Virus record (IMG/VR): IMGVR_UViG_3300025849_000031
Span: 1 to 64,000 of that record
DNA length: 64,000 nucleotides
Source of the DNA: a virus
Direction: 5' to 3' (one strand)
Numbering within the stretch: position 1 is the first letter of the stretch; each line of letters opens with the position of its first letter. Position numbers and translations under genes: made by a program. The notes beneath the pieces were generated by a model. The model searched no databases. It was not told the DNA's origin and was given only the letters and a program-made list of their open reading frames with translations. Below are positions 1 to 64,000 of the stretch, piece after piece.

Positions 1-69
1 AGCACTACTGATTTACAGCGGATGCTCTTAAACAATAATGAAAAAGTGATTGATGCCGATAAAGAATAA
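1..69 (+). CDS. C-terminal end of terminase small subunit (gp16-like), partial
   Basis: Frame 1 is open from the window edge for 22 codons and ends at TAA 67-69, overlapping the start of the large terminase. Only this tail is visible, so the sequence itself does not identify the product. In T4 and relatives gene 16 lies directly upstream of and overlaps gene 17, so the call rests on position alone. gp16 would recognise phage DNA and regulate the packaging ATPase. Confidence 0.5.
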   Translation, partial: STTDLQRMLLNNNEKVIDADKE

Positions 70-1654
70 TGAGTTTGGTTATCTTGGAAATCCTAATGTC
101 AAACGAGATGGTGTTGAAGCCGAGTTTACGTTAGAAGAAATCAAAGAATATCAGAAATGTATGCATAATCCCGCATACTTCGTTGAAACTTATGTGATGA
201 TAATATCACTTGATGACGGCTTAGTGCCGTTTAATCTATATGACTATCAACGTAATATGTTTAAGCATTTTAATGACAATCGATTCTCAATCGTATTAGC
301 ATGTAGACAGTCTGGTAAATCAATATCATCAGTAGGTTATCTATTGTGGTATGCAATATTCCATCCTGAAAAGACTATTGCTATACTTGCAAACAAAGGT
401 GCTACTGCGAGAGAAATGTTGGCTCGAGTTACTCTTATGCTAGAGAACTTACCATTCTTTTTGCAGCCAGGATGTAAAGCATTAAACAAAGGTTCTATAG
501 AGTTTAGCAATAACTCAAAGATTATTGCAGCAGCTACGTCTGGTAGTTCTATTCGTGGTTTATCTATTAACTTATTGTTTCTTGATGAGTTTGCGTTTAT
601 TGATAACGATGCTACGTTCTATACATCAACATATCCTGTTGTATCATCCGGTAGAGATACAAAGATTATTATTACTTCCACAGCAAATGGTATTGGTAAT
701 GTGTATCATAAACTATGGGAAGGCGCGGTTACTGAAACAAATGAATTTAAACCATTTAGAGTTGATTGGTGGGATGTTCCAGGTCGAGATGAGAAGTGGA
801 AAAAGCAAACAATTGCTAACACTTCGCAGATACAGTTTGATCAGGAATTTGGTAATACCTTTCAAGGAAGAGGTAATACACTTATAAGTTCAGATACTTT
901 ATTAAACCAAAAAGCAAAAGATCCAATATATGTACAAGAAAACGCATACGTATATGAGAGGCCGACAGATGGTCATAATTATATAATGATAGTCGATGTT
1001 GCAAAGGGAAGAGGACAAGATTACTCTACGTTTAATATTATTGACACGTCATGTGAACCATTCCAACAGGTTGCAACGTTTAGAGATAATAACATATCTC
1101 CTTTGCTATTTCCAGACGTAATATATAAATACGCAATGTCATATAATGAAGCATACGTGATTGTCGAATCAAATGATCAGGGCGCAGTCGTATGTAATGG
1201 CTTATATTATGATTTAGAGTATGAGAATCTATTCGTAGAATCTACTATTAAATCTGGTGCGATTGGTGCAACTATGACTAAACGTGTAAAGCGTATTGGT
1301 TGTTCTACCTTAAAAGATTTCATAGAACAAAAGAAATTAAACATTGTTGATGCAAATACTATTATTGAAATGAGTACCTTCGAAGCAAGAGGTAATTCAT
1401 TCCAAGCATCAAATAATAACCATGATGATTTAATAATGAACTTAGTTATGTTTGCATGGTTCGCAACAACTGATATATTCAATGGTATTACTGATATCGA
1501 TATGAAGAATATGTTATATAGAGAACAATTAAAAGCAATACAAGATGATCTACTGCCCTTCGGGTTTATTAGTAACCCTGTTATTGAAGAGGCGGTGATT
1601 GAAGTCGATGATAACGGTGAACAGTGGATTGTGCAAGATCGAGTAGGCCATTAA
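53..1654 (+). CDS. 17: Terminase large subunit, DNA-packaging ATPase/nuclease gp17
   Basis: This is the motor that translocates concatemeric DNA into proheads and cuts it. The N-terminal ATPase half has a Walker A motif LACRQSGKS (about residues 82-90), a Walker B LLFLDE with catalytic Glu about 179, and a TSTANG coupling motif about 209-213. The C-terminal RNase H-fold nuclease shows acidic residues in IVDVAKGRGQDYS (Asp315), VESNDQG (Glu372) and HDDL (about 458-459). At 533 residues it is shorter than T4 gp17 (610). ATG 53 is chosen over an in-frame TTG at 50. It overlaps the upstream gene and precedes sheath gene 18, as in T4. Confidence 0.97.
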   Translation: MPIKNNEFGYLGNPNVKRDGVEAEFTLEEIKEYQKCMHNPAYFVETYVMIISLDDGLVPFNLYDYQRNMFKHFNDNRFSIVLACRQSGKSISSVGYLLWYAIFHPEKTIAILANKGATAREMLARVTLMLENLPFFLQPGCKALNKGSIEFSNNSKIIAAATSGSSIRGLSINLLFLDEFAFIDNDATFYTSTYPVVSSGRDTKIIITSTANGIGNVYHKLWEGAVTETNEFKPFRVDWWDVPGRDEKWKKQTIANTSQIQFDQEFGNTFQGRGNTLISSDTLLNQKAKDPIYVQENAYVYERPTDGHNYIMIVDVAKGRGQDYSTFNIIDTSCEPFQQVATFRDNNISPLLFPDVIYKYAMSYNEAYVIVESNDQGAVVCNGLYYDLEYENLFVESTIKSGAIGATMTKRVKRIGCSTLKDFIEQKKLNIVDANTIIEMSTFEARGNSFQASNNNHDDLIMNLVMFAWFATTDIFNGITDIDMKNMLYREQLKAIQDDLLPFGFISNPVIEEAVIEVDDNGEQWIVQDRVGH

Positions 1655-1672
1655 GACCAAAACTTCAATTAT

Positions 1673-1680
1673 TATAAATA
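1673..1680 (+). promoter_or_regulatory. T4-type late promoter box upstream of gene 18
   Basis: An exact TATAAATA lies 68 bp before the sheath start in the 93-bp gap after gene 17. This octamer is the whole recognition element of T4 late promoters, read by gp55 with the gp45 clamp, both encoded in this window. Confidence 0.85.
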
Positions 1681-1747
1681 ATAGTAATTGAGAATAATTC
1701 GTATTATGTATACACACACTATTATAACCTTTGAGAGGAAATAAAAA

Positions 1748-3475
1748 ATGGCATTTCAAGTCTCACCCGGTGTCGAGGTAAAGGAAATCGACGCAACAAA
1801 TGTGATTCCTGCAGTATCTACCAGTATTGGTGGCTCAGCAGGCGTTTTCACAAAGGGTCCCGTAGATCAAGCTACAACTGTTAGTTCAGAAAAGCAGTTA
1901 GTAGAAATCTTTGGTGAACCTACCGCAGCAACATTTAAGTATTTTGGACCAATGGCCGCATTTTTGCAGTACGGTAATGCATTGAAAGTTGTACGAGCAG
2001 TTGGATCAGGCGCATTAAACGCATGTTCTACTGGCGCAACTGCACAACTTGTTAAAAATAAAGACGATTATGATTCTAAAACATTTGCATCTTCTGCAGG
2101 TAATTTTATTGCGCAATCTCCTGGTGTACTAGGTAATGCGTTAGAAGTACAAGCTTGTCTTGCAAACGCGACCTCATTTGCCGCATGGACACATGCTGCT
2201 CTGTTTGATCGCGCTCCTGCTACATCAAACTTTGCTGTGTCAAAAGGTAATTCAGATGCTGCTGACGAAATTCACATTGCAGTAATTGATAAAACTGGCG
2301 AAATCACTGGAGTTCCTGGAACAGTTTTAGAAACATACGAAGCCCTAAGTCAAGGTACAAATGCTAAAAACGATGATGGTTCTAGTAACTTCTTTAAAGA
2401 TGTCATTAATAATAAATCTCAATATATCTTCATAGGTTATATTGGTAGTACATGGCTTGGCGGTAAAGCTGCACAACCTGCTGCTATTACACAATCAAGT
2501 ACTTCCTATACTGCATCTGAAGATACCGGCCCACAAGTTACATCTGGCCAGTTTCAAGCTCTTCAAGCTGGAGCTGATGGTAGTGCTACAAGCGCAAATG
2601 TCGCGACTGCTCTTGACGTACTAGCTGATGCTGAAACAATCGATGTTAATCTTCTATTCGCTGCTGCCGATTTAACAACTGATTCCGCAGTATTGGCAGT
2701 TAAGCTTCAAGCAATTGCTTCAACACGTAAAGATTGTCTTGCTTTCGTATCTCCTCCAGTTTCTTTGACAGACGGTACTAGTACAATTTCTGCAACTACA
2801 ATTGCTGCAGATGCTACTATGTCTGGTCGTAATTCATCGTATGTTGTATTAGATTCAACTTCTGTTAAAGTATATGACAAGTATACTGATTCATACCGAT
2901 TCATTAATGCTTCTGGTCATATAGCCGGTCTTTGTGCTAATACTGATCGTGTTGCTGATGCTTGGTTCTCACCAGCTGGTGAAACTCGTGGTCAACTTCT
3001 TGGAGTAACCAAACTAGGTTTCAATCCTAGTAAAACTGATCGTGATACACTTTATAAAGCTAGTATCAACCCACTCGTTTCATTCCCGGGACAAGGTACT
3101 ATGTTGTTTGGTGATAAGACTTCGCAATTCCGTGCTTCTGCATTCGATCGAATCAATGTTCGTCGATTGTTTATTGTTTTGGAAAAAGCCATTTCGACTG
3201 CTTCTAAAAGCATGCTCTTCGAATTCAATGATGAATTTACACGAGCTAACTTCCGTAACATGGTAGAACCATTCTTGCGTGATGTTAAGGGCCGTCGTGG
3301 TATTACTGATTTCTTAGTAATCTGTGATGAAACAAATAACACTGGTAATGTTGTTGATAGTAACCAATTCGTTGCTGACATATTCATTAAACCAGCTCGA
3401 TCAATTAACTTTATTAAATTGAACTTCATCGCCACTCGTACTGGTGTTGAGTTTAGTGAAATTGCTGGACAATAG
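1748..3475 (+). CDS. 18: Contractile tail sheath protein gp18
   Basis: This protein forms the contractile sheath around the tail tube. The start MAFQVSPGVEVKEID is typical of myoviral sheaths. The conserved C-terminal domain covers roughly residues 410-575, with segments such as INPLVSFPGQGTMLFGDKT and NVRRLFIVLEKAI that mediate sheath-sheath contacts. It has 575 residues against 659 in T4; the middle, about 85-330, is Ala/Thr/Ser-rich and looks like the variable outer domain. GAGGAAAT lies just before the ATG. It is followed 12 bp later by the tube gene, so the two are made together from the late promoter. Confidence 0.96.
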   Translation: MAFQVSPGVEVKEIDATNVIPAVSTSIGGSAGVFTKGPVDQATTVSSEKQLVEIFGEPTAATFKYFGPMAAFLQYGNALKVVRAVGSGALNACSTGATAQLVKNKDDYDSKTFASSAGNFIAQSPGVLGNALEVQACLANATSFAAWTHAALFDRAPATSNFAVSKGNSDAADEIHIAVIDKTGEITGVPGTVLETYEALSQGTNAKNDDGSSNFFKDVINNKSQYIFIGYIGSTWLGGKAAQPAAITQSSTSYTASEDTGPQVTSGQFQALQAGADGSATSANVATALDVLADAETIDVNLLFAAADLTTDSAVLAVKLQAIASTRKDCLAFVSPPVSLTDGTSTISATTIAADATMSGRNSSYVVLDSTSVKVYDKYTDSYRFINASGHIAGLCANTDRVADAWFSPAGETRGQLLGVTKLGFNPSKTDRDTLYKASINPLVSFPGQGTMLFGDKTSQFRASAFDRINVRRLFIVLEKAISTASKSMLFEFNDEFTRANFRNMVEPFLRDVKGRRGITDFLVICDETNNTGNVVDSNQFVADIFIKPARSINFIKLNFIATRTGVEFSEIAGQ

Positions 3476-3487
3476 GAGTAAATAAAA

Positions 3488-4015
3488 ATGGCTATTTTAG
3501 GCGTAGATGACTTTAAGTCAAAACTAACGGGAGGCGGCGCTCGCGCCAACATGTTCAAAGTAACATGTAACTTTCCTGGATACGCACAAGGTGATGTAGA
3601 ACTTACATCATTCTTGTGTAAAGGTGCTCAGTTACCAGCATCGATTATCGCTCCAATTGAAGTACCTTTCCGAGGTCGTAAATTGGTAATTGCTGGTGAT
3701 CGAAGCTTCGAACCTTGGAGCATTACGGTAATCAATGATTCTGAGTTTAGTGTAAGAAATGCATTTGAGCGATGGATGAATGGTATTAATCAGCATAACA
3801 ATAATGAAGGTCTTGTTGATCCTGTTGAATATCAAGCTGATATGATTGTTGAACAATTGCGTCGTGATGGCAGCGTGTCAAAACGTTACGATTTCCGTGG
3901 CACTTGGCCAACGAATGTATCTGCGATCGACGTTAACTATGATACAGAAAATACTATCGAAGAGTTCACGGTTGAGCTACAAGTTCAATACTGGGAATCA
4001 GATACCACTTCTTAA
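3488..4015 (+). CDS. 19: Tail tube protein gp19
   Basis: This is the inner tail tube subunit through which DNA passes. It has 175 residues (T4 gp19 163). The pattern FKVTCNFPGYAQG, the GAQLPASII segment, VPFRGRKLVIAGDR and FEPWSITVINDSEF is the usual gp19 beta-barrel signature. It sits immediately after the sheath gene with AGGAG before its ATG. A second protein with the same layout is at 9417-9884. Confidence 0.95.
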   Translation: MAILGVDDFKSKLTGGGARANMFKVTCNFPGYAQGDVELTSFLCKGAQLPASIIAPIEVPFRGRKLVIAGDRSFEPWSITVINDSEFSVRNAFERWMNGINQHNNNEGLVDPVEYQADMIVEQLRRDGSVSKRYDFRGTWPTNVSAIDVNYDTENTIEEFTVELQVQYWESDTTS

Positions 4016-4021
4016 TTGGTG

Positions 4022-4029
4022 TATAAATA
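4022..4029 (+). promoter_or_regulatory. T4-type late promoter box upstream of gene 20
   Basis: An exact TATAAATA starts seven bases after the gene 19 stop codon and 60 bp before the portal ATG. It is placed to give the portal/prohead-core genes their own late transcript. Confidence 0.85.
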
Positions 4030-4037
4030 GTAGTATG

Positions 4038-4055
4038 AGGGGGAATATTCCCCTT
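4038..4055 (+). other. GC-rich perfect palindrome in the gene 20 leader
   Basis: GGGGAATATTCCCC (4040-4053) is a 14-bp perfect palindrome, extendable by A-U and G-U pairs, between the late promoter box and gene 20. It could end read-through from 19, but no T run follows. Because transcription from 4022 would include it, it may instead protect or regulate the gp20 mRNA 5' end. Confidence 0.5.
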
Positions 4056-4081
4056 CATATTTACTATGAGGATTATAAGAC

Positions 4082-5584
4082 ATGGCTGAACTATTTGGCT
4101 TTGAGATAAAAAGAAAAGACGGTAAAAGTGCTGAAAAACCTTCAATAAAAACCTTTGTGCCAGATACAGAATCTGATGGTGCTGGGGTTATTAAAGCTGG
4201 TGGTCATTTTGGTTCATATATCGATCTTGATGGCAATAACGCAAGAAATGAGGCGGACTTAATTATTAAGTACCGTGATATTGCGTCGCATCCTGAATGT
4301 GATTCAGCCATTGAAGACATTGTTAATGACGCAATCATTGGAGATTATGATTCATCTCCTGTAAATGTCGTATTAGATAAAGTAGATACTTCTGATGCTA
4401 TTAAAGAAACGATCAGAAGCGAATTCGATACCATTTTGGCTATGTTAAACTTTAGTCAACATGGTCATGATATATTCAAAAAATGGTATGTTGATGGCCG
4501 ATTGCCATATCATATTGTTATTGATACAAATAACCCTAAAAAGGGTATTCAGGATCTAAGATATATTGATCCTATTATGCTTCGTAAGATTAAAGAAGTC
4601 ACAGAAGAAAAAGATCCTAAAACTGGTGCGCTTCTTGTTAGAAAATCAAATGAATTCTTTATGTACTCCGATCCTAATGCACAAAGTGATGTTGGTGGTC
4701 GTACAGAAGCACTAAAGATTCATAAGGATTCAATTGCATATTGCACGTCAGGTATGCTAGATCCATCACGAACAAGGATTCTTTCATACTTACAGAAAGC
4801 AGTTAAACCAGTTAATCAGCTTCGTATGATGGAAGATTCATTAGTAATCTATCGTATATCACGTGCACCAGAACGAAGAATTTTTTATATTGATGTTGGT
4901 AACCTACCGAAAGGTAAAGCTGAAGAATACCTAAAAGGTATTATGAATCAATATCGTAATAAACTTGTATACGATGCAAGCACCGGTAACCTTAAAGACG
5001 ATAAGAAGCATATGTCAATGCTGGAAGATTTTTTCTTACCACGTCGAGAAGGTGGTAAAGGTACGGAGATTACGACATTACCAGGTGGTGAAAACCTTGG
5101 TCAGATTGATGATATTCTGTACTTCCAGAAGAAACTGTTTAAAGCTTTGAATGTACCACTAGGTCGTTTAGAATCAGATACTGGATTCTCACTAGGCAGA
5201 TCATCTGAGATCAACAGGGAAGAAGTTAAGTTTAAGAAGTTTATTGATAAACTAAGAATGAGATTCTCTGATATATTCATGCAGCTACTTAAAACTCAGC
5301 TTATTCTAAAGGGTATTATCACCTCACAAGATTGGGATGAATGGAAAGAAGATATTAACTTTGATTTTATTGAAGATAACTACTTCTCAGAGTTAAAGGA
5401 GTCTGAAATGATTCAACAGCGATTTGGTATGATGAGAGATATAGAAGACTATATTGGTAAGTATGTATCTCATCAATGGGTACTTAAAAATATTCTTCGA
5501 CAAACTGAAGAAGAAATATTACAGATGCAGAAGGAAATCGCTGATGAAGGCGGTGGTCCAGATGCTGAAGACGAAGACGAATAA
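4082..5584 (+). CDS. 20: Portal vertex protein gp20
   Basis: The dodecameric portal initiates prohead assembly and is the docking site for gp17. It has 500 residues (T4 524). Recognisable blocks are RYIDPIMLRKIKEV, the long wing/stem segment MMEDSLVIYRISRAPERRIFYIDVGNLPK and QKKLFKALNVPLGRL. An acidic C-terminus (AEDEDE) follows a helical region. It opens the prohead-core block 20-67-68-21-22-23, whose order matches T4. Confidence 0.97.
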   Translation: MAELFGFEIKRKDGKSAEKPSIKTFVPDTESDGAGVIKAGGHFGSYIDLDGNNARNEADLIIKYRDIASHPECDSAIEDIVNDAIIGDYDSSPVNVVLDKVDTSDAIKETIRSEFDTILAMLNFSQHGHDIFKKWYVDGRLPYHIVIDTNNPKKGIQDLRYIDPIMLRKIKEVTEEKDPKTGALLVRKSNEFFMYSDPNAQSDVGGRTEALKIHKDSIAYCTSGMLDPSRTRILSYLQKAVKPVNQLRMMEDSLVIYRISRAPERRIFYIDVGNLPKGKAEEYLKGIMNQYRNKLVYDASTGNLKDDKKHMSMLEDFFLPRREGGKGTEITTLPGGENLGQIDDILYFQKKLFKALNVPLGRLESDTGFSLGRSSEINREEVKFKKFIDKLRMRFSDIFMQLLKTQLILKGIITSQDWDEWKEDINFDFIEDNYFSELKESEMIQQRFGMMRDIEDYIGKYVSHQWVLKNILRQTEEEILQMQKEIADEGGGPDAEDEDE

Positions 5585-5603
5585 CTGTAGAAATTTAAAA
5601 TAG

Positions 5604-5611
5604 TATAAATA
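5604..5611 (+). promoter_or_regulatory. T4-type late promoter box upstream of gene 67
   Basis: An exact TATAAATA lies in the 48-bp gap between genes 20 and 67, 22 bp before the ATG. It leaves room for the AAGAGGA ribosome site at about 5622. Confidence 0.85.
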
Positions 5612-5632
5612 TATAATACACAAGAGGATATT

Positions 5633-5797
5633 ATGGACATAGTAGAATTAATTGATAACATTCAACAAGGTGATAATGTTGGCGCAAAAAGAGAATTTGA
5701 TACTGTAATGGGTCAAAAGCTTACTGCCGCTTTAGATGCAAGAAAGATTGAAATTGCATCAACATTAGGTCAACCAGAACAAACAGAAGAAGAATAA
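5633..5797 (+). CDS. 67: Prohead core protein gp67-like
   Basis: A 54-residue protein (MDIVELIDNIQQGD at the start, QTEEE at the end). In T4 gene 67 occupies this exact slot between 20 and 68 and encodes a small, Glu-rich core protein that gp21 degrades during maturation. The acidic tail, the late promoter 22 bp upstream, the AAGAGGA ribosome site and the one-base gap to the next gene support a real gene. Family membership is inferred from position, size and the acidic end. Confidence 0.75.
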   Translation: MDIVELIDNIQQGDNVGAKREFDTVMGQKLTAALDARKIEIASTLGQPEQTEEE

Positions 5798-5798
5798 T

Positions 5799-6035
5799 AT
5801 GTTAACATTTGCCGAGCTTCGAGAAGCAATCAAACTATCATCTGGCGAAAAGCAAATTAAAAAGCTTAAAGCTGGTAAGAAGAAGAAGATTGATCTTGTA
5901 ATCACACAAAAGGGTAATAAGTTTGCTGTATATGTTAATGGCGATCAGCTCGACGATTCTTTTAAGAGTGCTAAGGAAGCTGAAAAGAATGCAAATGACT
6001 TCATTAAACTTATGGGCGAGGAACTCGAAAAATGA
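5799..6035 (+). CDS. 68: Prohead core protein gp68-like
   Basis: A 78-residue, Lys/Glu-rich protein in the T4 gene 68 slot, directly before the protease gene 21 (4-bp overlap). The N-terminus MLTFAELREAIKL contains LRE|A at residues 7-10, a good T4 prohead-protease site ([LI]-x-E), as expected for a core protein processed in the head. A KAGKKKK patch (residues 25-31) and a predicted beta segment with KGNKFAVYVNGD follow. T4 gp68 is longer (141). The assignment is mainly positional. Confidence 0.65.
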   Translation: MLTFAELREAIKLSSGEKQIKKLKAGKKKKIDLVITQKGNKFAVYVNGDQLDDSFKSAKEAEKNANDFIKLMGEELEK

Positions 6036-6688
6036 AATTAATATCTGAGTATCATGATAGTAACCTGCAGGTTATTAGTGAAGAAAGAAAAGACGGTAAG
6101 AAAGAATACGTTATTGAAGGTGTATTCATGCAAGCCGATAAAGCAAATAGAAATGGACGCATTTATGAGAAAAGCATCTTAGAAGCTGCTGTAAATAAAT
6201 ACGTTAAAGAGCAAGTTGAAACTGGTCGTGCTGTTGGTGAGTTAAATCACCCTGATGGACCTGGTATTAACTTGGATAAAGTTTCACATAAGATCACTGA
6301 ACTTCGTTTTGAAGGTAGTGATGTTATTGGAAAGGCATCAATTTTACAAACTCCTATGGGAAAGATCGTTGAAGGTCTACTTGAAGGTGGTGTAAAGCTT
6401 GGTGTATCAAGTCGTGGTATGGGTAGTCTTGAGAAAAAAAATGGTGTCATGCAAGTCGGTAAAGATTTCATGTTAGCAACTGTTGATATAGTACAGGATC
6501 CGTCTGCTCCCGAAGCATTCGTTAATGGTATTATGGAAGGTGTTGACTGGGTCTGGGACAATGGCATCCTTAAACCTCAAGAAATTGAAAAAATTGAGAC
6601 TGAAATAAAAGAAGCTCGAAATATGCGTTCATCGGATATTGAGATTAAAGCTTTTAAGAATTTCCTCTCTAAACTTGTAAACTCCTAA
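6032..6688 (+). CDS. 21: Prohead core maturation protease gp21
   Basis: This herpesvirus-assemblin-type serine protease is assembled inside the prohead and cleaves core, scaffold, capsid and internal proteins after [LI]-x-E. It has 218 residues (T4 212). His73 in ELNHPDGP and Ser126/127 in GVSSRGMGS are the expected catalytic elements; a second His in DKVSHKI is also conserved in position. It overlaps the preceding core gene by ATGA. Its presence is the basis for reading the [LI]-x-E leaders at 42.9-52.6 kb as cleavage sites. Confidence 0.95.
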   Translation: MKLISEYHDSNLQVISEERKDGKKEYVIEGVFMQADKANRNGRIYEKSILEAAVNKYVKEQVETGRAVGELNHPDGPGINLDKVSHKITELRFEGSDVIGKASILQTPMGKIVEGLLEGGVKLGVSSRGMGSLEKKNGVMQVGKDFMLATVDIVQDPSAPEAFVNGIMEGVDWVWDNGILKPQEIEKIETEIKEARNMRSSDIEIKAFKNFLSKLVNS

Positions 6689-6701
6689 GGAGATATAAAA
6701 T

Positions 6702-7826
6702 ATGTCTATTGTAAACGAAGACATTGATAATGCAGAGCTAAGTGAAGAGCTCGTTGATGAGACACAAGTTGATTCATTAGACGAGGAAACACTTGAAGAG
6801 AAAGCTGCAGTCAAAAAGGAAGAAGACGAAGTCGATGAAGATGAGGACGAAGATGAAGTTGAAGTTGATGAAGGCGCTGAAGATGGCGTTGACGGCGGAG
6901 ACGGTTCTGATGTTGGTTCTGATCAAGAAATTCCTAAGACTAAAGCTGGCATCTTGAATGCTGCATATTCAATGATGAAAAAAGCTAAGAAAGATGAAGC
7001 TATTAAATTGTACCAAGGTATGATGAAAGCTGCTAATGTGAATGAAGATGTTGATGTTGAAGATGCTCTTGTATCTGAAAATGCCGATGTTTCTCACATT
7101 GACTATCAAGAAGATCTTGATGTACTAGTTGCTGAAGAAGCTACGCTATCCGATGGATTCCGTGGTAAAGCATCTACAATCTTTGAAGCCGCTTTAAAAA
7201 CTAAAGTTGGTGCTGAGATTGATCGTCTTGAGAGTGAATACGCTCAAAACCTAGAAGAAGAAGTTTCTTCTGTTAAAACTGATTTAGTTGAGAAGGTTGA
7301 TTCCTACTTGAACTATGTAGTTGAAGGCTGGATGGGAGCCAATGAAGTTGCTGTTGAAGCAGGTCTACGTACCGAAATCGCAGAATCATTCATGACTTCT
7401 TTGCAAGGCGTATTTAAAGAGCACTATGTTAGTGTTCCTGAAGGCAAGGATGACTTGGTTGACGAATTGTCAGAACAAGTAGCTGAGCTAGAAGAGCAAC
7501 TCAATAAAACCACTGACGAGAATATCCAATTATTCACATCCGTACAAGAGTCACAACGTGCAGATGTAGTAAGAAAATATACCTCTGACCTCGCAGCTAC
7601 TGAAGCTGAAAAACTTTCTTCTTTGGTTGAAGATATAGAATTTGGCGATAGCGAAACTTTCGATATGAAAGTCAAGACTATCAAAGAATCTTACTTCATG
7701 AAAGAGTCTGTTGAATCAGAATCAGAAGTTGATAAAGTTGTTGGAACAGAACAAGCTCTTATTGAGCAAACTTCTGATTCAATGTCAAGATACACCTCAG
7801 CACTTAGTTCACACGTATTTAAGTAA
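6702..7826 (+). CDS. 22: Prohead scaffold (core) protein gp22
   Basis: This is the major scaffold around which the gp23 shell forms and which gp21 then digests. It has 374 residues, longer than T4 gp22 (269), mainly because of a very acidic insert (about residues 36-70, runs of Asp/Glu). Long helical and coiled-coil stretches follow, for example LVDELSEQVAELEEQLNK (about 251-268). It sits between protease and major capsid genes, as in T4, with an AAGGAGAT ribosome site. Confidence 0.92.
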   Translation: MSIVNEDIDNAELSEELVDETQVDSLDEETLEEKAAVKKEEDEVDEDEDEDEVEVDEGAEDGVDGGDGSDVGSDQEIPKTKAGILNAAYSMMKKAKKDEAIKLYQGMMKAANVNEDVDVEDALVSENADVSHIDYQEDLDVLVAEEATLSDGFRGKASTIFEAALKTKVGAEIDRLESEYAQNLEEEVSSVKTDLVEKVDSYLNYVVEGWMGANEVAVEAGLRTEIAESFMTSLQGVFKEHYVSVPEGKDDLVDELSEQVAELEEQLNKTTDENIQLFTSVQESQRADVVRKYTSDLAATEAEKLSSLVEDIEFGDSETFDMKVKTIKESYFMKESVESESEVDKVVGTEQALIEQTSDSMSRYTSALSSHVFK

Positions 7827-7876
7827 GCTGTAAAACTATTTTTTTTTAAAAATAAACATTACTAGGAGAAACTAAA

Positions 7877-9325
7877 ATGTTTAAATCAGATCAAGTCCTT
7901 ATGGAAAAATGGGCTCCAGTATTGGATCACGCAAGTGCACCAATTATCGAGTCATCAGAAAAGCGTGCAGTAACTGCTCGTCTTCTCGAAAACACTGAAG
8001 AAGCTTTGCGTGCTGAAAGCGCTCAAGCTTCTTACTCAATCTCTGAAGGTGTTGGTGATGGTAACCAAAACGTTCAGTCTGTCGAAAATCCAGATCCAGT
8101 ATTGATTTCATTGGTACGTCGTGCAATGCCTAACCTTATTGCATATGATGTTGCTGGTGTACAGCCAATGTCTGGTCCTACTGGCCTTATCTTCGCTATG
8201 AAAGCACGTTATGCTAACGCTGACGGTTCTCAAATCGAAGTTGGCGATGCTGAAGCATTCAAAGATGCTGCTGATACAGACTTCTCTGGTGCTGGTACTG
8301 ATCGTGCTCCAAGCGCCGGTGTTGTAGCTGCTACAACTTTGGCTGCAGGTGATATTGCTCAAATCGTAACTGTTGGTAACACTGACTTTAACGCAACTAA
8401 CGTTGGCGGTGGTGCTGGCTTTGGTGTTGGTACAATCTTTACACGTGGTTCTGCTGCTCCAACTGGTACAGGTACAGTTGTCAAAATCGGTACTACTGGT
8501 ACTGGTATTGCTACTGCAACTGGTGAAGGTACTACTCCTGCTGAAATGGGTTTCACTGTTGAGAAAGTTTCTGTAACTGCTAAGACACGAGTTCTACAGG
8601 CTTCTTACACTATGGAATTGGCTCAAGACCTTAAAGCTGTACACGGTCTAGACGCTGAAGCTGAATTGGCTAATATCCTTTCTGCTGAAATTCTTGGTGA
8701 AATTAACCGTGAAGTAATCCAGCAAATCAATACTCAGGCTAAAGTTGGTGGCGCTGGTACTGGTGCTGGTATCATCGCGTTGGCTGATGCTACTGATAAC
8801 GGTGGCGGACGTTGGCAGGCAGAGCGTTTCCAAGCTCTAGCTTTCCGTCTAGAACAGGAAGCTAACACTATCGCTAAGGAAACTCGTCGCGGTAAAGGTA
8901 ACTATGTAATCTGCTCAAGTTCAGTTGCTGCTGCTCTATCTGCTGCTGGTGCTTTGGCTTACGGTTCAGGTATCACTGATGGTTCTCTAGTTGTTGATAA
9001 CGCTGGTAACACTTTCGCTGGTACTCTTAAGAATGGCATGAAAGTATATGTCGATCCTTATGCCGGTTACGAGTATGCTACTGTTGGTTATAAGGGTACT
9101 AACTCTTATGACGCTGGTATCTACTACTGCCCATACGTACCATTAACTCAGCTTAAAGCTGTTAATGCCGGTACTTTCCAGCCTAAAGTTGGCTTCAAGA
9201 CTCGTTACGGTCTTGTTTCTAACCCATTCGCTGTTGAGTCAGATGCTGCTATCACAGAGAATCTTGGCACAGTTGGTGCGGGTACTAACCCTTACTTCCG
9301 TCGTAATCTTATTACTGGTGTATAA
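7877..9325 (+). CDS. 23: Major capsid protein gp23 (precursor)
   Basis: This HK97-fold shell protein has 482 residues. The precursor has an N-terminal delta region likely removed by gp21 at ISE|G (cut after Glu57). The mature part opens with the gp23 hallmark NPDPVLISLVRRAMPNLIAYDVAGVQPM. Conserved blocks ARTRVLQASYTMELAQDLKAVHGL-like (about 231-260) and YVPLTQLKAV near the C-terminus are present. Residues about 151-205 form a Gly/Thr-rich beta module not explained by the shell core. The ACTAGGAGA ribosome site is strong. It is the last gene before the terminator at 9357. Confidence 0.97.
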   Translation: MFKSDQVLMEKWAPVLDHASAPIIESSEKRAVTARLLENTEEALRAESAQASYSISEGVGDGNQNVQSVENPDPVLISLVRRAMPNLIAYDVAGVQPMSGPTGLIFAMKARYANADGSQIEVGDAEAFKDAADTDFSGAGTDRAPSAGVVAATTLAAGDIAQIVTVGNTDFNATNVGGGAGFGVGTIFTRGSAAPTGTGTVVKIGTTGTGIATATGEGTTPAEMGFTVEKVSVTAKTRVLQASYTMELAQDLKAVHGLDAEAELANILSAEILGEINREVIQQINTQAKVGGAGTGAGIIALADATDNGGGRWQAERFQALAFRLEQEANTIAKETRRGKGNYVICSSSVAAALSAAGALAYGSGITDGSLVVDNAGNTFAGTLKNGMKVYVDPYAGYEYATVGYKGTNSYDAGIYYCPYVPLTQLKAVNAGTFQPKVGFKTRYGLVSNPFAVESDAAITENLGTVGAGTNPYFRRNLITGV

Positions 9326-9356
9326 TTAGTAATAACTTCTTCGAAGTAAACTAGAA

Positions 9357-9384
9357 AGGGGGATCTTCGGATCCCTCTTTTTTT
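9357..9384 (+). terminator. Strong intrinsic terminator after gene 23
   Basis: AGGGGGATC (9357-9365) pairs with GATCCCTCT (9370-9378) around a TTCG loop closed by C-G, with a single G-U pair, and runs into TTTTTTT. This is a textbook rho-independent terminator that closes the head operon. Confidence 0.93.
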
Positions 9385-9387
9385 ACG

Positions 9388-9395
9388 TATAAATA
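9388..9395 (+). promoter_or_regulatory. T4-type late promoter box before the second tube-like gene
   Basis: An exact TATAAATA starts four bases after the T run of the gene 23 terminator and 29 bp before the ATG at 9417. The terminator-promoter pairing isolates this gene from the capsid operon. Confidence 0.87.
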
Positions 9396-9416
9396 AAGAT
9401 ATAACGGAGATAAATT

Positions 9417-9884
9417 ATGGCAGTTACAACTAATAAGAACTTTCTAAGTCCTACGGGCTTTCAACTAAAGATGGACTATAACAAGTATCCAAACTTAGAG
9501 TACTTCTGTACGGCTGCAGGTTTACCTGGAATAAATATGGCTGAGGCTGCTGTTCCATATAAAGGTGCTAATATTGGATTTATCGGCGATCGAATCAACT
9601 TTGAAGATTTGACTATACGCTTTAATGTCACTGAGAACATGGAAAACTATCTTGAAACATTTAATTGGATGAATGACATTGTGAATGGTGCACAAGAAAT
9701 GAGTGAGTTAATGTCAGATGCTACTCTTATTATACTAAATTCACATAACAATAAATCAAAGGAAGTACAGTTTAGAGACGTATTCCCAACAGCATTATCT
9801 GGTTTGCAATTTGATACATCGACTGGTGTTGAGTATCTTACTGCTGAAGTAACATTTAAGTACTCATACTTTGAAATAAAATAG
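9417..9884 (+). CDS. Second gp19-like tail-tube-fold protein
   Basis: A 155-residue protein whose layout parallels gp19: an N-terminal FxLKMDYNKYPNLEYFCTAA strand pair, LPGINMAEAAVPYKG, then GDRINFEDLTIRFNV and a late WMNDIV helix (compare GDRSFEPWSITVIND and RWMNGI in gp19). The fold is the tube/Hcp barrel, so it should be a tail component such as a tube-initiation, tube-termination or baseplate-proximal ring. It has its own late promoter and a strong terminator upstream. The exact T4 counterpart cannot be fixed from sequence alone. Confidence 0.75.
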   Translation: MAVTTNKNFLSPTGFQLKMDYNKYPNLEYFCTAAGLPGINMAEAAVPYKGANIGFIGDRINFEDLTIRFNVTENMENYLETFNWMNDIVNGAQEMSELMSDATLIILNSHNNKSKEVQFRDVFPTALSGLQFDTSTGVEYLTAEVTFKYSYFEIK

Positions 9885-9929
9885 GCATATATATATAATT
9901 ATAATACTGATTGATAAGGTTACAACTAT

Positions 9930-10376
9930 ATGATTGATTTAAAATCCATTCTAGAAATGTGGCATAGAGATTGCGTGATAGATGAAATGCAGTTAGATGA
10001 AGCATCTCGCGAATCTGCCAGACTTCATGGTAAATACCTAGAACTTATGAGCATCAATAAGCTTACGTTAAGACGACGTGAAGCTGAGTTTAAAGTATTG
10101 CTTAAAAATAAGTGGTTACACTATAACGGTAAACTATCTAAGCAAGAGATGGATGATCTCGGTTGGGGTTATGATCCACTTAATGGTCTTACCGTACTTA
10201 AAGGAGACATGGATAAATTCTATGACTCCGATCCTGTTATACAAGAAGCACAATCTAAAATCGAATACCTTGAAGAACTTGATAAGACTCTAAAAGAAAT
10301 CTTAGAGAATGTTAAGTGGCGACATCAGAATATCAAAAATATTATAGAATGGCATAAGTTCACAAGTGGAGTATAA
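9930..10376 (+). CDS. uvsY: Recombination mediator UvsY
   Basis: UvsY loads UvsX recombinase onto gp32-covered single-stranded DNA. It has 148 residues (T4 137). The N-terminal LKSILEMWHRDCVIDEMQLDEAS resembles the UvsY start, and the basic segment KLTLRRREAEFKVLLKNKWLHYNG fits the DNA-binding region. The C-terminus is a helix with KTLKEILENVKWRHQNIKNII. It overlaps uvsW by one base (TAATG), the same partner arrangement as in T4-like genomes. Confidence 0.85.
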   Translation: MIDLKSILEMWHRDCVIDEMQLDEASRESARLHGKYLELMSINKLTLRRREAEFKVLLKNKWLHYNGKLSKQEMDDLGWGYDPLNGLTVLKGDMDKFYDSDPVIQEAQSKIEYLEELDKTLKEILENVKWRHQNIKNIIEWHKFTSGV

Positions 10377-11887
10377 TGGATAAGATCGTTGTATCTAAAG
10401 CAAATCATGTATTTCTGAATATACAAACAGATCCTGGTATTGAAATGGAATTATCAGATCATTTCTGTTTTTACGTTCCGGGATATAAGTTCATGCCTGC
10501 TTATAAAAACAAGATGTGGGACGGTAAGATACGCTTATATGATGTTCGTAAAAAGCAGTTATATACTGGTTTGTTTAAATACCTTCGTGAGTTTGCTGCA
10601 TCTCGGGATTACGATATAGAAATTGTTGATAATCATCACTATGGTCGAATAGATGCTGTTGAGAATATTGATGTGCCTGCACTATTAAGTGAGTTACATT
10701 TAACTGCAGGTGGTAATAAGATTGAAGCGAGAGGATATCAGCAAGCAGCAGTGCATCATGCTTTGAGTAATAGACAATCCTTACTGCTCTCTCCAACAGC
10801 TTCTGGTAAGTCACTAATCATTTACATGGCAATACGTTATTATTTAAGTACATACACTGACAGAAACGTGTTACTGATTGTGCCGACTACATCTCTTGTA
10901 GAACAAATGTATTCTGATTTTGGTGATTATAGTCAATACGATGAATGGGATGTAGAAGAGAATTGTCATAAGATTTATGGTGGTAAAGAGAAGTATGATA
11001 TAAGACAGCGGGTAGTGATTAGTACATGGCAGTCGATATATAAGGAACGTGCTCCATGGTTTGCTGACTATGGTATGATTATTGGTGATGAAGCACATAA
11101 CTTTAAAGCAAAATCATTGACAGCAATCCTCGAGAAGTGTTGTAATGCTAAATATAGAATTGGTACAACAGGCACATTAGATGGAACACAGACACACCAG
11201 CTCGTATTAGAAGGTTTGTTCGGTCCAGTTCATAAGGTGACTACTACTAAAGCGTTGATTGATTCGAAAGATTTGGCTGATTTAGATGTATCGGTATTAC
11301 TACTTAAGTACGCTGATGAATATTGTAAGCAAATCTCAAAGGTGAAGTATCAGGAAGAGATGGACTTTATTGTAAGACATGATCCTCGTAATCAGTTTAT
11401 ATCGAACCTTGCTTTAGATCAAGATGGTAATACTCTTATTCTGTTTCAATACGTCGACAAACACGGTAAACCATTACATGATATGTTAACAAAGAAGCTA
11501 GAAGAAATGGGTAGAACCAATCGTAAGCTATTCTATGTATCTGGTGAAACTGGAGTAGACGACAGGGAGAACATAAGAGCTATTACTGAAGGAGAAGCTG
11601 ATGCAATTATTGTAGCTTCAGTTGGTACGTTCTCTACAGGCATAAATATAAAAAGATTGAACAACATAATCTTTGCATCACCGTCGAAGTCTCAAGTAAG
11701 AGTACTTCAATCAATTGGTAGAGGATTGCGTAAGTCAGCTGATGGTAAAGCTACAAAGGTGTACGATATAGCTGATGATTTACATTGGAAGAGCTCAAAG
11801 AATTATACGTTGAATCATGCGGCTGAAAGAATAAAGATATATAATAGAGAGAAATTTAAATACAAAGTATATGAGATAAACATATGA
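10376..11887 (+). CDS. uvsW: DNA/RNA helicase UvsW
   Basis: This superfamily 2 helicase unwinds R-loops and branch-migrates recombination intermediates, shifting replication from origin-dependent to recombination-dependent mode. It has 503 residues. Walker A SPTASGKS is at about 139-146, DEAH at 238-241, and QSIGRGLRKS is motif VI near the end. The N-terminal about 100 residues (PGYKFMPAYKNKMWDGKIRLYD) are the UvsW substrate-binding domain. It is translationally linked to uvsY upstream and overlaps the next small gene by 4 bp. Confidence 0.96.
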   Translation: MDKIVVSKANHVFLNIQTDPGIEMELSDHFCFYVPGYKFMPAYKNKMWDGKIRLYDVRKKQLYTGLFKYLREFAASRDYDIEIVDNHHYGRIDAVENIDVPALLSELHLTAGGNKIEARGYQQAAVHHALSNRQSLLLSPTASGKSLIIYMAIRYYLSTYTDRNVLLIVPTTSLVEQMYSDFGDYSQYDEWDVEENCHKIYGGKEKYDIRQRVVISTWQSIYKERAPWFADYGMIIGDEAHNFKAKSLTAILEKCCNAKYRIGTTGTLDGTQTHQLVLEGLFGPVHKVTTTKALIDSKDLADLDVSVLLLKYADEYCKQISKVKYQEEMDFIVRHDPRNQFISNLALDQDGNTLILFQYVDKHGKPLHDMLTKKLEEMGRTNRKLFYVSGETGVDDRENIRAITEGEADAIIVASVGTFSTGINIKRLNNIIFASPSKSQVRVLQSIGRGLRKSADGKATKVYDIADDLHWKSSKNYTLNHAAERIKIYNREKFKYKVYEINI

Positions 11888-12258
11888 GTGAAATAGAAGA
11901 AATGCCAATTAGACAATTTAAACTTATGAATGGTGATGAGATCATAGGTTTAGTTGCAAACAATAATGAAACTAACTTTGTAGTAGATAGACCATTTAAA
12001 GTAGAAGCAAATGAGAATAAAGCTGATATGTATCGGTTAGTACCTTGGTTTGATCTCTCTTTAAGTAATACGTTCACCATCGATAAATCGATGGTAGTTG
12101 CACATGCTGCTGTAGCTGGTAACATTAAAGAAACATACGTCAAGTTTGCCATCTCTTTAGATGAAAAGGTTAATGATATTGATGACCTTGATATTGAAGA
12201 CTTTGAAGATGACAATACTCCAGATCTGATTCCAGATAAGAATAAAACATACCATTAA
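11884..12258 (+). CDS. Small conserved phage protein with Sm-like beta pattern (paralogue of 26693 gene)
   Basis: A 124-residue protein starting RQFKLMNGDEIIGLV, followed by alternating strands (NFVVDRPFKVE), a VPWFDLSLSN segment and an acidic tail. The KLxxGDEIxGxV opening followed by a PFKV strand is like small SH3/Sm-fold proteins, and a related protein lies at 26693-26998. Function is unknown. It overlaps uvsW by ATGA, so it is co-translated with it. Confidence 0.8.
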   Translation: MSEIEEMPIRQFKLMNGDEIIGLVANNNETNFVVDRPFKVEANENKADMYRLVPWFDLSLSNTFTIDKSMVVAHAAVAGNIKETYVKFAISLDEKVNDIDDLDIEDFEDDNTPDLIPDKNKTYH

Positions 12259-12347
12259 AATTAGTATACCTCTGCCTCCCCGGTTAACTATATTATTATA
12301 ACACATAATCGCGTATTTGTACACCTTTATTTTAATTAATTTAATGG

Positions 12348-12376
12348 TGTACATTCGCCGTAAACTATGTTATAAT
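12348..12376 (+). promoter_or_regulatory. Early-type promoter upstream of gene 55
   Basis: TGTACA (12348-12353), a 17-bp spacer and TATAAT (12371-12376) with an upstream TG (extended -10). Transcription would start near 12383, about 16 bases before the gp55 ATG, with GGAGAT as the ribosome site. Confidence 0.9.
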
Positions 12377-12398
12377 ATGCTTATTATGGAGATAATAT

Positions 12399-12983
12399 AT
12401 GACTAAAAAACTTAAACCAAAAGAAAAACCACACTACGTCAATAACAGAGAGTTTTCGTACGCTGTTGTCGATTATGTTAAAGCAGTAAATGATGCAATA
12501 GCTAAAGATGAAGTACCACCAAAGGTGACTGATTATATTGCAACATGTTTCATGAAGATATCTGAAGGCCTGTCTCACAGACCGAACTTTGTTCGGTACA
12601 CATATCGTGATGAAATGGTAATGGATGCGGTTGAAAACTGTTTAAGAGCTATTCGTAACTATAATATTGAGACTGCTACACGTACTGGTAATCCTAATGC
12701 ATTCTCTTACTTTACTCAGATTTGCTTCTTTGCATTTATTCGACGTATCACGAAAGAAAAGAAACAACAAGATATAAAGCATCGATTCATTGAACGTATG
12801 GGTGTTGAGGATTTCATGGATATGGGTATGGATCAACAGGCTGCAGCTGATACAAGAGCGTATGTTGATCAACTTAAAAGTCGGATTGATATTATTAAGA
12901 CTAAGGACGAAGCTGTTAAGCAGTTTGCAAAGCAAGAAAAGATAGAAGCATCTGCAAAAAAACTTGAATTGTTTATGGTATAG
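12399..12983 (+). CDS. 55: Late-transcription sigma factor gp55
   Basis: A small sigma-70-family protein that directs host RNA polymerase to TATAAATA late promoters together with the gp45 clamp. It has 194 residues (T4 185). The central block NAFSYFTQICFFAFIRRITKEKKQQ is the sigma region 2-like segment typical of gp55, preceded by RYTYRDEMVMDAVENCLRAI. Its own promoter is early-type, as needed to switch late genes on. The late boxes throughout this window are its predicted targets. Confidence 0.94.
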   Translation: MTKKLKPKEKPHYVNNREFSYAVVDYVKAVNDAIAKDEVPPKVTDYIATCFMKISEGLSHRPNFVRYTYRDEMVMDAVENCLRAIRNYNIETATRTGNPNAFSYFTQICFFAFIRRITKEKKQQDIKHRFIERMGVEDFMDMGMDQQAAADTRAYVDQLKSRIDIIKTKDEAVKQFAKQEKIEASAKKLELFMV

Positions 12984-12986
12984 ATT

Positions 12987-13088
12987 ATGATTGACGATAT
13001 TATTTATTGTTTTGCTTACGTTACATGGGGCTTTGTGTTATTCTACGGCTTCAGTTTGTTTTGTGATTTAATTGTTTACTTGGCTTAA
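12987..13088 (+). CDS. 33-residue single-pass membrane protein
   Basis: ATG 12987 to TAA 13088 encodes MIDDIIYCFAYVTWGFVL and a further hydrophobic stretch, essentially one membrane helix with an acidic N-terminus. It starts three bases after gp55. Small membrane proteins between 55 and 47 occur in T4-like phages, but no function can be assigned. Support is moderate because it is short and its ribosome site is weak. Confidence 0.5.
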   Translation: MIDDIIYCFAYVTWGFVLFYGFSLFCDLIVYLA

Positions 13089-13101
13089 AGAGAGAATTAT
13101 T

Positions 13102-13341
13102 ATGAAAGATAGATTTGATTTAGAACATGATATAATGAATTGTTGGAATGTAGTAGATGATGTTGATCTATTAGTGGAAACAATAATGGATAACCCAAAG
13201 TTTGATGATATTCCACCAGAAACATGTGATAGAATAGCAAATGGACTAATGGGAATTAAAGAGCTATATGCAATGCGGTTTGAGAAACTATGGGACACAT
13301 TCTTAGTAACATATCAACTAGATGAGTATAAAGAACAATGA
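13102..13341 (+). CDS. Conserved small phage protein
   Basis: A 79-residue acidic protein (DIMNCWNVVDDVDLLVETIMDNPKFDDIPPETCDRIANGL). It is helical by pattern, and I do not recognise a known function. ATG 13102, with AGAGAGAA upstream, is preferred over an upstream TTG at 13072 that lacks a ribosome site. The stop overlaps the gp47 start by four bases, so it belongs to the 55-47-46 transcript. Confidence 0.8.
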   Translation: MKDRFDLEHDIMNCWNVVDDVDLLVETIMDNPKFDDIPPETCDRIANGLMGIKELYAMRFEKLWDTFLVTYQLDEYKEQ

Positions 13342-14399
13342 AAATAGCTATCCTAAATGATACTCATTGTGGTGTACGTAACTCATCTGATGTATTCTTA
13401 AACTATCAAGAACGATTCTATTCTGAGATCTTCTTTCCTTATTTGAAAGAACATAACATTAAGAATATATTGCATCTTGGTGACTACTATGAACATAGAA
13501 AGTTTGTTAACTTTAAAGCTTTGAATCAAAATCGTAAAGTGTTCTTAGAGCCACTTAGAGATAATGGTATCACTATGGATATTATCCCTGGTAACCATGA
13601 TGTGTTCTATAAGAATACCAATGAGCTATGTTCTTTAAAAGAGCTACTTGGTTACTTTACAACAAACGTAAATATCATAATGAAGCCAACCGTTCTGGAC
13701 TATGATGGTCTAGGCGTAGCAGTTGTTCCATGGATTAATAATGCTAACTATAAAGAGTATACCGACTTTATTGCCAATTGTAAAGCTCCATTCCTTGGTG
13801 CTCACCTTGAGTTATTAGGATTTGATATGTACAAAGGCATGCCTAATCCACATGGTATGACAGCAGATCTATTTAAACGTTTCGAAAGTGTTATGTCAGG
13901 TCACTTTCATACGAAGTCAAGTAAAGGTAATGTTCACTATCTAGGTTCTCAGATGGAGTTTACTTGGAGTGATGTTGATGATCCTAAGTTCTTCCACATA
14001 CTTGATACTGAAACTCGAGAGCTCACTCCCGTACGTAATCCTATCACAATGTTTGAAAAAATAGTGTACAATGACGAGCAAATAGATTATAATAGTATAG
14101 ATGTAGAGCAATATCGACATAAGTTCATCAAAGTATTGGTTGTCAATAAGACTGATCTATACACGTTTGATAAGTTTATCGATAGACTACAGGGTGTTGA
14201 AACATATGAATTGAAGATCGCTGAGAACTTTGAAGAGTTTGTAGGTTCAAGCGTTGATGATGATAAGGTTTCTTTGGAAGATACAAAGGACTTACTCGAT
14301 ACATATGTTGATGCGGTTGAAACGGATCTTGACAAAGATAATATTAAAATGAAGCTACGGGAACTATATACCGAAGCACAAAACCTTGAGGTTGTATGA
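13338..14399 (+). CDS. 47: Recombination nuclease subunit gp47 (Mre11/SbcD-like)
   Basis: This metallophosphoesterase subunit of the gp46/gp47 complex resects DNA ends for recombination-dependent replication and degrades host DNA. It has 353 residues (T4 339). Metal-binding motifs appear in order: NDTHCG (residues 7-12), LGDYYEHR, PGNHD and SGHFHT. It is translationally coupled to gp46 (ATGA overlap at 14396). Confidence 0.97.
   Translation: MKIAILNDTHCGVRNSSDVFLNYQERFYSEIFFPYLKEHNIKNILHLGDYYEHRKFVNFKALNQNRKVFLEPLRDNGITMDIIPGNHDVFYKNTNELCSLKELLGYFTTNVNIIMKPTVLDYDGLGVAVVPWINNANYKEYTDFIANCKAPFLGAHLELLGFDMYKGMPNPHGMTADLFKRFESVMSGHFHTKSSKGNVHYLGSQMEFTWSDVDDPKFFHILDTETRELTPVRNPITMFEKIVYNDEQIDYNSIDVEQYRHKFIKVLVVNKTDLYTFDKFIDRLQGVETYELKIAENFEEFVGSSVDDDKVSLEDTKDLLDTYVDAVETDLDKDNIKMKLRELYTEAQNLEVV
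14065..14093 (+). promoter_or_regulatory. Intragenic early-type promoter inside gene 47
   Basis: TGTACA (14065-14070), exactly 17 bp, TATAAT (14088-14093): the same geometry as the intergenic promoters. It lies about 300 bp before gene 46 and could give extra gp46 mRNA. No upstream TG is present, and the sequence is also constrained by coding, so this is a candidate only. Confidence 0.5.
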
Positions 14400-16111
14400 T
14401 ACATTTTAAAGTATGTAGATGGAAAAATCTACTATCAACTGGTAATGAATTTACAGAAATACAATTTGATAGAAGTCCAACCACTCTAATTGTTGGCCAA
14501 AACGGTGCAGGTAAGTCTACCTTACTTGATGCATTATCCTTTGGCCTCTTTGGTAAGTCACATCGCGATATTAAGAAAGACCAGCTGATTAACTCTATTA
14601 ATAAGAAGCATTGTGTCGTTGAAGTAGAGTTTAAGATTGGATCGTCTGAATTTAAGATCCACCGAGCAATCAAGCCAGGCAAATTCGAAATCTATCAAAA
14701 TGGCAATCTGATTAATCAATCATCAAGTGTTAGAGATTATCAGAAGTTCTTAGAGCAAAACATTCTTAAGTTGAATCACAAGTCATTTCACCAAGTAGTT
14801 GTACTAGGATCCAGTTCCTTCATTCCCTTTATGCAGCTACCATCGCATTCTCGTAGAGAAGTGATCGAAGACTTATTGGATATTAACATCTTCAGTAAGA
14901 TGAATGGTTTATTGAAAGAACGTAATGGTAAGATCAAAGAAGAGATTAAGGATCTATCATATCAGATTCAATTAATTAACGGTAAGATTGATACTCAAAA
15001 CAAGTATATCAAGAACCTTGAATCATTAAATGAAGATCAAATCGATGGTAAGCGTAAAACAATTCGTGATCATAAAAAGGTTATCGATCAAATCTTTGCT
15101 GAATCAAAAGACTTAGGTGATGGTCTTACTACGCTAATCGCTGAAGACGATTCATCTTATAGCAAACTTAATGATCAGTTATTGCAATTAAAAACTAAAG
15201 ACATGCAATACAATAACGATATCACTCAGCTTGTAAAGACTTCGAAGTTCTATGAAGAACATGATGATTGTCCTACATGTGACCAAGTCATAAGCAAAGA
15301 AAAGAAAACAGAGAAGCAAGAAGAGCTTAGACAGAATGCAATTCGAATTCAGGATGATAAAGTAAAAGCCGCAGTTGCAATGAAAGATTTAAATGCCTCT
15401 ATTAGTACAGTGCTAGATAGTCTTAATGAGCTAAAAGAAAAACAAGGTCAGATTCTTTCTAATAATGAAAAGATCTCTGTTTTACAAGGTGAAGTTGATA
15501 AGACTCAAAAGGAAATCAATTCACTATCTGGTCAGAGTGGTGATCTTAAGAATGCAAAGGTAGAGTTTGAAGGATTCCGTGAGTCAAAGGATTCATTAAA
15601 TGAACGTAAACTAAAGTACCTTGAAGAGCGTACATATAATGAAGTCATTGGTGAAATGCTGAAAGATACTGGTATCAAAACCAAAGTCATTAAACAGTAT
15701 CTGCCTGTAATGAATAAGATGATTAATCAATACCTTCAAGTGTTGGACTTCTTTGTAGCATTCCATTTAGATGAAAGCTTTAATGAGACAATCAAATCAC
15801 GCCACAGAGATACGTTTAACTATTCATCATTCTCTGAAGGCGAGAAGCAAAGAATCGATCTATCTCTACTGTTCACTTGGAGACAGGTTGCTAAGATGAA
15901 GAACTCTGCAGCTACCAACCTACTGATTCTAGATGAGACATTTGATAGTAGTCTTGATGTAGATGGCGTAGATTCTCTTACGAAGATTCTAGATACTCTC
16001 GAAGATGGCTCAAACGTGTTTATTATATCACATAAGGGTGATGTCTTAGAGAATAAGTTTAGATCAAAGATCGAATTCATTAAAGAAAGGAACTTCTCTA
16101 AAGTTAAATAA
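14396..16111 (+). CDS. 46: Recombination nuclease ATPase subunit gp46 (Rad50/SbcC-like)
   Basis: An SMC-like ATPase partner of gp47, 571 residues (T4 560). Walker A VGQNGAGKST is at 33-42. Long coiled coils flank a CPTCD zinc-hook (about residue 291-295). The C-terminal ABC signature SFSEGEKQRIDL and Walker B LLILDETFD complete the head domain. It is the last gene of the 55-47-46 unit; an AT-rich inverted repeat follows. Confidence 0.97.
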   Translation: MIHFKVCRWKNLLSTGNEFTEIQFDRSPTTLIVGQNGAGKSTLLDALSFGLFGKSHRDIKKDQLINSINKKHCVVEVEFKIGSSEFKIHRAIKPGKFEIYQNGNLINQSSSVRDYQKFLEQNILKLNHKSFHQVVVLGSSSFIPFMQLPSHSRREVIEDLLDINIFSKMNGLLKERNGKIKEEIKDLSYQIQLINGKIDTQNKYIKNLESLNEDQIDGKRKTIRDHKKVIDQIFAESKDLGDGLTTLIAEDDSSYSKLNDQLLQLKTKDMQYNNDITQLVKTSKFYEEHDDCPTCDQVISKEKKTEKQEELRQNAIRIQDDKVKAAVAMKDLNASISTVLDSLNELKEKQGQILSNNEKISVLQGEVDKTQKEINSLSGQSGDLKNAKVEFEGFRESKDSLNERKLKYLEERTYNEVIGEMLKDTGIKTKVIKQYLPVMNKMINQYLQVLDFFVAFHLDESFNETIKSRHRDTFNYSSFSEGEKQRIDLSLLFTWRQVAKMKNSAATNLLILDETFDSSLDVDGVDSLTKILDTLEDGSNVFIISHKGDVLENKFRSKIEFIKERNFSKVK

Positions 16112-16113
16112 GA

Positions 16114-16170
16114 CTTATATCAAAAAGTTATAAGAAAGTGACTTCTTATAACAAATCGATTTAAATAAAG
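16114..16170 (+). repeat. Inverted-repeat regulatory element, copy 1
   Basis: A 21-bp stretch at 16114-16134 (CTTATATCAAAAAGTTATAAG read in two parts) recurs exactly at 40836-40856. A perfect 10-bp inverted repeat GTTATAAGAA/TTCTTATAAC follows at 16127-16136/16143-16152, and then an AAATCGATTTAAATAAAGTG tract upstream of the -35 box. It could be a weak terminator for gp46, an UP element, or an operator for the next gene. Confidence 0.6.
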
Positions 16171-16182
16171 TGCACTAAATGT

Positions 16183-16211
16183 TGTACAACCGATGCTTCT
16201 TGTGGTATAAT
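16183..16211 (+). promoter_or_regulatory. Early-type promoter upstream of the VWA/metalloprotein gene
   Basis: TGTACA (16183-16188), 17-bp spacer, TATAAT (16206-16211). It is followed by AAGGAG before ATG 16240. Confidence 0.88.
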
Positions 16212-16239
16212 ATACCTATATTATCAAGGAGCACTTCCT

Positions 16240-18474
16240 ATGTATCAAGTAAACCCACTGCTAGCCAAACTTCTCGCCAAAGAGAATCTTACGGTTCAGC
16301 ACGGCAATTATAAGACAGCTTGGTTCGATGTACAGAATCGTGTACTTGGTCTTCCTATATGGAAAGACTTAGGTAAAGATGTATATGATCTATTGGTAGG
16401 TCATGAAGTTGGTCATGCTTTATACACTCCACTCGAAGGTCTTCACAGTTCGAATGAAGAAATCAAAGGTTGTCCTCGAACCTACATTAACGTAGTCGAA
16501 GATGCTCGTATCGAAAGAAAAATCCGTGAATCGTATCCTGGTCTAATTCGTACATTTAAGAGTGGATATAAGGATCTATACGCTTCTGGTCTATTTGGTG
16601 AAAACCATGACTTCGATACTCTAAAGCTCATCGATAAAATCAACCTCAAGTCTAAGCTAGTAGACTTGATTGATGTTCCATTTAATGACGAAGAGCTTGA
16701 GCTATATTACGAAACACTCAATACTCAAACGTTCTCAGATGTTTGTGTAGTCGTAAAGAAAATCCTTGCTTACCAGAAAGATCTTGATGAGAGCGAAGAA
16801 GAAGATAGTAACAACATACAGTCATTGCCTACCGATGAGGGTGATGATGGCGATACTGGTCACGATGACCAAGAAGCGAGTGATTCAGAAGACGAATCAG
16901 AATCTGATTCAGATGATACTGATCTAGATGACGAATCTGATGCACAAGAAGATGAAAATGATGAATCAGCTCCGACTGAATTTGATTTAACTGATGATGA
17001 ATCGGATTCACAATCAACTGTTTCAATTTCTCCTAAAGCTCCAGAACATAATCCAATTGATGAAGAGATATCTGAGACTGATGAATTATTTCGATTAAAC
17101 GAAGATAAACTCTTAGATGTTGACGAGTTTGGTGATCAGACTTTATTCATTACTGATTACAACAAAAACGAACTTGATCAAATTGTAATACCATACGCTA
17201 GGCTTGCAGAGTCAAGAGCCAAAAAGGTTGCTCGATCAGATAATCGATGGAAAACACTAGAAGACTATTACGAAATTAGATCTAAGTGTAAGACCTACTT
17301 GAAAGACGTAAAGAAATCTGTACAGCCAGCAGTCAAAGAGTTTGAAATGAAGAAAGCTGCATATCAGTGGCAGCGAGCTTCCTCGGCAAAAACTGGTTCT
17401 ATCAATGTCGATAAGCTATATTCTTATAAGTATGAAGACGATATCTTCGCTCGAGTAACTCAGATGGCTGATGCTAAGAATCATGGTTTAATGCTTCTGA
17501 TTGATTACTCTGGTTCTATGTATGATATCATAGGTAACGTTGTTCAACAAACATTGCACATGGTATCATTCTGTAAAGCAGTCAATATCCCATTTAGTGT
17601 TTATTGTTTTACAACTGGGTATGATAATGTAACTGTCCGTGACAACGCAATGTATGCAGATGATATTAAGATGTGTGAGCTCGTTAGTTCTGATTTAAAC
17701 AAAAAGGATTACGAAGAAGCAATGTATCAATTATCTCTAAGGTGTTACAGCGCAGGGTTGGTCGATACTGAAAACAAAAATATAGGTCTGAGAGCACACA
17801 ATTTCAATTACAGAGACTATACTTCAAGATATGAAGAGTTCGGTTCGACTCCGTTGAATCAGGCTTTGTTAGTCGCGAATCAGCTAGTAAAGAAATTCGT
17901 CAATAAACATAGTGTTCAAAAAATGAATTTCGTTACGATAACTGATGGTGATGCTAATCGTATACAGACTTACCGATACGGAAACGAGTCAAACGCAATG
18001 CCTATCAACACTGGATCATACAGAAAATCACCAACTATCAAGCTTCAAGTTGGTAACAAGATTATTGATTCTGGCCTGGGTAGAGAACTTACCACTGCCT
18101 TACTTGATAATCTGCGTAAAACATACAACGCAAACACTATGGGATTCTTTATTGCTGAAAGATCTGCTGAGTTTAACTATCGTTGTCATAGTGCTGTATT
18201 ATCAAAGGCCACTAGTCGAGAGTTTGTCGGCCCAACGACAACCCGAAAGCTGGTGACTAAGGAATACAACAAAAACAAATGTGTTGAGTTTAAAGATGTC
18301 TTTGGCTACGATACGTACTACATGGTTAAGGGCGGCAAGGGAGCGCTGAATACAGAATCGGATGAGTTTAATCCATCGACTACTAAGTCTATTGGTAACG
18401 ACTTTAAGAAGTTCTCCAAGTCAAAGAAAACAAACAAAGTGTTAATGCAGAAAATAGGAGCGGCAGTCGCATAA
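16240..18474 (+). CDS. CobT-like fusion of HExxH metalloprotein and VWA domain
   Basis: A 744-residue protein in three parts. The N-terminus carries HEVGH at residues 55-59 and NVVEDARIERKIR about 85-97, a zincin-like pattern. A very acidic Asp/Glu/Ser linker covers about 190-265. The C-terminal von Willebrand A domain has the MIDAS motif DYSGS from Asp422. Such proteins occur in marine T4-like phages next to a MoxR/CobS-type ATPase, as here (18852), and are often labelled cobalt chelatase CobT. That label is doubtful; a chaperone/remodelling or proteolytic pair is as likely. An early-type promoter drives it. Confidence 0.85.
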   Translation: MYQVNPLLAKLLAKENLTVQHGNYKTAWFDVQNRVLGLPIWKDLGKDVYDLLVGHEVGHALYTPLEGLHSSNEEIKGCPRTYINVVEDARIERKIRESYPGLIRTFKSGYKDLYASGLFGENHDFDTLKLIDKINLKSKLVDLIDVPFNDEELELYYETLNTQTFSDVCVVVKKILAYQKDLDESEEEDSNNIQSLPTDEGDDGDTGHDDQEASDSEDESESDSDDTDLDDESDAQEDENDESAPTEFDLTDDESDSQSTVSISPKAPEHNPIDEEISETDELFRLNEDKLLDVDEFGDQTLFITDYNKNELDQIVIPYARLAESRAKKVARSDNRWKTLEDYYEIRSKCKTYLKDVKKSVQPAVKEFEMKKAAYQWQRASSAKTGSINVDKLYSYKYEDDIFARVTQMADAKNHGLMLLIDYSGSMYDIIGNVVQQTLHMVSFCKAVNIPFSVYCFTTGYDNVTVRDNAMYADDIKMCELVSSDLNKKDYEEAMYQLSLRCYSAGLVDTENKNIGLRAHNFNYRDYTSRYEEFGSTPLNQALLVANQLVKKFVNKHSVQKMNFVTITDGDANRIQTYRYGNESNAMPINTGSYRKSPTIKLQVGNKIIDSGLGRELTTALLDNLRKTYNANTMGFFIAERSAEFNYRCHSAVLSKATSREFVGPTTTRKLVTKEYNKNKCVEFKDVFGYDTYYMVKGGKGALNTESDEFNPSTTKSIGNDFKKFSKSKKTNKVLMQKIGAAVA

Positions 18475-18755
18475 TGAATGAACCTACTATAATAGATTGG
18501 ATAAAAGAAGACTTCGCAAGTGATCCTAAACGATTCATTATCGAAGTCATTGCATGGATTCTAAGCATTGGTTGCAGCATCACTATGGCTATCACTGTTC
18601 CTAATCCACCATTGGTGATGCTGTATCCAGTATGGATCACCGGTTGTGTGCTCTACGCATGGGCAGCTTGGTCACGTCGATCAACAGGAATGCTAGCCAA
18701 CTATATGTTAATGGCAACGATTGATTTGATTGGGTTATATAGAATGGTTTTCTAA
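18474..18755 (+). CDS. Small multi-pass membrane protein
   Basis: A 93-residue protein with a soluble acidic N-terminus (PTIIDWIKEDFASDPKRF) and about three hydrophobic segments (VIAWILSIGCSITMAITV, VMLYPVWITGCVLYAWAAW, MLMATIDLIGLYRMVF). No family function is known to me. Its ATG overlaps the last base of the VWA gene stop, so it is co-translated and may belong to the same process, possibly tethering it to the membrane (inference). Confidence 0.8.
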   Translation: MNEPTIIDWIKEDFASDPKRFIIEVIAWILSIGCSITMAITVPNPPLVMLYPVWITGCVLYAWAAWSRRSTGMLANYMLMATIDLIGLYRMVF

Positions 18756-18790
18756 TAACAAAACAATCTAAATAAAATGAAAATAATTGT

Positions 18791-18819
18791 GTACAACCAC
18801 AGTTACCTATGGTATAATG
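18791..18819 (+). promoter_or_regulatory. Early-type promoter upstream of the AAA+ gene
   Basis: TGTACA (18791-18796), 17-bp spacer, TATAAT (18814-18819). The 41 bp at 18803-18843, spanning the -10 box and leader, recur identically at 40776-40816. An AACAAAACAATCTAAATAAA-type tract lies upstream. Confidence 0.88.
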
Positions 18820-18851
18820 GCTATATAAATTAATGAAACAGGACTTATATT

Positions 18852-19976
18852 ATGAAAATCTCCACCCTGACAATCCTGAAAACTCTGGCTAATAATTATC
18901 CAGATACGACAGTCTTTCGTAAGAATATTATCGAGTCTACGGCTCGTGATCTCGGCTACACTGGAAAGGACTTCGTTCCTCTTCTCACCCCAGAAGCTCG
19001 AGTTCATAAAGGAACATATGATTTAGCTTCAATTATCCCTAAACCAGAACCTGTTGTTGAAGCTTCACAACCAAATGCTGTAATGGGAATGGTTGCTTCG
19101 GTTACAAACTCTGAGAAAACTTTTGTTGATGTGGATCCTACGTTTGTTCCATGGGGCTCTTTTAAAGACATCACTCAGATCGTCAAATCTCAAATGTTCT
19201 TCCCTGTTTATATTTCAGGTCTATCCGGTAACGGTAAAACCTTCATGGTAGAACAAGCTTGCGCTAAGCTAAAACGAGAAGTTATTCGTGTTCAAATCAA
19301 TCCTGAAACGGATGAAGATGATTTGATTGGTGGCTTCCGCCTCGTAAATGGCGAAACAGTTTTTGCTAAAGGTCCGGTTCTAAAAGCAATGGAGTCTGGC
19401 GCGATTCTTCTTCTTGATGAAATCGATCGTGCTACAAATAAGATCATGTGTCTTCAGGGTATTCTTGAAGGTAAGCCGGTTCTAGTAAAGAAGACTGGTG
19501 ATATCGTCAAACCTGCTGATGGGTTTAATGTAATCGCAACAGCTAATACAAAAGGTAAAGGTTCAGAAGATGGACGATTTACTGCGGCTTCTATCATTGA
19601 TGATGCTTTCCTTGAGCGTTTCAATATCTCTATTGATCAGAAGTTTCCTTCTAAAAGCATCGAAGAAAAGATCTTAGTTAAACACCTCAATAAGTTTAAA
19701 GGTGAATCTAGTTCTACTGATGCGGAGTTTATTGATAAGCTAGTCAACTGGGCTGATATCATTCGTAAAACTTTCTATGATGATGGTATCGATGAGGTTG
19801 TTTCAACTCGACGCTTATGTCACATCATTCAAACTTTCACTCTCTTTAAAGATAAGATGAAAGCAATTAATTTATGTATCTCACGTTTTGATGATGATAC
19901 GAAAGAAGCATTCCTAGATCTCTACACTAAAGTCGATTCTGGAGTCGAAATGTTTAATACTGAGGAAGAATTATAA
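18852..19976 (+). CDS. MoxR/CobS-type AAA+ ATPase
   Basis: A 374-residue protein. Walker A GLSGNGKT is at about 123-130, Walker B ILLLDEID with Glu190, then TANTKGKGSEDGRF and an arginine-containing FLERF segment. The family (CobS/MoxR/gas-vesicle GvpN clade) works with VWA-domain partners to remodel or insert metal into target complexes. The VWA/HExxH protein two genes upstream is the expected partner. About 100 N-terminal residues are not part of the ATPase and may bind the target. The target in infected cells is unknown. Confidence 0.9.
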   Translation: MKISTLTILKTLANNYPDTTVFRKNIIESTARDLGYTGKDFVPLLTPEARVHKGTYDLASIIPKPEPVVEASQPNAVMGMVASVTNSEKTFVDVDPTFVPWGSFKDITQIVKSQMFFPVYISGLSGNGKTFMVEQACAKLKREVIRVQINPETDEDDLIGGFRLVNGETVFAKGPVLKAMESGAILLLDEIDRATNKIMCLQGILEGKPVLVKKTGDIVKPADGFNVIATANTKGKGSEDGRFTAASIIDDAFLERFNISIDQKFPSKSIEEKILVKHLNKFKGESSSTDAEFIDKLVNWADIIRKTFYDDGIDEVVSTRRLCHIIQTFTLFKDKMKAINLCISRFDDDTKEAFLDLYTKVDSGVEMFNTEEEL

Positions 19977-20248
19977 TGCAATACAAGTTTAATGAAGGTG
20001 CTCTCATCACAGAGTTTAAGAAGTACATTGACTCTACATATGAGGGTCACTATTGCCAAGGAGGATTCCAATCCTCTGAGGTGATTGTCGATCGAGGTCA
20101 TGGTCTAGGGTTTTTCCTAGGCAATGTTGATAAGTATAATGCTCGATACGGTCAGAAAGGTGGTCCTAGCGATCATCGAAAAGACTTAATGAAGGTATTG
20201 CATTATGCTTTACTTGCGTTAAATGAACACGATAGAGTAAATAAGTAG
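19976..20248 (+). CDS. DUF3310-like small phage protein
   Basis: A 90-residue protein with IDSTYEGHYCQGGFQSSE, GLGFFLGNVDKYNARYGQKGG and RKDLMKVLHYALLAL. The GxGFxLGNxxKYxxRxxxKGG...DLxKxxHYAL pattern matches the DUF3310 group common in phages, whose role is unproven. It shares one base with the AAA+ stop (TAATG), so it is coupled to that gene. Confidence 0.8.
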   Translation: MQYKFNEGALITEFKKYIDSTYEGHYCQGGFQSSEVIVDRGHGLGFFLGNVDKYNARYGQKGGPSDHRKDLMKVLHYALLALNEHDRVNK

Positions 20249-20277
20249 TGTACATTTTTATGAAACTGTGTTATAAT
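20249..20277 (+). promoter_or_regulatory. Early-type promoter upstream of gene 45
   Basis: TGTACA (20249-20254), overlapping the stop codon of the preceding gene, 17-bp spacer, TG-extended TATAAT (20272-20277). CAGGAGAA precedes the gp45 ATG at 20304. Confidence 0.9.
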
Positions 20278-20303
20278 ATAATATCTAAAACAGGAGAAAC
20301 AGT

Positions 20304-20990
20304 ATGACAGTAAGTATTTCAAATGATACTCTATCTGTGCTCAGGAACTTTTCCAGCATTAATCCCAATGTTGTGCTAAAGCCTGGTCAGGAAGTCAAGA
20401 CAATCTCAGAAGCAAAGAACATTCTTGCTATTGCTGACATTGACGAAAACTTCCCTACAGAAATGGGTATCTATGATCTTAATGAATTTTTATCAGTAGT
20501 GAATCTAGTTGATAATCCACAACTCAACTTTGGTGATAATCATGTCGATATCGCCGGTGGTAACTCAAAGGTCAAGTATTTCTTTTCCGATTCGAGTATT
20601 CTAACCACACCACAAAAGGACATTACGATGCCCGATTGTGAAGTTGAAGTATCATTTACCGATGATACATTGTCTCAAATTCGTAAGGCTGCATCAGCTT
20701 TAGGGCATTCGGAAATGTCTATCTCAGCTACTGATGATGGTGTAAATATTAAGGTATTTGACTCAAAGGACAGCTCAGCGAATATATATAATATACAGCT
20801 TGCAAATGATGCTGGTTACAAAGAAGGTCAGTTCGATTTCGTAATCAATATCAATAATTTGAAGCTGTTGGATGGAGACTACATTGTTAAAATCTCATCT
20901 AAACTTATTTCCGAATGGAAAAACACAACCAAGCCTGTAAGATATTACATCGCATTGGAAAAAAATAGTAACTATAATAACTCTCAATAG
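20304..20990 (+). CDS. 45: Sliding clamp gp45
   Basis: The trimeric processivity clamp of the replisome, also the mobile activator of late transcription with gp55. It has 228 residues, identical in length to T4 gp45. The opening SNDTLSVLRNFSSINPNVVLKPGQ and the DLNEFLSVVNLVDNPQLNF block are gp45-specific. It leads the clamp / clamp loader / RegA block, in T4 order with two small genes inserted. Confidence 0.95.
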   Translation: MTVSISNDTLSVLRNFSSINPNVVLKPGQEVKTISEAKNILAIADIDENFPTEMGIYDLNEFLSVVNLVDNPQLNFGDNHVDIAGGNSKVKYFFSDSSILTTPQKDITMPDCEVEVSFTDDTLSQIRKAASALGHSEMSISATDDGVNIKVFDSKDSSANIYNIQLANDAGYKEGQFDFVININNLKLLDGDYIVKISSKLISEWKNTTKPVRYYIALEKNSNYNNSQ

Positions 20991-20999
20991 GAGAACAAC

Positions 21000-21266
21000 A
21001 TGTCAGAAGAAGTAAACACAACAGAAGCCCCAACTGAAGCCGCAGAGGTTCAATTATCGCTTGCTGATCTAGCCGCCGTAGTACAAATTATCGATATTAC
21101 TACAAAGCGTGGTGCCTATGAAGGTGCTGAACTTGAAAGCGTTGGTGGAGTACGTAATCGTTTCCAAGCATTCGTAGCAGCTCAAACAGAAAGTGAAAGT
21201 GAAGAAGGCGCTACTGCCGAAGACGAAGCAGGTGATCCTGTTGAAGTCGAAGAAGTCGAAGCTTAA
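21000..21266 (+). CDS. Small acidic phage protein between genes 45 and 44
   Basis: An 88-residue protein with a conserved-looking core (LSLADLAAVVQIIDITTKRGAYEGAELESVG) flanked by a Thr/Glu-rich start and a strongly acidic tail. Similar proteins sit in the same place in marine T4-like phages, but no function is known to me. TAGGAGAA precedes the ATG. A hairpin follows the stop. Confidence 0.82.
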   Translation: MSEEVNTTEAPTEAAEVQLSLADLAAVVQIIDITTKRGAYEGAELESVGGVRNRFQAFVAAQTESESEEGATAEDEAGDPVEVEEVEA

Positions 21267-21272
21267 AACTAC

Positions 21273-21290
21273 GGGGGTGTAAAAACCCCC
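21273..21290 (+). terminator. Hairpin after the small acidic gene
   Basis: GGGGGT (21273-21278) pairs with ACCCCC (21285-21290) over a six-base loop; an AT-rich stretch with TTATTTT follows. It is probably a leaky terminator or mRNA 3'-end stabiliser separating the 45 message from the 44/62/regA genes. Confidence 0.6.
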
Positions 21291-21318
21291 AACATTATTT
21301 TATTATGAAGGATATATT

Positions 21319-21576
21319 ATGGATCGCAACTCAAATGCACGTTTGATTGAAGCACTCAAAAAAGGTACAGTGACTGTAACCTTTCAAAAAATTGACTCAG
21401 ATGAAATTCGGGTCATGCCTTGTACTCTCAACCCAACCCTTTTAGAAGCAAATGGTATTACATCTACCGTTGATGCTATCAGCCCCGACTCTGAACATTT
21501 GGCCGTATGGTCACTTGATAAAGATGCTTGGCGATCGTTTCGTGTTTCAACGGTTATTGGTTGGGAGGTACTTTGA
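21319..21576 (+). CDS. WYL_2 (DUF2693)-like SH3-fold protein
   Basis: An 85-residue protein: LKKGTVTVTFQKIDSDEIRVMPCTLNP, then LAVWSLDKDAWRSFRVSTVIGWE. The VTFxKxDxxxRxMxCTLNP...VWxLDxxAWRSFR pattern is that of phage DUF2693/WYL_2 proteins, small Sm/SH3-like barrels suspected to bind nucleic acid. Its stop overlaps the gp44 start (TGATG), so it is coupled to the clamp loader. Confidence 0.85.
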   Translation: MDRNSNARLIEALKKGTVTVTFQKIDSDEIRVMPCTLNPTLLEANGITSTVDAISPDSEHLAVWSLDKDAWRSFRVSTVIGWEVL

Positions 21577-22514
21577 TGTCTAATGAATTTCTCTGGGTAG
21601 AAAAGTATCGACCACAACGAATTAGTGACATAGTCTTACCTCGTACTATTAAAAAAACTTTTGAAGATATTGTTAAAGGAGGTGACCTACACAATATGCT
21701 TCTCACCGGTACAGCCGGTCTTGGTAAGACTACTGTCGCTAAGGCGTTATGCAAAGAACTCGATCTCGATTATATTCTAATCAATGGATCGGAAGAAGGC
21801 AATATCGATACACTACGCGGCAAGATTAAGAAATTCGCTTCGACAGTTTCTCTTCAAGGTGGCTACAAAGTAGTCATCTTGGATGAGGCTGATTATCTTA
21901 ATGCGCAATCAACACAGCCAGCACTTCGTGGATTCATTGAAGAGTTCTCATCGAACTGCCGGTTTATTCTAACTTGTAACTTCAAGAATCGTATTATTGA
22001 ACCATTACATTCTCGTTGTACACCAATCGAATTCAATATTGCTAAGAAAGATCATCCTGCATTGATGGCTTCCTTTATGGAAAGATGCGGTATGATTCTT
22101 CAAGCTGAAGGTATTCAATACGATAAGGCAGTTATTGCTGAGATCATTATGAAATACTGTCCTGATTGGCGTCGTGTTCTTAATGAACTACAGCGTTATT
22201 CAGCATCAGGTGTAATTGATTCAGGCATCTTAGTTTCTATATCAGAAGTAAACATTGAAACTCTTATGAAGTCTCTCAAAGGAAAGAACTTCAAAGGTAT
22301 GCGTCAATGGGTTGTTGATAATATCGATGTAGAACCTGCTGCTCTCTTTCGTCAAATATACGATCACATGGGTGACTATATCGATCCTCAATCGATACCC
22401 CAAGTTGTTCTTATACTTGCAGACTATCAATATAAGAATGCATTCGTAGCAGATCATGAACTCAATGTAGTAGCTTGTCTTACTGAGATCATGGCAGGGT
22501 GTCAATTTAAATGA
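21576..22514 (+). CDS. 44: Clamp-loader large subunit gp44
   Basis: This AAA+ ATPase, with gp62, opens and loads the gp45 clamp. It has 312 residues (T4 319). It starts MSNEFLWVEKYRP, with Walker A GTAGLGKT at 45-52, Walker B ILDEADYL about 101-108 and an arginine-finger HSRC motif. ATG 21576 is preferred over an in-frame upstream ATG at 21528 because it gives the family N-terminus and the TGATG coupling. It overlaps gp62 by 4 bp. Confidence 0.97.
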   Translation: MSNEFLWVEKYRPQRISDIVLPRTIKKTFEDIVKGGDLHNMLLTGTAGLGKTTVAKALCKELDLDYILINGSEEGNIDTLRGKIKKFASTVSLQGGYKVVILDEADYLNAQSTQPALRGFIEEFSSNCRFILTCNFKNRIIEPLHSRCTPIEFNIAKKDHPALMASFMERCGMILQAEGIQYDKAVIAEIIMKYCPDWRRVLNELQRYSASGVIDSGILVSISEVNIETLMKSLKGKNFKGMRQWVVDNIDVEPAALFRQIYDHMGDYIDPQSIPQVVLILADYQYKNAFVADHELNVVACLTEIMAGCQFK

Positions 22515-22888
22515 ACCCATTCGAATATATAAATGCAATCAACACAACCAAGAAAGATATCATGGTTGATGACATTGCTGAATCTAAATACGCACCGTTT
22601 ATGGTTAATAGAAGCTTATCGTATTTCCCAGACACGGTGTTGTATGCTAACGAAATGAATATTAACCACCACATTGACCATCGCCTTCAATTCGATTTCT
22701 TTATAAATATAGTTAAGAAAAAGAAAAGATTCTCTAAATGGCTTAAACCTGAAGAGATTACTGATTTGAATGTAGTAAAAGAATATTATGGTTATAGCAA
22801 TGAAAAGGCTAAATCCGTATTATCCTTATTTACTGATGAACAATTAACTGAATTGAGAAAAAGGATGTGCAAAGGTGGAAAACAATAA
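22511..22888 (+). CDS. 62: Clamp-loader small subunit gp62
   Basis: The partner of gp44 in the clamp loader. It has 125 residues, shorter than T4 gp62 (187), as in other divergent T4-like phages. It starts MNPFEYINAINTTKKDI and has the conserved NRSLSYFPDTVLYANEMN block. Its position between 44 and regA, with ATGA overlap on the left, makes the call firm. Confidence 0.92.
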   Translation: MNPFEYINAINTTKKDIMVDDIAESKYAPFMVNRSLSYFPDTVLYANEMNINHHIDHRLQFDFFINIVKKKKRFSKWLKPEEITDLNVVKEYYGYSNEKAKSVLSLFTDEQLTELRKRMCKGGKQ

Positions 22889-23291
22889 TCAAATACAATC
22901 GTGGACTCCGGCTGACATGCTGGAAGTTATACTCAACGAACCAGATGATTTTTTAAAGATTAAAGAAACATTGACTCGTATTGGAGTAGCATCGCGCAAA
23001 GACAACAAACTATATCAGAGCTGTCATATCTTGCATAAGCAGGGTAGATACTTTATAGTGCACTTTAAAGAGTTGTTCTTACTAGACGGTAAGCCATCTA
23101 ACTTGATCGAAAACGATATTGAACGACGTAACACCATTACTACGCTATTAAGTGATTGGGGTTTAGTTGAAATCGTTAATTCAGAGCAAGCATCTAGTAA
23201 AGCGCCACTACGTCAAATTAAAGTTATTCCTCATAAAGATAAATCTCTATGGGAACTATGTACAAAATATAATATCGGTAATTCAAACTAA
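22875..23291 (+). CDS. regA: Translational repressor RegA
   Basis: RegA binds early mRNAs near their start codons and blocks translation. It has 138 residues (T4 122). The conserved part runs DFLKIKETLTRIGVASRKDNKLYQSCHILHKQGRYFIVHFKELFLLDG, followed by NDIERRNTITTLLSDWGLVE. GTG 22875 is the likely start, with AAGGA nine bases upstream inside gene 62. The low-efficiency start and the overlap would tie RegA synthesis to gp62. Confidence 0.95.
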   Translation: MENNNQIQSWTPADMLEVILNEPDDFLKIKETLTRIGVASRKDNKLYQSCHILHKQGRYFIVHFKELFLLDGKPSNLIENDIERRNTITTLLSDWGLVEIVNSEQASSKAPLRQIKVIPHKDKSLWELCTKYNIGNSN

Positions 23292-23303
23292 CGTTATTCT
23301 TTG

Positions 23304-23311
23304 TATAAATA
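23304..23311 (+). promoter_or_regulatory. T4-type late promoter box upstream of hsp20
   Basis: An exact TATAAATA lies 13 bp after the regA stop and 64 bp before the Hsp20 ATG. It would make the chaperone a late product within an otherwise early region. Confidence 0.8.
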
Positions 23312-23374
23312 CCAATGGACCGCCGGATAACCGGGGTTCTATTACTAACCTTGCTAAAAAAATAGGAGGTCAAA

Positions 23375-23830
23375 ATGACTAATGCAAGACTACACGTACC
23401 ACGTTCACTTTTTCTCGGATTCGAGGGTTTATTCGATGATTTAGAAAGAATTCATTCAAACGCACGTAGTGGAGATAATTATCCGCCCCACAACGTTGTT
23501 AAAGTTGATGATGAAAATTTCTTGATCGAGCTAGCAGTTGCCGGCTTTACTGAAGACGATTTAAACGTCGAAGTTAAAGAAGGTATACTAAAGATTGCCG
23601 GAGAAATAAAAGATCAAGGGAATAATGAATACGTTCATAAAGGCATTTCGTCTCGCAGGTTTGAGAAATCATTTAGAATTTCTGAATTTGTAGTAATCGA
23701 CGATGCAGATCTAAGGAATGGCATACTTGTGGTGAAAGCCAGAGTTGAATTTCCGGAAGAGAAGCGTCCTAGGAAGATCAATATCGGATCTGCTGGGACC
23801 TCAACCGAAAAAACCTTTATCCAAGATTGA
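23375..23830 (+). CDS. hsp20: Small heat-shock protein Hsp20 (alpha-crystallin)
   Basis: An ATP-independent holdase chaperone, 151 residues. The alpha-crystallin domain shows YPPHNVVKVDDENFLIELAVAGFTEDDLNVEVKEGILKIAGE, the strand YVHKGISSRRFEKSFRIS and the terminal GILVVKARVEFPEEKRP. The C-terminal tail has an IxI-like INI. Hsp20 genes are frequent in marine T4-like phages and probably aid folding or assembly of head and tail proteins. A strong AGGAGG ribosome site and a late promoter precede it. Confidence 0.95.
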   Translation: MTNARLHVPRSLFLGFEGLFDDLERIHSNARSGDNYPPHNVVKVDDENFLIELAVAGFTEDDLNVEVKEGILKIAGEIKDQGNNEYVHKGISSRRFEKSFRISEFVVIDDADLRNGILVVKARVEFPEEKRPRKINIGSAGTSTEKTFIQD

Positions 23831-23875
23831 TTCGGGAGAATACTGGTAGAACTAACCAATCTACTGGAGAATATC

Positions 23876-24004
23876 ATGAAAAAATATTTAAACCAAGATT
23901 CGATTAATTCTGCTCGTGAGAAGTGTAAAGTATGTGCACAGATCGCGAAGCTTACTGGCGCTTTAGCACTACCATTTGTTGTTATTTGGCTAGCTGCGCT
24001 TTAA
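23876..24004 (+). CDS. 42-residue single-pass membrane protein
   Basis: ATG 23876 with CTGGAGA upstream encodes a basic, Asn/Gln/Ser-containing N-terminus with KCKVCAQ, then one hydrophobic helix (LTGALALPFVVIWLAAL). It ends just before a strong hairpin, so it likely shares the hsp20 late transcript. Function unknown. Confidence 0.6.
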   Translation: MKKYLNQDSINSAREKCKVCAQIAKLTGALALPFVVIWLAAL

Positions 24005-24028
24005 GTTAAGTTTTAATCGTAACACCTC

Positions 24029-24052
24029 GATGGGCAGCTTCGGCTGCCCATC
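24029..24052 (+). terminator. Strong hairpin ending the hsp20 unit
   Basis: GATGGGCAGC pairs perfectly over 10 bp with GCTGCCCATC around a TTCG loop. No T run follows (ACCAATAAAATAAC), so it is either a terminator without a U tract or a 3'-end protector. The gene 43 promoter lies 17 bp downstream. Confidence 0.75.
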
Positions 24053-24068
24053 ACCAATAAAATAACTG

Positions 24069-24097
24069 TGTACATTCGTACTATATTATGTTATAAT
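24069..24097 (+). promoter_or_regulatory. Early-type promoter upstream of gene 43
   Basis: TGTACA (24069-24074), 17-bp spacer, TG-extended TATAAT (24092-24097). The start site near 24104 leaves a very short leader before the polymerase start. Confidence 0.9.
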
Positions 24098-24116
24098 ATA
24101 CTTCTATTATGAAAAG

Positions 24117-26633
24117 GTGATCACTCTGAAATTCTATACTAATGTAACACGCTACGGCAATCAACTCCTCGTTCGTGGCTATGATGGCAACAAACGATTC
24201 TCTGATAAAATCAAATATCAACCAACTCTATTTGTTTCAACGAATAAACCAACTGAATGGCGATCGCTATGTGGCAAACCAGTTGCTCCGGTTGTTCATG
24301 ATTCTATGCGTGATGCCAAGGATTGGATTCAAATGAACAAAGATGTTGTTGGTAGGAATATCTTTGGTAACGATCGTCATATCTCTACATACATTAATGA
24401 TGCGTATCCAGGTCAAATCGACTTTGATCGTAACAAGATTAATGTAACAACTATTGATATTGAGGTTGAATCTGATGATGGCTTCCCAGAGCCAGAACTT
24501 GCTGATAAGGCTATAATATCAATCACAACTAAGAACAACATTGATGATACTTATTATGTGTGGGCTCTAGGTCATTATGATGTAGATAAGACACTTATGA
24601 AAGACAAGCCTGTTATCTACAAACAGTTCATTAATGAAGCTCATCTTCTTATGGATTTTACCGACTTCTGGCGTGGCGAAAACTGTCCTGATATTGTAAC
24701 AGGCTGGAACTGCAGATTCTTTGATATTCCATATCTTGTCAACCGCACAGGTAAAGTCCTTGATGGTGAATTCGTTAAGCGTTATTCTCCATGGGGTATG
24801 GTTGAAGAACGTGATGTCACTATCATGGGCCGTACTCAGCAATCTTACGAACTTAAAGGTATATCCATTATCGATTACCTTGAACTCTTTAAGAAGTTTG
24901 GTTACTCCTACGGTGCACAAGAATCATACAAGCTTGATCATATTGCTCACGTAGTTCTTGGCGAAAAGAAGCTATCATACGAAGAACATGGAAACTTGCA
25001 TACTCTCTATCTAAAGGATTACCAGAAGTTCATTGATTATAACATCAAAGATGTAGAGTTGGTTGATCGATTCGAAGACAAGATGGGTCTTATTACTCTA
25101 TGTCTCACAATGGCATACAAAGGTGGCGTTAACTACAACGATACTTTTGGTACAACTGCTATATGGGATTCAATCATTTATCGTGAATTGTTTCAAAAGA
25201 AAGTTGCCGTTCCATTCAGTGACGTTAAATTCAAATCACCATATCCTGGTGGCTATGTTAAAGATCCTCAAGTAGGTCTTCATAAGTGGGTTGTGAGCTT
25301 CGATTTGAATTCGCTATATCCTTCTCTTATTATGCAGTACAATATGTCACCCGAAACGATTATCGAAGGTGAGCAATACAGTGTTAATATCCAATCATTG
25401 CTCGATAAGAAGACTACATTCGAAGGTACCGGCAAATCGATTGGTGGCAATGGTCAAGTCTTTCGAACCGATAAGAAAGGCATCTTGCCAGACATTATCG
25501 ATGGTATGTATACTGAACGTGTTGGCATCAAACGTCAAATGTTGGATGCTCAGCAAGCACTACAGAATGCTGATAAAGATGATAAACAAACGATATACAG
25601 TATCGAACGTGATATTGCTATTGCCGAAAACAGACAGATGGCTATTAAGATTCTTCTAAACTCTCTTTATGGTGCACTCGGTAATAAGTACTTCCGATTC
25701 TTTGATCAACGTATTGCTGAAGCTATTACACTATCTGGTCAGTTATCGATCAAGTGGGCTGAGGTTGCTATTAATGATTACCTCAACAAAGTACTCAAAT
25801 CAGATAAAGATTATGTCATTGCGATCGATACCGATTCACTCTATGTAAACCTTGATCCATTGGTAGAAGCAGTCAAACCAGCTAATCCTGTAGACTTTCT
25901 TGATACTGTTGCACAAAAGAAACTCGAACCAGCTCTTACTGAAGCTTATGCTAACCTATTCAATATGATGGGTGGCATCGAAAACAAAATGGTTATGGGT
26001 CGTGAAGTTATTGCAGACACAGGTATATGGACTGCTAAGAAACGTTATATCCTCAATGTGCATGACAACGAAGGTGTACGCTATGCAGAACCTAAGCTAA
26101 AAATCATGGGCATTGAAGCTATCAAATCTTCCACCCCCATGCCATGTCGTGATGCTCTTAAATCTATTTTCAAGGTAATCATCGACGGTAGTGAAACAAA
26201 GACGCAGGCTGCAATTAAGGATTTTAAAGATTACTTTGTAACACTACCTGCGCATGATATTGCATTCCCACGTGGTGTGTCAAAGGTTAAAGAATACAAA
26301 GACAACAACACAATCTACAAGAAAGGTACTCCAATTCACGTTCGTGGTAGCTTGCTCTATAACAAACGCGTTCAGGATCTATCTCTTACGAAGAAGTATT
26401 CACCAATCAAGAATGGTGATAAGGTTAAGTTCATCTATCTTCGTAAGCCAAATGTCATTAAGGAGAACGTTATATCGTTCCCTGATTATCTACCAGCTGA
26501 ATTTGTAATCGATAAATACATTGACTATGACTTACAGTTCCAGAAAACATTCCTTGATCCAATCGAACCAATCCTTGGTGCAATCGGTTGGTCTTCCGAA
26601 GAAAAGGCTTCTCTTGAAGACTTTTTTGGATAA
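24117..26633 (+). CDS. 43: DNA polymerase gp43 (family B)
   Basis: The replicative polymerase with 3'-5' proofreading, 838 residues from GTG 24117 (T4 898). Exonuclease Exo I is TIDIEVESDDG; polymerase motif A is DLNSLYPSLI, motif B KILLNSLYGALGN, motif C IDTDSLY. The start is unusual. The family N-terminus is M-x-FYTNV, and here AAGGTGAT (24114-24121) sits four bases before CTG AAA TTC TAT (24126), while GTG 24117 lies inside that site. No in-frame ATG exists. A rare CTG or a poorly placed GTG start implies low or regulated synthesis. Confidence 0.96.
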   Translation: MITLKFYTNVTRYGNQLLVRGYDGNKRFSDKIKYQPTLFVSTNKPTEWRSLCGKPVAPVVHDSMRDAKDWIQMNKDVVGRNIFGNDRHISTYINDAYPGQIDFDRNKINVTTIDIEVESDDGFPEPELADKAIISITTKNNIDDTYYVWALGHYDVDKTLMKDKPVIYKQFINEAHLLMDFTDFWRGENCPDIVTGWNCRFFDIPYLVNRTGKVLDGEFVKRYSPWGMVEERDVTIMGRTQQSYELKGISIIDYLELFKKFGYSYGAQESYKLDHIAHVVLGEKKLSYEEHGNLHTLYLKDYQKFIDYNIKDVELVDRFEDKMGLITLCLTMAYKGGVNYNDTFGTTAIWDSIIYRELFQKKVAVPFSDVKFKSPYPGGYVKDPQVGLHKWVVSFDLNSLYPSLIMQYNMSPETIIEGEQYSVNIQSLLDKKTTFEGTGKSIGGNGQVFRTDKKGILPDIIDGMYTERVGIKRQMLDAQQALQNADKDDKQTIYSIERDIAIAENRQMAIKILLNSLYGALGNKYFRFFDQRIAEAITLSGQLSIKWAEVAINDYLNKVLKSDKDYVIAIDTDSLYVNLDPLVEAVKPANPVDFLDTVAQKKLEPALTEAYANLFNMMGGIENKMVMGREVIADTGIWTAKKRYILNVHDNEGVRYAEPKLKIMGIEAIKSSTPMPCRDALKSIFKVIIDGSETKTQAAIKDFKDYFVTLPAHDIAFPRGVSKVKEYKDNNTIYKKGTPIHVRGSLLYNKRVQDLSLTKKYSPIKNGDKVKFIYLRKPNVIKENVISFPDYLPAEFVIDKYIDYDLQFQKTFLDPIEPILGAIGWSSEEKASLEDFFG

Positions 26634-26638
26634 AAGGG

Positions 26639-26667
26639 TTTACATTTACTTAAAACTATGTTATAAT
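26639..26667 (+). promoter_or_regulatory. Early-type promoter upstream of the 26693 gene
   Basis: TTTACA (26639-26644), 17-bp spacer, TG-extended TATAAT (26662-26667), starting six bases after the gene 43 stop. ACGGAGAA precedes the next ATG. Confidence 0.9.
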
Positions 26668-26692
26668 ATAAAATCTTATTACGGAGAAAACT

Positions 26693-26998
26693 ATGAAAAC
26701 TGTACAACTACTTAAACTAACCACTGGCGAAGAGATCCTCGGTCGTGTATCTTACGCAGATGGTCTATATAATATTACTATGCCAGTGAATATTGTGCAA
26801 GACGACAGCAATATGGGGTTTGAACCATTTATGCCTTATGCTGAAACTGAATCATTTGATTTTAGTGAAGCACATATCGTTCTTGCATGTGATCCTACAC
26901 CAACATTAGCTGATTATTATCTTAAAGCTACTACTGTAGAACAAGCTTCAATGATTGATACATCGGCTGCTCCATCTCAACAAGGGATTATCGTATAA
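26693..26998 (+). CDS. Sm-like small phage protein, paralogue of 11884 gene
   Basis: A 101-residue protein: VQLLKLTTGEEILGRVSYADGLYNITMPVNIVQ, then FEPFMPYAETESFDFSEAHIVLACDPTPTLADYYLKAT. It shares the KLxxGEEIxGxV start, the strand pair with a PxxIV segment and the P(W/Y)xxxx(S/F)F block with 11884-12258. Several phage proteins of this shape are thought to be LSm/SH3 barrels. Role unknown. It overlaps the MazG-like gene by one base. Confidence 0.8.
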   Translation: MKTVQLLKLTTGEEILGRVSYADGLYNITMPVNIVQDDSNMGFEPFMPYAETESFDFSEAHIVLACDPTPTLADYYLKATTVEQASMIDTSAAPSQQGIIV

Positions 26999-27453
26999 TG
27001 AGTAATGATTGGGTAAAAGATATTCACGAGATGCAAACTAAATATGGCACTCGTGATTGGGTTAATGCTAACCTTGCGCATGACAAGCTGAGAGCATTCT
27101 TAGATTTCCGCATGGATTTTATTGAAGAAGAGTTTGAAGAAACTATTAAAGCTGTTGCAATTGATAATGATCCTGAAGAAATCGTTGATGGCCTTATTGA
27201 TTTGTGTGTTGTTGCAATCGGTACTCTTGATGCATTCGGTATCGATCCTTATGCAGCATGGGACGCTGTGCATAAAGCAAACATGTCAAAGGAAGTTGGT
27301 GTAAAACCTTCACGCCCTAATCCTCTTGGTGTTCCAGATTTAATTAAACCAGAAGGTTGGACTGCACCAAGTCACCAAGGCAATCATGGATTATTCCCAG
27401 CCGCGGTTGCTGTTACAGCGCCAATAAAAGATAAAACTAATTTGAAGTCTTAA
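26998..27453 (+). CDS. MazG/HisE-like all-alpha nucleotide pyrophosphohydrolase
   Basis: A 151-residue protein. The metal-binding core is FIEEEFEETIKAV (EExxE) followed by EEIVDGLIDLCVVAIGTLDAFGID (ExxDxxxD). The C-terminal KPEGWTAPSH resembles PRA-PH/HisE-type phage enzymes. The family hydrolyses NTPs or dNTPs to monophosphates. In an hmC phage (gp42 is encoded at 31052) an enzyme clearing dCTP would be needed, and this is one candidate for the T4 gp56 role. That role is inference. Confidence 0.85.
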   Translation: MSNDWVKDIHEMQTKYGTRDWVNANLAHDKLRAFLDFRMDFIEEEFEETIKAVAIDNDPEEIVDGLIDLCVVAIGTLDAFGIDPYAAWDAVHKANMSKEVGVKPSRPNPLGVPDLIKPEGWTAPSHQGNHGLFPAAVAVTAPIKDKTNLKS

Positions 27454-27455
27454 AT

Positions 27456-28376
27456 ATGACAATAGCACTGACAATATTTGATAGCATATATGATAACAGC
27501 ACATCTAAAAGAGTTGATTATAATGACTTTGATCAATTTGAACAGATACTATATAAGTTAGCAAATGAAAAACATTTTAAGCAGAAGAAAGATGCCCCTC
27601 TGATCTCTCCTGCGACTTACGTTGAAAACTCTAAAAGAGCAAATGCTAACGTGGTCGCATGGGGAGGTTTTGGCATTGTCGATGTTGATGATTACGTTGG
27701 TGATATTGAAGACATTCATAAGCAATACGAAAAGTATCGGTATGTTTGCTATTCAACAGCAAGCTCTACCAAAGAAAATCCAAAGTTTCGTTTAGTATTC
27801 CCATTGACTAAGTGGGTTAATAACGAACAGATTAAGCATTTTTGGTATGCTTTAAATAAAGAGATTGGTGATATCGCTGATGCTCAAACCAAAGATTTAT
27901 CTCGTATGTACTATATTCCAGGAACGTATCTAAACGCATATAACTTTATCTTCTCTCATGATGGTAAGGTTATGGATCCAGATGAGTTAATGGAAAAGCA
28001 TCGTTATATCTCTACAAATGATTCATTCTTCGATAGATTGCCAGAAGCAATTCGTGATGGTCTAATCCAACATCGAAAGAGTCAATTAAATAATACAGAC
28101 TTTAGTTGGTCTAGTTATCGTGATTGTCCTTTCGTGAATAAGCGCCAGGTTGAAGAATATAAGCAATTGAGTGGAACCGGTTGGTACTATAAAATGTATC
28201 AAATCATGATCTCTATTGCTAGCAACGCAATGAAAAGAGGTTATCCAATCACCGCTCAAGAGATTGCATATATATGTCGTGATCTTGATAATGATACAGG
28301 TGGTTGGTATGGTAAACGCGATCTAACGAAAGAAGCAGATCGTGCAATTGAATATATTTTTAGGAGTAATATCTAA
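27456..28376 (+). CDS. Primase-polymerase (AEP)-like replication protein
   Basis: A 306-residue protein. GGFGIVDVDDYVG (VDVDD about 75-79), YVCYSTASSTKENPKFRLVFPLTKW (about 96-120) and the KDLSRMYYIPGTYLN block match the DxD / sxH-like / R-LxFPL layout of archaeo-eukaryotic primase-like phage and plasmid replication proteins. The C-terminal helical part (ITAQEIAYICRDLDNDTGGWYGKRDL) is like a PriCT-type accessory domain. It directly follows the polymerase unit. It may be a primase supplementing or replacing T4-type gp61, which is not seen in this window. Confidence in fold moderate, in role low. Confidence 0.65.
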   Translation: MTIALTIFDSIYDNSTSKRVDYNDFDQFEQILYKLANEKHFKQKKDAPLISPATYVENSKRANANVVAWGGFGIVDVDDYVGDIEDIHKQYEKYRYVCYSTASSTKENPKFRLVFPLTKWVNNEQIKHFWYALNKEIGDIADAQTKDLSRMYYIPGTYLNAYNFIFSHDGKVMDPDELMEKHRYISTNDSFFDRLPEAIRDGLIQHRKSQLNNTDFSWSSYRDCPFVNKRQVEEYKQLSGTGWYYKMYQIMISIASNAMKRGYPITAQEIAYICRDLDNDTGGWYGKRDLTKEADRAIEYIFRSNI

Positions 28377-28630
28377 TGAAAGAAACAAGTAAAAGATTAA
28401 TTGATAGTTTGTGCCTATCTTTTGTCACATCGTATTGTCTAGTATCATTTGTAGAGAACATCGAATGGGTTGATGTCTTATTGGCAATTGGTATGGGTAT
28501 ATTCACCTATGCCGCGTTTATGTTCTTTATGGCAGCTGATATAGAACGAAGATGGCGCCGTAAGCGTAGCGATGCTGGAACTCATGATTATTATGGTAAC
28601 AAGATCGAAGAAGAAGATGGAAAAGAATAA
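28376..28630 (+). CDS. Two-pass small membrane protein
   Basis: An 84-residue protein with two hydrophobic segments (LCLSFVTSYCLVSFVENI and VLLAIGMGIFTYAAFMFFMAA) and a charged C-terminal tail (RRWRRKRSDAG...). It shares a base with the upstream stop (TAATG) and overlaps the next gene by 14 bp. Function unknown. Confidence 0.75.
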   Translation: MKETSKRLIDSLCLSFVTSYCLVSFVENIEWVDVLLAIGMGIFTYAAFMFFMAADIERRWRRKRSDAGTHDYYGNKIEEEDGKE

Positions 28631-29045
28631 ATTAGAAAAGTTGTTTGACCGTCTTCGAGAAGAAGGTTGGTTTTGTGGTTGGGCTGAGATGTGTTGCACA
28701 AATTGTGCTTGGATGTCTTTACCTGATGAACACGATATTGGTCCATTTAAAGGTCAAGGGATTGATCTTTCTAAGTGCTTATTCAACCATGAGCAAGACT
28801 GTGAAAACTGGGATGATGAAGAATTAGACGAAGAATCGGAAGATGCTGAACTTGAGTATGATCATATTAGCACATTGAGTTCTGATCAGATGTCTAGCAG
28901 TTGCTTCTGCTTTGATGGTCGTAAAGAAGGTGTAAAGAATCTAAAAGCTATTCTACCAATTATAGAAGAGATGGGTTGCGCATATCATTGGAATGGTACA
29001 GGCGATCAACGAATTGAAATAGACTGGAGCGATAATGACGCGTAA
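28617..29045 (+). CDS. DUF6891-like small phage protein with Cys motif
   Basis: A 142-residue protein: LEKLFDRLREEGWFCGWAEMCCTNCAWMSLPDEH, an acidic middle (EELDEESEDAELE) and a C-terminal LKAILPIIEEMGCAYHWNGTGDQRIEI. The LREEGWF...CCxxC start resembles the uncharacterised DUF6891 group; the Cys cluster could bind metal. ATG 28617 is chosen for its overlap with the preceding gene and the GAAGAAGATGG ribosome region. Confidence 0.75.
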   Translation: MEKNKLEKLFDRLREEGWFCGWAEMCCTNCAWMSLPDEHDIGPFKGQGIDLSKCLFNHEQDCENWDDEELDEESEDAELEYDHISTLSSDQMSSSCFCFDGRKEGVKNLKAILPIIEEMGCAYHWNGTGDQRIEIDWSDNDA

Positions 29046-29199
29046 CAAATATTGGAGACTATGGGCAAAATCACTAGGTGAAAAGGTTGGCACTACTGAC
29101 CGTGAAGCTGATCAGGTGGCTATGATAAGAAGTATTGTAGTCCTTGTCAATTTCATTACATGCTTCTTCATTATTGCAGGGAATATTCATCAATGGTAA
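29035..29199 (+). CDS. 54-residue conserved membrane protein
   Basis: ATG 29035 to TAA 29199. A basic N-terminus (RNKYWRLWAKSLGEKVG), a TDREADQVAMIR segment and a C-terminal membrane helix (SIVVLVNFITCFFIIAG) ending HQW. This layout recurs in marine T4-like phages, often before the same next small gene. It overlaps both neighbours. Function unknown. Confidence 0.75.
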   Translation: MTRNKYWRLWAKSLGEKVGTTDREADQVAMIRSIVVLVNFITCFFIIAGNIHQW

Positions 29200-29321
29200 A
29201 TTTTGGTAGAGTGTTATTACTTTCGTTTCTCGCAACAACAATTGATAACACTGATGATAACTACGGAGTAAGAACATCGATGAGAAGATTTAAAGAATGT
29301 AGAGAGGTTACACATGTCTAG
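29193..29321 (+). CDS. 42-residue small phage protein
   Basis: ATG 29193 overlaps the preceding stop (ATGGTAA), and its own TAG overlaps the start of gene 4. The N-terminus MVNFGRVLLLSFLATT is hydrophobic; the rest (DDNYGVRTSMRRFKECREVT) is hydrophilic. The tight overlaps on both sides support translation. Function unknown. Confidence 0.6.
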   Translation: MVNFGRVLLLSFLATTIDNTDDNYGVRTSMRRFKECREVTHV

Positions 29322-29694
29322 ATCGCATTTTAAGGGTAAGTACATTCCAAAGAATGTCAACAAGTATACCGGCAATGCTAAACAAATAATCTATCGTAGT
29401 AGTTGGGAAAGGCTATTCATGGTCTATTGTGATAAGAAACAAGAAATCAAGAATTGGTCAAGCGAAGAGATTAAGATTCCATATATGTTTGAAGGTAAAC
29501 ATCGAACATACTATCCTGACTTCTGGGTAGACATGATGGATAAAGACGGTATGCGAGTCCAAAAGATCGTCGAGATCAAGCCACACTATCAGCGAACAAT
29601 GAAGGTTAACAAAGCAAAGTGGAGTGCTGCTACAAAGTATGCACAAGATAATCATATGGAATTTCTAGTCATGACAGAAAAGGAGTTGTTTTGA
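29314..29694 (+). CDS. 4: Head-completion protein gp4 (TnsA-like nuclease fold)
   Basis: In T4, gp4 (also called 50/65) completes heads after packaging. It has 126 residues (T4 150). The SWERLF glutamate (Glu32), YYPDFWV (Asp69) and VEIKPH (Glu87-x-Lys89) give the TnsA/PD-(D/E)xK pattern seen in this family. The opening FKGKYIPKNVNKYTGNAKQIIYRS is gp4-like. It could trim DNA ends at the portal. It is coupled to the next gene by TGATG. Confidence 0.88.
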   Translation: MSRSHFKGKYIPKNVNKYTGNAKQIIYRSSWERLFMVYCDKKQEIKNWSSEEIKIPYMFEGKHRTYYPDFWVDMMDKDGMRVQKIVEIKPHYQRTMKVNKAKWSAATKYAQDNHMEFLVMTEKELF

Positions 29695-29891
29695 TGCGTG
29701 CATTTAATCGAGTCAAAGGAAAGCTTTTACGTAAAGCGATCAACATTGCAGATCGAATAGACATTTGGTTCCGCAATCATTTTAATGTTAATATGAAACA
29801 AAAGGCGTTGGAGTTATCACAAGATACTGTCTCTATAAAGAAGTTAGATAAGACCATCGGCGTTCACTTAGGCATCACTAAAAAGGATTGA
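29694..29891 (+). CDS. Small basic phage protein
   Basis: A 65-residue Lys/Arg-rich protein (RAFNRVKGKLLRKAINIADRIDIWFRNHFNVNM) with a likely amphipathic N-terminal helix. ATG 29694 overlaps the gp4 stop, with AAGGAG eleven bases before it. An in-frame TTG three bases upstream is less likely. Function unknown. Confidence 0.7.
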   Translation: MRAFNRVKGKLLRKAINIADRIDIWFRNHFNVNMKQKALELSQDTVSIKKLDKTIGVHLGITKKD

Positions 29892-29893
29892 GC

Positions 29894-30502
29894 ATGGCCA
29901 TCACCACTAAAATAGAATTTATTGAATATTTAAAAATCTTGTTTCGCAATAATCCAACAATTGTTGTGAAGGCAAGTGAAGTAAAAGAGCAAGCTATGAA
30001 GATCGTAAACAATACAAAGAAGCACAATCATAATGGAAGAAGCGATGCAATACAAATCGATAATGCTCTTCGTGGATGTGCATTAGAATATGCTTTCCTG
30101 AAATGTGTCCCTAAGTCATATAAGAATCCTAAAGAGTTTAATGTACGTGATAGTGATTCATATGTGTGGGATAATAAAGCTGACTTTTTAGGTGAAGAAA
30201 TGTTTATCGATTGTACTTTAGTTGATGAACGAGGTTATTTTTCAGCAGTCATTAAACCTGCTGGAGTCAATAGATCCGATGGATACGATTGGGGTAAGTT
30301 TAGGACAAAGGAAAAGAATAAAAATCTATTAGACTTCCTTGTCGGTGGAAGTGCAACCATCGATGGTACAAATATTATATGTAAGTTATCAGCAATCGCT
30401 GACGTAAAAGATGCATTCGATTATTCAAATTGGCTCAAATCTTCAGCATTCAATCATGAACATGCTATGTACTTAAGTGAAACTGTTACTCATAAGGTAT
30501 AA
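29894..30502 (+). CDS. Hypothetical 202-residue phage protein
   Basis: It starts MAITTKIEFIEYLKILFRNNPTIVVKASE; the centre has ALRGCALEYAFLKCV and SYVWDNKADFLGEEMFIDCTLVDERGYF. Alternating Asp/Glu-bearing strands would fit a nuclease-like fold, but no catalytic set can be named. It lies between gene 4 and the modification operon promoter. I do not recognise the family. Confidence 0.8.
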   Translation: MAITTKIEFIEYLKILFRNNPTIVVKASEVKEQAMKIVNNTKKHNHNGRSDAIQIDNALRGCALEYAFLKCVPKSYKNPKEFNVRDSDSYVWDNKADFLGEEMFIDCTLVDERGYFSAVIKPAGVNRSDGYDWGKFRTKEKNKNLLDFLVGGSATIDGTNIICKLSAIADVKDAFDYSNWLKSSAFNHEHAMYLSETVTHKV

Positions 30503-30509
30503 AAAAGTG

Positions 30510-30538
30510 TGTACATTTATCTCAAACTGTGTTATAAT
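30510..30538 (+). promoter_or_regulatory. Early-type promoter of the DNA-modification operon
   Basis: TGTACA (30510-30515), 17-bp spacer, TG-extended TATAAT (30533-30538). It stands at the head of a run of seven overlapping or nearly abutting genes (30568-36208). CGAGGAA precedes the first ATG. Confidence 0.9.
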
Positions 30539-30567
30539 ATATCCATTATAACGAGGAATACTAACTA

Positions 30568-31050
30568 ATGAAAGAATCTTTAAAAGTGTTACAAGAATGT
30601 GCTGATCTTCAGATTAAAAAAGCTAATGATTATCAGAATCCTAATTCAAATATTAAACAGGCAGACTACTATCCGCGCGGCGTATCATCATTACTTGATA
30701 TTGTTCATGCTAAAACATTACGTATGATGTCAGTAGTTGAAGCAATGGAGAATGATCCAGACTATAGTCCTAACTTTGAATCACTCGAAGATTCAGCAAA
30801 AGATCTAATCAATTATGGTTCATTCATTGCTGCTTATATTCGTGGTGGTATCGATGGTCAAGATACTGATCGTGATTTCTTAAATCGTCGCAATATTGAA
30901 CCTGTAGATACTAAGCGTGACGGGCTCGGTTTAGCGATCAACACCGAAGCCGATGGTTCGGCAGTTCGTGTAAGTGGCGTTCCATACAGTGTTTCGAAAC
31001 ACGACGTAAAATTTAAGTGTATGCCCAGTCATGAATATGGTGATTGGTAA
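30568..31050 (+). CDS. DUF1599 / nucleotide-modification-associated domain 1 protein
   Basis: A 160-residue protein: LQIKKANDYQNPNSNIKQADYYPRGVSSLLDIVHAKTLRMMSVVEAM, then NFESLEDSAKDLINYGSFIAAYI. The kAnDY...K.LRi.s...FEsleDs..DLINY pattern matches DUF1599 (Nmad1), a helical domain repeatedly found beside phage thymidylate-synthase homologues. It lies one base before gp42, fitting a role with modified pyrimidine nucleotides, perhaps as a nucleotide-binding or pyrophosphatase-like partner (inference). Confidence 0.82.
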   Translation: MKESLKVLQECADLQIKKANDYQNPNSNIKQADYYPRGVSSLLDIVHAKTLRMMSVVEAMENDPDYSPNFESLEDSAKDLINYGSFIAAYIRGGIDGQDTDRDFLNRRNIEPVDTKRDGLGLAINTEADGSAVRVSGVPYSVSKHDVKFKCMPSHEYGDW

Positions 31051-31051
31051 A

Positions 31052-31726
31052 ATGGAATATCATAATGTTGAAGACATTCGTCAATACTTTGTTGATGAAC
31101 TAGAAGCAGAAAAATTTACGACCGATCGTACTGGTGCTAAAACAATTGAGTTACTTGGTGCATCATTCATTGCTAATGAAAATGCAATCTTTGGTAGCCC
31201 AAATGAAGACTACATTCAAAAAGAACTTGAATGGTACGATAGTGAATCGACTAATATCTATGATATATCGAATGAGCCTCCTAAAGCATGGAAAATGACA
31301 GCCAATGATCATGGTGAAATTAATTCGAACTATGGCAATCTAATATATAATGCTAAACACTACAATCAATATTATAATGTGCTGAGTGAATTACGAAATA
31401 ATCCGGACTCACGTCGTGCATCGATGGTGTATCAGCGTCCTTCAATATGGGTCGACTATAATGATAATGGTAAGAATGATTTTATTTGCACCAATGCTGT
31501 AACGTATTATATTCGTGATAACCAACTACATTGTGTAGTTCAAATGAGATCTAATGATGTGGTCTTTGGTTATAAGAATGATTTCGCATGGCAAGAGCAT
31601 GTGCTGTATCAATTATGTGGAGATCTAAACGATCGAAATTTTGATGATCACATCGAAGTCGGTAATATCTACTGGCAAGTCCAAAACTTACACGTATATG
31701 AGAGGCACTTTGATCTTGTCAAATAA
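31052..31726 (+). CDS. 42: Deoxycytidylate (dCMP) hydroxymethylase gp42
   Basis: It converts dCMP plus methylene-tetrahydrofolate to 5-hydroxymethyl-dCMP. It has 224 residues and collinear matches to T4 gp42: TGAKTIELLGASF, YIQKELEWY, GEINSNYG, NPDSRR and MRSNDVVFGYKND. Cys146 (FICTN) is the nucleophile. Asp177 replaces the Asn found in dUMP-specific thymidylate synthases, the switch known to give dCMP specificity. The C-terminus stops at HVYERHFDLVK, about 20 residues before T4 gp42 ends, just as the next gene begins. ATG 31052, after a GGTGAT site, is chosen; an in-frame ATG at 31031 is possible. Confidence 0.95.
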   Translation: MEYHNVEDIRQYFVDELEAEKFTTDRTGAKTIELLGASFIANENAIFGSPNEDYIQKELEWYDSESTNIYDISNEPPKAWKMTANDHGEINSNYGNLIYNAKHYNQYYNVLSELRNNPDSRRASMVYQRPSIWVDYNDNGKNDFICTNAVTYYIRDNQLHCVVQMRSNDVVFGYKNDFAWQEHVLYQLCGDLNDRNFDDHIEVGNIYWQVQNLHVYERHFDLVK

Positions 31727-32162
31727 ATGGGATAAACGTTATATGGAACTGGCCAAGACAGTATCAACTTGGTCAAAGGATCCATCAAAGAAAGTTGGTG
31801 CGGTTGCTATTGGATCTAAAGGTCAAGTTTTGGCTCAAGGATTCAATGGCTTTCCGCGTGGTATCGACGATAGTGAAAACCGCTTAGTTGATAAAGACAC
31901 TAAATATAAGTATGTCGTGCACGCTGAAATGAATCTTATATATAATGCGACATTTAATGGAACGTCATTAAATGGTTCGACAGTTTATGTGTATGGACTA
32001 CCCGTCTGCTCTGAATGTGCAAAAGGTCTTATTCAGGTCGGTGTAAAACAAATCGTAATGAGTGAACACTCGATGGAAGATGCACCTGAAAAGTGGATAG
32101 AATCGTGTGAGCTTTCGGTAGCCATGCTTAACGAAGCAGGAATACATTGGAAAACAGTATGA
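31716..32162 (+). CDS. cd: dCMP deaminase
   Basis: It deaminates dCMP to dUMP, feeding thymidylate synthesis and competing with gp42 for dCMP. About 148 residues. The zinc motifs are VVHAEMN (HAE) and PVCSECAKGLIQVGVKQIV (PCxxC type). The start is uncertain: TTG 31716 after GAGAGG gives MSNKWDKRYMELAKTVSTWSKDPSKKVGAV, the usual family N-terminus; an in-frame ATG at 31698 lies further inside gp42. The stop overlaps the next gene by ATGA. Confidence 0.93.
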   Translation: MSNKWDKRYMELAKTVSTWSKDPSKKVGAVAIGSKGQVLAQGFNGFPRGIDDSENRLVDKDTKYKYVVHAEMNLIYNATFNGTSLNGSTVYVYGLPVCSECAKGLIQVGVKQIVMSEHSMEDAPEKWIESCELSVAMLNEAGIHWKTV

Positions 32163-33271
32163 AGAAAATATTAATTACAGGTATGAATAAGAATCAGACT
32201 ACAAAGGATTTTTATTTAAGACAACAACTTAAGGTAGTACCATCTCATTATTCTCTTATAAGATGCTTAGAGGATATGGGTTATGAAGTAGAACAACGAT
32301 TGGTAAAGATTGGAGAAGATCTATCTGAATACCATCGGGTTATATGTTTCCTTGCATCTCCACGCCAAGCCCTCCAGTTAGCATTCTATAACGGTCTGTG
32401 GGCCATTCATGCTACACCAAAGGAAAACCTTGTATTGGCATTTGATGATTGGCAAACAGAAGATATCTTTAAAGGCATTCTATCTTGTAAAGATAAAGAT
32501 TCGTTGCTGAAAGAGTTTACCATTAATCAAAACAAGATGTGTGATCCAGACATGTCGTTTGAATTACTTGAACCGCATACTGAAACATTACTTGAAGCTG
32601 TAAACTATATTGGTGAAAAGAAAGCTCCAATGTTGCTATCAGTATTCATGGGTGGTGATCTAAGCAAGCTTGTTGATTATCCTGAAGAACTCCTTGTTGG
32701 TTATAATCCTAATCCGTATCATCGTAACCGAGTGCCAGGCAATCGTGGTGATATTCATATCGATGAGATGGAATATATGGAACAGATTATGATGCCTTCA
32801 GTCGAAGAAGATACAGTTGCTCCAGCTGATAAGGTTAAATGCTTTAACTTTGCATCATTAGTGCAAGGTAAAACCAAGCGTTGGTTAAAGCAACAGAATG
32901 CTGATTCATGGGAAATCGAGTTCTTTGGTTCACGTAAAGAAAAGCAACGTCGTCTTGGTGAAGGTGATATGTGTCAAGTATATGCCGAACAATGGGGTTG
33001 TCTAATGCCAGGATATAATCATGCTGGATCTGGTTGGTGGAGAGCACGCCCATTACAGCTAGCAGATGCTGGTTCTATTCTTATTGGTGAATACGAAGAG
33101 ATGATGTTACTATATAATAATGAACAGCTTGCATCATTAAAGGCAAGTGATATCGTTAATCTTTCAACAGAAGAATTATCAAGTCTAGCTGATAGACAAA
33201 AAGCAGCTCTACTTCAAGAGCATCCATTAGATGAAACACTACAACAAAAGGAACTGAGTGTTATACTATGA
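32159..33271 (+). CDS. Putative GT-B glycosyltransferase, candidate hmC-DNA sugar transferase
   Basis: A 370-residue protein. The N-terminal Rossmann-like start is KKILITGMNKNQTTKDFYLRQQ, then HYSLIRCLEDMGYEVEQR. The C-terminal half has GYNPNPYHRNR and EQWGCLMPGYNHAGSGWWRARPLQLADAGSIL, laid out like the donor-binding site of GT-B enzymes. It is not close to T4 alpha- or beta-glucosyltransferase. Its place between dCMP deaminase and a UDP-galactopyranose mutase makes transfer of a furanosyl sugar to hydroxymethylcytosine the best guess. The fold call is moderate and the substrate call is inference. Confidence 0.65.
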   Translation: MKKILITGMNKNQTTKDFYLRQQLKVVPSHYSLIRCLEDMGYEVEQRLVKIGEDLSEYHRVICFLASPRQALQLAFYNGLWAIHATPKENLVLAFDDWQTEDIFKGILSCKDKDSLLKEFTINQNKMCDPDMSFELLEPHTETLLEAVNYIGEKKAPMLLSVFMGGDLSKLVDYPEELLVGYNPNPYHRNRVPGNRGDIHIDEMEYMEQIMMPSVEEDTVAPADKVKCFNFASLVQGKTKRWLKQQNADSWEIEFFGSRKEKQRRLGEGDMCQVYAEQWGCLMPGYNHAGSGWWRARPLQLADAGSILIGEYEEMMLLYNNEQLASLKASDIVNLSTEELSSLADRQKAALLQEHPLDETLQQKELSVIL

Positions 33272-34281
33272 AGTCAATATTAATCGTAGGCGCTGGATTC
33301 TCTGGCGCCGTAATTGCAAGAGAGCTCGCAGAAGCTGGACATAATTGTACTATAATCGATAAGCGCCATCATATTGGTGGCAATGCTTACGATTATGAGT
33401 GTAGTGGAATCCGTATTCATAAATATGGTCCTCATCTATTTCATACAAACAATAAAGAAGTAGTTGATTGGCTATCTCAATTTACTGAATGGGTTGATTA
33501 TCAGCATAAAGTTAAAGCTCAACTCTCTGATGGTCGCTATGTAACATTACCAGTTAATAAGGAAACAAAGGAGATTGTGGGTGAAGATAATATCCTCGAT
33601 ACATTCTTTAGACCATATACTCTCAAGATGTGGGGTAAGACTCTAGATGAACTTGATCCATCTATTATTAATCGCATTCCAACACGTGATGATGACAACG
33701 AGTTATACTTTCCAAACGATAAATATCAGATGATGCCTAAAGATGGTTATACGAAGATCTTTGAAAATATCTTTAAGCATAAGAATATTAAGGTCTTCAC
33801 TGGCACTCGTTTTACGAAGTCAATGGAAAAGAAGTATGATCATGTGTTTAACTCAATGCCAATCGATCAATACTTTAATAACAAGCATGGCGAACTTCCG
33901 TATCGCTCTATCAAGTTTCATAAGGTTCTTTTACCGATGGCTAAGGTTCTACCAACTGCTACTGTTAACTTTACACATGACGATCCATATACTCGAGTAA
34001 CTGAATGGAAGAATATTCCTAATCATGGTGAATCAGCTACTCAAACAATATTAACATACGAAGAGCCATGTGATTATAAAGATAATAATAAAGAAAGATA
34101 TTATCCAGTCAAAGATGTAGATGGTGTAAACAGGGAAACGTATAAAAAATATAAAGAAATGGTTGATACTGATCGTATGACTTTCATTGGTCGATGCGGA
34201 ATGTATGTCTACGTGGATATGCATCAGGCAATCTCATCAGCCCTAGCAACTTCAAAGAGGTATTTAAAAGAATGCGTATAG
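33268..34281 (+). CDS. glf: UDP-galactopyranose mutase (Glf)
   Basis: A flavoenzyme that interconverts UDP-galactopyranose and UDP-galactofuranose; related enzymes use UDP-arabinopyranose. It has 337 residues. The N-terminal FAD motif is VGAGFSGAVIARELAEAG with IIDKRHHIGGNAYD. The active-site region has GIRIHKYGPHLFHTN and FRPYTLKMWG, and the C-terminal FAD-binding segment is FIGRCGMYVYVDMHQAI. It overlaps its neighbours on both sides. No phage surface-polysaccharide genes are nearby, so sugar supply for DNA modification is the likely purpose. Confidence 0.95.
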   Translation: MKSILIVGAGFSGAVIARELAEAGHNCTIIDKRHHIGGNAYDYECSGIRIHKYGPHLFHTNNKEVVDWLSQFTEWVDYQHKVKAQLSDGRYVTLPVNKETKEIVGEDNILDTFFRPYTLKMWGKTLDELDPSIINRIPTRDDDNELYFPNDKYQMMPKDGYTKIFENIFKHKNIKVFTGTRFTKSMEKKYDHVFNSMPIDQYFNNKHGELPYRSIKFHKVLLPMAKVLPTATVNFTHDDPYTRVTEWKNIPNHGESATQTILTYEEPCDYKDNNKERYYPVKDVDGVNRETYKKYKEMVDTDRMTFIGRCGMYVYVDMHQAISSALATSKRYLKECV

Positions 34282-35024
34282 CAATTACTGGATCAAGTGG
34301 TTTTATCGGTGGTCATGTAAAGAATAAGCTTATAGAACTAGGCCATACTGTCGATGAATGGGATTTTAAGATCGACAGGCCTGTACAGGATTTCGTAGAT
34401 TTTCAATCACCTAATGTTGATTATGTTATTCATCTTGCTGCTTATGCAGATGTAAGGGAAAGCATTAATGAACCACAAAAATACTGGGACAATAATGTAA
34501 CGCTTACTACCGAGATTCAAGAGTGGTGTAACTTCTACGATATACCTTTAATATATGCTTCATCTTCTTGTATACATGATTGGCATTTATCTCCATACGG
34601 AATGAGTAAGAAGATCAATGAAGAAACTGCATTTGAAAATCAGATTGGATTACGATTTACTACAGTTTATGGTGATGGTGCTCGCGATGAAATGCTAATT
34701 GGCAGATTGATTGAAGGTCGAGTAAGTTATTTAACGACTCATATTCGTGATTTTGTGCATGTTGATGATGTAGTAGATGTAATGCTACTATTGATTGAAA
34801 AAGAAATGGACGGTGTAACTCATCTTAAACCTGCTTATGATATCGGTACAGGCAAAGGTGTAGTTGTTGCAGATCTAGGACCACTAGCCGGATACGATAT
34901 AGATATTAAACCAGGCGACAAATGCGAAGCTTTCGATAACACGGCTGATATATCAGATATTACAGAGCTCGGTTGGTCGCCAAAATATGATATTGAAGAA
35001 TACATTAAGGATAAGACCAAATGA
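34272..35024 (+). CDS. NAD-dependent nucleotide-sugar epimerase/dehydratase
   Basis: An extended SDR enzyme, 250 residues from ATG 34272. Cofactor motif GSSGFIGGHV is at 8-17, IHLAAYADVRES is the second motif, and the catalytic YGMSKK (YxxxK) is preceded by YASSSCIHDW with the active-site Ser. These features fit UDP-sugar 4-epimerases such as UDP-glucose/galactose or UDP-xylose/arabinose. It is short for the family (about 310-340). Positioned after glf, it could make the pyranose substrate for the mutase from a host UDP-sugar. Confidence 0.85.
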   Translation: MRIAITGSSGFIGGHVKNKLIELGHTVDEWDFKIDRPVQDFVDFQSPNVDYVIHLAAYADVRESINEPQKYWDNNVTLTTEIQEWCNFYDIPLIYASSSCIHDWHLSPYGMSKKINEETAFENQIGLRFTTVYGDGARDEMLIGRLIEGRVSYLTTHIRDFVHVDDVVDVMLLLIEKEMDGVTHLKPAYDIGTGKGVVVADLGPLAGYDIDIKPGDKCEAFDNTADISDITELGWSPKYDIEEYIKDKTK

Positions 35025-36208
35025 AATACGCAAGTATAGTACCACTGATCGGTGGAGAAACAATTGCAATGGAGAATGTGTTTGGGAAACGTCCTGAATA
35101 TATTCTATCATATAGCGCATTTGCTAATAATGATTCTCAGATTTTAAATCATTATAATAATGAAGTGCCATATCATGTGATTGACGAAGGTAATGGTAAA
35201 ACAGACTATGTCGATGTAGTCAATACTGTATGCCCATGCGCTGGGTTATCATCTCTATCTCCACAAGCCAATTCAAATAGCGCTGCAAATGATTGGATGT
35301 CCGAATCAGCTGAATACGTACTTGCTAATATTAAACCTAAAGTATTTTGGGGTGAGAATGCTCCTCGACTAGCATCAAAGATGGGCGAACCAGTCGTTAG
35401 AAAATTACGTAAGATTGCTGAGCATCATGGGTACACGTTTTCTATATATAAGACTAAGAGCATATTACATGGTTTATCGCAAGTTCGAGACAGAACTTTC
35501 TACTTTTTCTGGAAAGGAACCCAAGTGCCACTCCTTGGTTACGTCTCGAATCCGCACACTCGTATCGAAGATCATATTCGTTCTATCCAAAGACGCAAAG
35601 ATGATCCAATGAATATCTTGACTAATGAGAAGATCCCATCAGAGAATCCTTACTATCGATATGTCTTAGAAGTAATCGAAGGTGGTATTACACATTCTCA
35701 GTTCCAAGATAAGATCGAAAAGACTACAAATCCAATGGATGAAATAGAAAAGCATACGAATTATAAAGTCGTTGCTCAATGGATGCGTGCAAATGGATAT
35801 GATAATGAAGCTGCTAAGTGTGATCGTAAGTATCACAAACTTAAAGCAGGTGGTAATATTATGCGTAAGACAACCGAAATACCCAAGGATTATATTGGTG
35901 CTTTCGTTGGTCACTTCCCAACAAATCTATGTCACCCTGACGAAGATCGATATCTAACTGTAAGAGAAGCAATGTCTATTATGAAGCTTCCAGATGATTT
36001 CAATCTAATAAACCCTAAGGCTAATCTAAATCATATATGCCAGAACGTTCCTGTTACAACAGCAGAACATCCAGCTCGTATGATTAAGAAGTGGCTTGAA
36101 GGTAATACTGTTGATTCAATTGAGACTAAGTTCTTAGTTGAAGACAACAAGAAACGCACCTATGATTATGAAAATAACGGTGTACAATTAGATAGTTTTA
36201 TGTTATAA
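35021..36208 (+). CDS. C5-cytosine methyltransferase homologue, divergent
   Basis: A 395-residue protein with the C5-MTase order of motifs: NTVCPCAGLSS (motif IV, catalytic Cys73; CPCA instead of PPCQ), GENAPRL (motif VI, Glu112), SQVRDRTFYFF (motif VIII QxRxR), RYLTVREAMSIMKLPDDF (motif IX) and HICQNVPVTTAEHPA (motif X). Motif I is reduced (PLIGGETIAMENVF). An ordinary cytosine methyltransferase is puzzling in a phage making hydroxymethyl-dCMP, so it may act on host or early DNA, or do another chemistry at C5. Confidence 0.85.
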   Translation: MKYASIVPLIGGETIAMENVFGKRPEYILSYSAFANNDSQILNHYNNEVPYHVIDEGNGKTDYVDVVNTVCPCAGLSSLSPQANSNSAANDWMSESAEYVLANIKPKVFWGENAPRLASKMGEPVVRKLRKIAEHHGYTFSIYKTKSILHGLSQVRDRTFYFFWKGTQVPLLGYVSNPHTRIEDHIRSIQRRKDDPMNILTNEKIPSENPYYRYVLEVIEGGITHSQFQDKIEKTTNPMDEIEKHTNYKVVAQWMRANGYDNEAAKCDRKYHKLKAGGNIMRKTTEIPKDYIGAFVGHFPTNLCHPDEDRYLTVREAMSIMKLPDDFNLINPKANLNHICQNVPVTTAEHPARMIKKWLEGNTVDSIETKFLVEDNKKRTYDYENNGVQLDSFML

Positions 36209-36209
36209 T
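36181..36209 (+). promoter_or_regulatory. Early-type promoter overlapping the methyltransferase 3' end
   Basis: TGTACA (36181-36186), 17-bp spacer, TG-extended TATAAT (36204-36209). Almost all of it lies inside the last codons of the methyltransferase gene. It would drive bS21 and UvsX. A nine-codon leader ORF (36247-36276) overlaps the bS21 start. Confidence 0.88.
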
Positions 36210-36268
36210 ATACTTTAATTATCAACCACAACAGAAAGAGAAATAAATGAAAACAAAGGAAAATATAA

Positions 36269-36511
36269 ATGCCTAGTGTATGTTTACATCCGAAAAACTC
36301 GAAGAACAAGAAGCCTATGCCATTTGATGTGGCAATGCGTAAGTTCAGCAAGCTAGTCGATGAAGCAGGTATCTTGCAGAAAGCAAGAGAGAAAGAGTAC
36401 TATGAAAAACCAACTGCTAAACGTAAGCGTAAGAAGAAAGAAGCGTTAAAGCGTCAAAATCGATTGAATGCTGAGAATCCAATTAATCAACGTAATAATA
36501 GGAAGTACTAA
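36269..36511 (+). CDS. rpsU: Ribosomal protein bS21 homologue
   Basis: An 80-residue protein. PFDVAMRKFSKLVDEAGILQKAREKEYYEKPTAKRKRKKKEALKRQ follows the bacterial S21 pattern (PFDVALRRF...AG.L.E.R.REFYEKPT.KRKRK). S21 sits near the anti-Shine-Dalgarno end of 16S rRNA and is easily exchanged, so a phage copy could bias initiation towards phage mRNAs. It has a nine-residue N-terminal extension (MPSVCLHPK) and a basic tail. AAAGGAAAA precedes ATG 36269. It is the first gene of the uvsX transcript. Confidence 0.93.
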   Translation: MPSVCLHPKNSKNKKPMPFDVAMRKFSKLVDEAGILQKAREKEYYEKPTAKRKRKKKEALKRQNRLNAENPINQRNNRKY

Positions 36512-36512
36512 T

Positions 36513-37583
36513 ATGAGCGTTATGGATAAATTGAAAAAGAATTCTAAGATTAAGGAATCTTCGATTCTAAATGAAAGTAAGTTCTTTTCAGTAAAAGATC
36601 AAGTTGCAACCGATGTACCAATGGTAAACGTTGCACTATCAGGTGATCCAGATGGTGGTCTATCATCAGGTCTTACTGTACTTGCTGGTCCATCAAAGCA
36701 CTTTAAAACATCATTTGCTTTATTGATGGCTGGAGCATATCTAAGAAAACATAAAGATGCAGTATTGTTATTCTATGATTCCGAGTTTGGTTCACCTCAG
36801 TCATACTTCGAAACGTTTGGTATCGATACAAGTCGTGTATTGCATACTCCTATCGTTGATGTTGAACAACTTAAGTTTGATCTAGTTGGTCAATTGGATA
36901 ATATTGAACGTAAAGATAATGTGATTATCGTAATCGATTCTATTGGTAACCTTGCTTCTAAGAAAGAATTACAAGATGCTAAAGATGAGAAATCAGTTGC
37001 TGATATGTCTCGTGCTAAAGCTCTTAAGGGTTTATTCCGTATGGTAACACCATATCTTACAATGCGTAACATTCCATTGCTAGCTATTAATCATACGTAT
37101 CAAGAGATTGGTCTATTCCCTAAAGCAGTTGTTTCAGGTGGTACAGGTATCTACTACTCAGCCGATAACATCTGGATCTTAGGTCGTCGCCAAAACAAAA
37201 CTGGTACTGAAGTGACTGGTTATGACTTTGTAATTAACGTGGAGAAATCAAGGTTTGTTAAAGAAAAATCTAAAGTGCCTATTCAAGTCTCTTGGGACGG
37301 TGGTATTGAATCTTATTCAGGTTTGCTTGATGTTGCTCTTGATGGGAACTATGTTGCTAAGCCTAGCAACGGTTGGTATTGCCGTGTTGATCGCAGTACT
37401 GGTGAGTTGGTGCAACCTAAAGTTAGGGAAAAAGAGACTCTCAAGCAAGAGTTTTGGGAACCTATCTTTAAAGATACAGACTTTAAAAAGTATCTTACTG
37501 AAAAATACCAAATTGGTGCTAAACAAGCTAACGCTAAAATAGCTGAAAATAACAGTGTACAAGGAACTGAAAATGAGTTATAA
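36513..37583 (+). CDS. uvsX: RecA-like recombinase UvsX
   Basis: The strand-exchange protein of recombination-dependent replication, 356 residues (T4 391). Walker A is AGPSKHFKTSF, the UvsX-type P-loop in which the usual Gly before Lys is Phe. NVIIVIDSIGNLASKKELQDAKDEKSVADMSRAKALK holds Walker B and the DNA loop region. ATG 36513 with AATAGGAAG upstream is chosen over an in-frame ATG at 36468 inside the bS21 gene. It works with UvsY (9930). Confidence 0.97.
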   Translation: MSVMDKLKKNSKIKESSILNESKFFSVKDQVATDVPMVNVALSGDPDGGLSSGLTVLAGPSKHFKTSFALLMAGAYLRKHKDAVLLFYDSEFGSPQSYFETFGIDTSRVLHTPIVDVEQLKFDLVGQLDNIERKDNVIIVIDSIGNLASKKELQDAKDEKSVADMSRAKALKGLFRMVTPYLTMRNIPLLAINHTYQEIGLFPKAVVSGGTGIYYSADNIWILGRRQNKTGTEVTGYDFVINVEKSRFVKEKSKVPIQVSWDGGIESYSGLLDVALDGNYVAKPSNGWYCRVDRSTGELVQPKVREKETLKQEFWEPIFKDTDFKKYLTEKYQIGAKQANAKIAENNSVQGTENEL

Positions 37584-37584
37584 T
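37556..37584 (+). promoter_or_regulatory. Intragenic early-type promoter at the uvsX end
   Basis: TGTACA (37556-37561), 17-bp spacer, TATAAT (37579-37584). The -10 box lies within the first codons of the next gene (ATG 37573), so a transcript from here would skip that start and serve gp41 and ThyX downstream. Exact geometry supports it; no transcript evidence is available. Confidence 0.55.
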
Positions 37585-37896
37585 ACTATATTAGATGGTG
37601 ATTACAAATTTGTTGAAAGTAATCTATCTGAACTATATGGTGTCAAGCTTCTGAGTGGTGACTTTGCCGATGTTGTTGTGACTTACGGCAAAGTCACTAT
37701 TAAAGAAAATACTGATTCCGGAATCGCAACACTAGCATTTTCATATCAAGTCAATGATCCAGCTAAGTTTCAAATGGATGAACTTGAATCAAATGAAGAT
37801 TTTAAAAATTACTTAGGTGATGTGTTATCTCATGTTATTAACAGTAAAGACGAAGTTGAAGATGGAGAATTTGAAGATGTTATCCAGACTGACTGA
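37573..37896 (+). CDS. Conserved small protein between uvsX and gene 41
   Basis: A 107-residue acidic protein: MSYNTILDGDYKFVESNLSELYGVKLLSGDFADVVVTYGKVTIKEN, then ATLAFSYQVNDPAKFQMDELESNEDFKNYLGDVLSHVI. Proteins of this shape sit in the same place in marine T4-like phages. The function is not known to me. ATG 37573 follows AAGGAACTGAAA and overlaps the end of uvsX. Confidence 0.85.
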   Translation: MSYNTILDGDYKFVESNLSELYGVKLLSGDFADVVVTYGKVTIKENTDSGIATLAFSYQVNDPAKFQMDELESNEDFKNYLGDVLSHVINSKDEVEDGEFEDVIQTD

Positions 37897-38080
37897 AGCC
37901 CTTATTATGAATGCTGAAGGTAATATGGCTAAGCATAAGTTAAATGTTGAAGTACTTTTAAATAATCCAGCTGGCTTTACTGAATGTTCGGATTATATTG
38001 AAGCAATTCAAGTTGAGATTGATATGCTTACCCACTATGAAATGCAGCTAGCAACTATTAAACGACACTTTGGACTATAA
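37877..38080 (+). CDS. Small helical phage protein upstream of gene 41
   Basis: A 67-residue protein (MLSRLTEALIMNAEGNMAKHKLNVEVLLNNPAGFTECSDYIEAIQVEIDMLTHYEMQLATIKRHF), predicted helical hairpin. ATG 37877 has GGAG about nine bases upstream; another in-frame ATG at 37862 is possible. It overlaps the preceding gene. Unknown function; the location suggests a replication accessory. Confidence 0.75.
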   Translation: MLSRLTEALIMNAEGNMAKHKLNVEVLLNNPAGFTECSDYIEAIQVEIDMLTHYEMQLATIKRHFGL

Positions 38081-38085
38081 ACTAA

Positions 38086-39468
38086 TTGAAAAATGAAATC
38101 CCAACACATATACTAAACCACTTACTTAATAACGAAGACTTTTGTCGGAGGGTAGTACCATATCTTAAGAAAGAATATTTTGACGGCGAACATAAGATTG
38201 TATTTGATCTAATTACAGACTTTGTCCGCGATCATAATAAGTTACCTACGAGTAGAGTGTTGGATATTGAAATCAAAAAGGTTTCAGCTCCAGATGAAGT
38301 ACTTACTCGATCTCATGACTTGATTCAAGAAATCTCAGTCAAGTCTGATATCGATACAGAATATCTCATAACTGAATCAGAAAAGTGGTGCCGTGATAAA
38401 GCAATCTATGGTGCCATCATGAACTCTATCCAGATTATTGATGGCAAGAACGAAGAAATGACTGAAGGTGCTATCCCAGAAATTCTACAAGAAGCTCTGG
38501 GTGTATCCTTTGATCAGGCAATTGGTCATGACTATATTAATGATGCTGATTCACGTTATGAGTTTTATAATAACGAAGAAGAGAAGATTCCATTCGATCT
38601 TGATATATTCAATAAGATGACGAAAGGTGGTCTACCGAACAAAACACTTAATATAGCTTTGGCTGGTACTGGTGTTGGTAAATCATTGTTTATGTGTCAT
38701 ATGAGTTCATCAGCCTTAAGTGAAGGTAAGAACGTATTGTATATTACAATGGAAATGGCAGAGGAACGTATTGCAGAACGTATCGATGCTAATCTAATGG
38801 ATCTACCTATTCAGCAGTTAACCGAGTTACCTAAGAATGTCTTTGATGAAAAGATTAAAAAGATTGCAAAAGGTTCTATTGGTAAACTGATCGTTAAACA
38901 ATATCCTACAGGTGCTGCACATGTTGGTCACTTTAGAGCTCTACTCAATGAGTTAAAGCTTAAAAAGAACTTTACACCTGATATGATATTCATTGATTAT
39001 CTAAACATTTGTTCATCTTCAAGAGTTAAGAATACTTCAGCAAACAGCTATACGATTATCAAATCGATTGCCGAAGAGTTACGTGGTCTTGCAGTAGAGT
39101 TTGATGTACCTATTATGAGTGCAACTCAAACGACACGATCAGGCTTTGGTAACACTGATGTTGGTCTTGAAGATACTTCTGAATCATTTGGTTTGCCAGC
39201 AACGGCCGATCTAATGTTTGCTCTTATTTCAACAGAAGAGCTAGAGGAGCTTAATCAGATCATGGTGAAACAATTAAAGAATCGTTATAATGATCCGACT
39301 AAGTACAAACGTTTTGTAATTGGTATTGATCGAGCTAAGATGAAGCTATATGATGTAGAAGAATCAGCTCAAGATAATATCATGCAAGACATGGCTATTC
39401 CTGATAAGCCTATTGCAACGTGGGGAAACAACGAAAATAAAGACACATTTAAAGATTTTAAAATCTAG
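38086..39468 (+). CDS. 41: Replicative DNA helicase gp41 (DnaB-like)
   Basis: The hexameric helicase of the lagging strand, 460 residues (T4 475). Walker A LAGTGVGKS is at about 192-200; Walker B is DMIFIDYLNICSS; MSATQTTRSG carries the arginine-finger region. The N-terminus LNNEDFCRRVVPYLKKEYFDGEH matches gp41. The only start after the in-frame stop at 38083 is TTG 38086, with no clear ribosome site, so expression probably depends on coupling to the gene ending at 38080. Confidence 0.96.
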   Translation: MKNEIPTHILNHLLNNEDFCRRVVPYLKKEYFDGEHKIVFDLITDFVRDHNKLPTSRVLDIEIKKVSAPDEVLTRSHDLIQEISVKSDIDTEYLITESEKWCRDKAIYGAIMNSIQIIDGKNEEMTEGAIPEILQEALGVSFDQAIGHDYINDADSRYEFYNNEEEKIPFDLDIFNKMTKGGLPNKTLNIALAGTGVGKSLFMCHMSSSALSEGKNVLYITMEMAEERIAERIDANLMDLPIQQLTELPKNVFDEKIKKIAKGSIGKLIVKQYPTGAAHVGHFRALLNELKLKKNFTPDMIFIDYLNICSSSRVKNTSANSYTIIKSIAEELRGLAVEFDVPIMSATQTTRSGFGNTDVGLEDTSESFGLPATADLMFALISTEELEELNQIMVKQLKNRYNDPTKYKRFVIGIDRAKMKLYDVEESAQDNIMQDMAIPDKPIATWGNNENKDTFKDFKI

Positions 39469-39476
39469 GAGAAAAT

Positions 39477-39641
39477 ATGTTAAATTGGTTAAAAGAAAGA
39501 GTTACTGAAAGAACTACCTTTGATGGTGCATCACTTATTATAATTTGTGGTTCTGTTATTTTGTTTGGTGGTATTGCTAAGCTAGCAGCATGGGCTGGTT
39601 TCCTTTGGGGAATCTATACCCTAGTGCGTAAGGAAGGCTAA
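39477..39641 (+). CDS. 54-residue two-pass membrane protein
   Basis: ATG 39477 with TAGGAGAAA upstream. The N-terminus MLNWLKERVTERTTFDG is soluble, then SLIIICGSVILFGG and KLAAWAGFLWGIYTLV are hydrophobic. This small protein is common beside gp41/ThyX in marine T4-like phages. Function unknown. Confidence 0.8.
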   Translation: MLNWLKERVTERTTFDGASLIIICGSVILFGGIAKLAAWAGFLWGIYTLVRKEG

Positions 39642-39642
39642 A

Positions 39643-40296
39643 ATGAAAGTAAATCTAGTTTCTTATTCACAAGTACCAGATGATAGTGAACTACCAAATG
39701 ATATGCTTCAACTTGTTGCGTATTGTGCACGAGTATCGAATCCCAGTAATCAAAACAATACTGAGACTTCAGAGAAGCTAGTTAAGTATCTTATTAAGCA
39801 CAAACATTGGTCACCTTTAGAGATGGTCAATGTTTGCTTAGAGATCGATACTACTCGCGATATTGCACGACAATTATTACGCCATCGATCATTTACGTTT
39901 CAAGAGTTCTCTCAACGATATGCAAATCCTGATGAAGGCTTTGATAATATGTTTGAGAAGCGTGAAGCTCGATTACAAGATGAAAAGAACAGGCAAAATT
40001 CTGTAGTGACTGATGATGAAGCTATTGCGCATGAATGGTTTAGGATTCAAAGCCGAGTAGAGTATATGGCTGCCAAATGTTATAAAGAGGCATTGGCCTT
40101 AGGTATCGCAAAGGAACAAGCAAGAGCGTTATTGCCTGAAGGTCTTACGAAGTCTCGTTTATATGTAAATGGTACGCTACGATCATGGTTACATTATATT
40201 GATCTACGTTCTTCTAACGGTACTCAGCTTGAGCATTGTGAGATCGCAAAGGCTTGTGGAGAAGTTATATATAAACTATTCCCTATGGAAGAGTAA
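39643..40296 (+). CDS. thyX: Flavin-dependent thymidylate synthase ThyX
   Basis: It methylates dUMP to dTMP using FAD and methylene-tetrahydrofolate without producing dihydrofolate. It has 217 residues. The signature RHRSFTFQEFSQRY (RHRxxx...SxR) and EQARALLPEGLTKSRLYVNGTLRSWLHYIDLR are diagnostic. With dCMP deaminase (31716) it forms the thymidylate branch while gp42 takes dCMP to hm-dCMP. The stop codon abuts the first tRNA. Confidence 0.97.
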   Translation: MKVNLVSYSQVPDDSELPNDMLQLVAYCARVSNPSNQNNTETSEKLVKYLIKHKHWSPLEMVNVCLEIDTTRDIARQLLRHRSFTFQEFSQRYANPDEGFDNMFEKREARLQDEKNRQNSVVTDDEAIAHEWFRIQSRVEYMAAKCYKEALALGIAKEQARALLPEGLTKSRLYVNGTLRSWLHYIDLRSSNGTQLEHCEIAKACGEVIYKLFPMEE

Positions 40297-40297
40297 C

Positions 40298-40374
40298 GCC
40301 CTCTTAGCTCATTCTGGTAGAGCAGCTGACTTGTAATCAGCAGGTGATCCGTTCGAATCGGATAGAGGGCTCCA
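40298..40374 (+). tRNA. tRNA-Thr (anticodon TGT), CCA encoded
   Basis: GCCCTCT/AGAGGGC acceptor arm (7 bp), D arm GCTC/GAGC, anticodon arm GCTGA-CTTGTAA-TCAGC, T arm ATCCG-TTCGAAT-CGGAT, discriminator T and genomic CCA at 40372-40374. It starts two bases after the thyX stop. Confidence 0.95.
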
Positions 40375-40495
40375 ATATTGGGTTTCATTCCCCAACTAAA
40401 ATAAATGAATGAATGGTGCCCAGAGAGAGTGCAAAATGGCAATTCCTGAAGTCATTAAGGATTGGGAGATCCCGGTCGAAGAAGGAAACTATAAT

Positions 40496-40570
40496 TCCGA
40501 AGTAGCTCAGTGGTAGAGCAGTTGACTGTTAATCAATTGGCCGTTGGTTCGACCCCAACCTTCGGAGCCA
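40496..40570 (+). tRNA. tRNA-Asn (anticodon GTT), CCA encoded
   Basis: TCCGAAG/CTTCGGA acceptor arm, D arm GCTC/GAGC, anticodon arm TTGA-CTGTTAA-TCAA, T arm GTTGG-TTCGACC-CCAAC, discriminator G and CCA at 40568-40570. The 121 bp before it hold no gene I can support. Confidence 0.95.
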
Positions 40571-40630
40571 ATATATGACCTTGGACCGTTATATCAGAAT
40601 GACTGCGCTGTAAAGACAGTCCCATCTTCA

Positions 40631-40706
40631 GGGCCCATAGCATAACGGTTAATGCACCCGACTCATAATCGGTAGACTCTTGGTTCAAATCCAAGTGGGC
40701 CCACCA
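40631..40706 (+). tRNA. tRNA with CAT anticodon (Ile2 or elongator Met), CCA encoded
   Basis: GGGCCCA/TGGGCCC acceptor arm, anticodon loop CTCATAA on a CCGA/TCGG stem, T arm CTTGG-TTCAAAT-CCAAG, discriminator A, CCA at 40704-40706. The CGACTCATAATCG arm resembles E. coli tRNA-Ile2 (lysidine-modified CAT) more than elongator Met, but this cannot be settled by eye. Confidence 0.9.
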
Positions 40707-40717
40707 TATAACTTTTA

Positions 40718-40733
40718 GTTATAACCTTATAAC
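40718..40733 (+). repeat. Inverted-repeat regulatory element, copy 2
   Basis: GTTATAA-CC-TTATAAC is a perfect 7-bp inverted repeat 31 bp upstream of the next -35 box, followed by an AAATTAATCTAAAAA tract. It matches the elements at 16127 and 40849 in core (GTTATA...TATAAC) and in position relative to a promoter. Confidence 0.6.
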
Positions 40734-40763
40734 AAATTAATCTAAAAAGAATGCACAAAAGTG

Positions 40764-40792
40764 TGTACACCAGCGGTTACCTATGGTATAAT
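40764..40792 (+). promoter_or_regulatory. Early-type promoter, duplicated cassette without an intact gene
   Basis: TGTACA (40764-40769), 17-bp spacer, TATAAT (40787-40792). The ATG after its leader (40826) opens only a nine-codon ORF ending at 40855, so the gene body seems missing and transcription continues into the next cassette. Confidence 0.85.
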
Positions 40793-40816
40793 GGCTATAT
40801 AAATTAATGAAACAGG
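40776..40816 (+). repeat. 41-bp direct repeat of the 18803-18843 promoter/leader
   Basis: The stretch from GTTACC through the -10 box and the ATGAAACAGG leader is identical to 18803-18843 upstream of the AAA+ gene. A third, slightly diverged copy of the leader (40925-40961 against 18821-18857, one mismatch) precedes the 40957 gene. Confidence 0.85.
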
Positions 40817-40835
40817 GATTAAAAAATGAATATCC

Positions 40836-40864
40836 CTTATATCAAAAAGTTATAAGCATATAAC
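40836..40864 (+). repeat. Inverted-repeat regulatory element, copy 3
   Basis: A 21-bp stretch at 40836-40856 is identical to 16114-16134. GTTATA-AGCA-TATAAC (40849-40864) is a perfect 6-bp inverted repeat, and AAAATGATTTAAATAAAGTG follows upstream of the next -35 box, matching copy 1. Confidence 0.65.
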
Positions 40865-40894
40865 AAAATGATTTAAATAAAGTGTAAATAAGTG

Positions 40895-40923
40895 TGTACA
40901 TTTACGATAAACTAACTTATAAT
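40895..40923 (+). promoter_or_regulatory. Early-type promoter upstream of the 40957 gene
   Basis: TGTACA (40895-40900), 17-bp spacer, TATAAT (40918-40923). Its leader is nearly identical to that of the AAA+ gene. Confidence 0.88.
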
Positions 40924-40956
40924 AGCTATATAAATTAATCAAACAGGACTTATATT

Positions 40957-41229
40957 ATGAAAGCATCAATTCTTAAAGCAATCAACTCGATCGGCTCAAT
41001 GGAAGAAATGAATGACGTTATTGATCTGATTAGGTTAAAGCAGAAATCACTTAAAACTGAAGCTAGTCGTTCAGTGAAATCTACAATTATGAGAGGCTCA
41101 AAGGTTACAGTTTCTGGTCGAAAAGCAAATGGTATTGGTACGATTTTGGATATCAAACGTACTAAGGCTATTGTTGAAATCAACGGTGAACGTTGGAATG
41201 TTCCACTAACTTTAATCCAAGCTGCTTAA
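40957..41229 (+). CDS. Small protein with KOW/SH3-like C-terminal domain
   Basis: A 90-residue protein. The N-terminal helix is SILKAINSIGSMEEMNDVIDLIRLKQKSLKTEA, and the C-terminal barrel has RGSKVTVSGRKANGIGTILDIKRTKAIVEINGERWNVPLTLI. The KVxV..G..G.I..I...KAxV.....WxVP pattern is that of small SH3/KOW folds that bind nucleic acid or RNA polymerase. It has a strong early promoter with a duplicated leader, which suggests an early regulatory role (inference). Confidence 0.82.
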   Translation: MKASILKAINSIGSMEEMNDVIDLIRLKQKSLKTEASRSVKSTIMRGSKVTVSGRKANGIGTILDIKRTKAIVEINGERWNVPLTLIQAA

Positions 41230-41238
41230 TCGCAGCTT
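41219..41238 (+). terminator. Hairpin overlapping the stop codon of the KOW-like gene
   Basis: AAGCTGC (41219-41225) pairs with GCAGCTT (41232-41238) over a TTAATC loop holding the stop codon. A C/T-rich tract follows rather than a T run, so termination may be partial. Confidence 0.5.
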
Positions 41239-41275
41239 CATCCTCCTCCCCTTTGAATTATAGAGAGAATATATT

Positions 41276-41464
41276 ATGAATAAAGAATTACTTGAAAGAG
41301 AATCATACAACGAGCAGATGGCTGAGCAACGAGCGAATGGCATTGCGGTTATCACATTCGATGAGTGGCAAGCTCGCAACAAAGCTCGTGCTGAGTTCTT
41401 TAAGAATTGGAATGCGGTTAGAGAAGAGACCGCTGAAATGGTTGCTGAAGCGAGGTGTTCATAA
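41276..41464 (+). CDS. Hypothetical 62-residue phage protein
   Basis: A charged, helical protein (MNKELLERESYNEQMAEQRANGIAVITFDEWQARNKARAEFFKNWNAVREE). GAGAGAA precedes the ATG. No recognised family. It starts a run of small genes of similar composition. Confidence 0.75.
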   Translation: MNKELLERESYNEQMAEQRANGIAVITFDEWQARNKARAEFFKNWNAVREETAEMVAEARCS

Positions 41465-41758
41465 TTGAATAGCTTTCAAATGGTTAAAGATACCCTTAAC
41501 GATATTGTACGAGAAGAGGCTGCCGCATATGAAGAGCAGATCAAAAGTTATCGTAGAACTATCAATACTCATGCAACCCCTTGGCAAAAAGAATCATATG
41601 AGAAGGCTATAGGTTTCGGTTGGTATTTAACCTTTGTAGATTTTATTGGCAATTCATGTGATGATATAACAATTCAATTAGAGAGATCTGATAATAAGAA
41701 GACTCTAATTATTAATCGTGATGGTTCATCTTCACGCAAAACCCGACTATTTGATTAA
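41465..41758 (+). CDS. Hypothetical 97-residue phage protein (TTG start)
   Basis: It opens MNSFQMVKDTLNDIVREEAAAYEEQIKSYRRTINTHATPWQKESYEKAIGFGWYLTF. TTG 41465 directly follows the previous stop and has GAGGTG about eight bases upstream; the in-frame ATG at 41480 has no ribosome site. Helical N-terminal half, beta-like C-terminal half. Function unknown. Confidence 0.7.
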   Translation: MNSFQMVKDTLNDIVREEAAAYEEQIKSYRRTINTHATPWQKESYEKAIGFGWYLTFVDFIGNSCDDITIQLERSDNKKTLIINRDGSSSRKTRLFD

Positions 41759-41768
41759 GGAATATATT

Positions 41769-42086
41769 ATGAGAAGCAAATCTTTTGTTTTTACTGCTGA
41801 TATTAATTCAGTATGGGACATGCAGCAAATTGCAATGTTAAGATCTTCAATTAAAAGAGTTAATGCACTGGCTAAAGAAACTGATCATATGAACGAATAT
41901 CGATATGATCATGGCTATGATGATATTTTAACTCCAGAACTCCCAAGGTATCGGGTTTCATTGATGCCTCGTGGTCCTCGTAGAGCAGCTGCTATTGCTG
42001 ACGGCCGTAGCCCAAGATCTTATGATTCAACTCTACCAATTAGACATGCTGAAACGATTGATGTATACATTCATGAAAGAAGGTAA
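41769..42086 (+). CDS. Hypothetical 105-residue phage protein
   Basis: MRSKSFVFTADINSVWDMQQIAMLRSSIKRVNALAKETDHMNEYRYDHG, then a basic PRYRVSLMPRGPRRAAAIADGRSPRSYDSTLPIRHAETIDVYIHERR. Arg-rich and probably beta-containing; no family recognised. AAGGAATATATT precedes ATG 41769. Confidence 0.75.
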   Translation: MRSKSFVFTADINSVWDMQQIAMLRSSIKRVNALAKETDHMNEYRYDHGYDDILTPELPRYRVSLMPRGPRRAAAIADGRSPRSYDSTLPIRHAETIDVYIHERR

Positions 42087-42090
42087 TATT

Positions 42091-42198
42091 ATGAACGAAG
42101 AAAATACTGTACCTGAAGATGTAAGAGAAGAAGATCTTTGTATTTGTGGCGAACTTCTTACTCAAGATCATTATGAACACATGGCTAAAGGACATTAA
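42091..42198 (+). CDS. 35-residue protein with Cys/His motif
   Basis: ATG 42091 after AGAAGGTAATATT encodes an acidic N-terminus and DLCICGELLTQDHYEHMAKGH. The CxC...H...H spacing could bind zinc. It lies 4 bp after one gene and one base before the next. Function unknown. Confidence 0.55.
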   Translation: MNEENTVPEDVREEDLCICGELLTQDHYEHMAKGH

Positions 42199-42199
42199 T

Positions 42200-42580
42200 A
42201 TGACTGATTCAAACGTAAAATTATTACATAACTCTTTACAAACTCCTGATGGTACTATATTGGTTTCACGCAGTCGACATGATTATACATCATATGAAGA
42301 TGCTAATGGTAAAACATATATGATTGATGGTGGTTTAGATTATGTCAGATGCTCTGCCAATGGGGATGAAGTACACTTGACCGTATGGTCTGATAACTCA
42401 CACGAAACAATCCGTGAACGAGTTGAGTGGGGTACTTATGGTCCAAATGGAGATCAACCTCTTAAGTATGTCAAAATTAAAGATATGACAACCGAGCATC
42501 TTGAAGCTTGTGTAAGAACTCAGCCAGGTGCTAAAATGTTTGATGTATTTGTTACCGAACTAACCTATAGGGGATCATAG
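42200..42580 (+). CDS. Conserved phage protein of unknown function
   Basis: A 126-residue protein: LLHNSLQTPDGTILVSRSRHDYTSYEDANGKTYMIDGGLDYVRCSANGDE, then RERVEWGTYGPNGDQPLKYVKIKDMTTEHLEACV. This pattern (SxxTPDGTxLxSRxRHDY...YMxDGGxDYxR...WGTxGxNGDQPLKYVxLxDM) is widespread in phages, always uncharacterised. ATG 42200 is preferred to an upstream in-frame start within the preceding gene. Confidence 0.82.
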   Translation: MTDSNVKLLHNSLQTPDGTILVSRSRHDYTSYEDANGKTYMIDGGLDYVRCSANGDEVHLTVWSDNSHETIRERVEWGTYGPNGDQPLKYVKIKDMTTEHLEACVRTQPGAKMFDVFVTELTYRGS

Positions 42581-42582
42581 TC

Positions 42583-42723
42583 GTGCATGAATTGCTAGAC
42601 GGATTGTATGGATTATTCCTCGCCGTAGGTTGTTTAGTAGGATATATCGCCGTGTGTGACTTATATAGTCATGTAAAACGTAGAATTATTAATAAGAGAT
42701 ATGGTTATGATCGAAAATCCTGA
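42583..42723 (+). CDS. 46-residue single-pass membrane protein (GTG start)
   Basis: GTG 42583 with AGGGGA upstream. The hydrophobic segment GLYGLFLAVGCLVGYIAVCDLY is followed by a basic tail (HVKRRIINKRYGYDRKS). It overlaps the next gene by 23 bp. Function unknown; the call rests on the ribosome site and the clear membrane-plus-basic-tail pattern. Confidence 0.5.
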   Translation: MHELLDGLYGLFLAVGCLVGYIAVCDLYSHVKRRIINKRYGYDRKS

Positions 42724-42883
42724 CATCGCCCGATTTATAATATTTGCATTTTGTGCAGCCGGCGCATCATATACATCATATATGCGAGGTGTAGTGGTAG
42801 GTGCTGAACAAACAATAGATATTTTAGAAGCATCGCAAATCATTCAAGTAAATGACAATGGAGAAATAGAACCGTATAAATAG
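42701..42883 (+). CDS. 60-residue membrane-associated protein
   Basis: MVMIENPDIARFIIFAFCAAGASYTSYMRGVVVGAEQTIDILEASQ: one N-terminal hydrophobic helix, then an amphipathic helix and a polar end. Two in-frame ATGs (42701, 42707) are possible. The late promoter at 42875 overlaps its last codons. Confidence 0.65.
   Translation: MVMIENPDIARFIIFAFCAAGASYTSYMRGVVVGAEQTIDILEASQIIQVNDNGEIEPYK
42875..42882 (+). promoter_or_regulatory. T4-type late promoter box opening the internal-protein block
   Basis: An exact TATAAATA lies 32 bp before the ATG at 42914, ahead of a long chain of tightly packed genes reaching about 52.7 kb. ACTAAGAGG is the ribosome site. Confidence 0.87.
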
Positions 42884-42913
42884 TTATAATACTAGTATTA
42901 CTAAGAGGTTCGC

Positions 42914-44299
42914 ATGATCAATTTTAATAGCTATCAGCCGATTACCGAAGGCGTCAAGCTTACACCTGCAGAGTTAACTAAACCTAATGGTGTCACGGGG
43001 GAAGATCGAGTTGATATTCTACTTCGCCTCATTAAAGATGGAAAGCCATTAGAGTTAGCTAAGGGTGGAACATTCGTTGTCACTGATATTGAACATGCTG
43101 TTGCTGGCATTGAAGCTTGGAAGAAAAATAAGTCTGATAAAAAACAAGCAATTGCTCTTAAAGGCGATAACGATGCGTTTATCACATCGTCTGATCTTAA
43201 GAAGGCTAAAGTCTTTGGTGGTGGGGGTGGTGCTGGAGGCGGTACTCTAAATACCAAAAATACTGAATCTCATCAGTGTGTAATGATCCAGGCAATGTTA
43301 GATCATGGCATTCAATCTGAAGAGTTCTTCACGGATGATATAATGAAAGCTGCTTATAAAAAGGTATTCGTTGATGCATCACTTGATGAAGTACTAAGTG
43401 TAGGTGACAACTGGATAGCCTCTTCATATCAATCAGCCATGTTGCTTATTAAGAATGGTTATGTTAACAAAGGTATGACCTTCCATCGTGGCGACAAAGT
43501 CATGGCTCAAATCTATGCTAAAAAGAATATTGCATTTAAGAACAGTGGATTCCCTAATCTAAAAGATGATAAGTGGAATCCTGGTGATATCTGGGCTGTA
43601 GCAAAGAATTTTAATGTTAAGAAAGAACTTGGCGATGACAGTGTTAAAACCCTCAACCTTGATATCCTAGAGCATTTCGTCAATCGTCGATTGGTTGGTA
43701 TATCACTTAAGATAGTTAAGAAGAAAGGTAAGTTTGTCGAAATGAATGTTCAACGTCCACCCGATGTAGATGATCATAAAGTAAAAGAGATCTTATTACA
43801 AGGTAAAAGCCGTGGTGATTTTTGGTCTACTAAAGGCGGAACGGTTGTATACGATGTAGGTGAACTTATGCTTAAGGATAATAGCGCTGGTGGATCTGTT
43901 AAGATGGAACTCAAAGGTAAGACTGCTCGAGGGGGTGGTGCCGGTTGGGGTATCATAATGGATGCTATGAAGCAAGTCTTTGGTCGCGCTCCTGCTCCTA
44001 AGTTTAAAGCTGACGTATTCTCTGTTGCTAAAAAGATCGTAAAAGGTGATAAGAAATCAATTGAAAAGTTTTGGAAGATGTATAACCACTTCTATTCAAA
44101 CGATACCTATGAAAACTTCTTAGCTAATCTAGAAAAGAAAGACCAGTTTTGGATTTCAGCCAAGCTAGGTGTTATGATTATATGTTATGAAGTATCAAAA
44201 AATACAGGCCCTAAGTCGAATAGGCTTATTACTAAGGTTGTTAACTATGCTGGATCAAAGGCAGAAGATTCAAGCTCGTACATTAAGGTATATGAATAA
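42914..44299 (+). CDS. Putative capsid-internal protein, 461 residues
   Basis: The N-terminus MINFNSYQPITEGVKL carries ITE|G (residues 10-13), a T4 prohead-protease type site after a short leader. The rest is Lys-rich with a glycine stretch (GGGGGAGGG about 102-110), VDASLDEVLSVGDNWIASSYQSAMLLI and a RGGGAGWGIIMDAMKQVFG region. No enzymatic motif is recognised. Its late promoter, leader and place at the head of a series of leader-bearing genes suggest an internal head protein. It shares one base with the next gene. Confidence 0.75.
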   Translation: MINFNSYQPITEGVKLTPAELTKPNGVTGEDRVDILLRLIKDGKPLELAKGGTFVVTDIEHAVAGIEAWKKNKSDKKQAIALKGDNDAFITSSDLKKAKVFGGGGGAGGGTLNTKNTESHQCVMIQAMLDHGIQSEEFFTDDIMKAAYKKVFVDASLDEVLSVGDNWIASSYQSAMLLIKNGYVNKGMTFHRGDKVMAQIYAKKNIAFKNSGFPNLKDDKWNPGDIWAVAKNFNVKKELGDDSVKTLNLDILEHFVNRRLVGISLKIVKKKGKFVEMNVQRPPDVDDHKVKEILLQGKSRGDFWSTKGGTVVYDVGELMLKDNSAGGSVKMELKGKTARGGGAGWGIIMDAMKQVFGRAPAPKFKADVFSVAKKIVKGDKKSIEKFWKMYNHFYSNDTYENFLANLEKKDQFWISAKLGVMIICYEVSKNTGPKSNRLITKVVNYAGSKAEDSSSYIKVYE

Positions 44300-44673
44300 T
44301 GGATAAGTTCTTAGAGTATTACGACGAAAAAAGTAACTTTGGTTTATATGAGGGAACTCGTGTCCCATTGGATAGCCCAATGATTGAAGCATCTGAACCA
44401 GAACTCAATTCACCAAAGCGTAGCAGCGGTAAAAAGAAATACGTTGTATATGTAAATAATCCTAAAACCGGTAATGTTAAGAAGATCGAGTTTGGTGATG
44501 AGAAAGGTGGACTTACATCAAAGATTAGTGATAGAGATGCAGCAAGAAACTTTGCAGCTCGTCATAACTGTGATACTAAAACTGATAAAACAAAAGCAGG
44601 CTATTGGGCATGTCGTTTACCAAAGTATGCAAGCAATTTGGGATTAAAAGGTGGTGGAAATTATTTCTGGTAA
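44299..44673 (+). CDS. DUF5872-like phage protein, candidate internal protein
   Basis: A 124-residue protein: a leader-like start MDKFLEYYDEKSNFGLYEGT (LYE|G about residues 16-19), an acidic linker, then KKYVVYVNNPKTGNVKKIEFGDEKGGLTSKISDRDAARNFAARHNCDTKTDKTKAGYWACRLPKYA. The C-terminal half matches the DUF5872 pattern seen in many T4-like phages (VYVkNPKTGNVKKV.FG...RkSFrARHNC...KTkaGYWsCR), function unknown. Basic, so DNA contact in the head is plausible. Confidence 0.8.
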   Translation: MDKFLEYYDEKSNFGLYEGTRVPLDSPMIEASEPELNSPKRSSGKKKYVVYVNNPKTGNVKKIEFGDEKGGLTSKISDRDAARNFAARHNCDTKTDKTKAGYWACRLPKYASNLGLKGGGNYFW

Positions 44674-44914
44674 TCCATACGTTGATAATGGTAACATAAG
44701 AACATTCGATATTAATCAACCAGCTACAGATTATGTGTGGCACCGAGATCAAGAAGATCGAACAATTAAAATACTAGAAGGCGAAGGTTGGCAATTGCAA
44801 ATAGAAACTTGCTTACCTTTTCTCTTAAATGTAAATGAAGAGATTACTATACCACGTGGAGTATATCATCGACTCATAAAAGGTTATAACACATTAAGGA
44901 TAGAAATTATATGA
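44651..44914 (+). CDS. Cupin-like small protein (GTG start)
   Basis: An 87-residue protein. VWHRDQEDRTIKILEGEGWQLQIETCLPFLLNVNEEITIPRGVYHRLIKG has the cupin layout (HRD...E...G...P.G.yHr.) of a beta-barrel common in phages. GTG 44651, inside the preceding gene with AAAAGGTG upstream, is the likely start. It has no protease-site leader, unlike its neighbours. Function unknown. Confidence 0.75.
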   Translation: MVEIISGNPYVDNGNIRTFDINQPATDYVWHRDQEDRTIKILEGEGWQLQIETCLPFLLNVNEEITIPRGVYHRLIKGYNTLRIEII

Positions 44915-46155
44915 GATCATTAAAAGGCTATCTATCAGAAGCTGCTGGTAAGAATACTCACATGACCCATATTGAGGACCTTGTTCTCGATGGTGGTGTA
45001 AAAGGTGCTCGTCAAGCAATCAATGCATTGCGTTCTTTACGTGATATGTTATCTGGTAGTGCTAAGAGTTCTACTGATGTAACCGTTAAGTGGGACGGAG
45101 CTCCTGCTGTGTTTGCTGGTGAAGATCCAATTACCGGTGAGTTCTTTGTTGCAAAGAAAGGTGTATTCAATGCCAACCCTAAAGTATATAAGAGCCATGC
45201 AGAGATTGATGCAGACACCTCTGGTGACCTCTCTAAGAAGTTAAAGATGGCCTTTGATAATCTAAAGGGGTTAGGTATTAAAGGTGTTATTCAAGGTGAC
45301 TTCATGTATGATAAGTCAGACCTTGGATCGGAAACAATTGATGGAGTAAAGTATACTACTTTCCATCCTAATACGATTGTCTATGCTGTACCAAAAGGCA
45401 GTGCAATGGAGAAAGAAATATCCAAAGCTGAGATCGGTATTGTATGGCATACTGTATATACTGGTGCAACATACGAAACAATGAGAGCTGAGTTTGGTAG
45501 ATCAATTGCTTCTAAACTTAAGCCATCAAGCAAAGTGTGGTCAGTTGATGCTACGCTTCCTGATCTATCTGGTACCGCTACGATGACAGCAAAGGAAACT
45601 GCGGCGGTCACTGCTCATCTATCAAATGCTGGTAAGTTATTTAGAGAAATCTCTGGTAGTGTATTAAAAGAGATCGAACAGAATAAAGAATTGAATCTAA
45701 TCATTAATACATATAATAATACAAAGGTTAGAGCAAATGTCCGTATCACTAATACTGAAGCACATACAAAAGGTTTAATTGATTTTGTTAATCAACGATA
45801 TGCTAAACAGATTGATAAACTAAAGTCAGATAAAGGTAAGCAAAAGAAAGAAACACAGCGTGATGAATTATTAAAGTTTTTTGACAAAAAGAACATAAAA
45901 ACATTGAAAAAAGTGTTCGATTTGCAAAATTCTGTGGTAGATGCAAAATTAATTATTATAAATAAACTAAACGGTCTATCAAATATTAATACATTTGTTA
46001 AGACTAGTTCCGGATTTAAGGTAACCAACCCTGAAGGTTTTGTTGCTATAGATCGTATGGAAGGTGGCGCTGTAAAGTTAGTTGATCGATTAGAATTTTC
46101 GACTAACAATTTCAGTAAAGATATTATTAAAGGGTGGGACTCTCCGAGTCGATAA
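44911..46155 (+). CDS. Ligase-like nucleotidyltransferase with head-targeting leader
   Basis: A 414-residue protein. Leader MRSLKGYLSEAAG has LSE|A at 8-11. The core has VTVKWDGAPA (motif I K60-W-D-G63), GVIQGDFMYD (motif III-like), EGFVAID (motif IV) and AVKLVDRL (motif V Lys), the ordered motifs of covalent ATP-dependent DNA/RNA ligases and capping enzymes. The family in T4-like phages is uncharacterised (DUF6267-type). If the leader is cleaved by gp21, the enzyme would be carried in the virion and could seal genome ends or nicks on entry. Confidence 0.75.
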   Translation: MRSLKGYLSEAAGKNTHMTHIEDLVLDGGVKGARQAINALRSLRDMLSGSAKSSTDVTVKWDGAPAVFAGEDPITGEFFVAKKGVFNANPKVYKSHAEIDADTSGDLSKKLKMAFDNLKGLGIKGVIQGDFMYDKSDLGSETIDGVKYTTFHPNTIVYAVPKGSAMEKEISKAEIGIVWHTVYTGATYETMRAEFGRSIASKLKPSSKVWSVDATLPDLSGTATMTAKETAAVTAHLSNAGKLFREISGSVLKEIEQNKELNLIINTYNNTKVRANVRITNTEAHTKGLIDFVNQRYAKQIDKLKSDKGKQKKETQRDELLKFFDKKNIKTLKKVFDLQNSVVDAKLIIINKLNGLSNINTFVKTSSGFKVTNPEGFVAIDRMEGGAVKLVDRLEFSTNNFSKDIIKGWDSPSR

Positions 46156-46186
46156 CCTTTAGATGGGAACCGAGGAAATAAAAAGA

Positions 46187-47812
46187 ATGGCGTATAATCC
46201 AAAACGCTTTAGTGAATATTTATCTGAAGAAACGAAAGACATCACATTCGTATTTGGTCGATTTAATCCACCAACGAATGGTCATGAGAAAGTGTTTGAT
46301 GCTTTAAAGAAAACAGCTGGCTCTGGTCAATTTAGAATATATGCTTCACAGTCAAATGATCCTAAGAAGAATCCTCTTAAGTTTAAAGAAAAAATCAAAT
46401 TTCTTCGTAAAATGTTTCCTAAGTATGCACGAAACATTATGAGCGATTCTAATATCCGTACAGTATTTGATATTGTTGTTCGTCTATATGATCAGGGTTT
46501 CACCAAAGTCAATATGGTTGTTGGTGAAGATCGTTTAACAGAATTCGATAAGTTATTAAACAAATACAATGGCGAAAAGGGTCGTCATGGTTTCTATCAG
46601 TTTGAAGGTGGTATTAGCGTCATTAGTGCTGGCGCAAGAGATCCTGATTCAGATGATGTGTCTGGTATGAGTGCATCTAAGCTAAGAGCCGCTGCTGTAG
46701 CAAATGATTTTGCATCATTCAGTAAAGGTATGCCATCATCATATAAAGATGGTAAAGAATTATTCAATGCTATTCGTAAAGGTATGGGTCTTAAAGAGTC
46801 TCATAAGCATCGTAAGCATATCCAATTAGAAACAGTATCAGAAGAACGCGAACAGTATAAGGCTGGTAAGTTATTCTCTGAAGGTGATACTGTTGTTGTA
46901 AAAGAATCAAATGATGTTGGTACACTCACAATGACTGGTGCCAATTATGTATTAGTTGAATTTGCAAATGGCAGCAAGAAACGTTGTTGGTTAGATTCAA
47001 TTGAAAAGTTAGAAGAAGATTACTATGCAGATATGAGCAAATCAACTGCAGACAAACGTAAAGCACAATTTAAAAAGCAAGCTGATATGGATGATGATAA
47101 TCCAGCAGCTTATAAGCCAGCTCCTGGTGATGCTACAGGTGAGACTAAGCCATCTAAACATACTAAGAAGTATAAGCAAATGTTTGGTGAAGATGATCTT
47201 GAAGAAAAGAAAATTGCTGGTCTTGTTAAGAAAGCAGATAAATCGGGCATGCCATACGGTATACTTAAAAAGGTATATGATCGTGGAATGGCTGCATGGA
47301 GAACTGGTCACCGTCCTGGTACTACTCCACAACAATGGGCATTCGCTCGAGTTAATTCATTCGTTACTAAGTCAAAAGGTACATGGGGCAAAGCTGATAA
47401 AGACTTAGCCGCTAAGGTACGTGGTGAATCAACTGTTAAAGAATATTACGAGTATGGTTCAGATGAATATACCAAACATGTAAAAGGTATGACTCCTGGT
47501 CAACTCGATGAAGTAATGGCAATTACTCAGTTTCCTAAACTAGATCGCTATATCGATCGTACTCTGAAAAAGCCAATATATAAAAAGGCTGTACGATTCT
47601 ATCTTGATCTACGTAAAAAATCATCAGGTGATACTGATAATGCTAAAAAGATGATGATGAAAACTGCTAAGATTACCGGTCTTGATTACAAAAACTTAAG
47701 CGTGGTCTTTCATGATATGATTAAGAAAGATTTACTCCCACAACACTTAGCATTTGAAGAAGAATCTTCAAAATCGTTTAAAGATTACTTAAAGGACAAT
47801 AACAATGATTAA
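46187..47812 (+). CDS. Cytidylyltransferase-like (HxGH) protein with head-targeting leader
   Basis: 541 residues from ATG 46187, which follows GAGGAAAT; an in-frame ATG at 46163 lacks a ribosome site. The leader MAYNPKRFSEYLSEETKD has LSE|E at 12-15. Residues about 20-210 are a nucleotidyltransferase of the NMNAT/PPAT type: FVFGRFNPPTNGHEKVF (TNGH) and GMSASKLRAAA. A central acidic/KOW-like piece (FSEGDTVVVKES...GTLTMTGANYVLVEFANGSKK) and a C-terminal module with WAFARVNSFVTKSKGTWGKADKDLA follow. Substrate unknown; NAD or nucleotide-cofactor synthesis is one option. Confidence 0.8.
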   Translation: MAYNPKRFSEYLSEETKDITFVFGRFNPPTNGHEKVFDALKKTAGSGQFRIYASQSNDPKKNPLKFKEKIKFLRKMFPKYARNIMSDSNIRTVFDIVVRLYDQGFTKVNMVVGEDRLTEFDKLLNKYNGEKGRHGFYQFEGGISVISAGARDPDSDDVSGMSASKLRAAAVANDFASFSKGMPSSYKDGKELFNAIRKGMGLKESHKHRKHIQLETVSEEREQYKAGKLFSEGDTVVVKESNDVGTLTMTGANYVLVEFANGSKKRCWLDSIEKLEEDYYADMSKSTADKRKAQFKKQADMDDDNPAAYKPAPGDATGETKPSKHTKKYKQMFGEDDLEEKKIAGLVKKADKSGMPYGILKKVYDRGMAAWRTGHRPGTTPQQWAFARVNSFVTKSKGTWGKADKDLAAKVRGESTVKEYYEYGSDEYTKHVKGMTPGQLDEVMAITQFPKLDRYIDRTLKKPIYKKAVRFYLDLRKKSSGDTDNAKKMMMKTAKITGLDYKNLSVVFHDMIKKDLLPQHLAFEEESSKSFKDYLKDNNND

Positions 47813-48689
47813 ATTTAAAGCTATACGAGAAGCACGAGCTATACGAGAAGCACTTAAAAATCCGTATAAAGGAAAGCCTGAACGCGATCTAAAGCGTAAG
47901 CTTGCTTCTTTCGAAACTCAATTAGCAGACTTAATTAAAAAGAGCCGTTTCCGTCAACGACCAGAAATCGAAGGTGAAATCCAAGATATGGAAACAAAAG
48001 TACAGCAAGTAAGAGCTGCATTAGGTCTAAGGGAAGATGTTAATGAAGCAAAATATAATGATAACGATCTTGTTCATATTGCTAAAGCAAATGTTCGTGG
48101 AAATAATAATCCAAAGACCGATAAAATTATTGGTTATAGTAAAGCACCTAAAAACCCAAATAAATTTCCTAATCCAAAATCAGGCGCAAATGCTATAATG
48201 CGTATCGGTGATGCAAAGAAAAAAGGCTTTATGGTCGAAAGTATTGATGAAGCATTTTCAAGCTTTGCTGTTCCAATTCCTTCGCAAACGCTAAATGGTA
48301 AGAAAATTGGTGGCGGTAAAACACCTATTATAGTAAAGGCCAGAACAGCAAGAGAAGCAATTCAGAAAGCTGCTAAGCAATTAGGTGTCGATTTTAAATT
48401 CCTTAAGACTGGTAAAGTAGTAAAAGAAGGTCTTGAAGAATCAGTTGCTCTTGATGAAGCCTTTAAACGAATTCCTGGCAATATGATTAATGGTGAATTA
48501 CCTAGAGCAGCAAAGGATCTCGAATCAGTATTAAGAGGTCTGAAAGCTGGTAATGATTTTGACGAAAAGGCCTTCAACAAAGTTTTGGCTGCACTAAATA
48601 ACATTAAAAAGTCAGCTAAAAGTTTTAAAAGCGCAGACGATGTTACAACACCATACCAATATCGTGCTGATCCGCGATATAAGAAGTAA
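47805..48689 (+). CDS. Lys-rich candidate internal head protein with repeated protease sites
   Basis: A 294-residue basic protein. The start MIKFKAIREARAIREALK holds two IRE|A sites made by an 18-bp tandem DNA repeat (47820-47853). Further [LI]-x-E sites appear inside (LRE, IDE|A, LDE|A), so gp21 could cut it into several peptides, like T4 internal peptides. Helical, Lys/Asn-rich; no enzyme motif. It overlaps the preceding gene by 8 bp. Confidence 0.75.
   Translation: MIKFKAIREARAIREALKNPYKGKPERDLKRKLASFETQLADLIKKSRFRQRPEIEGEIQDMETKVQQVRAALGLREDVNEAKYNDNDLVHIAKANVRGNNNPKTDKIIGYSKAPKNPNKFPNPKSGANAIMRIGDAKKKGFMVESIDEAFSSFAVPIPSQTLNGKKIGGGKTPIIVKARTAREAIQKAAKQLGVDFKFLKTGKVVKEGLEESVALDEAFKRIPGNMINGELPRAAKDLESVLRGLKAGNDFDEKAFNKVLAALNNIKKSAKSFKSADDVTTPYQYRADPRYKK
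47820..47853 (+). repeat. Tandem 18-bp repeat duplicating a protease site
   Basis: GCTATACGAGAAGCACGA is followed directly by a second copy matching over 16 bases. In frame it repeats the peptide AIREAR/AIREAL, duplicating the putative leader cleavage site. Confidence 0.85.
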
Positions 48690-48718
48690 TAAATTAAACT
48701 TAAAATAAAGGATTTAAC

Positions 48719-49255
48719 ATGAAACAATTTACACAAATTAGAGAAGAGTTACAAGAAAAGGCATACCGACCGACTGGTTCAATGTCTCAGCTAGGTAACT
48801 TAGTAGCTCAGGCATTTAAAAAGCACATTGAAAAGGTCAAGATGTCTCAGGTCGATGAAAAGAAGCTCACTAAAATGTGGGGCGACTGGTGCGCTAAAAC
48901 AGGTTCTGCTTTAATTCTTGATTATATTTCAAAGGCAGAAAAGAAAGCTAAAGTTGAACCTGGTACCTTTGGTGTTGCTGGTATAAAGGGTAAAAAGTTT
49001 GGTAAGTTTGTAAAAGAACCAAGCTATTCTACAGAAAATCAAGATTATTACTTACTAAGCAACGATTTCGTAGCAATGCTCCAAGGTAGTCAAGATGCTA
49101 AAGAGCTTAAGAATATGACTAAAGCTATGAAAGGTTCTTATAAGAGCACAGCTGCTGGTACTCTTGATAGCTTATCTGGTGGTGACGCTAAGTTCTCTTC
49201 AGGTGCTACAATCGAAATTAGAGATACATTTGGTATCATCATAGACGATAAGTAA
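48719..49255 (+). CDS. Candidate internal head protein, 178 residues
   Basis: The leader MKQFTQIREELQEKAYR carries IRE|E and LQE|K sites. The body (MSQLGNLVAQAFKKHIEKVKMSQVDEKKLTKMWGDWCAKTGSALILDYISKAEKK) is basic and helical, ending in GATIEIRDTFGIIIDDK. No family recognised. AAAGGATTTAAC precedes the ATG; it stands in the run of leader-bearing genes. Confidence 0.72.
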   Translation: MKQFTQIREELQEKAYRPTGSMSQLGNLVAQAFKKHIEKVKMSQVDEKKLTKMWGDWCAKTGSALILDYISKAEKKAKVEPGTFGVAGIKGKKFGKFVKEPSYSTENQDYYLLSNDFVAMLQGSQDAKELKNMTKAMKGSYKSTAAGTLDSLSGGDAKFSSGATIEIRDTFGIIIDDK

Positions 49256-49257
49256 TA

Positions 49258-49551
49258 ATGATTAAATTTAAAGACTTTATAGCAGAAGCTAAAATCAAAT
49301 GGAAGAAAGTTCCAGATGGTTATGGTCCTGGTAATAAAAGAGTATTTAAGCATGTAACTGCAGACGGTAAGTTTGAGATTCGGTTATCTGGCATGGATTC
49401 TATGAAGTTTAATAAAGATGGTAGTCAAAAAGTACTGCCTACCATCTTTGATAATAGTGGTCATACACCAAGGCATCCAATCATAGCTTACAAGAATGTT
49501 GGTATGGCTAAGAAAGAAGTTCAACGCTGGCGAGATGACCACGGAGTTTAA
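49258..49551 (+). CDS. Small basic protein with IPIII-type leader
   Basis: 97 residues. MIKFKDFIAEAKIKWKK starts with a leader nearly identical in form to the capsid-targeting sequence of T4 internal protein III (MKTYQEFIAE), with IAE|A at 8-11. The remaining about 87 residues are basic and beta-like (GNKRVFKHVTADGKFEIRLSG). Expected to be packaged in the head, cleaved by gp21 and injected; function of the mature part unknown. Confidence 0.78.
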   Translation: MIKFKDFIAEAKIKWKKVPDGYGPGNKRVFKHVTADGKFEIRLSGMDSMKFNKDGSQKVLPTIFDNSGHTPRHPIIAYKNVGMAKKEVQRWRDDHGV

Positions 49552-49553
49552 CT

Positions 49554-49796
49554 GTGATAGCTTTTAAAGATTTTATAGCAGAAGGCGAAGGTAAGCATAA
49601 GGGCGAAGGCTACGAAGCGGGCTTTAAGCGTCGTGTAGTAAAGACTACTAAGCCTGAACATAAAGAGAAAGGGTTTAATTGGAGAATCAAAGGTAAAGAA
49701 AGACCTGAGGTTACTATTAAGCTATATAAAACTAAACCTGATTTTGCTGAATTTAAAAAGCAAATGAAAAGAGTGGCAGGACACGAGTTTGGATAA
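49554..49796 (+). CDS. Small basic protein with IPIII-type leader (GTG start)
   Basis: 80 residues. MIAFKDFIAEGEGKHKG has IAE|G at 8-11. The mature part would be very basic (KRRVVKTTKPEHKEKGFNWRIKGKERPEVTIKLYKTKP). GTG 49554 with GGAG upstream is the only start giving the leader. It overlaps the kinase gene by 8 bp. Confidence 0.75.
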   Translation: MIAFKDFIAEGEGKHKGEGYEAGFKRRVVKTTKPEHKEKGFNWRIKGKERPEVTIKLYKTKPDFAEFKKQMKRVAGHEFG

Positions 49797-50454
49797 GTTT
49801 AAAGATTTTATAGACGAAGGCGTAAATGATCCGGGAATATTTAAAGCTATCTATATGGCTGGTGGTCCTGGTAGCGGTAAGTCGTACGTAGCAAAGGGTA
49901 CTATCTCAAAGTCTAGTGGACTTAAGATGGTCAACTCAGATGATCTGTTTGAATTAGGTATGAAAAAGCAAGACTTAGATTTTAAAATGCCAGATTCACA
50001 ATCAGATGCTAGGGATACAATTAGATCTCGAGCAAAGCAAATGACAGGTAAACGACAATCGATTTATATGAAAGGTCGTTTAGGATTAGCTATTGATGGA
50101 ACTGGCAAAGACTTTAATAATATAAAGACTAGCTCAGAAATGTTAAGAAAATTTGGGTATGACACTTATATGATATTCGTAAACACCTCGTTAGAGGTAG
50201 CGTTAGAAAGAAATAAGCAACGTGCGCGTTCTGTTCCGGAACCCTTAGTGATTGATTCATGGAATAGAGTACAAAATAATATAGGTAAATTCCAAAGTTA
50301 CTTTGGTGCTAAAAACATATTGATCGTTGATAATAACAAAGCTGACGAAGATATTATGTTAAAAGCGTTTAAGCAAGTACAAAAATTCATCAATCGCCCG
50401 GTGCAAAATAGGATAGCAAAGGACTGGGTCAAATCACAAAAGGAAATGAAGTAA
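49789..50454 (+). CDS. P-loop kinase with IPIII-type leader (TTG start)
   Basis: 221 residues. Leader MDKFKDFIDEGVND has IDE|G at 8-11. Walker A is GGPGSGKS (25-32), then VNSDDLFE and GRLGLAIDGTGKDF (Walker B-like) and VALERNKQRARSVPE (lid/arginine region). It resembles zeta-toxin/polynucleotide-kinase-type phage kinases found in marine T4-like phages. TTG 49789 with AGGA upstream is the likely start. Beside the ligase-like gene it could form an injected end-healing pair (inference). Confidence 0.82.
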   Translation: MDKFKDFIDEGVNDPGIFKAIYMAGGPGSGKSYVAKGTISKSSGLKMVNSDDLFELGMKKQDLDFKMPDSQSDARDTIRSRAKQMTGKRQSIYMKGRLGLAIDGTGKDFNNIKTSSEMLRKFGYDTYMIFVNTSLEVALERNKQRARSVPEPLVIDSWNRVQNNIGKFQSYFGAKNILIVDNNKADEDIMLKAFKQVQKFINRPVQNRIAKDWVKSQKEMK

Positions 50455-50753
50455 TGGCCTCAAGAGAGAAAAACCACTCAGATGAGAACACTCGTCTAAG
50501 CCGAATTGAAAATAAGCTCGATTTATTATCTGAGGCTATTGTGTCGATAGCTCGGGCTGAAGAAAAGATTACAATGCTTGCAAAATATGGTGAAATGCAA
50601 GCAACACAGATATTAAAGATAGTGGAACGATTAGAATTACTTGAAACAAAAGTTACATCAAATGAAATAGTAGTTACAGTTATAAACAAACTATTCTGGA
50701 TCCTTGTTACCGGCATCGTCGGTGGTGTGACCGGAATGTACTTATTGCAATAG
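50454..50753 (+). CDS. XhlA-like coiled-coil membrane protein
   Basis: A 99-residue protein: NTRLSRIENKLDLLSEAIVSIARAEEKITML and ILKIVERLELLETKVTSNE form a coiled coil, followed by one C-terminal membrane helix (LFWILVTGIVGGVTGMYLL). The layout is that of the XhlA/holin-associated family. It could assist lysis or simply be a membrane anchor; it lies 2 kb before the spanins. It has no head leader. Confidence 0.7.
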   Translation: MASREKNHSDENTRLSRIENKLDLLSEAIVSIARAEEKITMLAKYGEMQATQILKIVERLELLETKVTSNEIVVTVINKLFWILVTGIVGGVTGMYLLQ

Positions 50754-50762
50754 GAGATAAAA

Positions 50763-51572
50763 ATGAAACTCTATGATATAAACAAGGACCTTGCGCAAGC
50801 GGTACAAGACGTCCTTGAAGGCAAAGCACCAGTAAAAGAAATGGAAATGAAGTATCCACATGATATGTTCGATCCTAAGACTGGAAAGAAAGAAGTAGCT
50901 AAGGATGAAGCAGGGCATAAAGCTCTTGCTGCTAAAGGTTACACCCATGAAGCTCCAGAAGAAAATGTAGCTGATCCTACTGATAAGTCAGACGATCAAA
51001 ACGTTGATAAAGTGCGTAAAATGCATGGTGTTAAGAAGATTGATCTAGGCGAGGAAATCGATGCTGCTCATGATGAAGCAATCGCTATCGAAGAAGCTCG
51101 TAAGGACGATGAGAGTATGGACGAAGCTGAATTGTCTGCTAAGCAAGCTGCTTATAAGAAAGTCTTTGATGCTGCTATGAAAAAGTTTGGTGTTAAATCT
51201 CCTGCTGAATTAGAAGATGGCAAGAAGAAAGAATTCTTTGATTATGTTGATGCTAACTATGAAGCAGATGGCGAAGTTAAAGAAGGTGTTGGTGATTTCT
51301 TTAATAAAGCTAAGAAGAAAGTTCAAAGAGCAGCTGATAAAGTAACTGGTGGTGATTCATCGGGTGATAAAGCAAAAGCTGGTATTGAAGGCCAAATTAA
51401 AGCGTTGGAAGATAAGATTGAGCGCGCTGTGGAAAAGATAAAGATTTCTGACCGAAAATTGAAAGATAAAGAAATCTCTTCAGATGCAGCTGATAAAACT
51501 GAAGATTATCAAAATGAAGTAATTAATAATGCTGAAGCAAAAATTGACGAGCTAAAACAGAAACTAAAATAG
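50763..51572 (+). CDS. Acidic/Lys-rich candidate internal or core protein
   Basis: 269 residues rich in Ala, Lys, Asp and Glu. It starts MKLYDINKDLAQAVQDVLEGKAPVKEME, where VLE|G is a looser version of the protease site, and contains several internal candidate sites (IEE|A). The C-terminal half is coiled-coil (IEGQIKALEDKIERAVEKIKISDRKLKDKEI). No enzyme motif. Composition and context suggest a core or internal protein. Confidence 0.7.
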   Translation: MKLYDINKDLAQAVQDVLEGKAPVKEMEMKYPHDMFDPKTGKKEVAKDEAGHKALAAKGYTHEAPEENVADPTDKSDDQNVDKVRKMHGVKKIDLGEEIDAAHDEAIAIEEARKDDESMDEAELSAKQAAYKKVFDAAMKKFGVKSPAELEDGKKKEFFDYVDANYEADGEVKEGVGDFFNKAKKKVQRAADKVTGGDSSGDKAKAGIEGQIKALEDKIERAVEKIKISDRKLKDKEISSDAADKTEDYQNEVINNAEAKIDELKQKLK

Positions 51573-51593
51573 AAGCATTAGTATATATACTAT

Positions 51594-51965
51594 ATGATGA
51601 AAGTATTTGACAAACTTACAAACAAGAACTTTGAGTTCTTCGCTATGCAAAACTATGATAATAATCAATGTGCTGATATCGAAGAATTCAAAGAGGACTT
51701 AGCAAGATTTAAATACCTTAAACGATTGTTTAGGCGATACGAAGTCCACAATGATTTGCAAGAACGTTTAATAGTCAATCACATTATAGTCATATATAAC
51801 GTCTTTGGTTTAAAGGCAGCTAATCGTATGATATGGTTTAAGGTTGATGAAGAACATCATCCATATCTTAAACCATTTTTAGTCTTTCTAAACTATTTAG
51901 ACGAAAGTGAGAAAGTAGAAGTTCCACTAGATTTAAACATAATAAATGTACTAAGGAAACTGTAA
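51594..51965 (+). CDS. Conserved phage protein, 123 residues
   Basis: MMKVFDKLTNKNFEFFAMQNYDNNQCADIEEFKEDLARFKYLKRLFRRYEVHNDLQERLIVNHIIVIYNVFG. Mostly helical and strongly conserved-looking; proteins of this form are frequent in marine T4-like phages, function unknown. Starts at 51594 or 51597 are equivalent. It shares one base with the next gene. Confidence 0.8.
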   Translation: MMKVFDKLTNKNFEFFAMQNYDNNQCADIEEFKEDLARFKYLKRLFRRYEVHNDLQERLIVNHIIVIYNVFGLKAANRMIWFKVDEEHHPYLKPFLVFLNYLDESEKVEVPLDLNIINVLRKL

Positions 51966-52564
51966 TGCAACAAAAATTAAATGAAGGTGTTGTATCGAGA
52001 ACGGCTGATCTATTTTACGCCTTCAGGTTCCTTAAACTGCTTGTTACACCATGGAATAAGATGGAAGCCTTTGAGCTAGAGCTCATTGACGAGAATGGTA
52101 AGGTTTTAAAAAAGCCAAAGACTAATGATGAAAAGTCTGCTTATACCGTATTTCATAGGTTAGTGTTTAACATCAAACGATTGCTAAGTAAGCTACCATT
52201 TGGGAAAACTAAGCTTGCTACTTATGCTACAGCCTTGTTTCTTATTAAAGAGCATACGCAATTGCCTGAATCAAAACTAATAGAGATATTAGAAGAAGTG
52301 TCTGGTGAAAAGATTAGTAGCCAGTATTTCAATGAAAATAAATGGTTTGAAAACGATAGTGGTATCAATCCTGGTGTTTATACACTAGTCGAAGATGCTG
52401 TATCACCTATTACTGGCGATGTAATAGCGCTTAAGAATACTCAGATTGAGATAAAAGAAAAAACTGCATCTTGTGCTTCAATCCTCGGTAAAAACATTTA
52501 TAAGGTAAAACACATACAAACAAATCAAGAAATATATATTTCAAATGGAGATATAAAACGATGA
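51965..52564 (+). CDS. Phage protein with short protease-site leader, 199 residues
   Basis: MQQKLNEGVVSRTADLFYAFRFLKLLVTPWNKMEAFELELIDENGKVLKK: LNE|G at residues 5-8 could be a minimal leader. The body continues with KRLLSKLPFGKTKLATYATALFLIKEH. Usually found after the preceding protein in marine T4-like phages; no function known. It overlaps neighbours on both sides. Confidence 0.75.
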   Translation: MQQKLNEGVVSRTADLFYAFRFLKLLVTPWNKMEAFELELIDENGKVLKKPKTNDEKSAYTVFHRLVFNIKRLLSKLPFGKTKLATYATALFLIKEHTQLPESKLIEILEEVSGEKISSQYFNENKWFENDSGINPGVYTLVEDAVSPITGDVIALKNTQIEIKEKTASCASILGKNIYKVKHIQTNQEIYISNGDIKR

Positions 52565-52758
52565 CTAACTTTGAAGAATGGCTTAAAGCAGCTAATGAAC
52601 AAATGGGTGTAGATGCTGTCGCGACGAATCCTCAGCCGTTAGATGATAAAGACAAAAAGAAAAAGATCTATGATGGTCGCACTAGAGAAGGTCGTAAGTT
52701 TGTTGAGCGTATGAATGCTAAGAAAGCAGCTAGAGAAGCAAAAAAGAATGCTCAGTAA
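52561..52758 (+). CDS. Small charged phage protein
   Basis: 65 residues: MTNFEEWLKAANEQMGVDAVATNPQPLDDKDKKKKIYDGRTREGRKFVERMNAKKAAREAKKNAQ. A short acidic helix, then a strongly basic tail. It overlaps the spanin gene by 11 bp. Function unknown; possibly a DNA-binding or core peptide. Confidence 0.7.
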   Translation: MTNFEEWLKAANEQMGVDAVATNPQPLDDKDKKKKIYDGRTREGRKFVERMNAKKAAREAKKNAQ

Positions 52759-53134
52759 AGTACTGATTGGAATATTATTATCGTTTGGTATTATAGGTTA
52801 CCTATACTATAGTAGCACACAAAATCAGTTGATCGAACTACGTGATTTGAATAAAGCATATGAGTTAAAGATTGAAACTCAAGATGATGCGATTAATACT
52901 ATGCAACAATCTTATGAGATGCAAGGTGAAGCTTTAAATGCTCTATCACAAAAGAATCATGAAATCGAAGCTGAGATGAGTAGGTACCTTGATATATTCA
53001 AGAGACATAACCTTGCAAAACTTGCAGCGGCAAAACCTGGATTAATTGAAACGAGAGTAAATGGAGCAACCAAAGATGTATTTGACTCACTTGAAAATGA
53101 CAGCAGTTTTGATGTCAGTCCTACTACTCAGTAG
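52748..53134 (+). CDS. Inner-membrane spanin (Rz-like)
   Basis: 128 residues. An N-terminal membrane anchor MLSKVLIGILLSFGIIGYLYYSS is followed by a periplasmic coiled coil (LIELRDLNKAYELKIETQDDAINTMQQSYEMQGEALNAL). The o-spanin gene is nested over its 3' end in another frame, the hallmark of Rz/Rz1-type pairs. With the o-spanin it would fuse inner and outer membranes at the last step of lysis. This shows the host is Gram-negative. Confidence 0.8.
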   Translation: MLSKVLIGILLSFGIIGYLYYSSTQNQLIELRDLNKAYELKIETQDDAINTMQQSYEMQGEALNALSQKNHEIEAEMSRYLDIFKRHNLAKLAAAKPGLIETRVNGATKDVFDSLENDSSFDVSPTTQ

Positions 53135-53474
53135 CTGTGCATTATTGAAACAGCCTCCTCGCGAGGTAGAAATAAAAACAGTACCAATTCAGATTAAAAT
53201 CACACAGCCGGTATTACCACGGCCTATTGATTTAAAAGAACCACAATGGTATGTCGTATCAGATAAAAACCTTGATGAATTCCTTGTTAGTATTGAAAAG
53301 GAATCAAGTGCAATGGTATTCTTTGCTATGTCTCCAGGTGATTATGAGCTTATGGCATATAATCTACAAGAGATTAAAAGATACGTTAAAGAATTAAAAC
53401 AAGTAGTAGTATATTATAAGAAAGTAACTACAGTAGAGGAAAAAGAAAATGGCAATCCCCAAGAGTCTAAGTGA
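53076..53474 (+). CDS. Outer-membrane spanin lipoprotein (Rz1-like)
   Basis: 132 residues. Signal sequence MYLTHLKMTAVLMSVLLLSSC ends in a lipobox LSSC (lipid-modified Cys about residue 21), followed by a Pro-rich stretch (KQPPREVEIKTVPIQIKITQPVLPRPIDL). GGAG precedes ATG 53076; ATG 53097 is an alternative. It overlaps the i-spanin by 59 bp. It is longer than T4 PseT.2, with an added helical C-terminus. Confidence 0.82.
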   Translation: MYLTHLKMTAVLMSVLLLSSCALLKQPPREVEIKTVPIQIKITQPVLPRPIDLKEPQWYVVSDKNLDEFLVSIEKESSAMVFFAMSPGDYELMAYNLQEIKRYVKELKQVVVYYKKVTTVEEKENGNPQESK

Positions 53475-54231
53475 AAAAGCAGCAGTAGCAGCACGTCTAG
53501 CATCATGGTCATACATCGATGATAACGATACACGTGTCGAGTTAATCAAAAAGGAAATTGCAGGAGACGCTAAGTCTAAACTGATTTCTATTAACAGCGC
53601 TGAATGTTTAATTACACGTGCCGGTGACCAATTATGGATTGCTTTTAGAGGGACTCAGCCTAATCAACTAAACGATATTAAAGCTGATTTAAATATGTTT
53701 AAAGAAAAATCTGAATCTGCTGGTATGGTTCATGGTGGCTTTAAAGATGAGATTGATGAGTTGTGGGAAGAGGTAACTAAAGAATTGTTACGCAATAGCA
53801 AGCTTAAAACACCTCGTGAAGTTTATTTCTGTGGCCATTCTCTTGGTGGAGCGATGGCTACTATTGCTGCAACTCGTTATCCATTAGCTACGGCATTGTT
53901 TACATTTGGATCTCCTCGTGTTGGCGGTAAAACTTTTGTTGATACATGTTGTGTTCCTCATTATCGCTTTGTTAATAATAACGATCTAGTTGCTAAAGTA
54001 CCTCCTGCTATCCTAGGATTTAAGCATGATGGTTTCGAAATGTATTTCAATAGTAAAGAAAACCTTGCCTTAGGTTATACATATTGGCAAGATATGTGGG
54101 ATCTCGTTAAAGGTTTTGTAACAGCTTGGTCACAATTTAAATTCTTTGATGGTTTGACAGATCACGGCATGGACGGTTATATATATTTAGTGGATCAAAA
54201 CAAAGAGGAAATTGAAAAATGCCGTGGTTAG
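53449..54231 (+). CDS. Class 3 lipase (alpha/beta hydrolase)
   Basis: 260 residues. The nucleophile elbow is CGHSLGGAMAT (Ser131), with WIAFRGTQ oxyanion region about 64-70, an Asp in NNNDLVAKVP and a His in LTDHGMDGY completing the triad. It overlaps the o-spanin gene by 26 bp and precedes a small membrane-associated gene. Its location in the lysis cassette suggests it attacks host membrane lipids at lysis, but a virion or host-lipid role is possible. Confidence 0.87.
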   Translation: MAIPKSLSEKAAVAARLASWSYIDDNDTRVELIKKEIAGDAKSKLISINSAECLITRAGDQLWIAFRGTQPNQLNDIKADLNMFKEKSESAGMVHGGFKDEIDELWEEVTKELLRNSKLKTPREVYFCGHSLGGAMATIAATRYPLATALFTFGSPRVGGKTFVDTCCVPHYRFVNNNDLVAKVPPAILGFKHDGFEMYFNSKENLALGYTYWQDMWDLVKGFVTAWSQFKFFDGLTDHGMDGYIYLVDQNKEEIEKCRG

Positions 54232-54458
54232 TAGTTCTTACACTTAAGTCAATACTATCGTCAATCATCGGTAGTTCATTCTATAACTGGTTTCAAAAGA
54301 CTAAATTTGGAATCTGGTTCCAGCAATACGTGGACAACAGTCTACAGTATATCGCTAACAAATACGATTTAGAGCTAGCAAAGAAAGATGCTAAGTTCCG
54401 TAAACAATATCCTCTGATCCTCGCACGAATTGAAGAACTTGAAAAGAAACTAAAATAA
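54219..54458 (+). CDS. Small phage protein with amphipathic N-terminus
   Basis: 79 residues: MPWLVVLTLKSILSSIIGSSFYNWFQKTKFGIWFQQYVDNSLQYIANKYDLELAKKDAKFRKQYPLILARIEELEKKLK. The hydrophobic or amphipathic first 45 residues could bind membrane; the end is a short coiled coil. Similar proteins occur in marine T4-like phages. A holin role is possible given the lysis context, but not shown. Confidence 0.75.
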   Translation: MPWLVVLTLKSILSSIIGSSFYNWFQKTKFGIWFQQYVDNSLQYIANKYDLELAKKDAKFRKQYPLILARIEELEKKLK

Positions 54459-54461
54459 CAG

Positions 54462-54490
54462 TTTACTTTTTTACATTAGTATGATATAAT
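54462..54490 (+). promoter_or_regulatory. Early-type promoter upstream of nrdA
   Basis: TTTACT (54462-54467), 17-bp spacer, TATAAT (54485-54490), immediately after the stop codon at 54458. It restores early transcription after the late block. Confidence 0.85.
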
Positions 54491-54521
54491 ATACTTTCAA
54501 ATACATTAACAGGATCAACTT

Positions 54522-56771
54522 ATGTCTTTTAACGTCACTAAAAGAGATGGCACGGTGCAACCCTTCGATCTAGAGAAAGTACACAAAGTACTCGAATGGG
54601 CGACGGAAGGCATTACTGGTGTCTCTGTATCTGAAATAGAAATCAAAGCAAATATACAATTGTACAACAAAATTCCAGCTTATGATATTCATGAGCTTCT
54701 CATTAAGAGTGCAGCAGAACAAATCTGTGAAGCAACACCTAATTATCAGTTTGTAGCAGCACGTCTGATTAACTATAAGATTCGTAAAGAAGTCTATGGT
54801 GATTATACGCCATGGTCTCTTAAACGACTCATAATCGAAAATGTAAGTCGTGGAGTATACGACGGCGGAATCATGGAAAACTATGAGCATACAGAAATCG
54901 ATGAACTCGACTCATATATTAAACATGACCGTGATAATGATTTTACTTATGCTGGAATGGAACAATTCCGTGGTAAGTATCTAGTACAAAATCGTAAAAC
55001 AAAAGAGTTATACGAGTCACCTCAGATGTTGTATATGATGGTTGCTTCTACACTCTTTATGAATTATCCAAAAGAAACAAGATTAAAATATGTTAAGGAC
55101 TACTATGATGCAATTTCTCAATTCTATATCTCTTTGCCTACGCCTATCATGGCTGGAGTTCGGACTTCAACCCGTCAATTCTCTAGCTGTGTTCTTATTG
55201 AATCCGGCGATAGCCTCGATTCTATTAACGCAACTTCAACCAGCATCGTAAAATATATCTCTAAGAAAGCAGGTATTGGTATTGGTGCAGGTTCTATTCG
55301 AGCTGCTGGTGCTACTGTTGGTGATGGTTCGGTTGTACATACAGGCCTGATTCCATTCCTAAAGTATTTCCAATCGGCTGTAAAGTCTTGTTCTCAAGGT
55401 GGCGTTCGTGGTGGTGCAGCTACTGTCTATCTACCAATCTGGCACTATGAATTTGAAGATCTAGTTGTATTGAAAAACAATAAGGGTACTGAAGAAAATC
55501 GTGTACGTCACATGGACTATACCTTCCAGCTAAACAAGTTGATGTATGAGCGTCTATTGACTGATGGTAACATTACATTCTTTGATCCACATGATGTTCC
55601 TGGTTTATATGAATCGTTCTTCTCAGATCAAGATAGGTTTAAAGAGTTATATGAAAAGTACGAAAGAAAAACATCTATTCGTAAAAAGTCTGTACCAGCA
55701 ATGGAGGTATTCCAAACTCTATTAGCAGAACGTAAAGATACCGGTAGAGTTTATATAATGAATGTCGATCATGCTAATGAACATGGTGCATTTCATCCAA
55801 AGGTTGCTCCAATTAGAATGAGTAATCTATGTTGTGAAATCGATCTACCGACTAAGCCATTGAATGATGTCAATGATCCAAATGGTGAAATTAGTCTATG
55901 TACTTTATCAGCTATCAATTGGGGTCTTATTAATGATCCTGCTGATTTTGAAAAGTATTGTAATCTAGCTGTACGTGGGCTTGATGAATTGCTTACATAT
56001 CAGGATTACCCAATTAAAGCTGCTGAACTTTCTACAATGAATCGTAGACCACTTGGCATTGGTATTATTAATCTTGCATACTTCCTGGCTAAGCGTGGAT
56101 TAAAGTATGATGAAAGCGCATATGAAACAGTTGATGAATATGCCGAAGCATGGTCATATCATCTTATTAAAGCTTCTGCTGATTTAGCTGCAGAAAAAGG
56201 TAAAATAAACAAGAATTATGAGACAAAATATGGCAGTGGAGTTCTTCCAATTGATACATATAAGGATGCTGTAAATACTTTAGTATCACATAAAGAAAGA
56301 ATGCCATGGGATAGTTTACGTGATCAGTTAAAAGATACAGGTATACGTAATTCTACACTGATGGCTCTTATGCCGGCCGAGACATCTGCACAAATAAGTA
56401 ATAGTACAAATGGTATTGAACCACCAAGAGCTTTAGTTTCGTACAAACAATCTAAAGATGGTGTAATGGCTCAGGTTGTTCCTGGATACCATCACCTTAA
56501 AAATAAGTATGATCTCCTATGGGATCAAGAGTCACCAGATGGTTATCTAAAAATCTGTGCGATTCTTCAAAAGTATATCGATCAAGGCATTAGTGTGAAT
56601 ACATCATACAATCCTGATTTCTTTGAAGACTCAAAGGTACCTATGTCAATAATGGTAACTGATCTAGTGACAGCTTATAAGTTTGGTTTAAAGCAATTGT
56701 ACTACTTTAATACTTACGATGGTGCAGGGGAAATGAAAGAAGAAGAAGACTGCGAGAGTTGTAAAATATGA
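54522..56771 (+). CDS. nrdA: Ribonucleotide reductase large subunit NrdA (class I)
   Basis: It reduces ribonucleoside diphosphates to deoxy forms. 749 residues (T4 754). An ATP-cone starts FNVTKRDGTVQPFDLEKVHKVLEWA. The catalytic region has FSSCVLIESGDS, then CCEIDLPT and NLAYFLAKRG, and LMALMPAETSAQISN. The C-terminal redox pair is in DCESCKI. It overlaps nrdB by ATGA. Confidence 0.97.
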   Translation: MSFNVTKRDGTVQPFDLEKVHKVLEWATEGITGVSVSEIEIKANIQLYNKIPAYDIHELLIKSAAEQICEATPNYQFVAARLINYKIRKEVYGDYTPWSLKRLIIENVSRGVYDGGIMENYEHTEIDELDSYIKHDRDNDFTYAGMEQFRGKYLVQNRKTKELYESPQMLYMMVASTLFMNYPKETRLKYVKDYYDAISQFYISLPTPIMAGVRTSTRQFSSCVLIESGDSLDSINATSTSIVKYISKKAGIGIGAGSIRAAGATVGDGSVVHTGLIPFLKYFQSAVKSCSQGGVRGGAATVYLPIWHYEFEDLVVLKNNKGTEENRVRHMDYTFQLNKLMYERLLTDGNITFFDPHDVPGLYESFFSDQDRFKELYEKYERKTSIRKKSVPAMEVFQTLLAERKDTGRVYIMNVDHANEHGAFHPKVAPIRMSNLCCEIDLPTKPLNDVNDPNGEISLCTLSAINWGLINDPADFEKYCNLAVRGLDELLTYQDYPIKAAELSTMNRRPLGIGIINLAYFLAKRGLKYDESAYETVDEYAEAWSYHLIKASADLAAEKGKINKNYETKYGSGVLPIDTYKDAVNTLVSHKERMPWDSLRDQLKDTGIRNSTLMALMPAETSAQISNSTNGIEPPRALVSYKQSKDGVMAQVVPGYHHLKNKYDLLWDQESPDGYLKICAILQKYIDQGISVNTSYNPDFFEDSKVPMSIMVTDLVTAYKFGLKQLYYFNTYDGAGEMKEEEDCESCKI

Positions 56772-57835
56772 GTAGAACAAATGGAACAGAGTCACACCTA
56801 ACAAAAATGATGTTTTTGGATGATCCAGTTGATATCGCACGATATGACAGTGTCAAATATCCTAACATCGATAAGATCACAGATAAGCAACTTGGTTTCT
56901 TTTGGAGACCAGAAGAAGTCGATGTATCAAAAGATAAGAAAGACTTTGATGCATTAGACGAACACGAGCAACACATTTTTACAAGCAATTTAAAGCGACA
57001 AATTCTATTAGATTCAGTTCAAGGTAGAGAACCATTGGATGCATTCTTACCAGTGTGTTCATTACCTGAAGTGGAGAATTGGATTACTACATGGGCATTC
57101 TTTGAAACAATTCATAGTCGCTCTTATACACATATTATTCGTAACATTTATCCAGATCCTTCTGTGGTATTCGATACGATTATGAATAATAGAGAAATCG
57201 TTGATTGCGCAGATGATATATGTAAGTGGTACGATGAACTAATCGATGCACCAAAGGATATATCAAACTATGAACATAAGAAAAGAATTTGGCTAGCTCT
57301 TATGAGTGCCAACGCTTTGGAAGGTATTCGATTCTATGTATCGTTTGCATGTTCATGGGCATTTGCTGAATTAAAGAAGATGGAAGGTAATGCAAAGATC
57401 ATTAAGTTTATCGCAAGAGATGAGAACGTTCACCTTGCTGGTACTACAGTAATGATTAAGAGTTTACTAAAAGAAGACCCTGATTATATCAAGATTCAAG
57501 AAGAAACAAAGGAAGAAGTTGAAAAGCTTTTTGTTGATGTAATCGAACAAGAAAAACAGTGGGCTAATTATCTATTTAAAGATGGATCGATGATTGGTTT
57601 AAATGAAAAATTATTATGTGATTATGTTGAATTTATTGGCACGAAAAGAATGAGAGCACTTAGCATTCATTCACCATTCCATGTTTCTAAAACAAATCCT
57701 TTACCATGGACTGAAAAGTGGATCGGGGGTGGTAACGTACAAGTAGCTCCTCAAGAAACTGAAATCACTTCGTATGTAACAGGCGGTGTAAAGAAGGATA
57801 TGACAACAGACACATTAGCAGCATTAAGTTTATAG
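56768..57835 (+). CDS. nrdB: Ribonucleotide reductase small subunit NrdB
   Basis: The diiron-tyrosyl radical subunit, 355 residues (T4 388). Metal ligands appear in FETIHSRSYTHI (Glu, His) and ARDENVHLAGT (Glu, His); FYVSFACSWAF follows the family pattern. It is uninterrupted: no intron as in T4 nrdB. Nine bases separate it from the glutaredoxin gene that would re-reduce NrdA. Confidence 0.97.
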   Translation: MSRTNGTESHLTKMMFLDDPVDIARYDSVKYPNIDKITDKQLGFFWRPEEVDVSKDKKDFDALDEHEQHIFTSNLKRQILLDSVQGREPLDAFLPVCSLPEVENWITTWAFFETIHSRSYTHIIRNIYPDPSVVFDTIMNNREIVDCADDICKWYDELIDAPKDISNYEHKKRIWLALMSANALEGIRFYVSFACSWAFAELKKMEGNAKIIKFIARDENVHLAGTTVMIKSLLKEDPDYIKIQEETKEEVEKLFVDVIEQEKQWANYLFKDGSMIGLNEKLLCDYVEFIGTKRMRALSIHSPFHVSKTNPLPWTEKWIGGGNVQVAPQETEITSYVTGGVKKDMTTDTLAALSL

Positions 57836-57843
57836 GAGATACA

Positions 57844-58068
57844 ATGAACATCGAAATATACGGCAAAGATAATTGCCCACAATGCGATAGTGCTAAAGCG
57901 TTATCAAAGCCTCATGATTATGTTTATAAGAAACTAGGTACAGATTTTACACGTGAACAGCTATTTGAGCAATTTCCAGAAGCAAGAACATTTCCACAGA
58001 TAAAGATCGATGGTAAAGTTGTTGGTGGTCTTACTGAACTAAAACAACATTTGGGGGCTATGTCATGA
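57844..58068 (+). CDS. grx: Glutaredoxin
   Basis: 74 residues. It starts NIEIYGKDNCPQCDSAKAL with the CPQC redox site, then TFPQIKIDGKVVGGLTELKQHL (TxPxI...GG motif). It most likely supplies electrons to the NrdAB enzyme encoded immediately upstream. The stop overlaps the next small gene (ATGA). Confidence 0.95.
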   Translation: MNIEIYGKDNCPQCDSAKALSKPHDYVYKKLGTDFTREQLFEQFPEARTFPQIKIDGKVVGGLTELKQHLGAMS

Positions 58069-58202
58069 GTATAAAACAAATCGATTGCCCTATGTGCTAC
58101 AATAAGTCACGAGTATCATGTGAAGAAGAAGATCCAAAATATTGTCCAATTTGTGGCGAACCTATCGAAGATCATATTGAAGAGCTAAACTTTGATGACT
58201 AG
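58065..58202 (+). CDS. 45-residue zinc-ribbon protein
   Basis: ATG 58065 to TAG 58202. Two CxxC knuckles (DCPMC and YCPICG), spaced for one zinc ion, with an acidic tail. Coupled to glutaredoxin by ATGA overlap. Such small ribbons often bind nucleic acid or RNA polymerase; the role here is unknown. Confidence 0.75.
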   Translation: MSIKQIDCPMCYNKSRVSCEEEDPKYCPICGEPIEDHIEELNFDD

Positions 58203-58214
58203 TATATATAATAC

Positions 58215-58637
58215 ATGTGGTTATATAATGATAAAGAGTGGATCCCGCCTCAAGACTTTAGTTCTAACGACTATTACGGGTTTGTGTATCTCATAACAAA
58301 CGAGAAGACAAACCAGAAATATGTCGGTAAGAAGTTCTTTTGGTTTACCAAAACGTTAGGGATAACAAAGACAAGGAAGCGCAGGAAAAAGACCTTAGTT
58401 GAATCCGATTGGAAAACATACTATGGTTCAAGTAACATGCTCAATGAAGAAATAAACGACAATGGCTCTGACCATTTAAAACGAGAAATTATTCATTTGT
58501 GTAAAACAAAAGGAGAGTGTGCATACATGGAAGCCAAGGAGCAATTTGACAGGGATGTCCTTTTGACAGATGAGTACTACAATGGGTTTATCGGATGCAA
58601 GATCGGAGCACCCTCAGTAAAAGGATTAAAAAAATAG
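58215..58637 (+). CDS. GIY-YIG-like nuclease domain protein
   Basis: 140 residues. YYGFVYLITNEKTNQKYVGKKFFW gives the GIY-YIG core (GFVYLI...YVG), followed by RKRRKK and YYGSSNMLNEEI. A glutamate in the AYMEAKEQF helix could be catalytic. Similar free-standing proteins are common in marine T4-like phages; they may be homing-type or host-DNA nucleases. It is not a close match to T4 endonuclease II. Confidence 0.75.
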   Translation: MWLYNDKEWIPPQDFSSNDYYGFVYLITNEKTNQKYVGKKFFWFTKTLGITKTRKRRKKTLVESDWKTYYGSSNMLNEEINDNGSDHLKREIIHLCKTKGECAYMEAKEQFDRDVLLTDEYYNGFIGCKIGAPSVKGLKK

Positions 58638-58666
58638 TGTACATTCACTATAAACTATGTTATAAT
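58638..58666 (+). promoter_or_regulatory. Early-type promoter upstream of the 58699 gene
   Basis: TGTACA (58638-58643), 17-bp spacer, TG-extended TATAAT (58661-58666), beginning right after the preceding stop codon. Confidence 0.9.
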
Positions 58667-58698
58667 ATACATTAAATTATAGTAAAGGTTATTCCTGC

Positions 58699-59124
58699 AT
58701 GTCAAACGTTTATAAATTTCCCACCGGTGAAAGACTTAACGTCGCCGAAGTAGTAAAACAAACCCTCAGTAAAGAAGAACAAATAGAAATTCAAAAAGAA
58801 GAATGCGTAGAATTTGCCCATCATTGCTTTGGGTTGATAGACGATGCAATTCATAACGGCTCTGGGTTGTTTGATAAAATGGATTTCCTTGATATAAGCA
58901 CCCCCGAAGCGATGGATATGGCAGTAGTTATTAATTTACTTGCTGCTGCTTTTTATCGCTTTAAGGGTATAGAACATCCATTCCAAGATGATCTAGATAT
59001 TTGTAACCAAAAGCTAGATAGACTCATAACGGATGAACCTTATTCTAAAGGTGAATTGGAAGAAATACAAAAAGAAATAGAAGAACTAATTACAAAGGCG
59101 ACTGAAGACGATGATACTGATTGA
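58699..59124 (+). CDS. Hypothetical acidic phage protein
   Basis: 141 residues: MSNVYKFPTGERLNVAEVVKQTLSKEEQIEIQKEECVEFAHHCFGLIDDAIHNG, later MDMAVVINLLAAAFYRFKGIEHPFQDDLD and an acidic tail. Helical; the family is unknown to me. It overlaps the RNase H gene by 14 bp, so it is co-expressed with it. Confidence 0.75.
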   Translation: MSNVYKFPTGERLNVAEVVKQTLSKEEQIEIQKEECVEFAHHCFGLIDDAIHNGSGLFDKMDFLDISTPEAMDMAVVINLLAAAFYRFKGIEHPFQDDLDICNQKLDRLITDEPYSKGELEEIQKEIEELITKATEDDDTD

Positions 59125-59971
59125 TTATAACCAAATTGCATTATCAAATATAATAGTGCAAAAGCTAAATGATGAAAACATGATTCGACATATGATTCTA
59201 AACAGTATTCGTATGTACAATAAGAAGTATCGAGATCAGTATGGCCAAATGGTTATTTGTTGTGATGGTATGAATACATGGAGAAAGCAATACTTTCCAC
59301 AATATAAAGCAGCTCGTAAAAAGAATCGAGATGAACAGTCTGATACTGATTGGCCTGAAATCTTTCGTATTCTAAATCTAGTAAGAGATGAAATCAAAGA
59401 GAATCTCCCCTATAAAGTTATTCATCTAGAAGGTTGCGAAGCTGATGATGTAATTGGTGTACTTGCACTTGAAACACAAGAGTTCGGTAAAGACGAGCCA
59501 GTTAAGATTATCTCATCTGATAAAGACTTTATTCAATTGCATCGCTTTAAGAATATATCACAATTTAGTCCGATGCAAAAGAAAGAAGTAACTGATAAGA
59601 ACCCTCACATATATCGATTTAATCATATTATGAAAGGCGATAAAGGCGATGGGATTCCTAATATCAAATCTGCTGATAACGTATTTGTTGAATCGATTAG
59701 ACAGACACCAATCAGTGCTAAGCAACTACAAGAGTGGCTAGATAATGCTGAGAACTTAAAAGAGGTATTAGGTGATGAGTTATACCGTAACTATCAGCGT
59801 AATAAAACTCTTATAGATTTAACAGAAATACCAGAAAGCATCAGTGAATCTATTATAAATACTTTTAATAATAGTAAAAAACCAATGCAAATGAAAGCAT
59901 TAAACTATTTGATTAAGAAACGATGTAACCTATTGATTGAATGCGTAGAGGAATTTTATAACAATGGCTAG
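59111..59971 (+). CDS. rnh: RNase H / 5'-3' exonuclease (Rnh)
   Basis: It removes RNA primers from lagging-strand fragments. 286 residues (T4 305). FEN-1-type acidic motifs: ILIDYNQIA, MVICCDGMNTWRKQYFPQYKAARKK, LEGCEADDVIGVLA and ISSDKDFIQL, then MKGDKGDGIPNI. The last codons overlap the next gene by 8 bp. A late box (59854) lies within its coding sequence. Confidence 0.96.
   Translation: MILIDYNQIALSNIIVQKLNDENMIRHMILNSIRMYNKKYRDQYGQMVICCDGMNTWRKQYFPQYKAARKKNRDEQSDTDWPEIFRILNLVRDEIKENLPYKVIHLEGCEADDVIGVLALETQEFGKDEPVKIISSDKDFIQLHRFKNISQFSPMQKKEVTDKNPHIYRFNHIMKGDKGDGIPNIKSADNVFVESIRQTPISAKQLQEWLDNAENLKEVLGDELYRNYQRNKTLIDLTEIPESISESIINTFNNSKKPMQMKALNYLIKKRCNLLIECVEEFYNNG
59854..59861 (+). 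promoter_or_regulatory. Candidate late promoter box inside rnh
   Basis: An exact TATAAATA 103 bp before the 59964 start, inside the rnh reading frame. The octamer can occur by chance in AT-rich coding DNA (others at 1124 and 22702), but this one is near the 3' end and ahead of a probable late gene. Confidence 0.4.
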
Positions 59972-60392
59972 TAATAAAGACTTACAAATATCAACTGTTC
60001 TCGAAGATCTTGCTAAAATTAAAACAGCAAAGGCCAAGAAAGAATATCTTATTAAGAACGAATCGCGTCAACTTAAAACCTTTCTAAAAGGTGCTTTTGA
60101 CAAATCACTCGAATTTAATTTACCTGCAGGCACTCCGCCGTATACACCTAACAAAGATTCTGAATATGGCTTCGGTCGTGTATCATCAGATTTTCGATTC
60201 TTTGCAAAAGGATACGAAGGGGATAGGTTAGAAGCTGGTGTCCGCGAAGGTAAATTTATCAAAGTTTTGGAGAGTGTATCTCCAAAAGAAGCAGAGCTTA
60301 TCATTATGATGAAAGATAAGAAGTTGGTTGGAAAATATAAAGGAGTAACATTAAAATTAGTCTCCGATGCATTCCCAACTCTTATTAAATAA
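59964..60392 (+). CDS. DUF6433-like conserved phage protein
   Basis: 142 residues: ISTVLEDLAKIKTAKAKKEYLIKNESRQLKTFLKGAFDKSLEFNLPAGTPPYTPNKD, then RFFAKGYEGDRLEAGVREGKFIKVLESVSPKEAELIIMMKDKKL. The LKxxLxxxFDxxxxxxLPxGxPPYxP...AELxxxMKDKKL pattern recurs in T4-like phages downstream of rnh, where T4 carries dsbA and 33. Function not established. Confidence 0.82.
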   Translation: MASNKDLQISTVLEDLAKIKTAKAKKEYLIKNESRQLKTFLKGAFDKSLEFNLPAGTPPYTPNKDSEYGFGRVSSDFRFFAKGYEGDRLEAGVREGKFIKVLESVSPKEAELIIMMKDKKLVGKYKGVTLKLVSDAFPTLIK

Positions 60393-60418
60393 GTGATTCA
60401 TTAACTAACCGTAACAAC

Positions 60419-60430
60419 TAAGGAGGATCC
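60419..60430 (+). other. Strong Shine-Dalgarno sequence without a following ORF
   Basis: TAAGGAGGATCC in the gap after the 59964 gene. The nearest ATGs (60447, 60450) are 17 or more bases away and read only four codons. See also 60650. Confidence 0.5.
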
Positions 60431-60486
60431 GAACTTAAATACCTATATGATGATCAATTAAAACTTTATGGAGGGAATAATTCTAT

Positions 60487-60648
60487 ATGAGGTTACAAGA
60501 GATCGAACGGCTAAAGAAAGATAGGAACAAGGCAACATACTATCGACAGCGGCTGTTAAAGAAAGGAAAGTCAGATAAAGCATTTAAAATGCAAAAGAAG
60601 ATAGATTATCTTGACGAGTATATTGAGCAATTAAGGTATGCATCATAA
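60487..60648 (+). CDS. 53-residue basic coiled-coil protein
   Basis: ATG 60487 (GGAGGGAATAATTCTAT upstream) encodes MRLQEIERLKKDRNKATYYRQRLLKKGKSDKAFKMQKKIDYLDEYIEQLRYAS: a helical hairpin, strongly basic in the first half. No family recognised. It lies between two orphan ribosome-binding sequences. Confidence 0.65.
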   Translation: MRLQEIERLKKDRNKATYYRQRLLKKGKSDKAFKMQKKIDYLDEYIEQLRYAS

Positions 60649-60649
60649 G

Positions 60650-60661
60650 TAAGGAGGTGAT
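60650..60661 (+). other. Perfect anti-SD complement without a following ORF
   Basis: TAAGGAGGTGAT is fully complementary to the 3' end of bacterial 16S rRNA over 12 bases, yet no start codon with an ORF follows before the terminator at 60672. Confidence 0.7.
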
Positions 60662-60671
60662 AAAATCTACT

Positions 60672-60700
60672 GTAAACCCTCGAAAGGGGGTTTACTTTTC
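60672..60700 (+). terminator. Intrinsic terminator overlapping a promoter
   Basis: GTAAACCC (60672-60679) pairs perfectly with GGGTTTAC (60688-60695) and is followed by TTTTCTTT. The 3' arm contains the TTTACT -35 box of the next promoter. Confidence 0.8.
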
Positions 60701-60719
60701 TTTAAAACTGTGTTATAAT
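60691..60719 (+). promoter_or_regulatory. Early-type promoter giving a probable leaderless mRNA
   Basis: TTTACT (60691-60696), 17-bp spacer, TG-extended TATAAT (60714-60719). The expected start (7-8 bases after the -10) coincides with ATG 60727. Confidence 0.85.
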
Positions 60720-60726
60720 ATACATT

Positions 60727-61281
60727 ATGAATATATTTATTTTAGATAATGATCCCATCAAAGCCGCACAACTCCAGTGCGATAAACACATCCCTAAAAT
60801 GGTTGTTGAATCAGCCCAAATGCTATCTACCGTTCATCGAATGATTGATGGTACAATGGAACGTAGGCCTTCTAAATCTGGCTCTATGCTACAGTACTTT
60901 AAACTTGATGATCATCGAGAAGACATCTTATACAAAGCAGTGCATATGAATCATCCTTGTACTGTTTGGTCTCGAGAAAACTGTAGTAATTACGATTGGC
61001 ACTATAAACACTTTATCGCGTTATGTAATGAATATACATATAGGTATGGTAAAACACATGCGAGTGAAACAAAACTAGCGACTGTATTAAAAAATGCACC
61101 AAAGAATATTAATCATACAACGAGTAAGAGTCCATTTAAATTAGCAATGGGTTCTAATCCTGAATGTATGTTTGAAGATGCTGTAAAATCTTATCGTGCA
61201 TTTTACCAAACTAAACAAGCGAGGTTTGCAATGAAGTGGACTAAGCGTAAACAACCGGAGTGGTTTCATGCCATTGTATGA
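60727..61281 (+). CDS. Conserved phage protein, 184 residues
   Basis: MNIFILDNDPIKAAQLQCDKHIPKMVVESAQMLSTVHRMIDG, then HPCTVWSRENCSNYDWHYKHFIALCNEYTYRYGKTH and APKNINHTTSKSPFKLAMG. This pattern (DxDPxxAAxxxCDKHxxKMxxESAQMLSTxHR...HPCxxWxRES..NYxWL..H) is common in tailed phages, uncharacterised, with conserved Asp/His/Cys that might form an active site. It appears to be translated from a leaderless transcript because no ribosome site can fit. Confidence 0.85.
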   Translation: MNIFILDNDPIKAAQLQCDKHIPKMVVESAQMLSTVHRMIDGTMERRPSKSGSMLQYFKLDDHREDILYKAVHMNHPCTVWSRENCSNYDWHYKHFIALCNEYTYRYGKTHASETKLATVLKNAPKNINHTTSKSPFKLAMGSNPECMFEDAVKSYRAFYQTKQARFAMKWTKRKQPEWFHAIV

Positions 61282-61504
61282 TTTCGAAAATATAGAAACT
61301 GGTGAAGTAGAAACTAAGATGATGTCTATTTCATCGATGGAAGAATATGTAAAGGATCCTAATATCCGACAAGTACTTGCTGCACCAAAAATTGTAGGTG
61401 GTACTAAAAGCACTATTAGTCAGGTGCCAGACGGATTCAACGATATTCTCAAATCAATCAAGAAAAACTCAGACCCTAAACGCTGCACAATAGAGACTAA
61501 ATAA
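61268..61504 (+). CDS. FmdB-like small protein lacking the zinc ribbon
   Basis: 78 residues. MPLYDFENIETGEVETKMMSISSMEEYVKDPNIRQVLAAPKIVGGTKS resembles the FmdB/zinc-ribbon regulator start (MPxYxFxxxxxGE.xE) but has lost the N-terminal Cys pairs, as in other T4-like phages. The end (SDPKRCTIETK) is basic. It overlaps both neighbours. Possible regulator; function unknown. Confidence 0.75.
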   Translation: MPLYDFENIETGEVETKMMSISSMEEYVKDPNIRQVLAAPKIVGGTKSTISQVPDGFNDILKSIKKNSDPKRCTIETK

Positions 61505-62037
61505 TGAAAGTTAAAATTGGACCTTACCCTGATTATAAATGGTATCATAACTATTTGTTCGAACTATTTGGCTACACCCCAGAACAAACTGTCAACGTAA
61601 AGTTAGATAAATGGGATACTTGGTCAATGGATCATACCCTTGCTAAAATCGTTTTGCCTATGCTATATCAACTAGCAAAAACAAAAATTGGATCGCCACA
61701 CGTTGATGATAAAGATGTACCTGAGGCTTTAAGAAGCTCTGAAGGTGAAGGTGAGCTAATGGTTCATGATCGATGGGATTGGGTTATGTCAGAAATGATA
61801 TTTTCGTTTGAGACTAAATTAGCAGAAGAGGATTGGCAAGATCAATTCTTCTCTGGAGAGAGTGATCTATATAACGTACCAATACTGTCATCACAAGGTG
61901 AAGTCATAGCCTTCGAAATTAAACATGGCCCTGATGATACACTTAAAATTGACTACGATGGCCTACGTGAGTATCAAGAAAGAATCACAAATGGCTTTAG
62001 ATTGTTTGGTCAATACTACGAAGGATTGTGGGATTAG
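61504..62037 (+). CDS. Conserved phage protein, 177 residues
   Basis: MKVKIGPYPDYKWYHNYLFELFGY, then VNVKLDKWDTWSMDHTLAKIVLPMLYQLAKTKIGSPHVDDKDVPEALR and HDRWDWVMSEMIFSFETKL. The block VKxDKxDTWSMDHTLAxIxLPML...GSPxVDDxDVPExLR is widespread in phages; the enzymatic role is unknown. It shares a base with the preceding stop. Confidence 0.83.
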   Translation: MKVKIGPYPDYKWYHNYLFELFGYTPEQTVNVKLDKWDTWSMDHTLAKIVLPMLYQLAKTKIGSPHVDDKDVPEALRSSEGEGELMVHDRWDWVMSEMIFSFETKLAEEDWQDQFFSGESDLYNVPILSSQGEVIAFEIKHGPDDTLKIDYDGLREYQERITNGFRLFGQYYEGLWD

Positions 62038-62039
62038 CA

Positions 62040-62255
62040 ATGGAAGATACGATTAAGCTTGCAGAATTTATGCATGAAAAATATCTAGATAATTGTTATG
62101 AGCGAGATTCGTATAATTTACCAATCTATACTGAAACAGAGTATCAAGAAAACAATAAAGAATTTTTGACTGATTTGTATATTGCTGAAATAAAAGATCA
62201 ATCAATTAAAACAATGATTAAGACTTTACAGGTAATGTCTAATGATCAACTATAG
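62040..62255 (+). CDS. Hypothetical 71-residue phage protein
   Basis: MEDTIKLAEFMHEKYLDNCYERDSYNLPIYTETEYQENNKEFLTDLYIAEIKDQSIKTMIKTLQVMSNDQL: acidic and helical. ATG 62040 lies two bases after the previous stop; an in-frame TTG at 62028 is less likely. It overlaps the next gene by 14 bp. No family recognised. Confidence 0.7.
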   Translation: MEDTIKLAEFMHEKYLDNCYERDSYNLPIYTETEYQENNKEFLTDLYIAEIKDQSIKTMIKTLQVMSNDQL

Positions 62256-62598
62256 CACAAATTGGATGGGTCCAATTGCCACTCGTTGGTATGAAGAACG
62301 AGATATTCCGTTTGAGGTCAGAGAAACTTCAGGTAAAATACTGCCTAAAACTGAGTACAAACACTTCTTAGAATCGTATTCTTGTGGTCGCATCGACATC
62401 TATGGATTGGATGAAGATGAATACTGGGGTGGTAAGTCTGAGTATGGTGTTGGTGTTATGAAGACTGAATCTTGGAACCTACTCTCTGACTATCTTGATG
62501 ATTATGAATCAAGTGAGTTGGTTTCATATGAAGATTTGATAGAAGACTTTGAAACAAGAAGTAAGCATAAGATTGAATGGTGGGTAGAACATGATTGA
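62242..62598 (+). CDS. Hypothetical 118-residue acidic phage protein
   Basis: MINYSTNWMGPIATRWYEERDIPFEVRETSGKILPKTEYKHFLESYSCGRIDIYGLDEDEYWGGKSEYGVGVM, then WNLLSDYLDDYES and HKIEWWVEHD. The NWMGP start followed by SCGRIDIYGL recurs among phage hypotheticals; function unknown. It overlaps neighbours on both sides. Confidence 0.78.
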   Translation: MINYSTNWMGPIATRWYEERDIPFEVRETSGKILPKTEYKHFLESYSCGRIDIYGLDEDEYWGGKSEYGVGVMKTESWNLLSDYLDDYESSELVSYEDLIEDFETRSKHKIEWWVEHD

Positions 62599-62716
62599 TC
62601 CTAAAGATAAGAAGCCTGAGCTTGATTGGACAGACGATGAGTTCTATGAGAGCGCTTGGAGTTGGGTAGACGAGTGTGAAGTTGACAATGAGGAAGATGA
62701 AAATGGAGAATCCTGA
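62591..62716 (+). CDS. 41-residue acidic protein
   Basis: ATG 62591, overlapping the previous stop by 8 bp, encodes MIDPKDKKPELDWTDDEFYESAWSWVDECEVDNEEDENGES. Very acidic with several Trp. Overlaps on both sides (14 bp with the next gene) argue for a real coupled gene. Function unknown. Confidence 0.6.
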   Translation: MIDPKDKKPELDWTDDEFYESAWSWVDECEVDNEEDENGES

Positions 62717-63038
62717 TAATTGGGTTATATTAAAGATAATTAACGAAGATAATATTTTATACAAAGTACTAGCTGGTTGGAGTGGTGGCTATCTTGGTAG
62801 TAATAGTTGGAAGTTAAATAGCAGCATTACTAGTGTTGAGAAGATTGGTAAAAATTATGAGTTTACTGGAGTAAGTGGTAACGTATATATATGTCATGAA
62901 GACCATTATAGGCTAAGAATGAATACAGCTGGAATCTTTAAAGAGATAATGGATTACTATGGTGATAAGGTTGAAATGATGTCTGAAGATACTGATTGGT
63001 TAGATATTGAATGGGGAAATAGTGATGGAATATCCTGA
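62703..63038 (+). CDS. Tandem paralogue A of a small beta-rich phage protein
   Basis: 111 residues: MENPDNWVILKIINEDNILYKVLAGWSGGYLGSNSWKLNSSITSVEKIGKNYEFTGVSGNVYICHEDHYRLRM, with an acidic end. It shares with the next protein MExPDxWVxLKxxxxxxxxYKxLAGxxxG...WKxNSSIxSx...G.xY.CHxDxY. Beta-rich; function unknown. Confidence 0.8.
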   Translation: MENPDNWVILKIINEDNILYKVLAGWSGGYLGSNSWKLNSSITSVEKIGKNYEFTGVSGNVYICHEDHYRLRMNTAGIFKEIMDYYGDKVEMMSEDTDWLDIEWGNSDGIS

Positions 63039-63372
63039 TAAGTGGGTAGTATTAAAAGTTACAAACGATGATGCGGTTGTAACATATAAGCTTTTGGCAG
63101 GTTATCGTGCTGGTAATAGTAGTGGTGACATTTATTGGAAAATAAATAGTAGCATTGGTTCCATAGATTATGCCACAGATACGTATGTCATTTCAAGTCG
63201 TAGAGGTAATTCTTATTCGTGTCATCATGATGATTACGGTTTTGTTGGAGGTGATGTAAACTTCGAACTCAAAGAAAAAATTGGAGATAAGGAACTATTC
63301 AATACTGCAGAGTGTCTTTACGGAGAAACAAAGGACACTGTAAAATGGAGTTTTGATAATGACGGATCGTGA
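63025..63372 (+). CDS. Tandem paralogue B of a small beta-rich phage protein
   Basis: 115 residues: MEYPDKWVVLKVTNDDAVVTYKLLAGYRAGNSSGDIYWKINSSIGSIDYATDTYVISSRRGNSYSCHHDDYGF. Clearly paralogous to the preceding gene, which it overlaps by 14 bp. ATG 63025 is chosen to match the paralogue start. Function unknown. Confidence 0.8.
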   Translation: MEYPDKWVVLKVTNDDAVVTYKLLAGYRAGNSSGDIYWKINSSIGSIDYATDTYVISSRRGNSYSCHHDDYGFVGGDVNFELKEKIGDKELFNTAECLYGETKDTVKWSFDNDGS

Positions 63373-63550
63373 AGAATTAGAAGCAATGAATAAGATTAAT
63401 CGACTTGAGGTTATAGACCAAACAGGTCGTGCGTATGTTCATTACTTACATGAAAACGAAGATGTTCGATATAGTCTACAGGATGATAATCGAACACTTA
63501 AAATATTTATCGATAAGTATGGGAGTGTTGCTCGTGACGATGCCGAATGA
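63359..63550 (+). CDS. Small conserved phage protein
   Basis: 63 residues: MTDREELEAMNKINRLEVIDQTGRAYVHYLHENEDVRYSLQDDNRTLKIFIDK. The RLEVIDxxGRAYVxYL...SxQDDxRTLKIFI pattern is found in many phages, uncharacterised. It overlaps the genes on both sides. Confidence 0.78.
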   Translation: MTDREELEAMNKINRLEVIDQTGRAYVHYLHENEDVRYSLQDDNRTLKIFIDKYGSVARDDAE

Positions 63551-63761
63551 ACGAAGATGGGCAATCATAAATACAGAAAAATTTTTAAGAGACTTGATGG
63601 ACCCAAAGAAAACTCCACGCGTACCTAGTGCTATAAGAAAAGAAGCATATAGGTGTTTAAGGCATTATCCAGGCGAATATCATATGTTAAAAGCCTCAGA
63701 AGAAGCGCCTGGATTGTTTGGTGAATGGGACAGCTGGAAAGGAAACACAGAAGATGAATAA
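63540..63761 (+). CDS. BPSL0761-like small phage protein
   Basis: 73 residues from ATG 63540: MPNERRWAIINTEKFLRDLMDPKKTPRVPSAIRKEAYRCLRHYPGEYHMLKASEEAP. The MPxERxxAxxxTxxFLxDLxDPKxTPRVPxxIRxxAxxLLRHYP pattern matches the small BPSL0761 family, function unknown. It overlaps the phoH start by 8 bp. Confidence 0.78.
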   Translation: MPNERRWAIINTEKFLRDLMDPKKTPRVPSAIRKEAYRCLRHYPGEYHMLKASEEAPGLFGEWDSWKGNTEDE

Positions 63762-64000
63762 GCCGCAACGCTTACGCTTAGAACATTTAAAAACATTAGT
63801 GCCAGCTACGTCGACTCAAGAAGAAGTATTTAAAGCTTATAGCGATGGACAAAATTTAAGTATCTCTGGTGCTGCAGGAACAGGCAAAACTTTCATATCG
63901 TTGTATCTAGCTTTAGTAGATGTAATGGATAATCAGACACCCTTTGAAAGAGTAATTATTGTTCGTTCGGCTGTACCTACAAGAGACATGGGATTTCTAC
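63754..64000 (+). CDS. phoH: PhoH-like ATPase, 5' part (runs off the window)
   Basis: The first 82 residues are visible. A short N-terminus (MNKPQRLRLEHLKTLVPATSTQEEVFKAY) precedes Walker A SGAAGTGKTFISLYLAL (GAAGTGKT about 44-51) and VIIVRSAVPTRDMGFL, diagnostic of PhoH. PhoH is an ATPase with RNA-helicase/nuclease links, very common in marine phages; its exact job in infection is debated. Confidence 0.93.
   Translation, partial: MNKPQRLRLEHLKTLVPATSTQEEVFKAYSDGQNLSISGAAGTGKTFISLYLALVDVMDNQTPFERVIIVRSAVPTRDMGFL

Follow-up and report, generated by a model that had tools for sequence, protein, structure and literature searches.

In the TET/JBP-dependent cytosine hypermodification of phages and in the eukaryotic base J, a hydroxymethyl group is made by an oxygenase and is then glycosylated. 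The residue roles of the T4 dCMP hydroxymethylase (gp42) have been described (PMC6400193). A question left by Petrov et al. 2010 (PMC2993671) is how phages with gene 42 but no glucosyltransferases, including Aeromonas phages 44RR, 31 and 25, protect or decorate their 5-hydroxymethylcytosine (hmC). Phage RB69, which the original prediction for our locus had cited as arabinosylating hmC, has been re-assigned to arabinosyl-5-hydroxycytosine (PMC13390438), and it is therefore not the closest parallel to the operon described here. In the CmoX/CmoA system for 5-carboxymethylcytosine, CmoX is distinguished by an SPPC motif (and Arg350) (PMC12783734).

We analysed a 64,000-nucleotide stretch of DNA from a marine T4-like virus (hereafter the window). 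Our main reading, to which we give a probability of about 0.75, is that an operon in the window encodes the furanosylation of hmC in phage DNA by a portable module, probably with galactofuranose as the sugar.

Layout and recurrence of the operon

The operon contains seven overlapping genes in the order DUF1599, gp42, dCMP deaminase, a 370-amino-acid unannotated protein (GT), Glf, NDP-sugar epimerase and C5-methyltransferase (MTase), and all seven reading frames were present at the positions predicted originally (Table 1). The ATG of the GT gene (32159) lies inside the end of the deaminase gene (stop 32162), and the ATG codons of Glf (33268), the epimerase (34272) and the MTase (35021) overlap the stops of the GT (33271), Glf (34281) and the epimerase (35024), respectively. 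Two copies of one promoter class flank the operon. We counted 14 sites of this TGTACA-N17-TATAAT type in the window where 0.17 would be expected, indicating that the class is real, while the earlier label "early-type" is an interpretation. The same gene set was found in 15 further contigs in which the region was covered, some of them near-identical, which rules out a chance juxtaposition.

Table 1. Features of the operon and its flanks in the window.
Feature	Coordinates	Strand	Evidence or remark
Promoter TGTACA-N17-TATAAT, TG ahead of -10	30510..30538	+	class scan; 5' of operon
DUF1599 / nucleotide modification associated domain 1 protein	30568..31050	+	PF07659 in orthologues
gp42, dCMP hydroxymethylase	31031..31726 (start 31031 or 31052)	+	T4 gp42 identity 51%
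dCMP deaminase	31698..32162	+	PF00383 E 9e-19, phrog_174 E 3e-39; ATG 31698 from ORF translation
Predicted DNA glycosyltransferase, GT-B, phrog_14998	32159..33271	+	phrog_14998 E 1.6e-28; structure model
Glf, UDP-galactopyranose mutase (UDP-furanose supply)	33268..34281	+	PF03275 E 1e-53
NDP-sugar epimerase (proposed UDP-Glc/UDP-Gal 4-epimerase)	34272..35024	+	PF01370 E 1e-25, phrog_540 E 6e-46
C5-cytosine methyltransferase homologue	35021..36208	+	PF00145 E 7e-18
Next promoter, same class	36181..36209	+	operon end; precedes S21-like gene and uvsX

Hydroxymethylation genes and the nucleotide pool

The gp42 protein matched PF00303, phrog_160 (E 3e-49) and, in a phmmer search, 1B49 (E 1.5e-73). 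It retains the T4 residues N53, Y56, E60, W82, S94, Y96, D145, C148, D171, F174, D179, Y218 and R220, among them those expected of a dCMP hydroxymethylase, namely Cys148, Asp179, Glu60 and the folate pocket (T4 numbering). The nucleophile Cys146 and the Asp177 that had been predicted were confirmed: they are C153 and D184 when counted from 31031, C146 and D177 from the Met at 31052, and C148 and D179 in T4.

In Mosigvirus, homologous enzymes of the TS superfamily produce 5-hydroxy-dCMP (PMC13390438), and a phrog_14998 locus of a Providencia phage has an RB69-type enzyme, which would fit a gp42 that acts as a 5-hydroxy-dCMP synthase as in RB69 and a final product of furanosyl-5-hydroxycytosine. 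We consider this very improbable. Several folate and catalytic residues common to the window gp42 and T4 differ in the RB69-type homologues; the window protein has W82, D145, D171, F174 and Y218 of T4 where RB69 has A, E, N, V and F, and its identity is 51% to T4 and 23-26% to RB69. Both the residues and the identity thus disagree with an RB69-like enzyme, which we rejected.

In the hmC furanosylation that we favour, gp42 would convert dCMP to hm-dCMP, the dCMP deaminase and the DUF1599 protein would tune the nucleotide pool, and hm-dCMP would be phosphorylated and then incorporated during replication. PF07659 ("Nucleotide modification associated domain 1") was matched by six of eight aligned DUF1599 orthologues (best E 2e-6), the window copy itself gave no Pfam match, and the gene is kept ahead of gp42 in most relatives; the protein may have a role in the dNTP pool.

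The pathway had been described as complete, which proved to be an overstatement, since our searches of two genomes of the lineage did not recover two further enzymes of the T4 route, gp56 and gp1. The search for gp56 (dCTPase, phrog_173) found nothing in the 67.7-kb record (G000) or in a 219.7-kb relative (G001); gp1 (hm-dCMP kinase, phrog_139) was not found in the 67.7-kb record, and the 219.7-kb relative gave nothing but a weak 31-residue P-loop match adjoining gp42. The weak P-loop match in the relative L021 is an APS-kinase-like protein. These negative results count against our main reading, and full replacement of cytosine in this lineage therefore remains hypothetical. In Aeromonas phage 25, gp56 (phrog_173) was found and gp1 (phrog_139) gave a strong match.

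The MTase homologue conserves the motifs PC(AGLS), ENAP, Q-x-R-(D/N)-R and QNVP throughout the window clade, and a PDB sequence search with it gave no match. If all cytosine were hmC, this protein would have no obvious job, which counts against our main reading.

The predicted glycosyltransferase, its donor and its distribution

The only PHROG matched by the GT was phrog_14998, which is annotated as "unknown function". The protein had no match in Pfam, a PDB sequence search with its profile found none, and a scan of the collection with a diverse GT alignment, which was too divergent, also gave no match. When we aligned it with BGT, AGT and RB69 ORF003c using hhalign, no homology was detectable, and the GT falls outside the T4 beta- and alpha-glucosyltransferase families (phrog_7922 and phrog_2888, respectively); a sequence-level relationship to any of the three was rejected, which is a further point against the main reading.

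The AlphaFold model of the GT (pLDDT 85, pTM 0.85) has a GT-B fold. When we compared this model with 350,542 PDB chains using Foldseek, the top match was T4 BGT (1qkj, E 2.8e-6, prob 1.0, TM 0.51-0.53), T4 AGT (1ya6) ranked third, and ranks 1-3 and 5 were BGT and AGT. The glycosyltransferase fold on which the original prediction depended is thus supported by the model, whose nearest PDB structures are phage DNA glucosyltransferases. In addition, the gene lies between gp42 and uvsX, the site of beta-gt in T4. Asp97, which is invariant in 25 GT homologues, is placed by eye like D100 of BGT, and we infer that it is the catalytic base. The BGT glutamate E272 seems by eye to be replaced in the GT, an observation that counts against the main reading.

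On the donor side, Glf matched the UGM structure 3hdq (E 3e-76) and retains the Rossmann (FAD) motif and the active-site Arg and Tyr positions. The epimerase, whose nearest PDB match is the UDP-glucose 4-epimerase 4zrm (E 1.5e-14), has YxxxK and, at 250 amino acids, is below the typical length. Starting from host UDP-hexose, these two enzymes would convert UDP-Glc to UDP-Galp and then to UDP-Galf, and the GT would move the furanosyl residue onto hmC in DNA, at its hydroxymethyl group, taking the part that beta-glucosyltransferase plays in T4 but using a different sugar; the decorated DNA would presumably be protected from restriction. Galactofuranosyl- and arabinofuranosyl-hmC had both been proposed. 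The former is probably the better fit, because the epimerase is nearest to UDP-glucose 4-epimerase and we saw no pentose-specific enzyme in the operon, although Glf and the epimerase are all that the sugar is read from.

In a comparison of about 60 loci, Glf is the usual neighbour of the GT, and the two adjoin in the window clade, C48C1, Aeromonas 25, Erwinia FBB1, DSL-LC01 and one MAG contig. In the window and C48C1 clades (7 and 10 clusters at 95% identity, respectively), they are adjacent or overlapping at every locus with the flank covered. The window clade has gp42 in 16 of 16 covered loci and TET in none, while the C48C1 clade has TET/JBP in 18 of 18 and gp42 in none, together with the GT, Glf and, nearly throughout, the same epimerase. 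Tet_JBP (PF12851) was not found in G000, G001 or G002. The complete genomes of Aeromonas phage 25 and Erwinia phage FBB1 carry gp42 and the GT-Glf pair, without alpha- or beta-gt.

Enzymes such as Glf and epimerases usually work on glycans of the cell surface, and a phage Glf has been read in this way before (Atu_ph04, PMC6630229). The sugar genes and the GT might accordingly alter a glycan on the host surface (LPS or capsule) and thereby exclude superinfecting phages, with gp42 nearby by chance. This appears improbable, since the closest structural neighbours of the GT model are DNA glucosyltransferases, the gene is syntenic with beta-gt, the gene set tracks hydroxymethyl-making enzymes across several lineages, and the GT is carried by phages that have hmC synthesis but no known DNA glycosyltransferase. 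Moreover, phrog_14998 was not found in 14 control genomes, and a scan of 84,980 species genomes, which reaches fairly close relatives, gave one match, in a phage-like contig that also has gp42 and Glf.

A different question is whether the GT decorates hmC in DNA with a pyranose or another furanose (from UDP-Glc, UDP-Galp, UDP-L-Araf or other donors), Glf and the epimerase serving another purpose or sugar. Some actinophage phrog_14998 loci have no Glf nearby, suggesting that a furanose is not necessarily the sugar used by every member of this family; the arabinose cluster that holds the Providencia member is RB69-like and has no Glf; and a cytidylyltransferase-like gene is added next to the epimerase in relatives L019-L026. 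We nevertheless regard another sugar as unlikely here, since GT and Glf adjoin at all flank-covered loci of the window and C48C1 clades and also in the Aeromonas/Erwinia lineage, and the window operon contains no other donor-making enzyme.

The core of the original prediction, in which hmC synthesis, furanose supply and a DNA glycosyltransferase are combined, held up in all computational tests. Three points are weaker than first proposed, namely the completeness of the pathway, the identity of the sugar and the job of the MTase. A broader proposal, which we hold tentatively and think somewhat unlikely to be right, is that epimerase, GT and Glf form a portable module that furanosylates 5-hydroxymethylpyrimidines in DNA. 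This module would give galactofuranosyl-hmC in gp42 phages (the window lineage, the Aeromonas phage 25 group and Erwinia FBB1) and furanosyl-hydroxymethyluracil in the TET/JBP C48C1 clade, the latter as a phage analogue of base J that carries a furanose. No C5-MTase was detected in the C48C1 genome, so that the acceptor there may be hydroxymethyluracil instead of hmC.

Comparison with known systems

The literature that we searched did not tie Glf or galactofuranose to phage DNA modification, although an earlier mention is possible in a preprint on glycosylated 5-hydroxycytosine (PMC13326640) or in the phage TET literature, nor did it report furanosyl-hmC. If our main reading is true, a furanose joins the sugars known on DNA, phrog_14998 gains a predicted role, and a possible new hmC-labelling enzyme is suggested. 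The GT-Glf pair of phage 25 and related phages is a specific candidate answer to the question of Petrov et al. 2010. Carriers of the pair that are already in culture include Aeromonas phages 25, phiAS4 and AhMtk13a and Erwinia phage FBB1; no nucleoside data were found in the literature on cultured Aeromonas phages.

The locus resembles T4 in its gp42 orthologue, whose active site is the same, in the order 42-gt-uvsX and in a predicted GT-B fold best matched by BGT. It differs in that its GT is unrelated by sequence to the T4 glucosyltransferases, the operon has a C5-MTase, gp1 and gp56 were not found in the window lineage, and the donor route (epimerase and Glf) is encoded by the phage itself, whereas T4 relies on host UDP-Glc. 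With RB69 and Mosigvirus it shares the combination of a TS-superfamily dCMP enzyme, sugar-nucleotide genes carried by the phage and a DNA glycosyltransferase (predicted here), and the Providencia phage pairs a phrog_14998 GT with RB69-type genes. However, the window dCMP enzyme bears the hydroxymethylase signature, its sugar genes are Glf and an epimerase instead of a KdsD-like isomerase and an NTP-transferase/kinase, and its GT is not detectably homologous to ORF003c. In the CmoX/CmoA system, too, a phage modification locus contains a C5-MTase homologue, but the window MTase was rejected as a CmoX carboxymethyltransferase because it has CPCAGLS and not SPPC, and there is no CmoA in the operon. 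Finally, the TET/JBP systems are approached through the C48C1 clade, which combines TET with the same epimerase-GT-Glf cassette, whereas the window lineage has gp42 and not TET; if the main reading is true, the sugar-attachment module can pair with different routes to the hydroxymethyl group.

The predicted modification operon and its precursor supply

The full IMG/VR record behind the window comprises 67,696 bases, and the phage carries orthologues of T4 gp17-gp23, UvsW, gp55, gp47/46, gp45, gp44, gp62, RegA, gp43, gp4, gp42, Cd, UvsX, gp41, NrdA and NrdB. The nearest relatives of its major capsid protein, at 56%, come from Methylophilales phages and Pelagibacter phage HTVC008M, and the Phage C48C1 protein stands at 54%; by these affinities it is an 'exo-T-even' phage, probably a marine one. 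The promoter TGTACA-N17-TATAAT flanks the modification operon on both sides, and the strict class TGTACA-N16/17-TATAAT occurs at 14 sites in the window (12295 to 58666) against 0.17 expected, making it useful for mapping transcription units in this phage.

The gp42 of the window shares 51% identity with T4 dCMP hydroxymethylase and matches PDB 1B49 in phmmer at E 1.5e-73. When it was compared with the active-site and folate-pocket residues listed for the T4 enzyme (PMC6400193), N53, Y56, E60, W82, S94, Y96, R123, R124, D145, C148, D171, F174, D179, Y218 and R220 were all present, with variation at a few further positions (K28, R59, I81, V85 and S144). The Mosigvirus RB69 enzyme yields 5-hydroxy-dCMP (PMC13390438), and it and the enzyme of a Providencia phage depart from T4 at W82, D145, D171, F174 and Y218, as well as at E60 in a column that is perhaps misaligned. 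Since the T4 residues are kept in the window while these two enzymes differ, hm-dCMP should be the product of the window gp42.

Neither the dCTPase gp56 nor the hm-dCMP kinase gp1 was found in the 67,696-base record or in a 219.7-kb relative, so substitution by hydroxymethylcytosine (hmC) may be incomplete in this lineage, or the two steps may fall to other enzymes. The P-loop kinase of one relative is a possible stand-in for the hm-dCMP kinase. The C5-methyltransferase (C5-MTase), whose catalytic motifs are intact throughout the clade to which the window belongs, could mark leftover cytosines. The small protein of L028 weakly matches DUF1643 and the uracil-DNA-glycosylase superfamily, its L027 copy is similar by eye, and it may have a part in recognising or editing modified DNA.

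Glf matches UDP-galactopyranose mutase well (E 3e-76 to PDB 3hdq), with the FAD motif and the Arg/Tyr/Trp positions conserved as far as the alignment shows them. The epimerase has UDP-glucose 4-epimerase as its nearest PDB match and contains YxxxK. From family knowledge, the simplest donor route would be UDP-Glc to UDP-Galp to UDP-Galf. A cytidylyltransferase-like gene, which hits PF01467 in L021 and looks similar by eye in the other loci, immediately precedes the epimerase in several relatives, and the sugar of these phages may be another one.

Features of the window and of compared loci (L-numbers)
Locus	Coordinates	Feature
Window	30568-36208	Modification operon, seven overlapping genes
Window	36269-36511	Phage-encoded homologue of ribosomal protein S21 (PF01165 at E 8.5e-15), lying between operon and uvsX
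L019 (also L022, L026)	6732-7178	Cytidylyltransferase-like gene in operon
L021	4580-4999	Same
L027	5419-5835	Same
L021	5687-6142	P-loop kinase, APS-kinase-like, directly 3' of gp42
L028	3765-4124	Small protein between deaminase and glycosyltransferase
L027	7630-8004	Same
L001 (OQ984149.1)	7580-8998	TET/JBP oxygenase ahead of glycosyltransferase and Glf, epimerase often between
L032-L050		Same
L034	9547-10830	Conserved NPxPIGQRP protein by TET cassette
L040	10174-11562	Same
L037	4643-5971	Same
L044	10146-11534	Same
L004 (MW358927.1, Providencia phage PSTRCR_127)	8369-14788	phrog_14998 glycosyltransferase within RB69-like cluster
L003, L053-L057, L062 (actinophages)		Glf between two phrog_14998-type glycosyltransferases

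Modelled fold of the predicted glycosyltransferase

The predicted glycosyltransferase (GT) belongs to phrog_14998 (function unknown); a Pfam search with its 370 residues returned no family, and no sequence similarity was found to T4 beta- and alpha-glucosyltransferase (BGT, AGT) or the RB69 glycosyltransferase ORF003c. A structure model built from a 25-sequence alignment (pLDDT 85, pTM 0.85) was searched with Foldseek against 350,542 PDB chains; BGT took ranks 1, 2 and 5 and AGT rank 3, with TM-scores of about 0.4-0.53 that mean a common fold, not near kinship. D97 and W98 are invariant in that alignment, and AFDD(97), matched by eye, would be the counterpart of the BGT strand and acid LFTD(100).

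Genomic associations and the predicted acceptor

We compared the neighbourhoods of about 60 loci, whose clades are backed by the GT tree. The window clade has gp42 in 16 of 16 covered loci and TET in none, and the C48C1 clade has a TET/JBP oxygenase in 18/18 and gp42 in none, each clade being a single lineage (clustering at 95% identity leaves 7 and 10 groups, respectively) whose counts are not independent events. GT adjoins Glf in the window clade, with the epimerase on either side and a C5-MTase present; the C48C1 clade has the same epimerase-GT-Glf set, the epimerase not being seen near GT in C48C1 itself. Because the complete C48C1 genome has TET and a search of it found no PF00145 C5-MTase, its acceptor could be hydroxymethyluracil, hinting at base-J-like thymine oxidation rather than 5mC oxidation. 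The NPxPIGQRP protein looks by eye like a ParB-like candidate.

In a third lineage, the Aeromonas phage 25 group and Erwinia FBB1, Glf and GT lie together and gp42 at a separate genome site. Aeromonas phage 25 has both gp1 and gp56, and neither complete genome yielded an alpha- or beta-gt; the fate of hmC in such phages is a question raised by Petrov et al. 2010 (PMC2993671). Fourth, the PSTRCR_127 GT, a candidate DNA arabinosyltransferase, has a SIS-domain isomerase on one side and an NTP-transferase on the other; its RB69-like cluster also encodes a 5-hydroxy-dCMP-synthase-type thymidylate synthase (TS) and a U32 peptidase-like protein. Some U32 members are RNA hydroxylases, and this gene may be relevant to 5-hydroxycytosine. 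Fifth, actinophages carry one or two phrog_14998 GTs, Glf in some only, and many of these loci also encode a C5-MTase, a dCMP deaminase and a member of the thymidylate synthase family; the paired GTs suggest that a disaccharide is built or that there are two acceptors. Among 84,980 species genomes, a scan reaching fairly close relatives gave one member; its contig, 20 kb long, phage-like and binned as Bacteroidetes, likewise carries gp42, deaminase and Glf. Glf also occurs in Pootjesviridae, in Agrobacterium phage OLIVR5 (L100/L103; near sliding clamp genes) and in Atu_ph04, for which dCMP hydroxymethyltransferase, dNMP kinase, Glf and GT1 are reported (PMC6630229). In OLIVR5 the TS-like enzyme shows a residue pattern of the RB69 type, and the product there is possibly furanosyl-5-hydroxycytosine, made via a different GT.

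GT is associated with pyrimidine-hydroxyl-making enzymes of two or three kinds, and usually also with Glf. A surface-glycan role for GT and Glf would account for the presence of Glf but would leave the hydroxyl-enzyme association and the BGT-like fold unexplained. Since GT tracks these enzymes and Glf and its modelled fold is BGT-like, transfer of a furanosyl sugar onto hmC in DNA fits best, and we give it about three chances in four. A literature search that did not extend to a preprint on glycosylated hydroxycytosine or the paper on phage TET found no earlier mention of Glf or galactofuranose in phage DNA modification. In T4, beta-gt is located between 42 and uvsX, and the GT of the window has the equivalent position.
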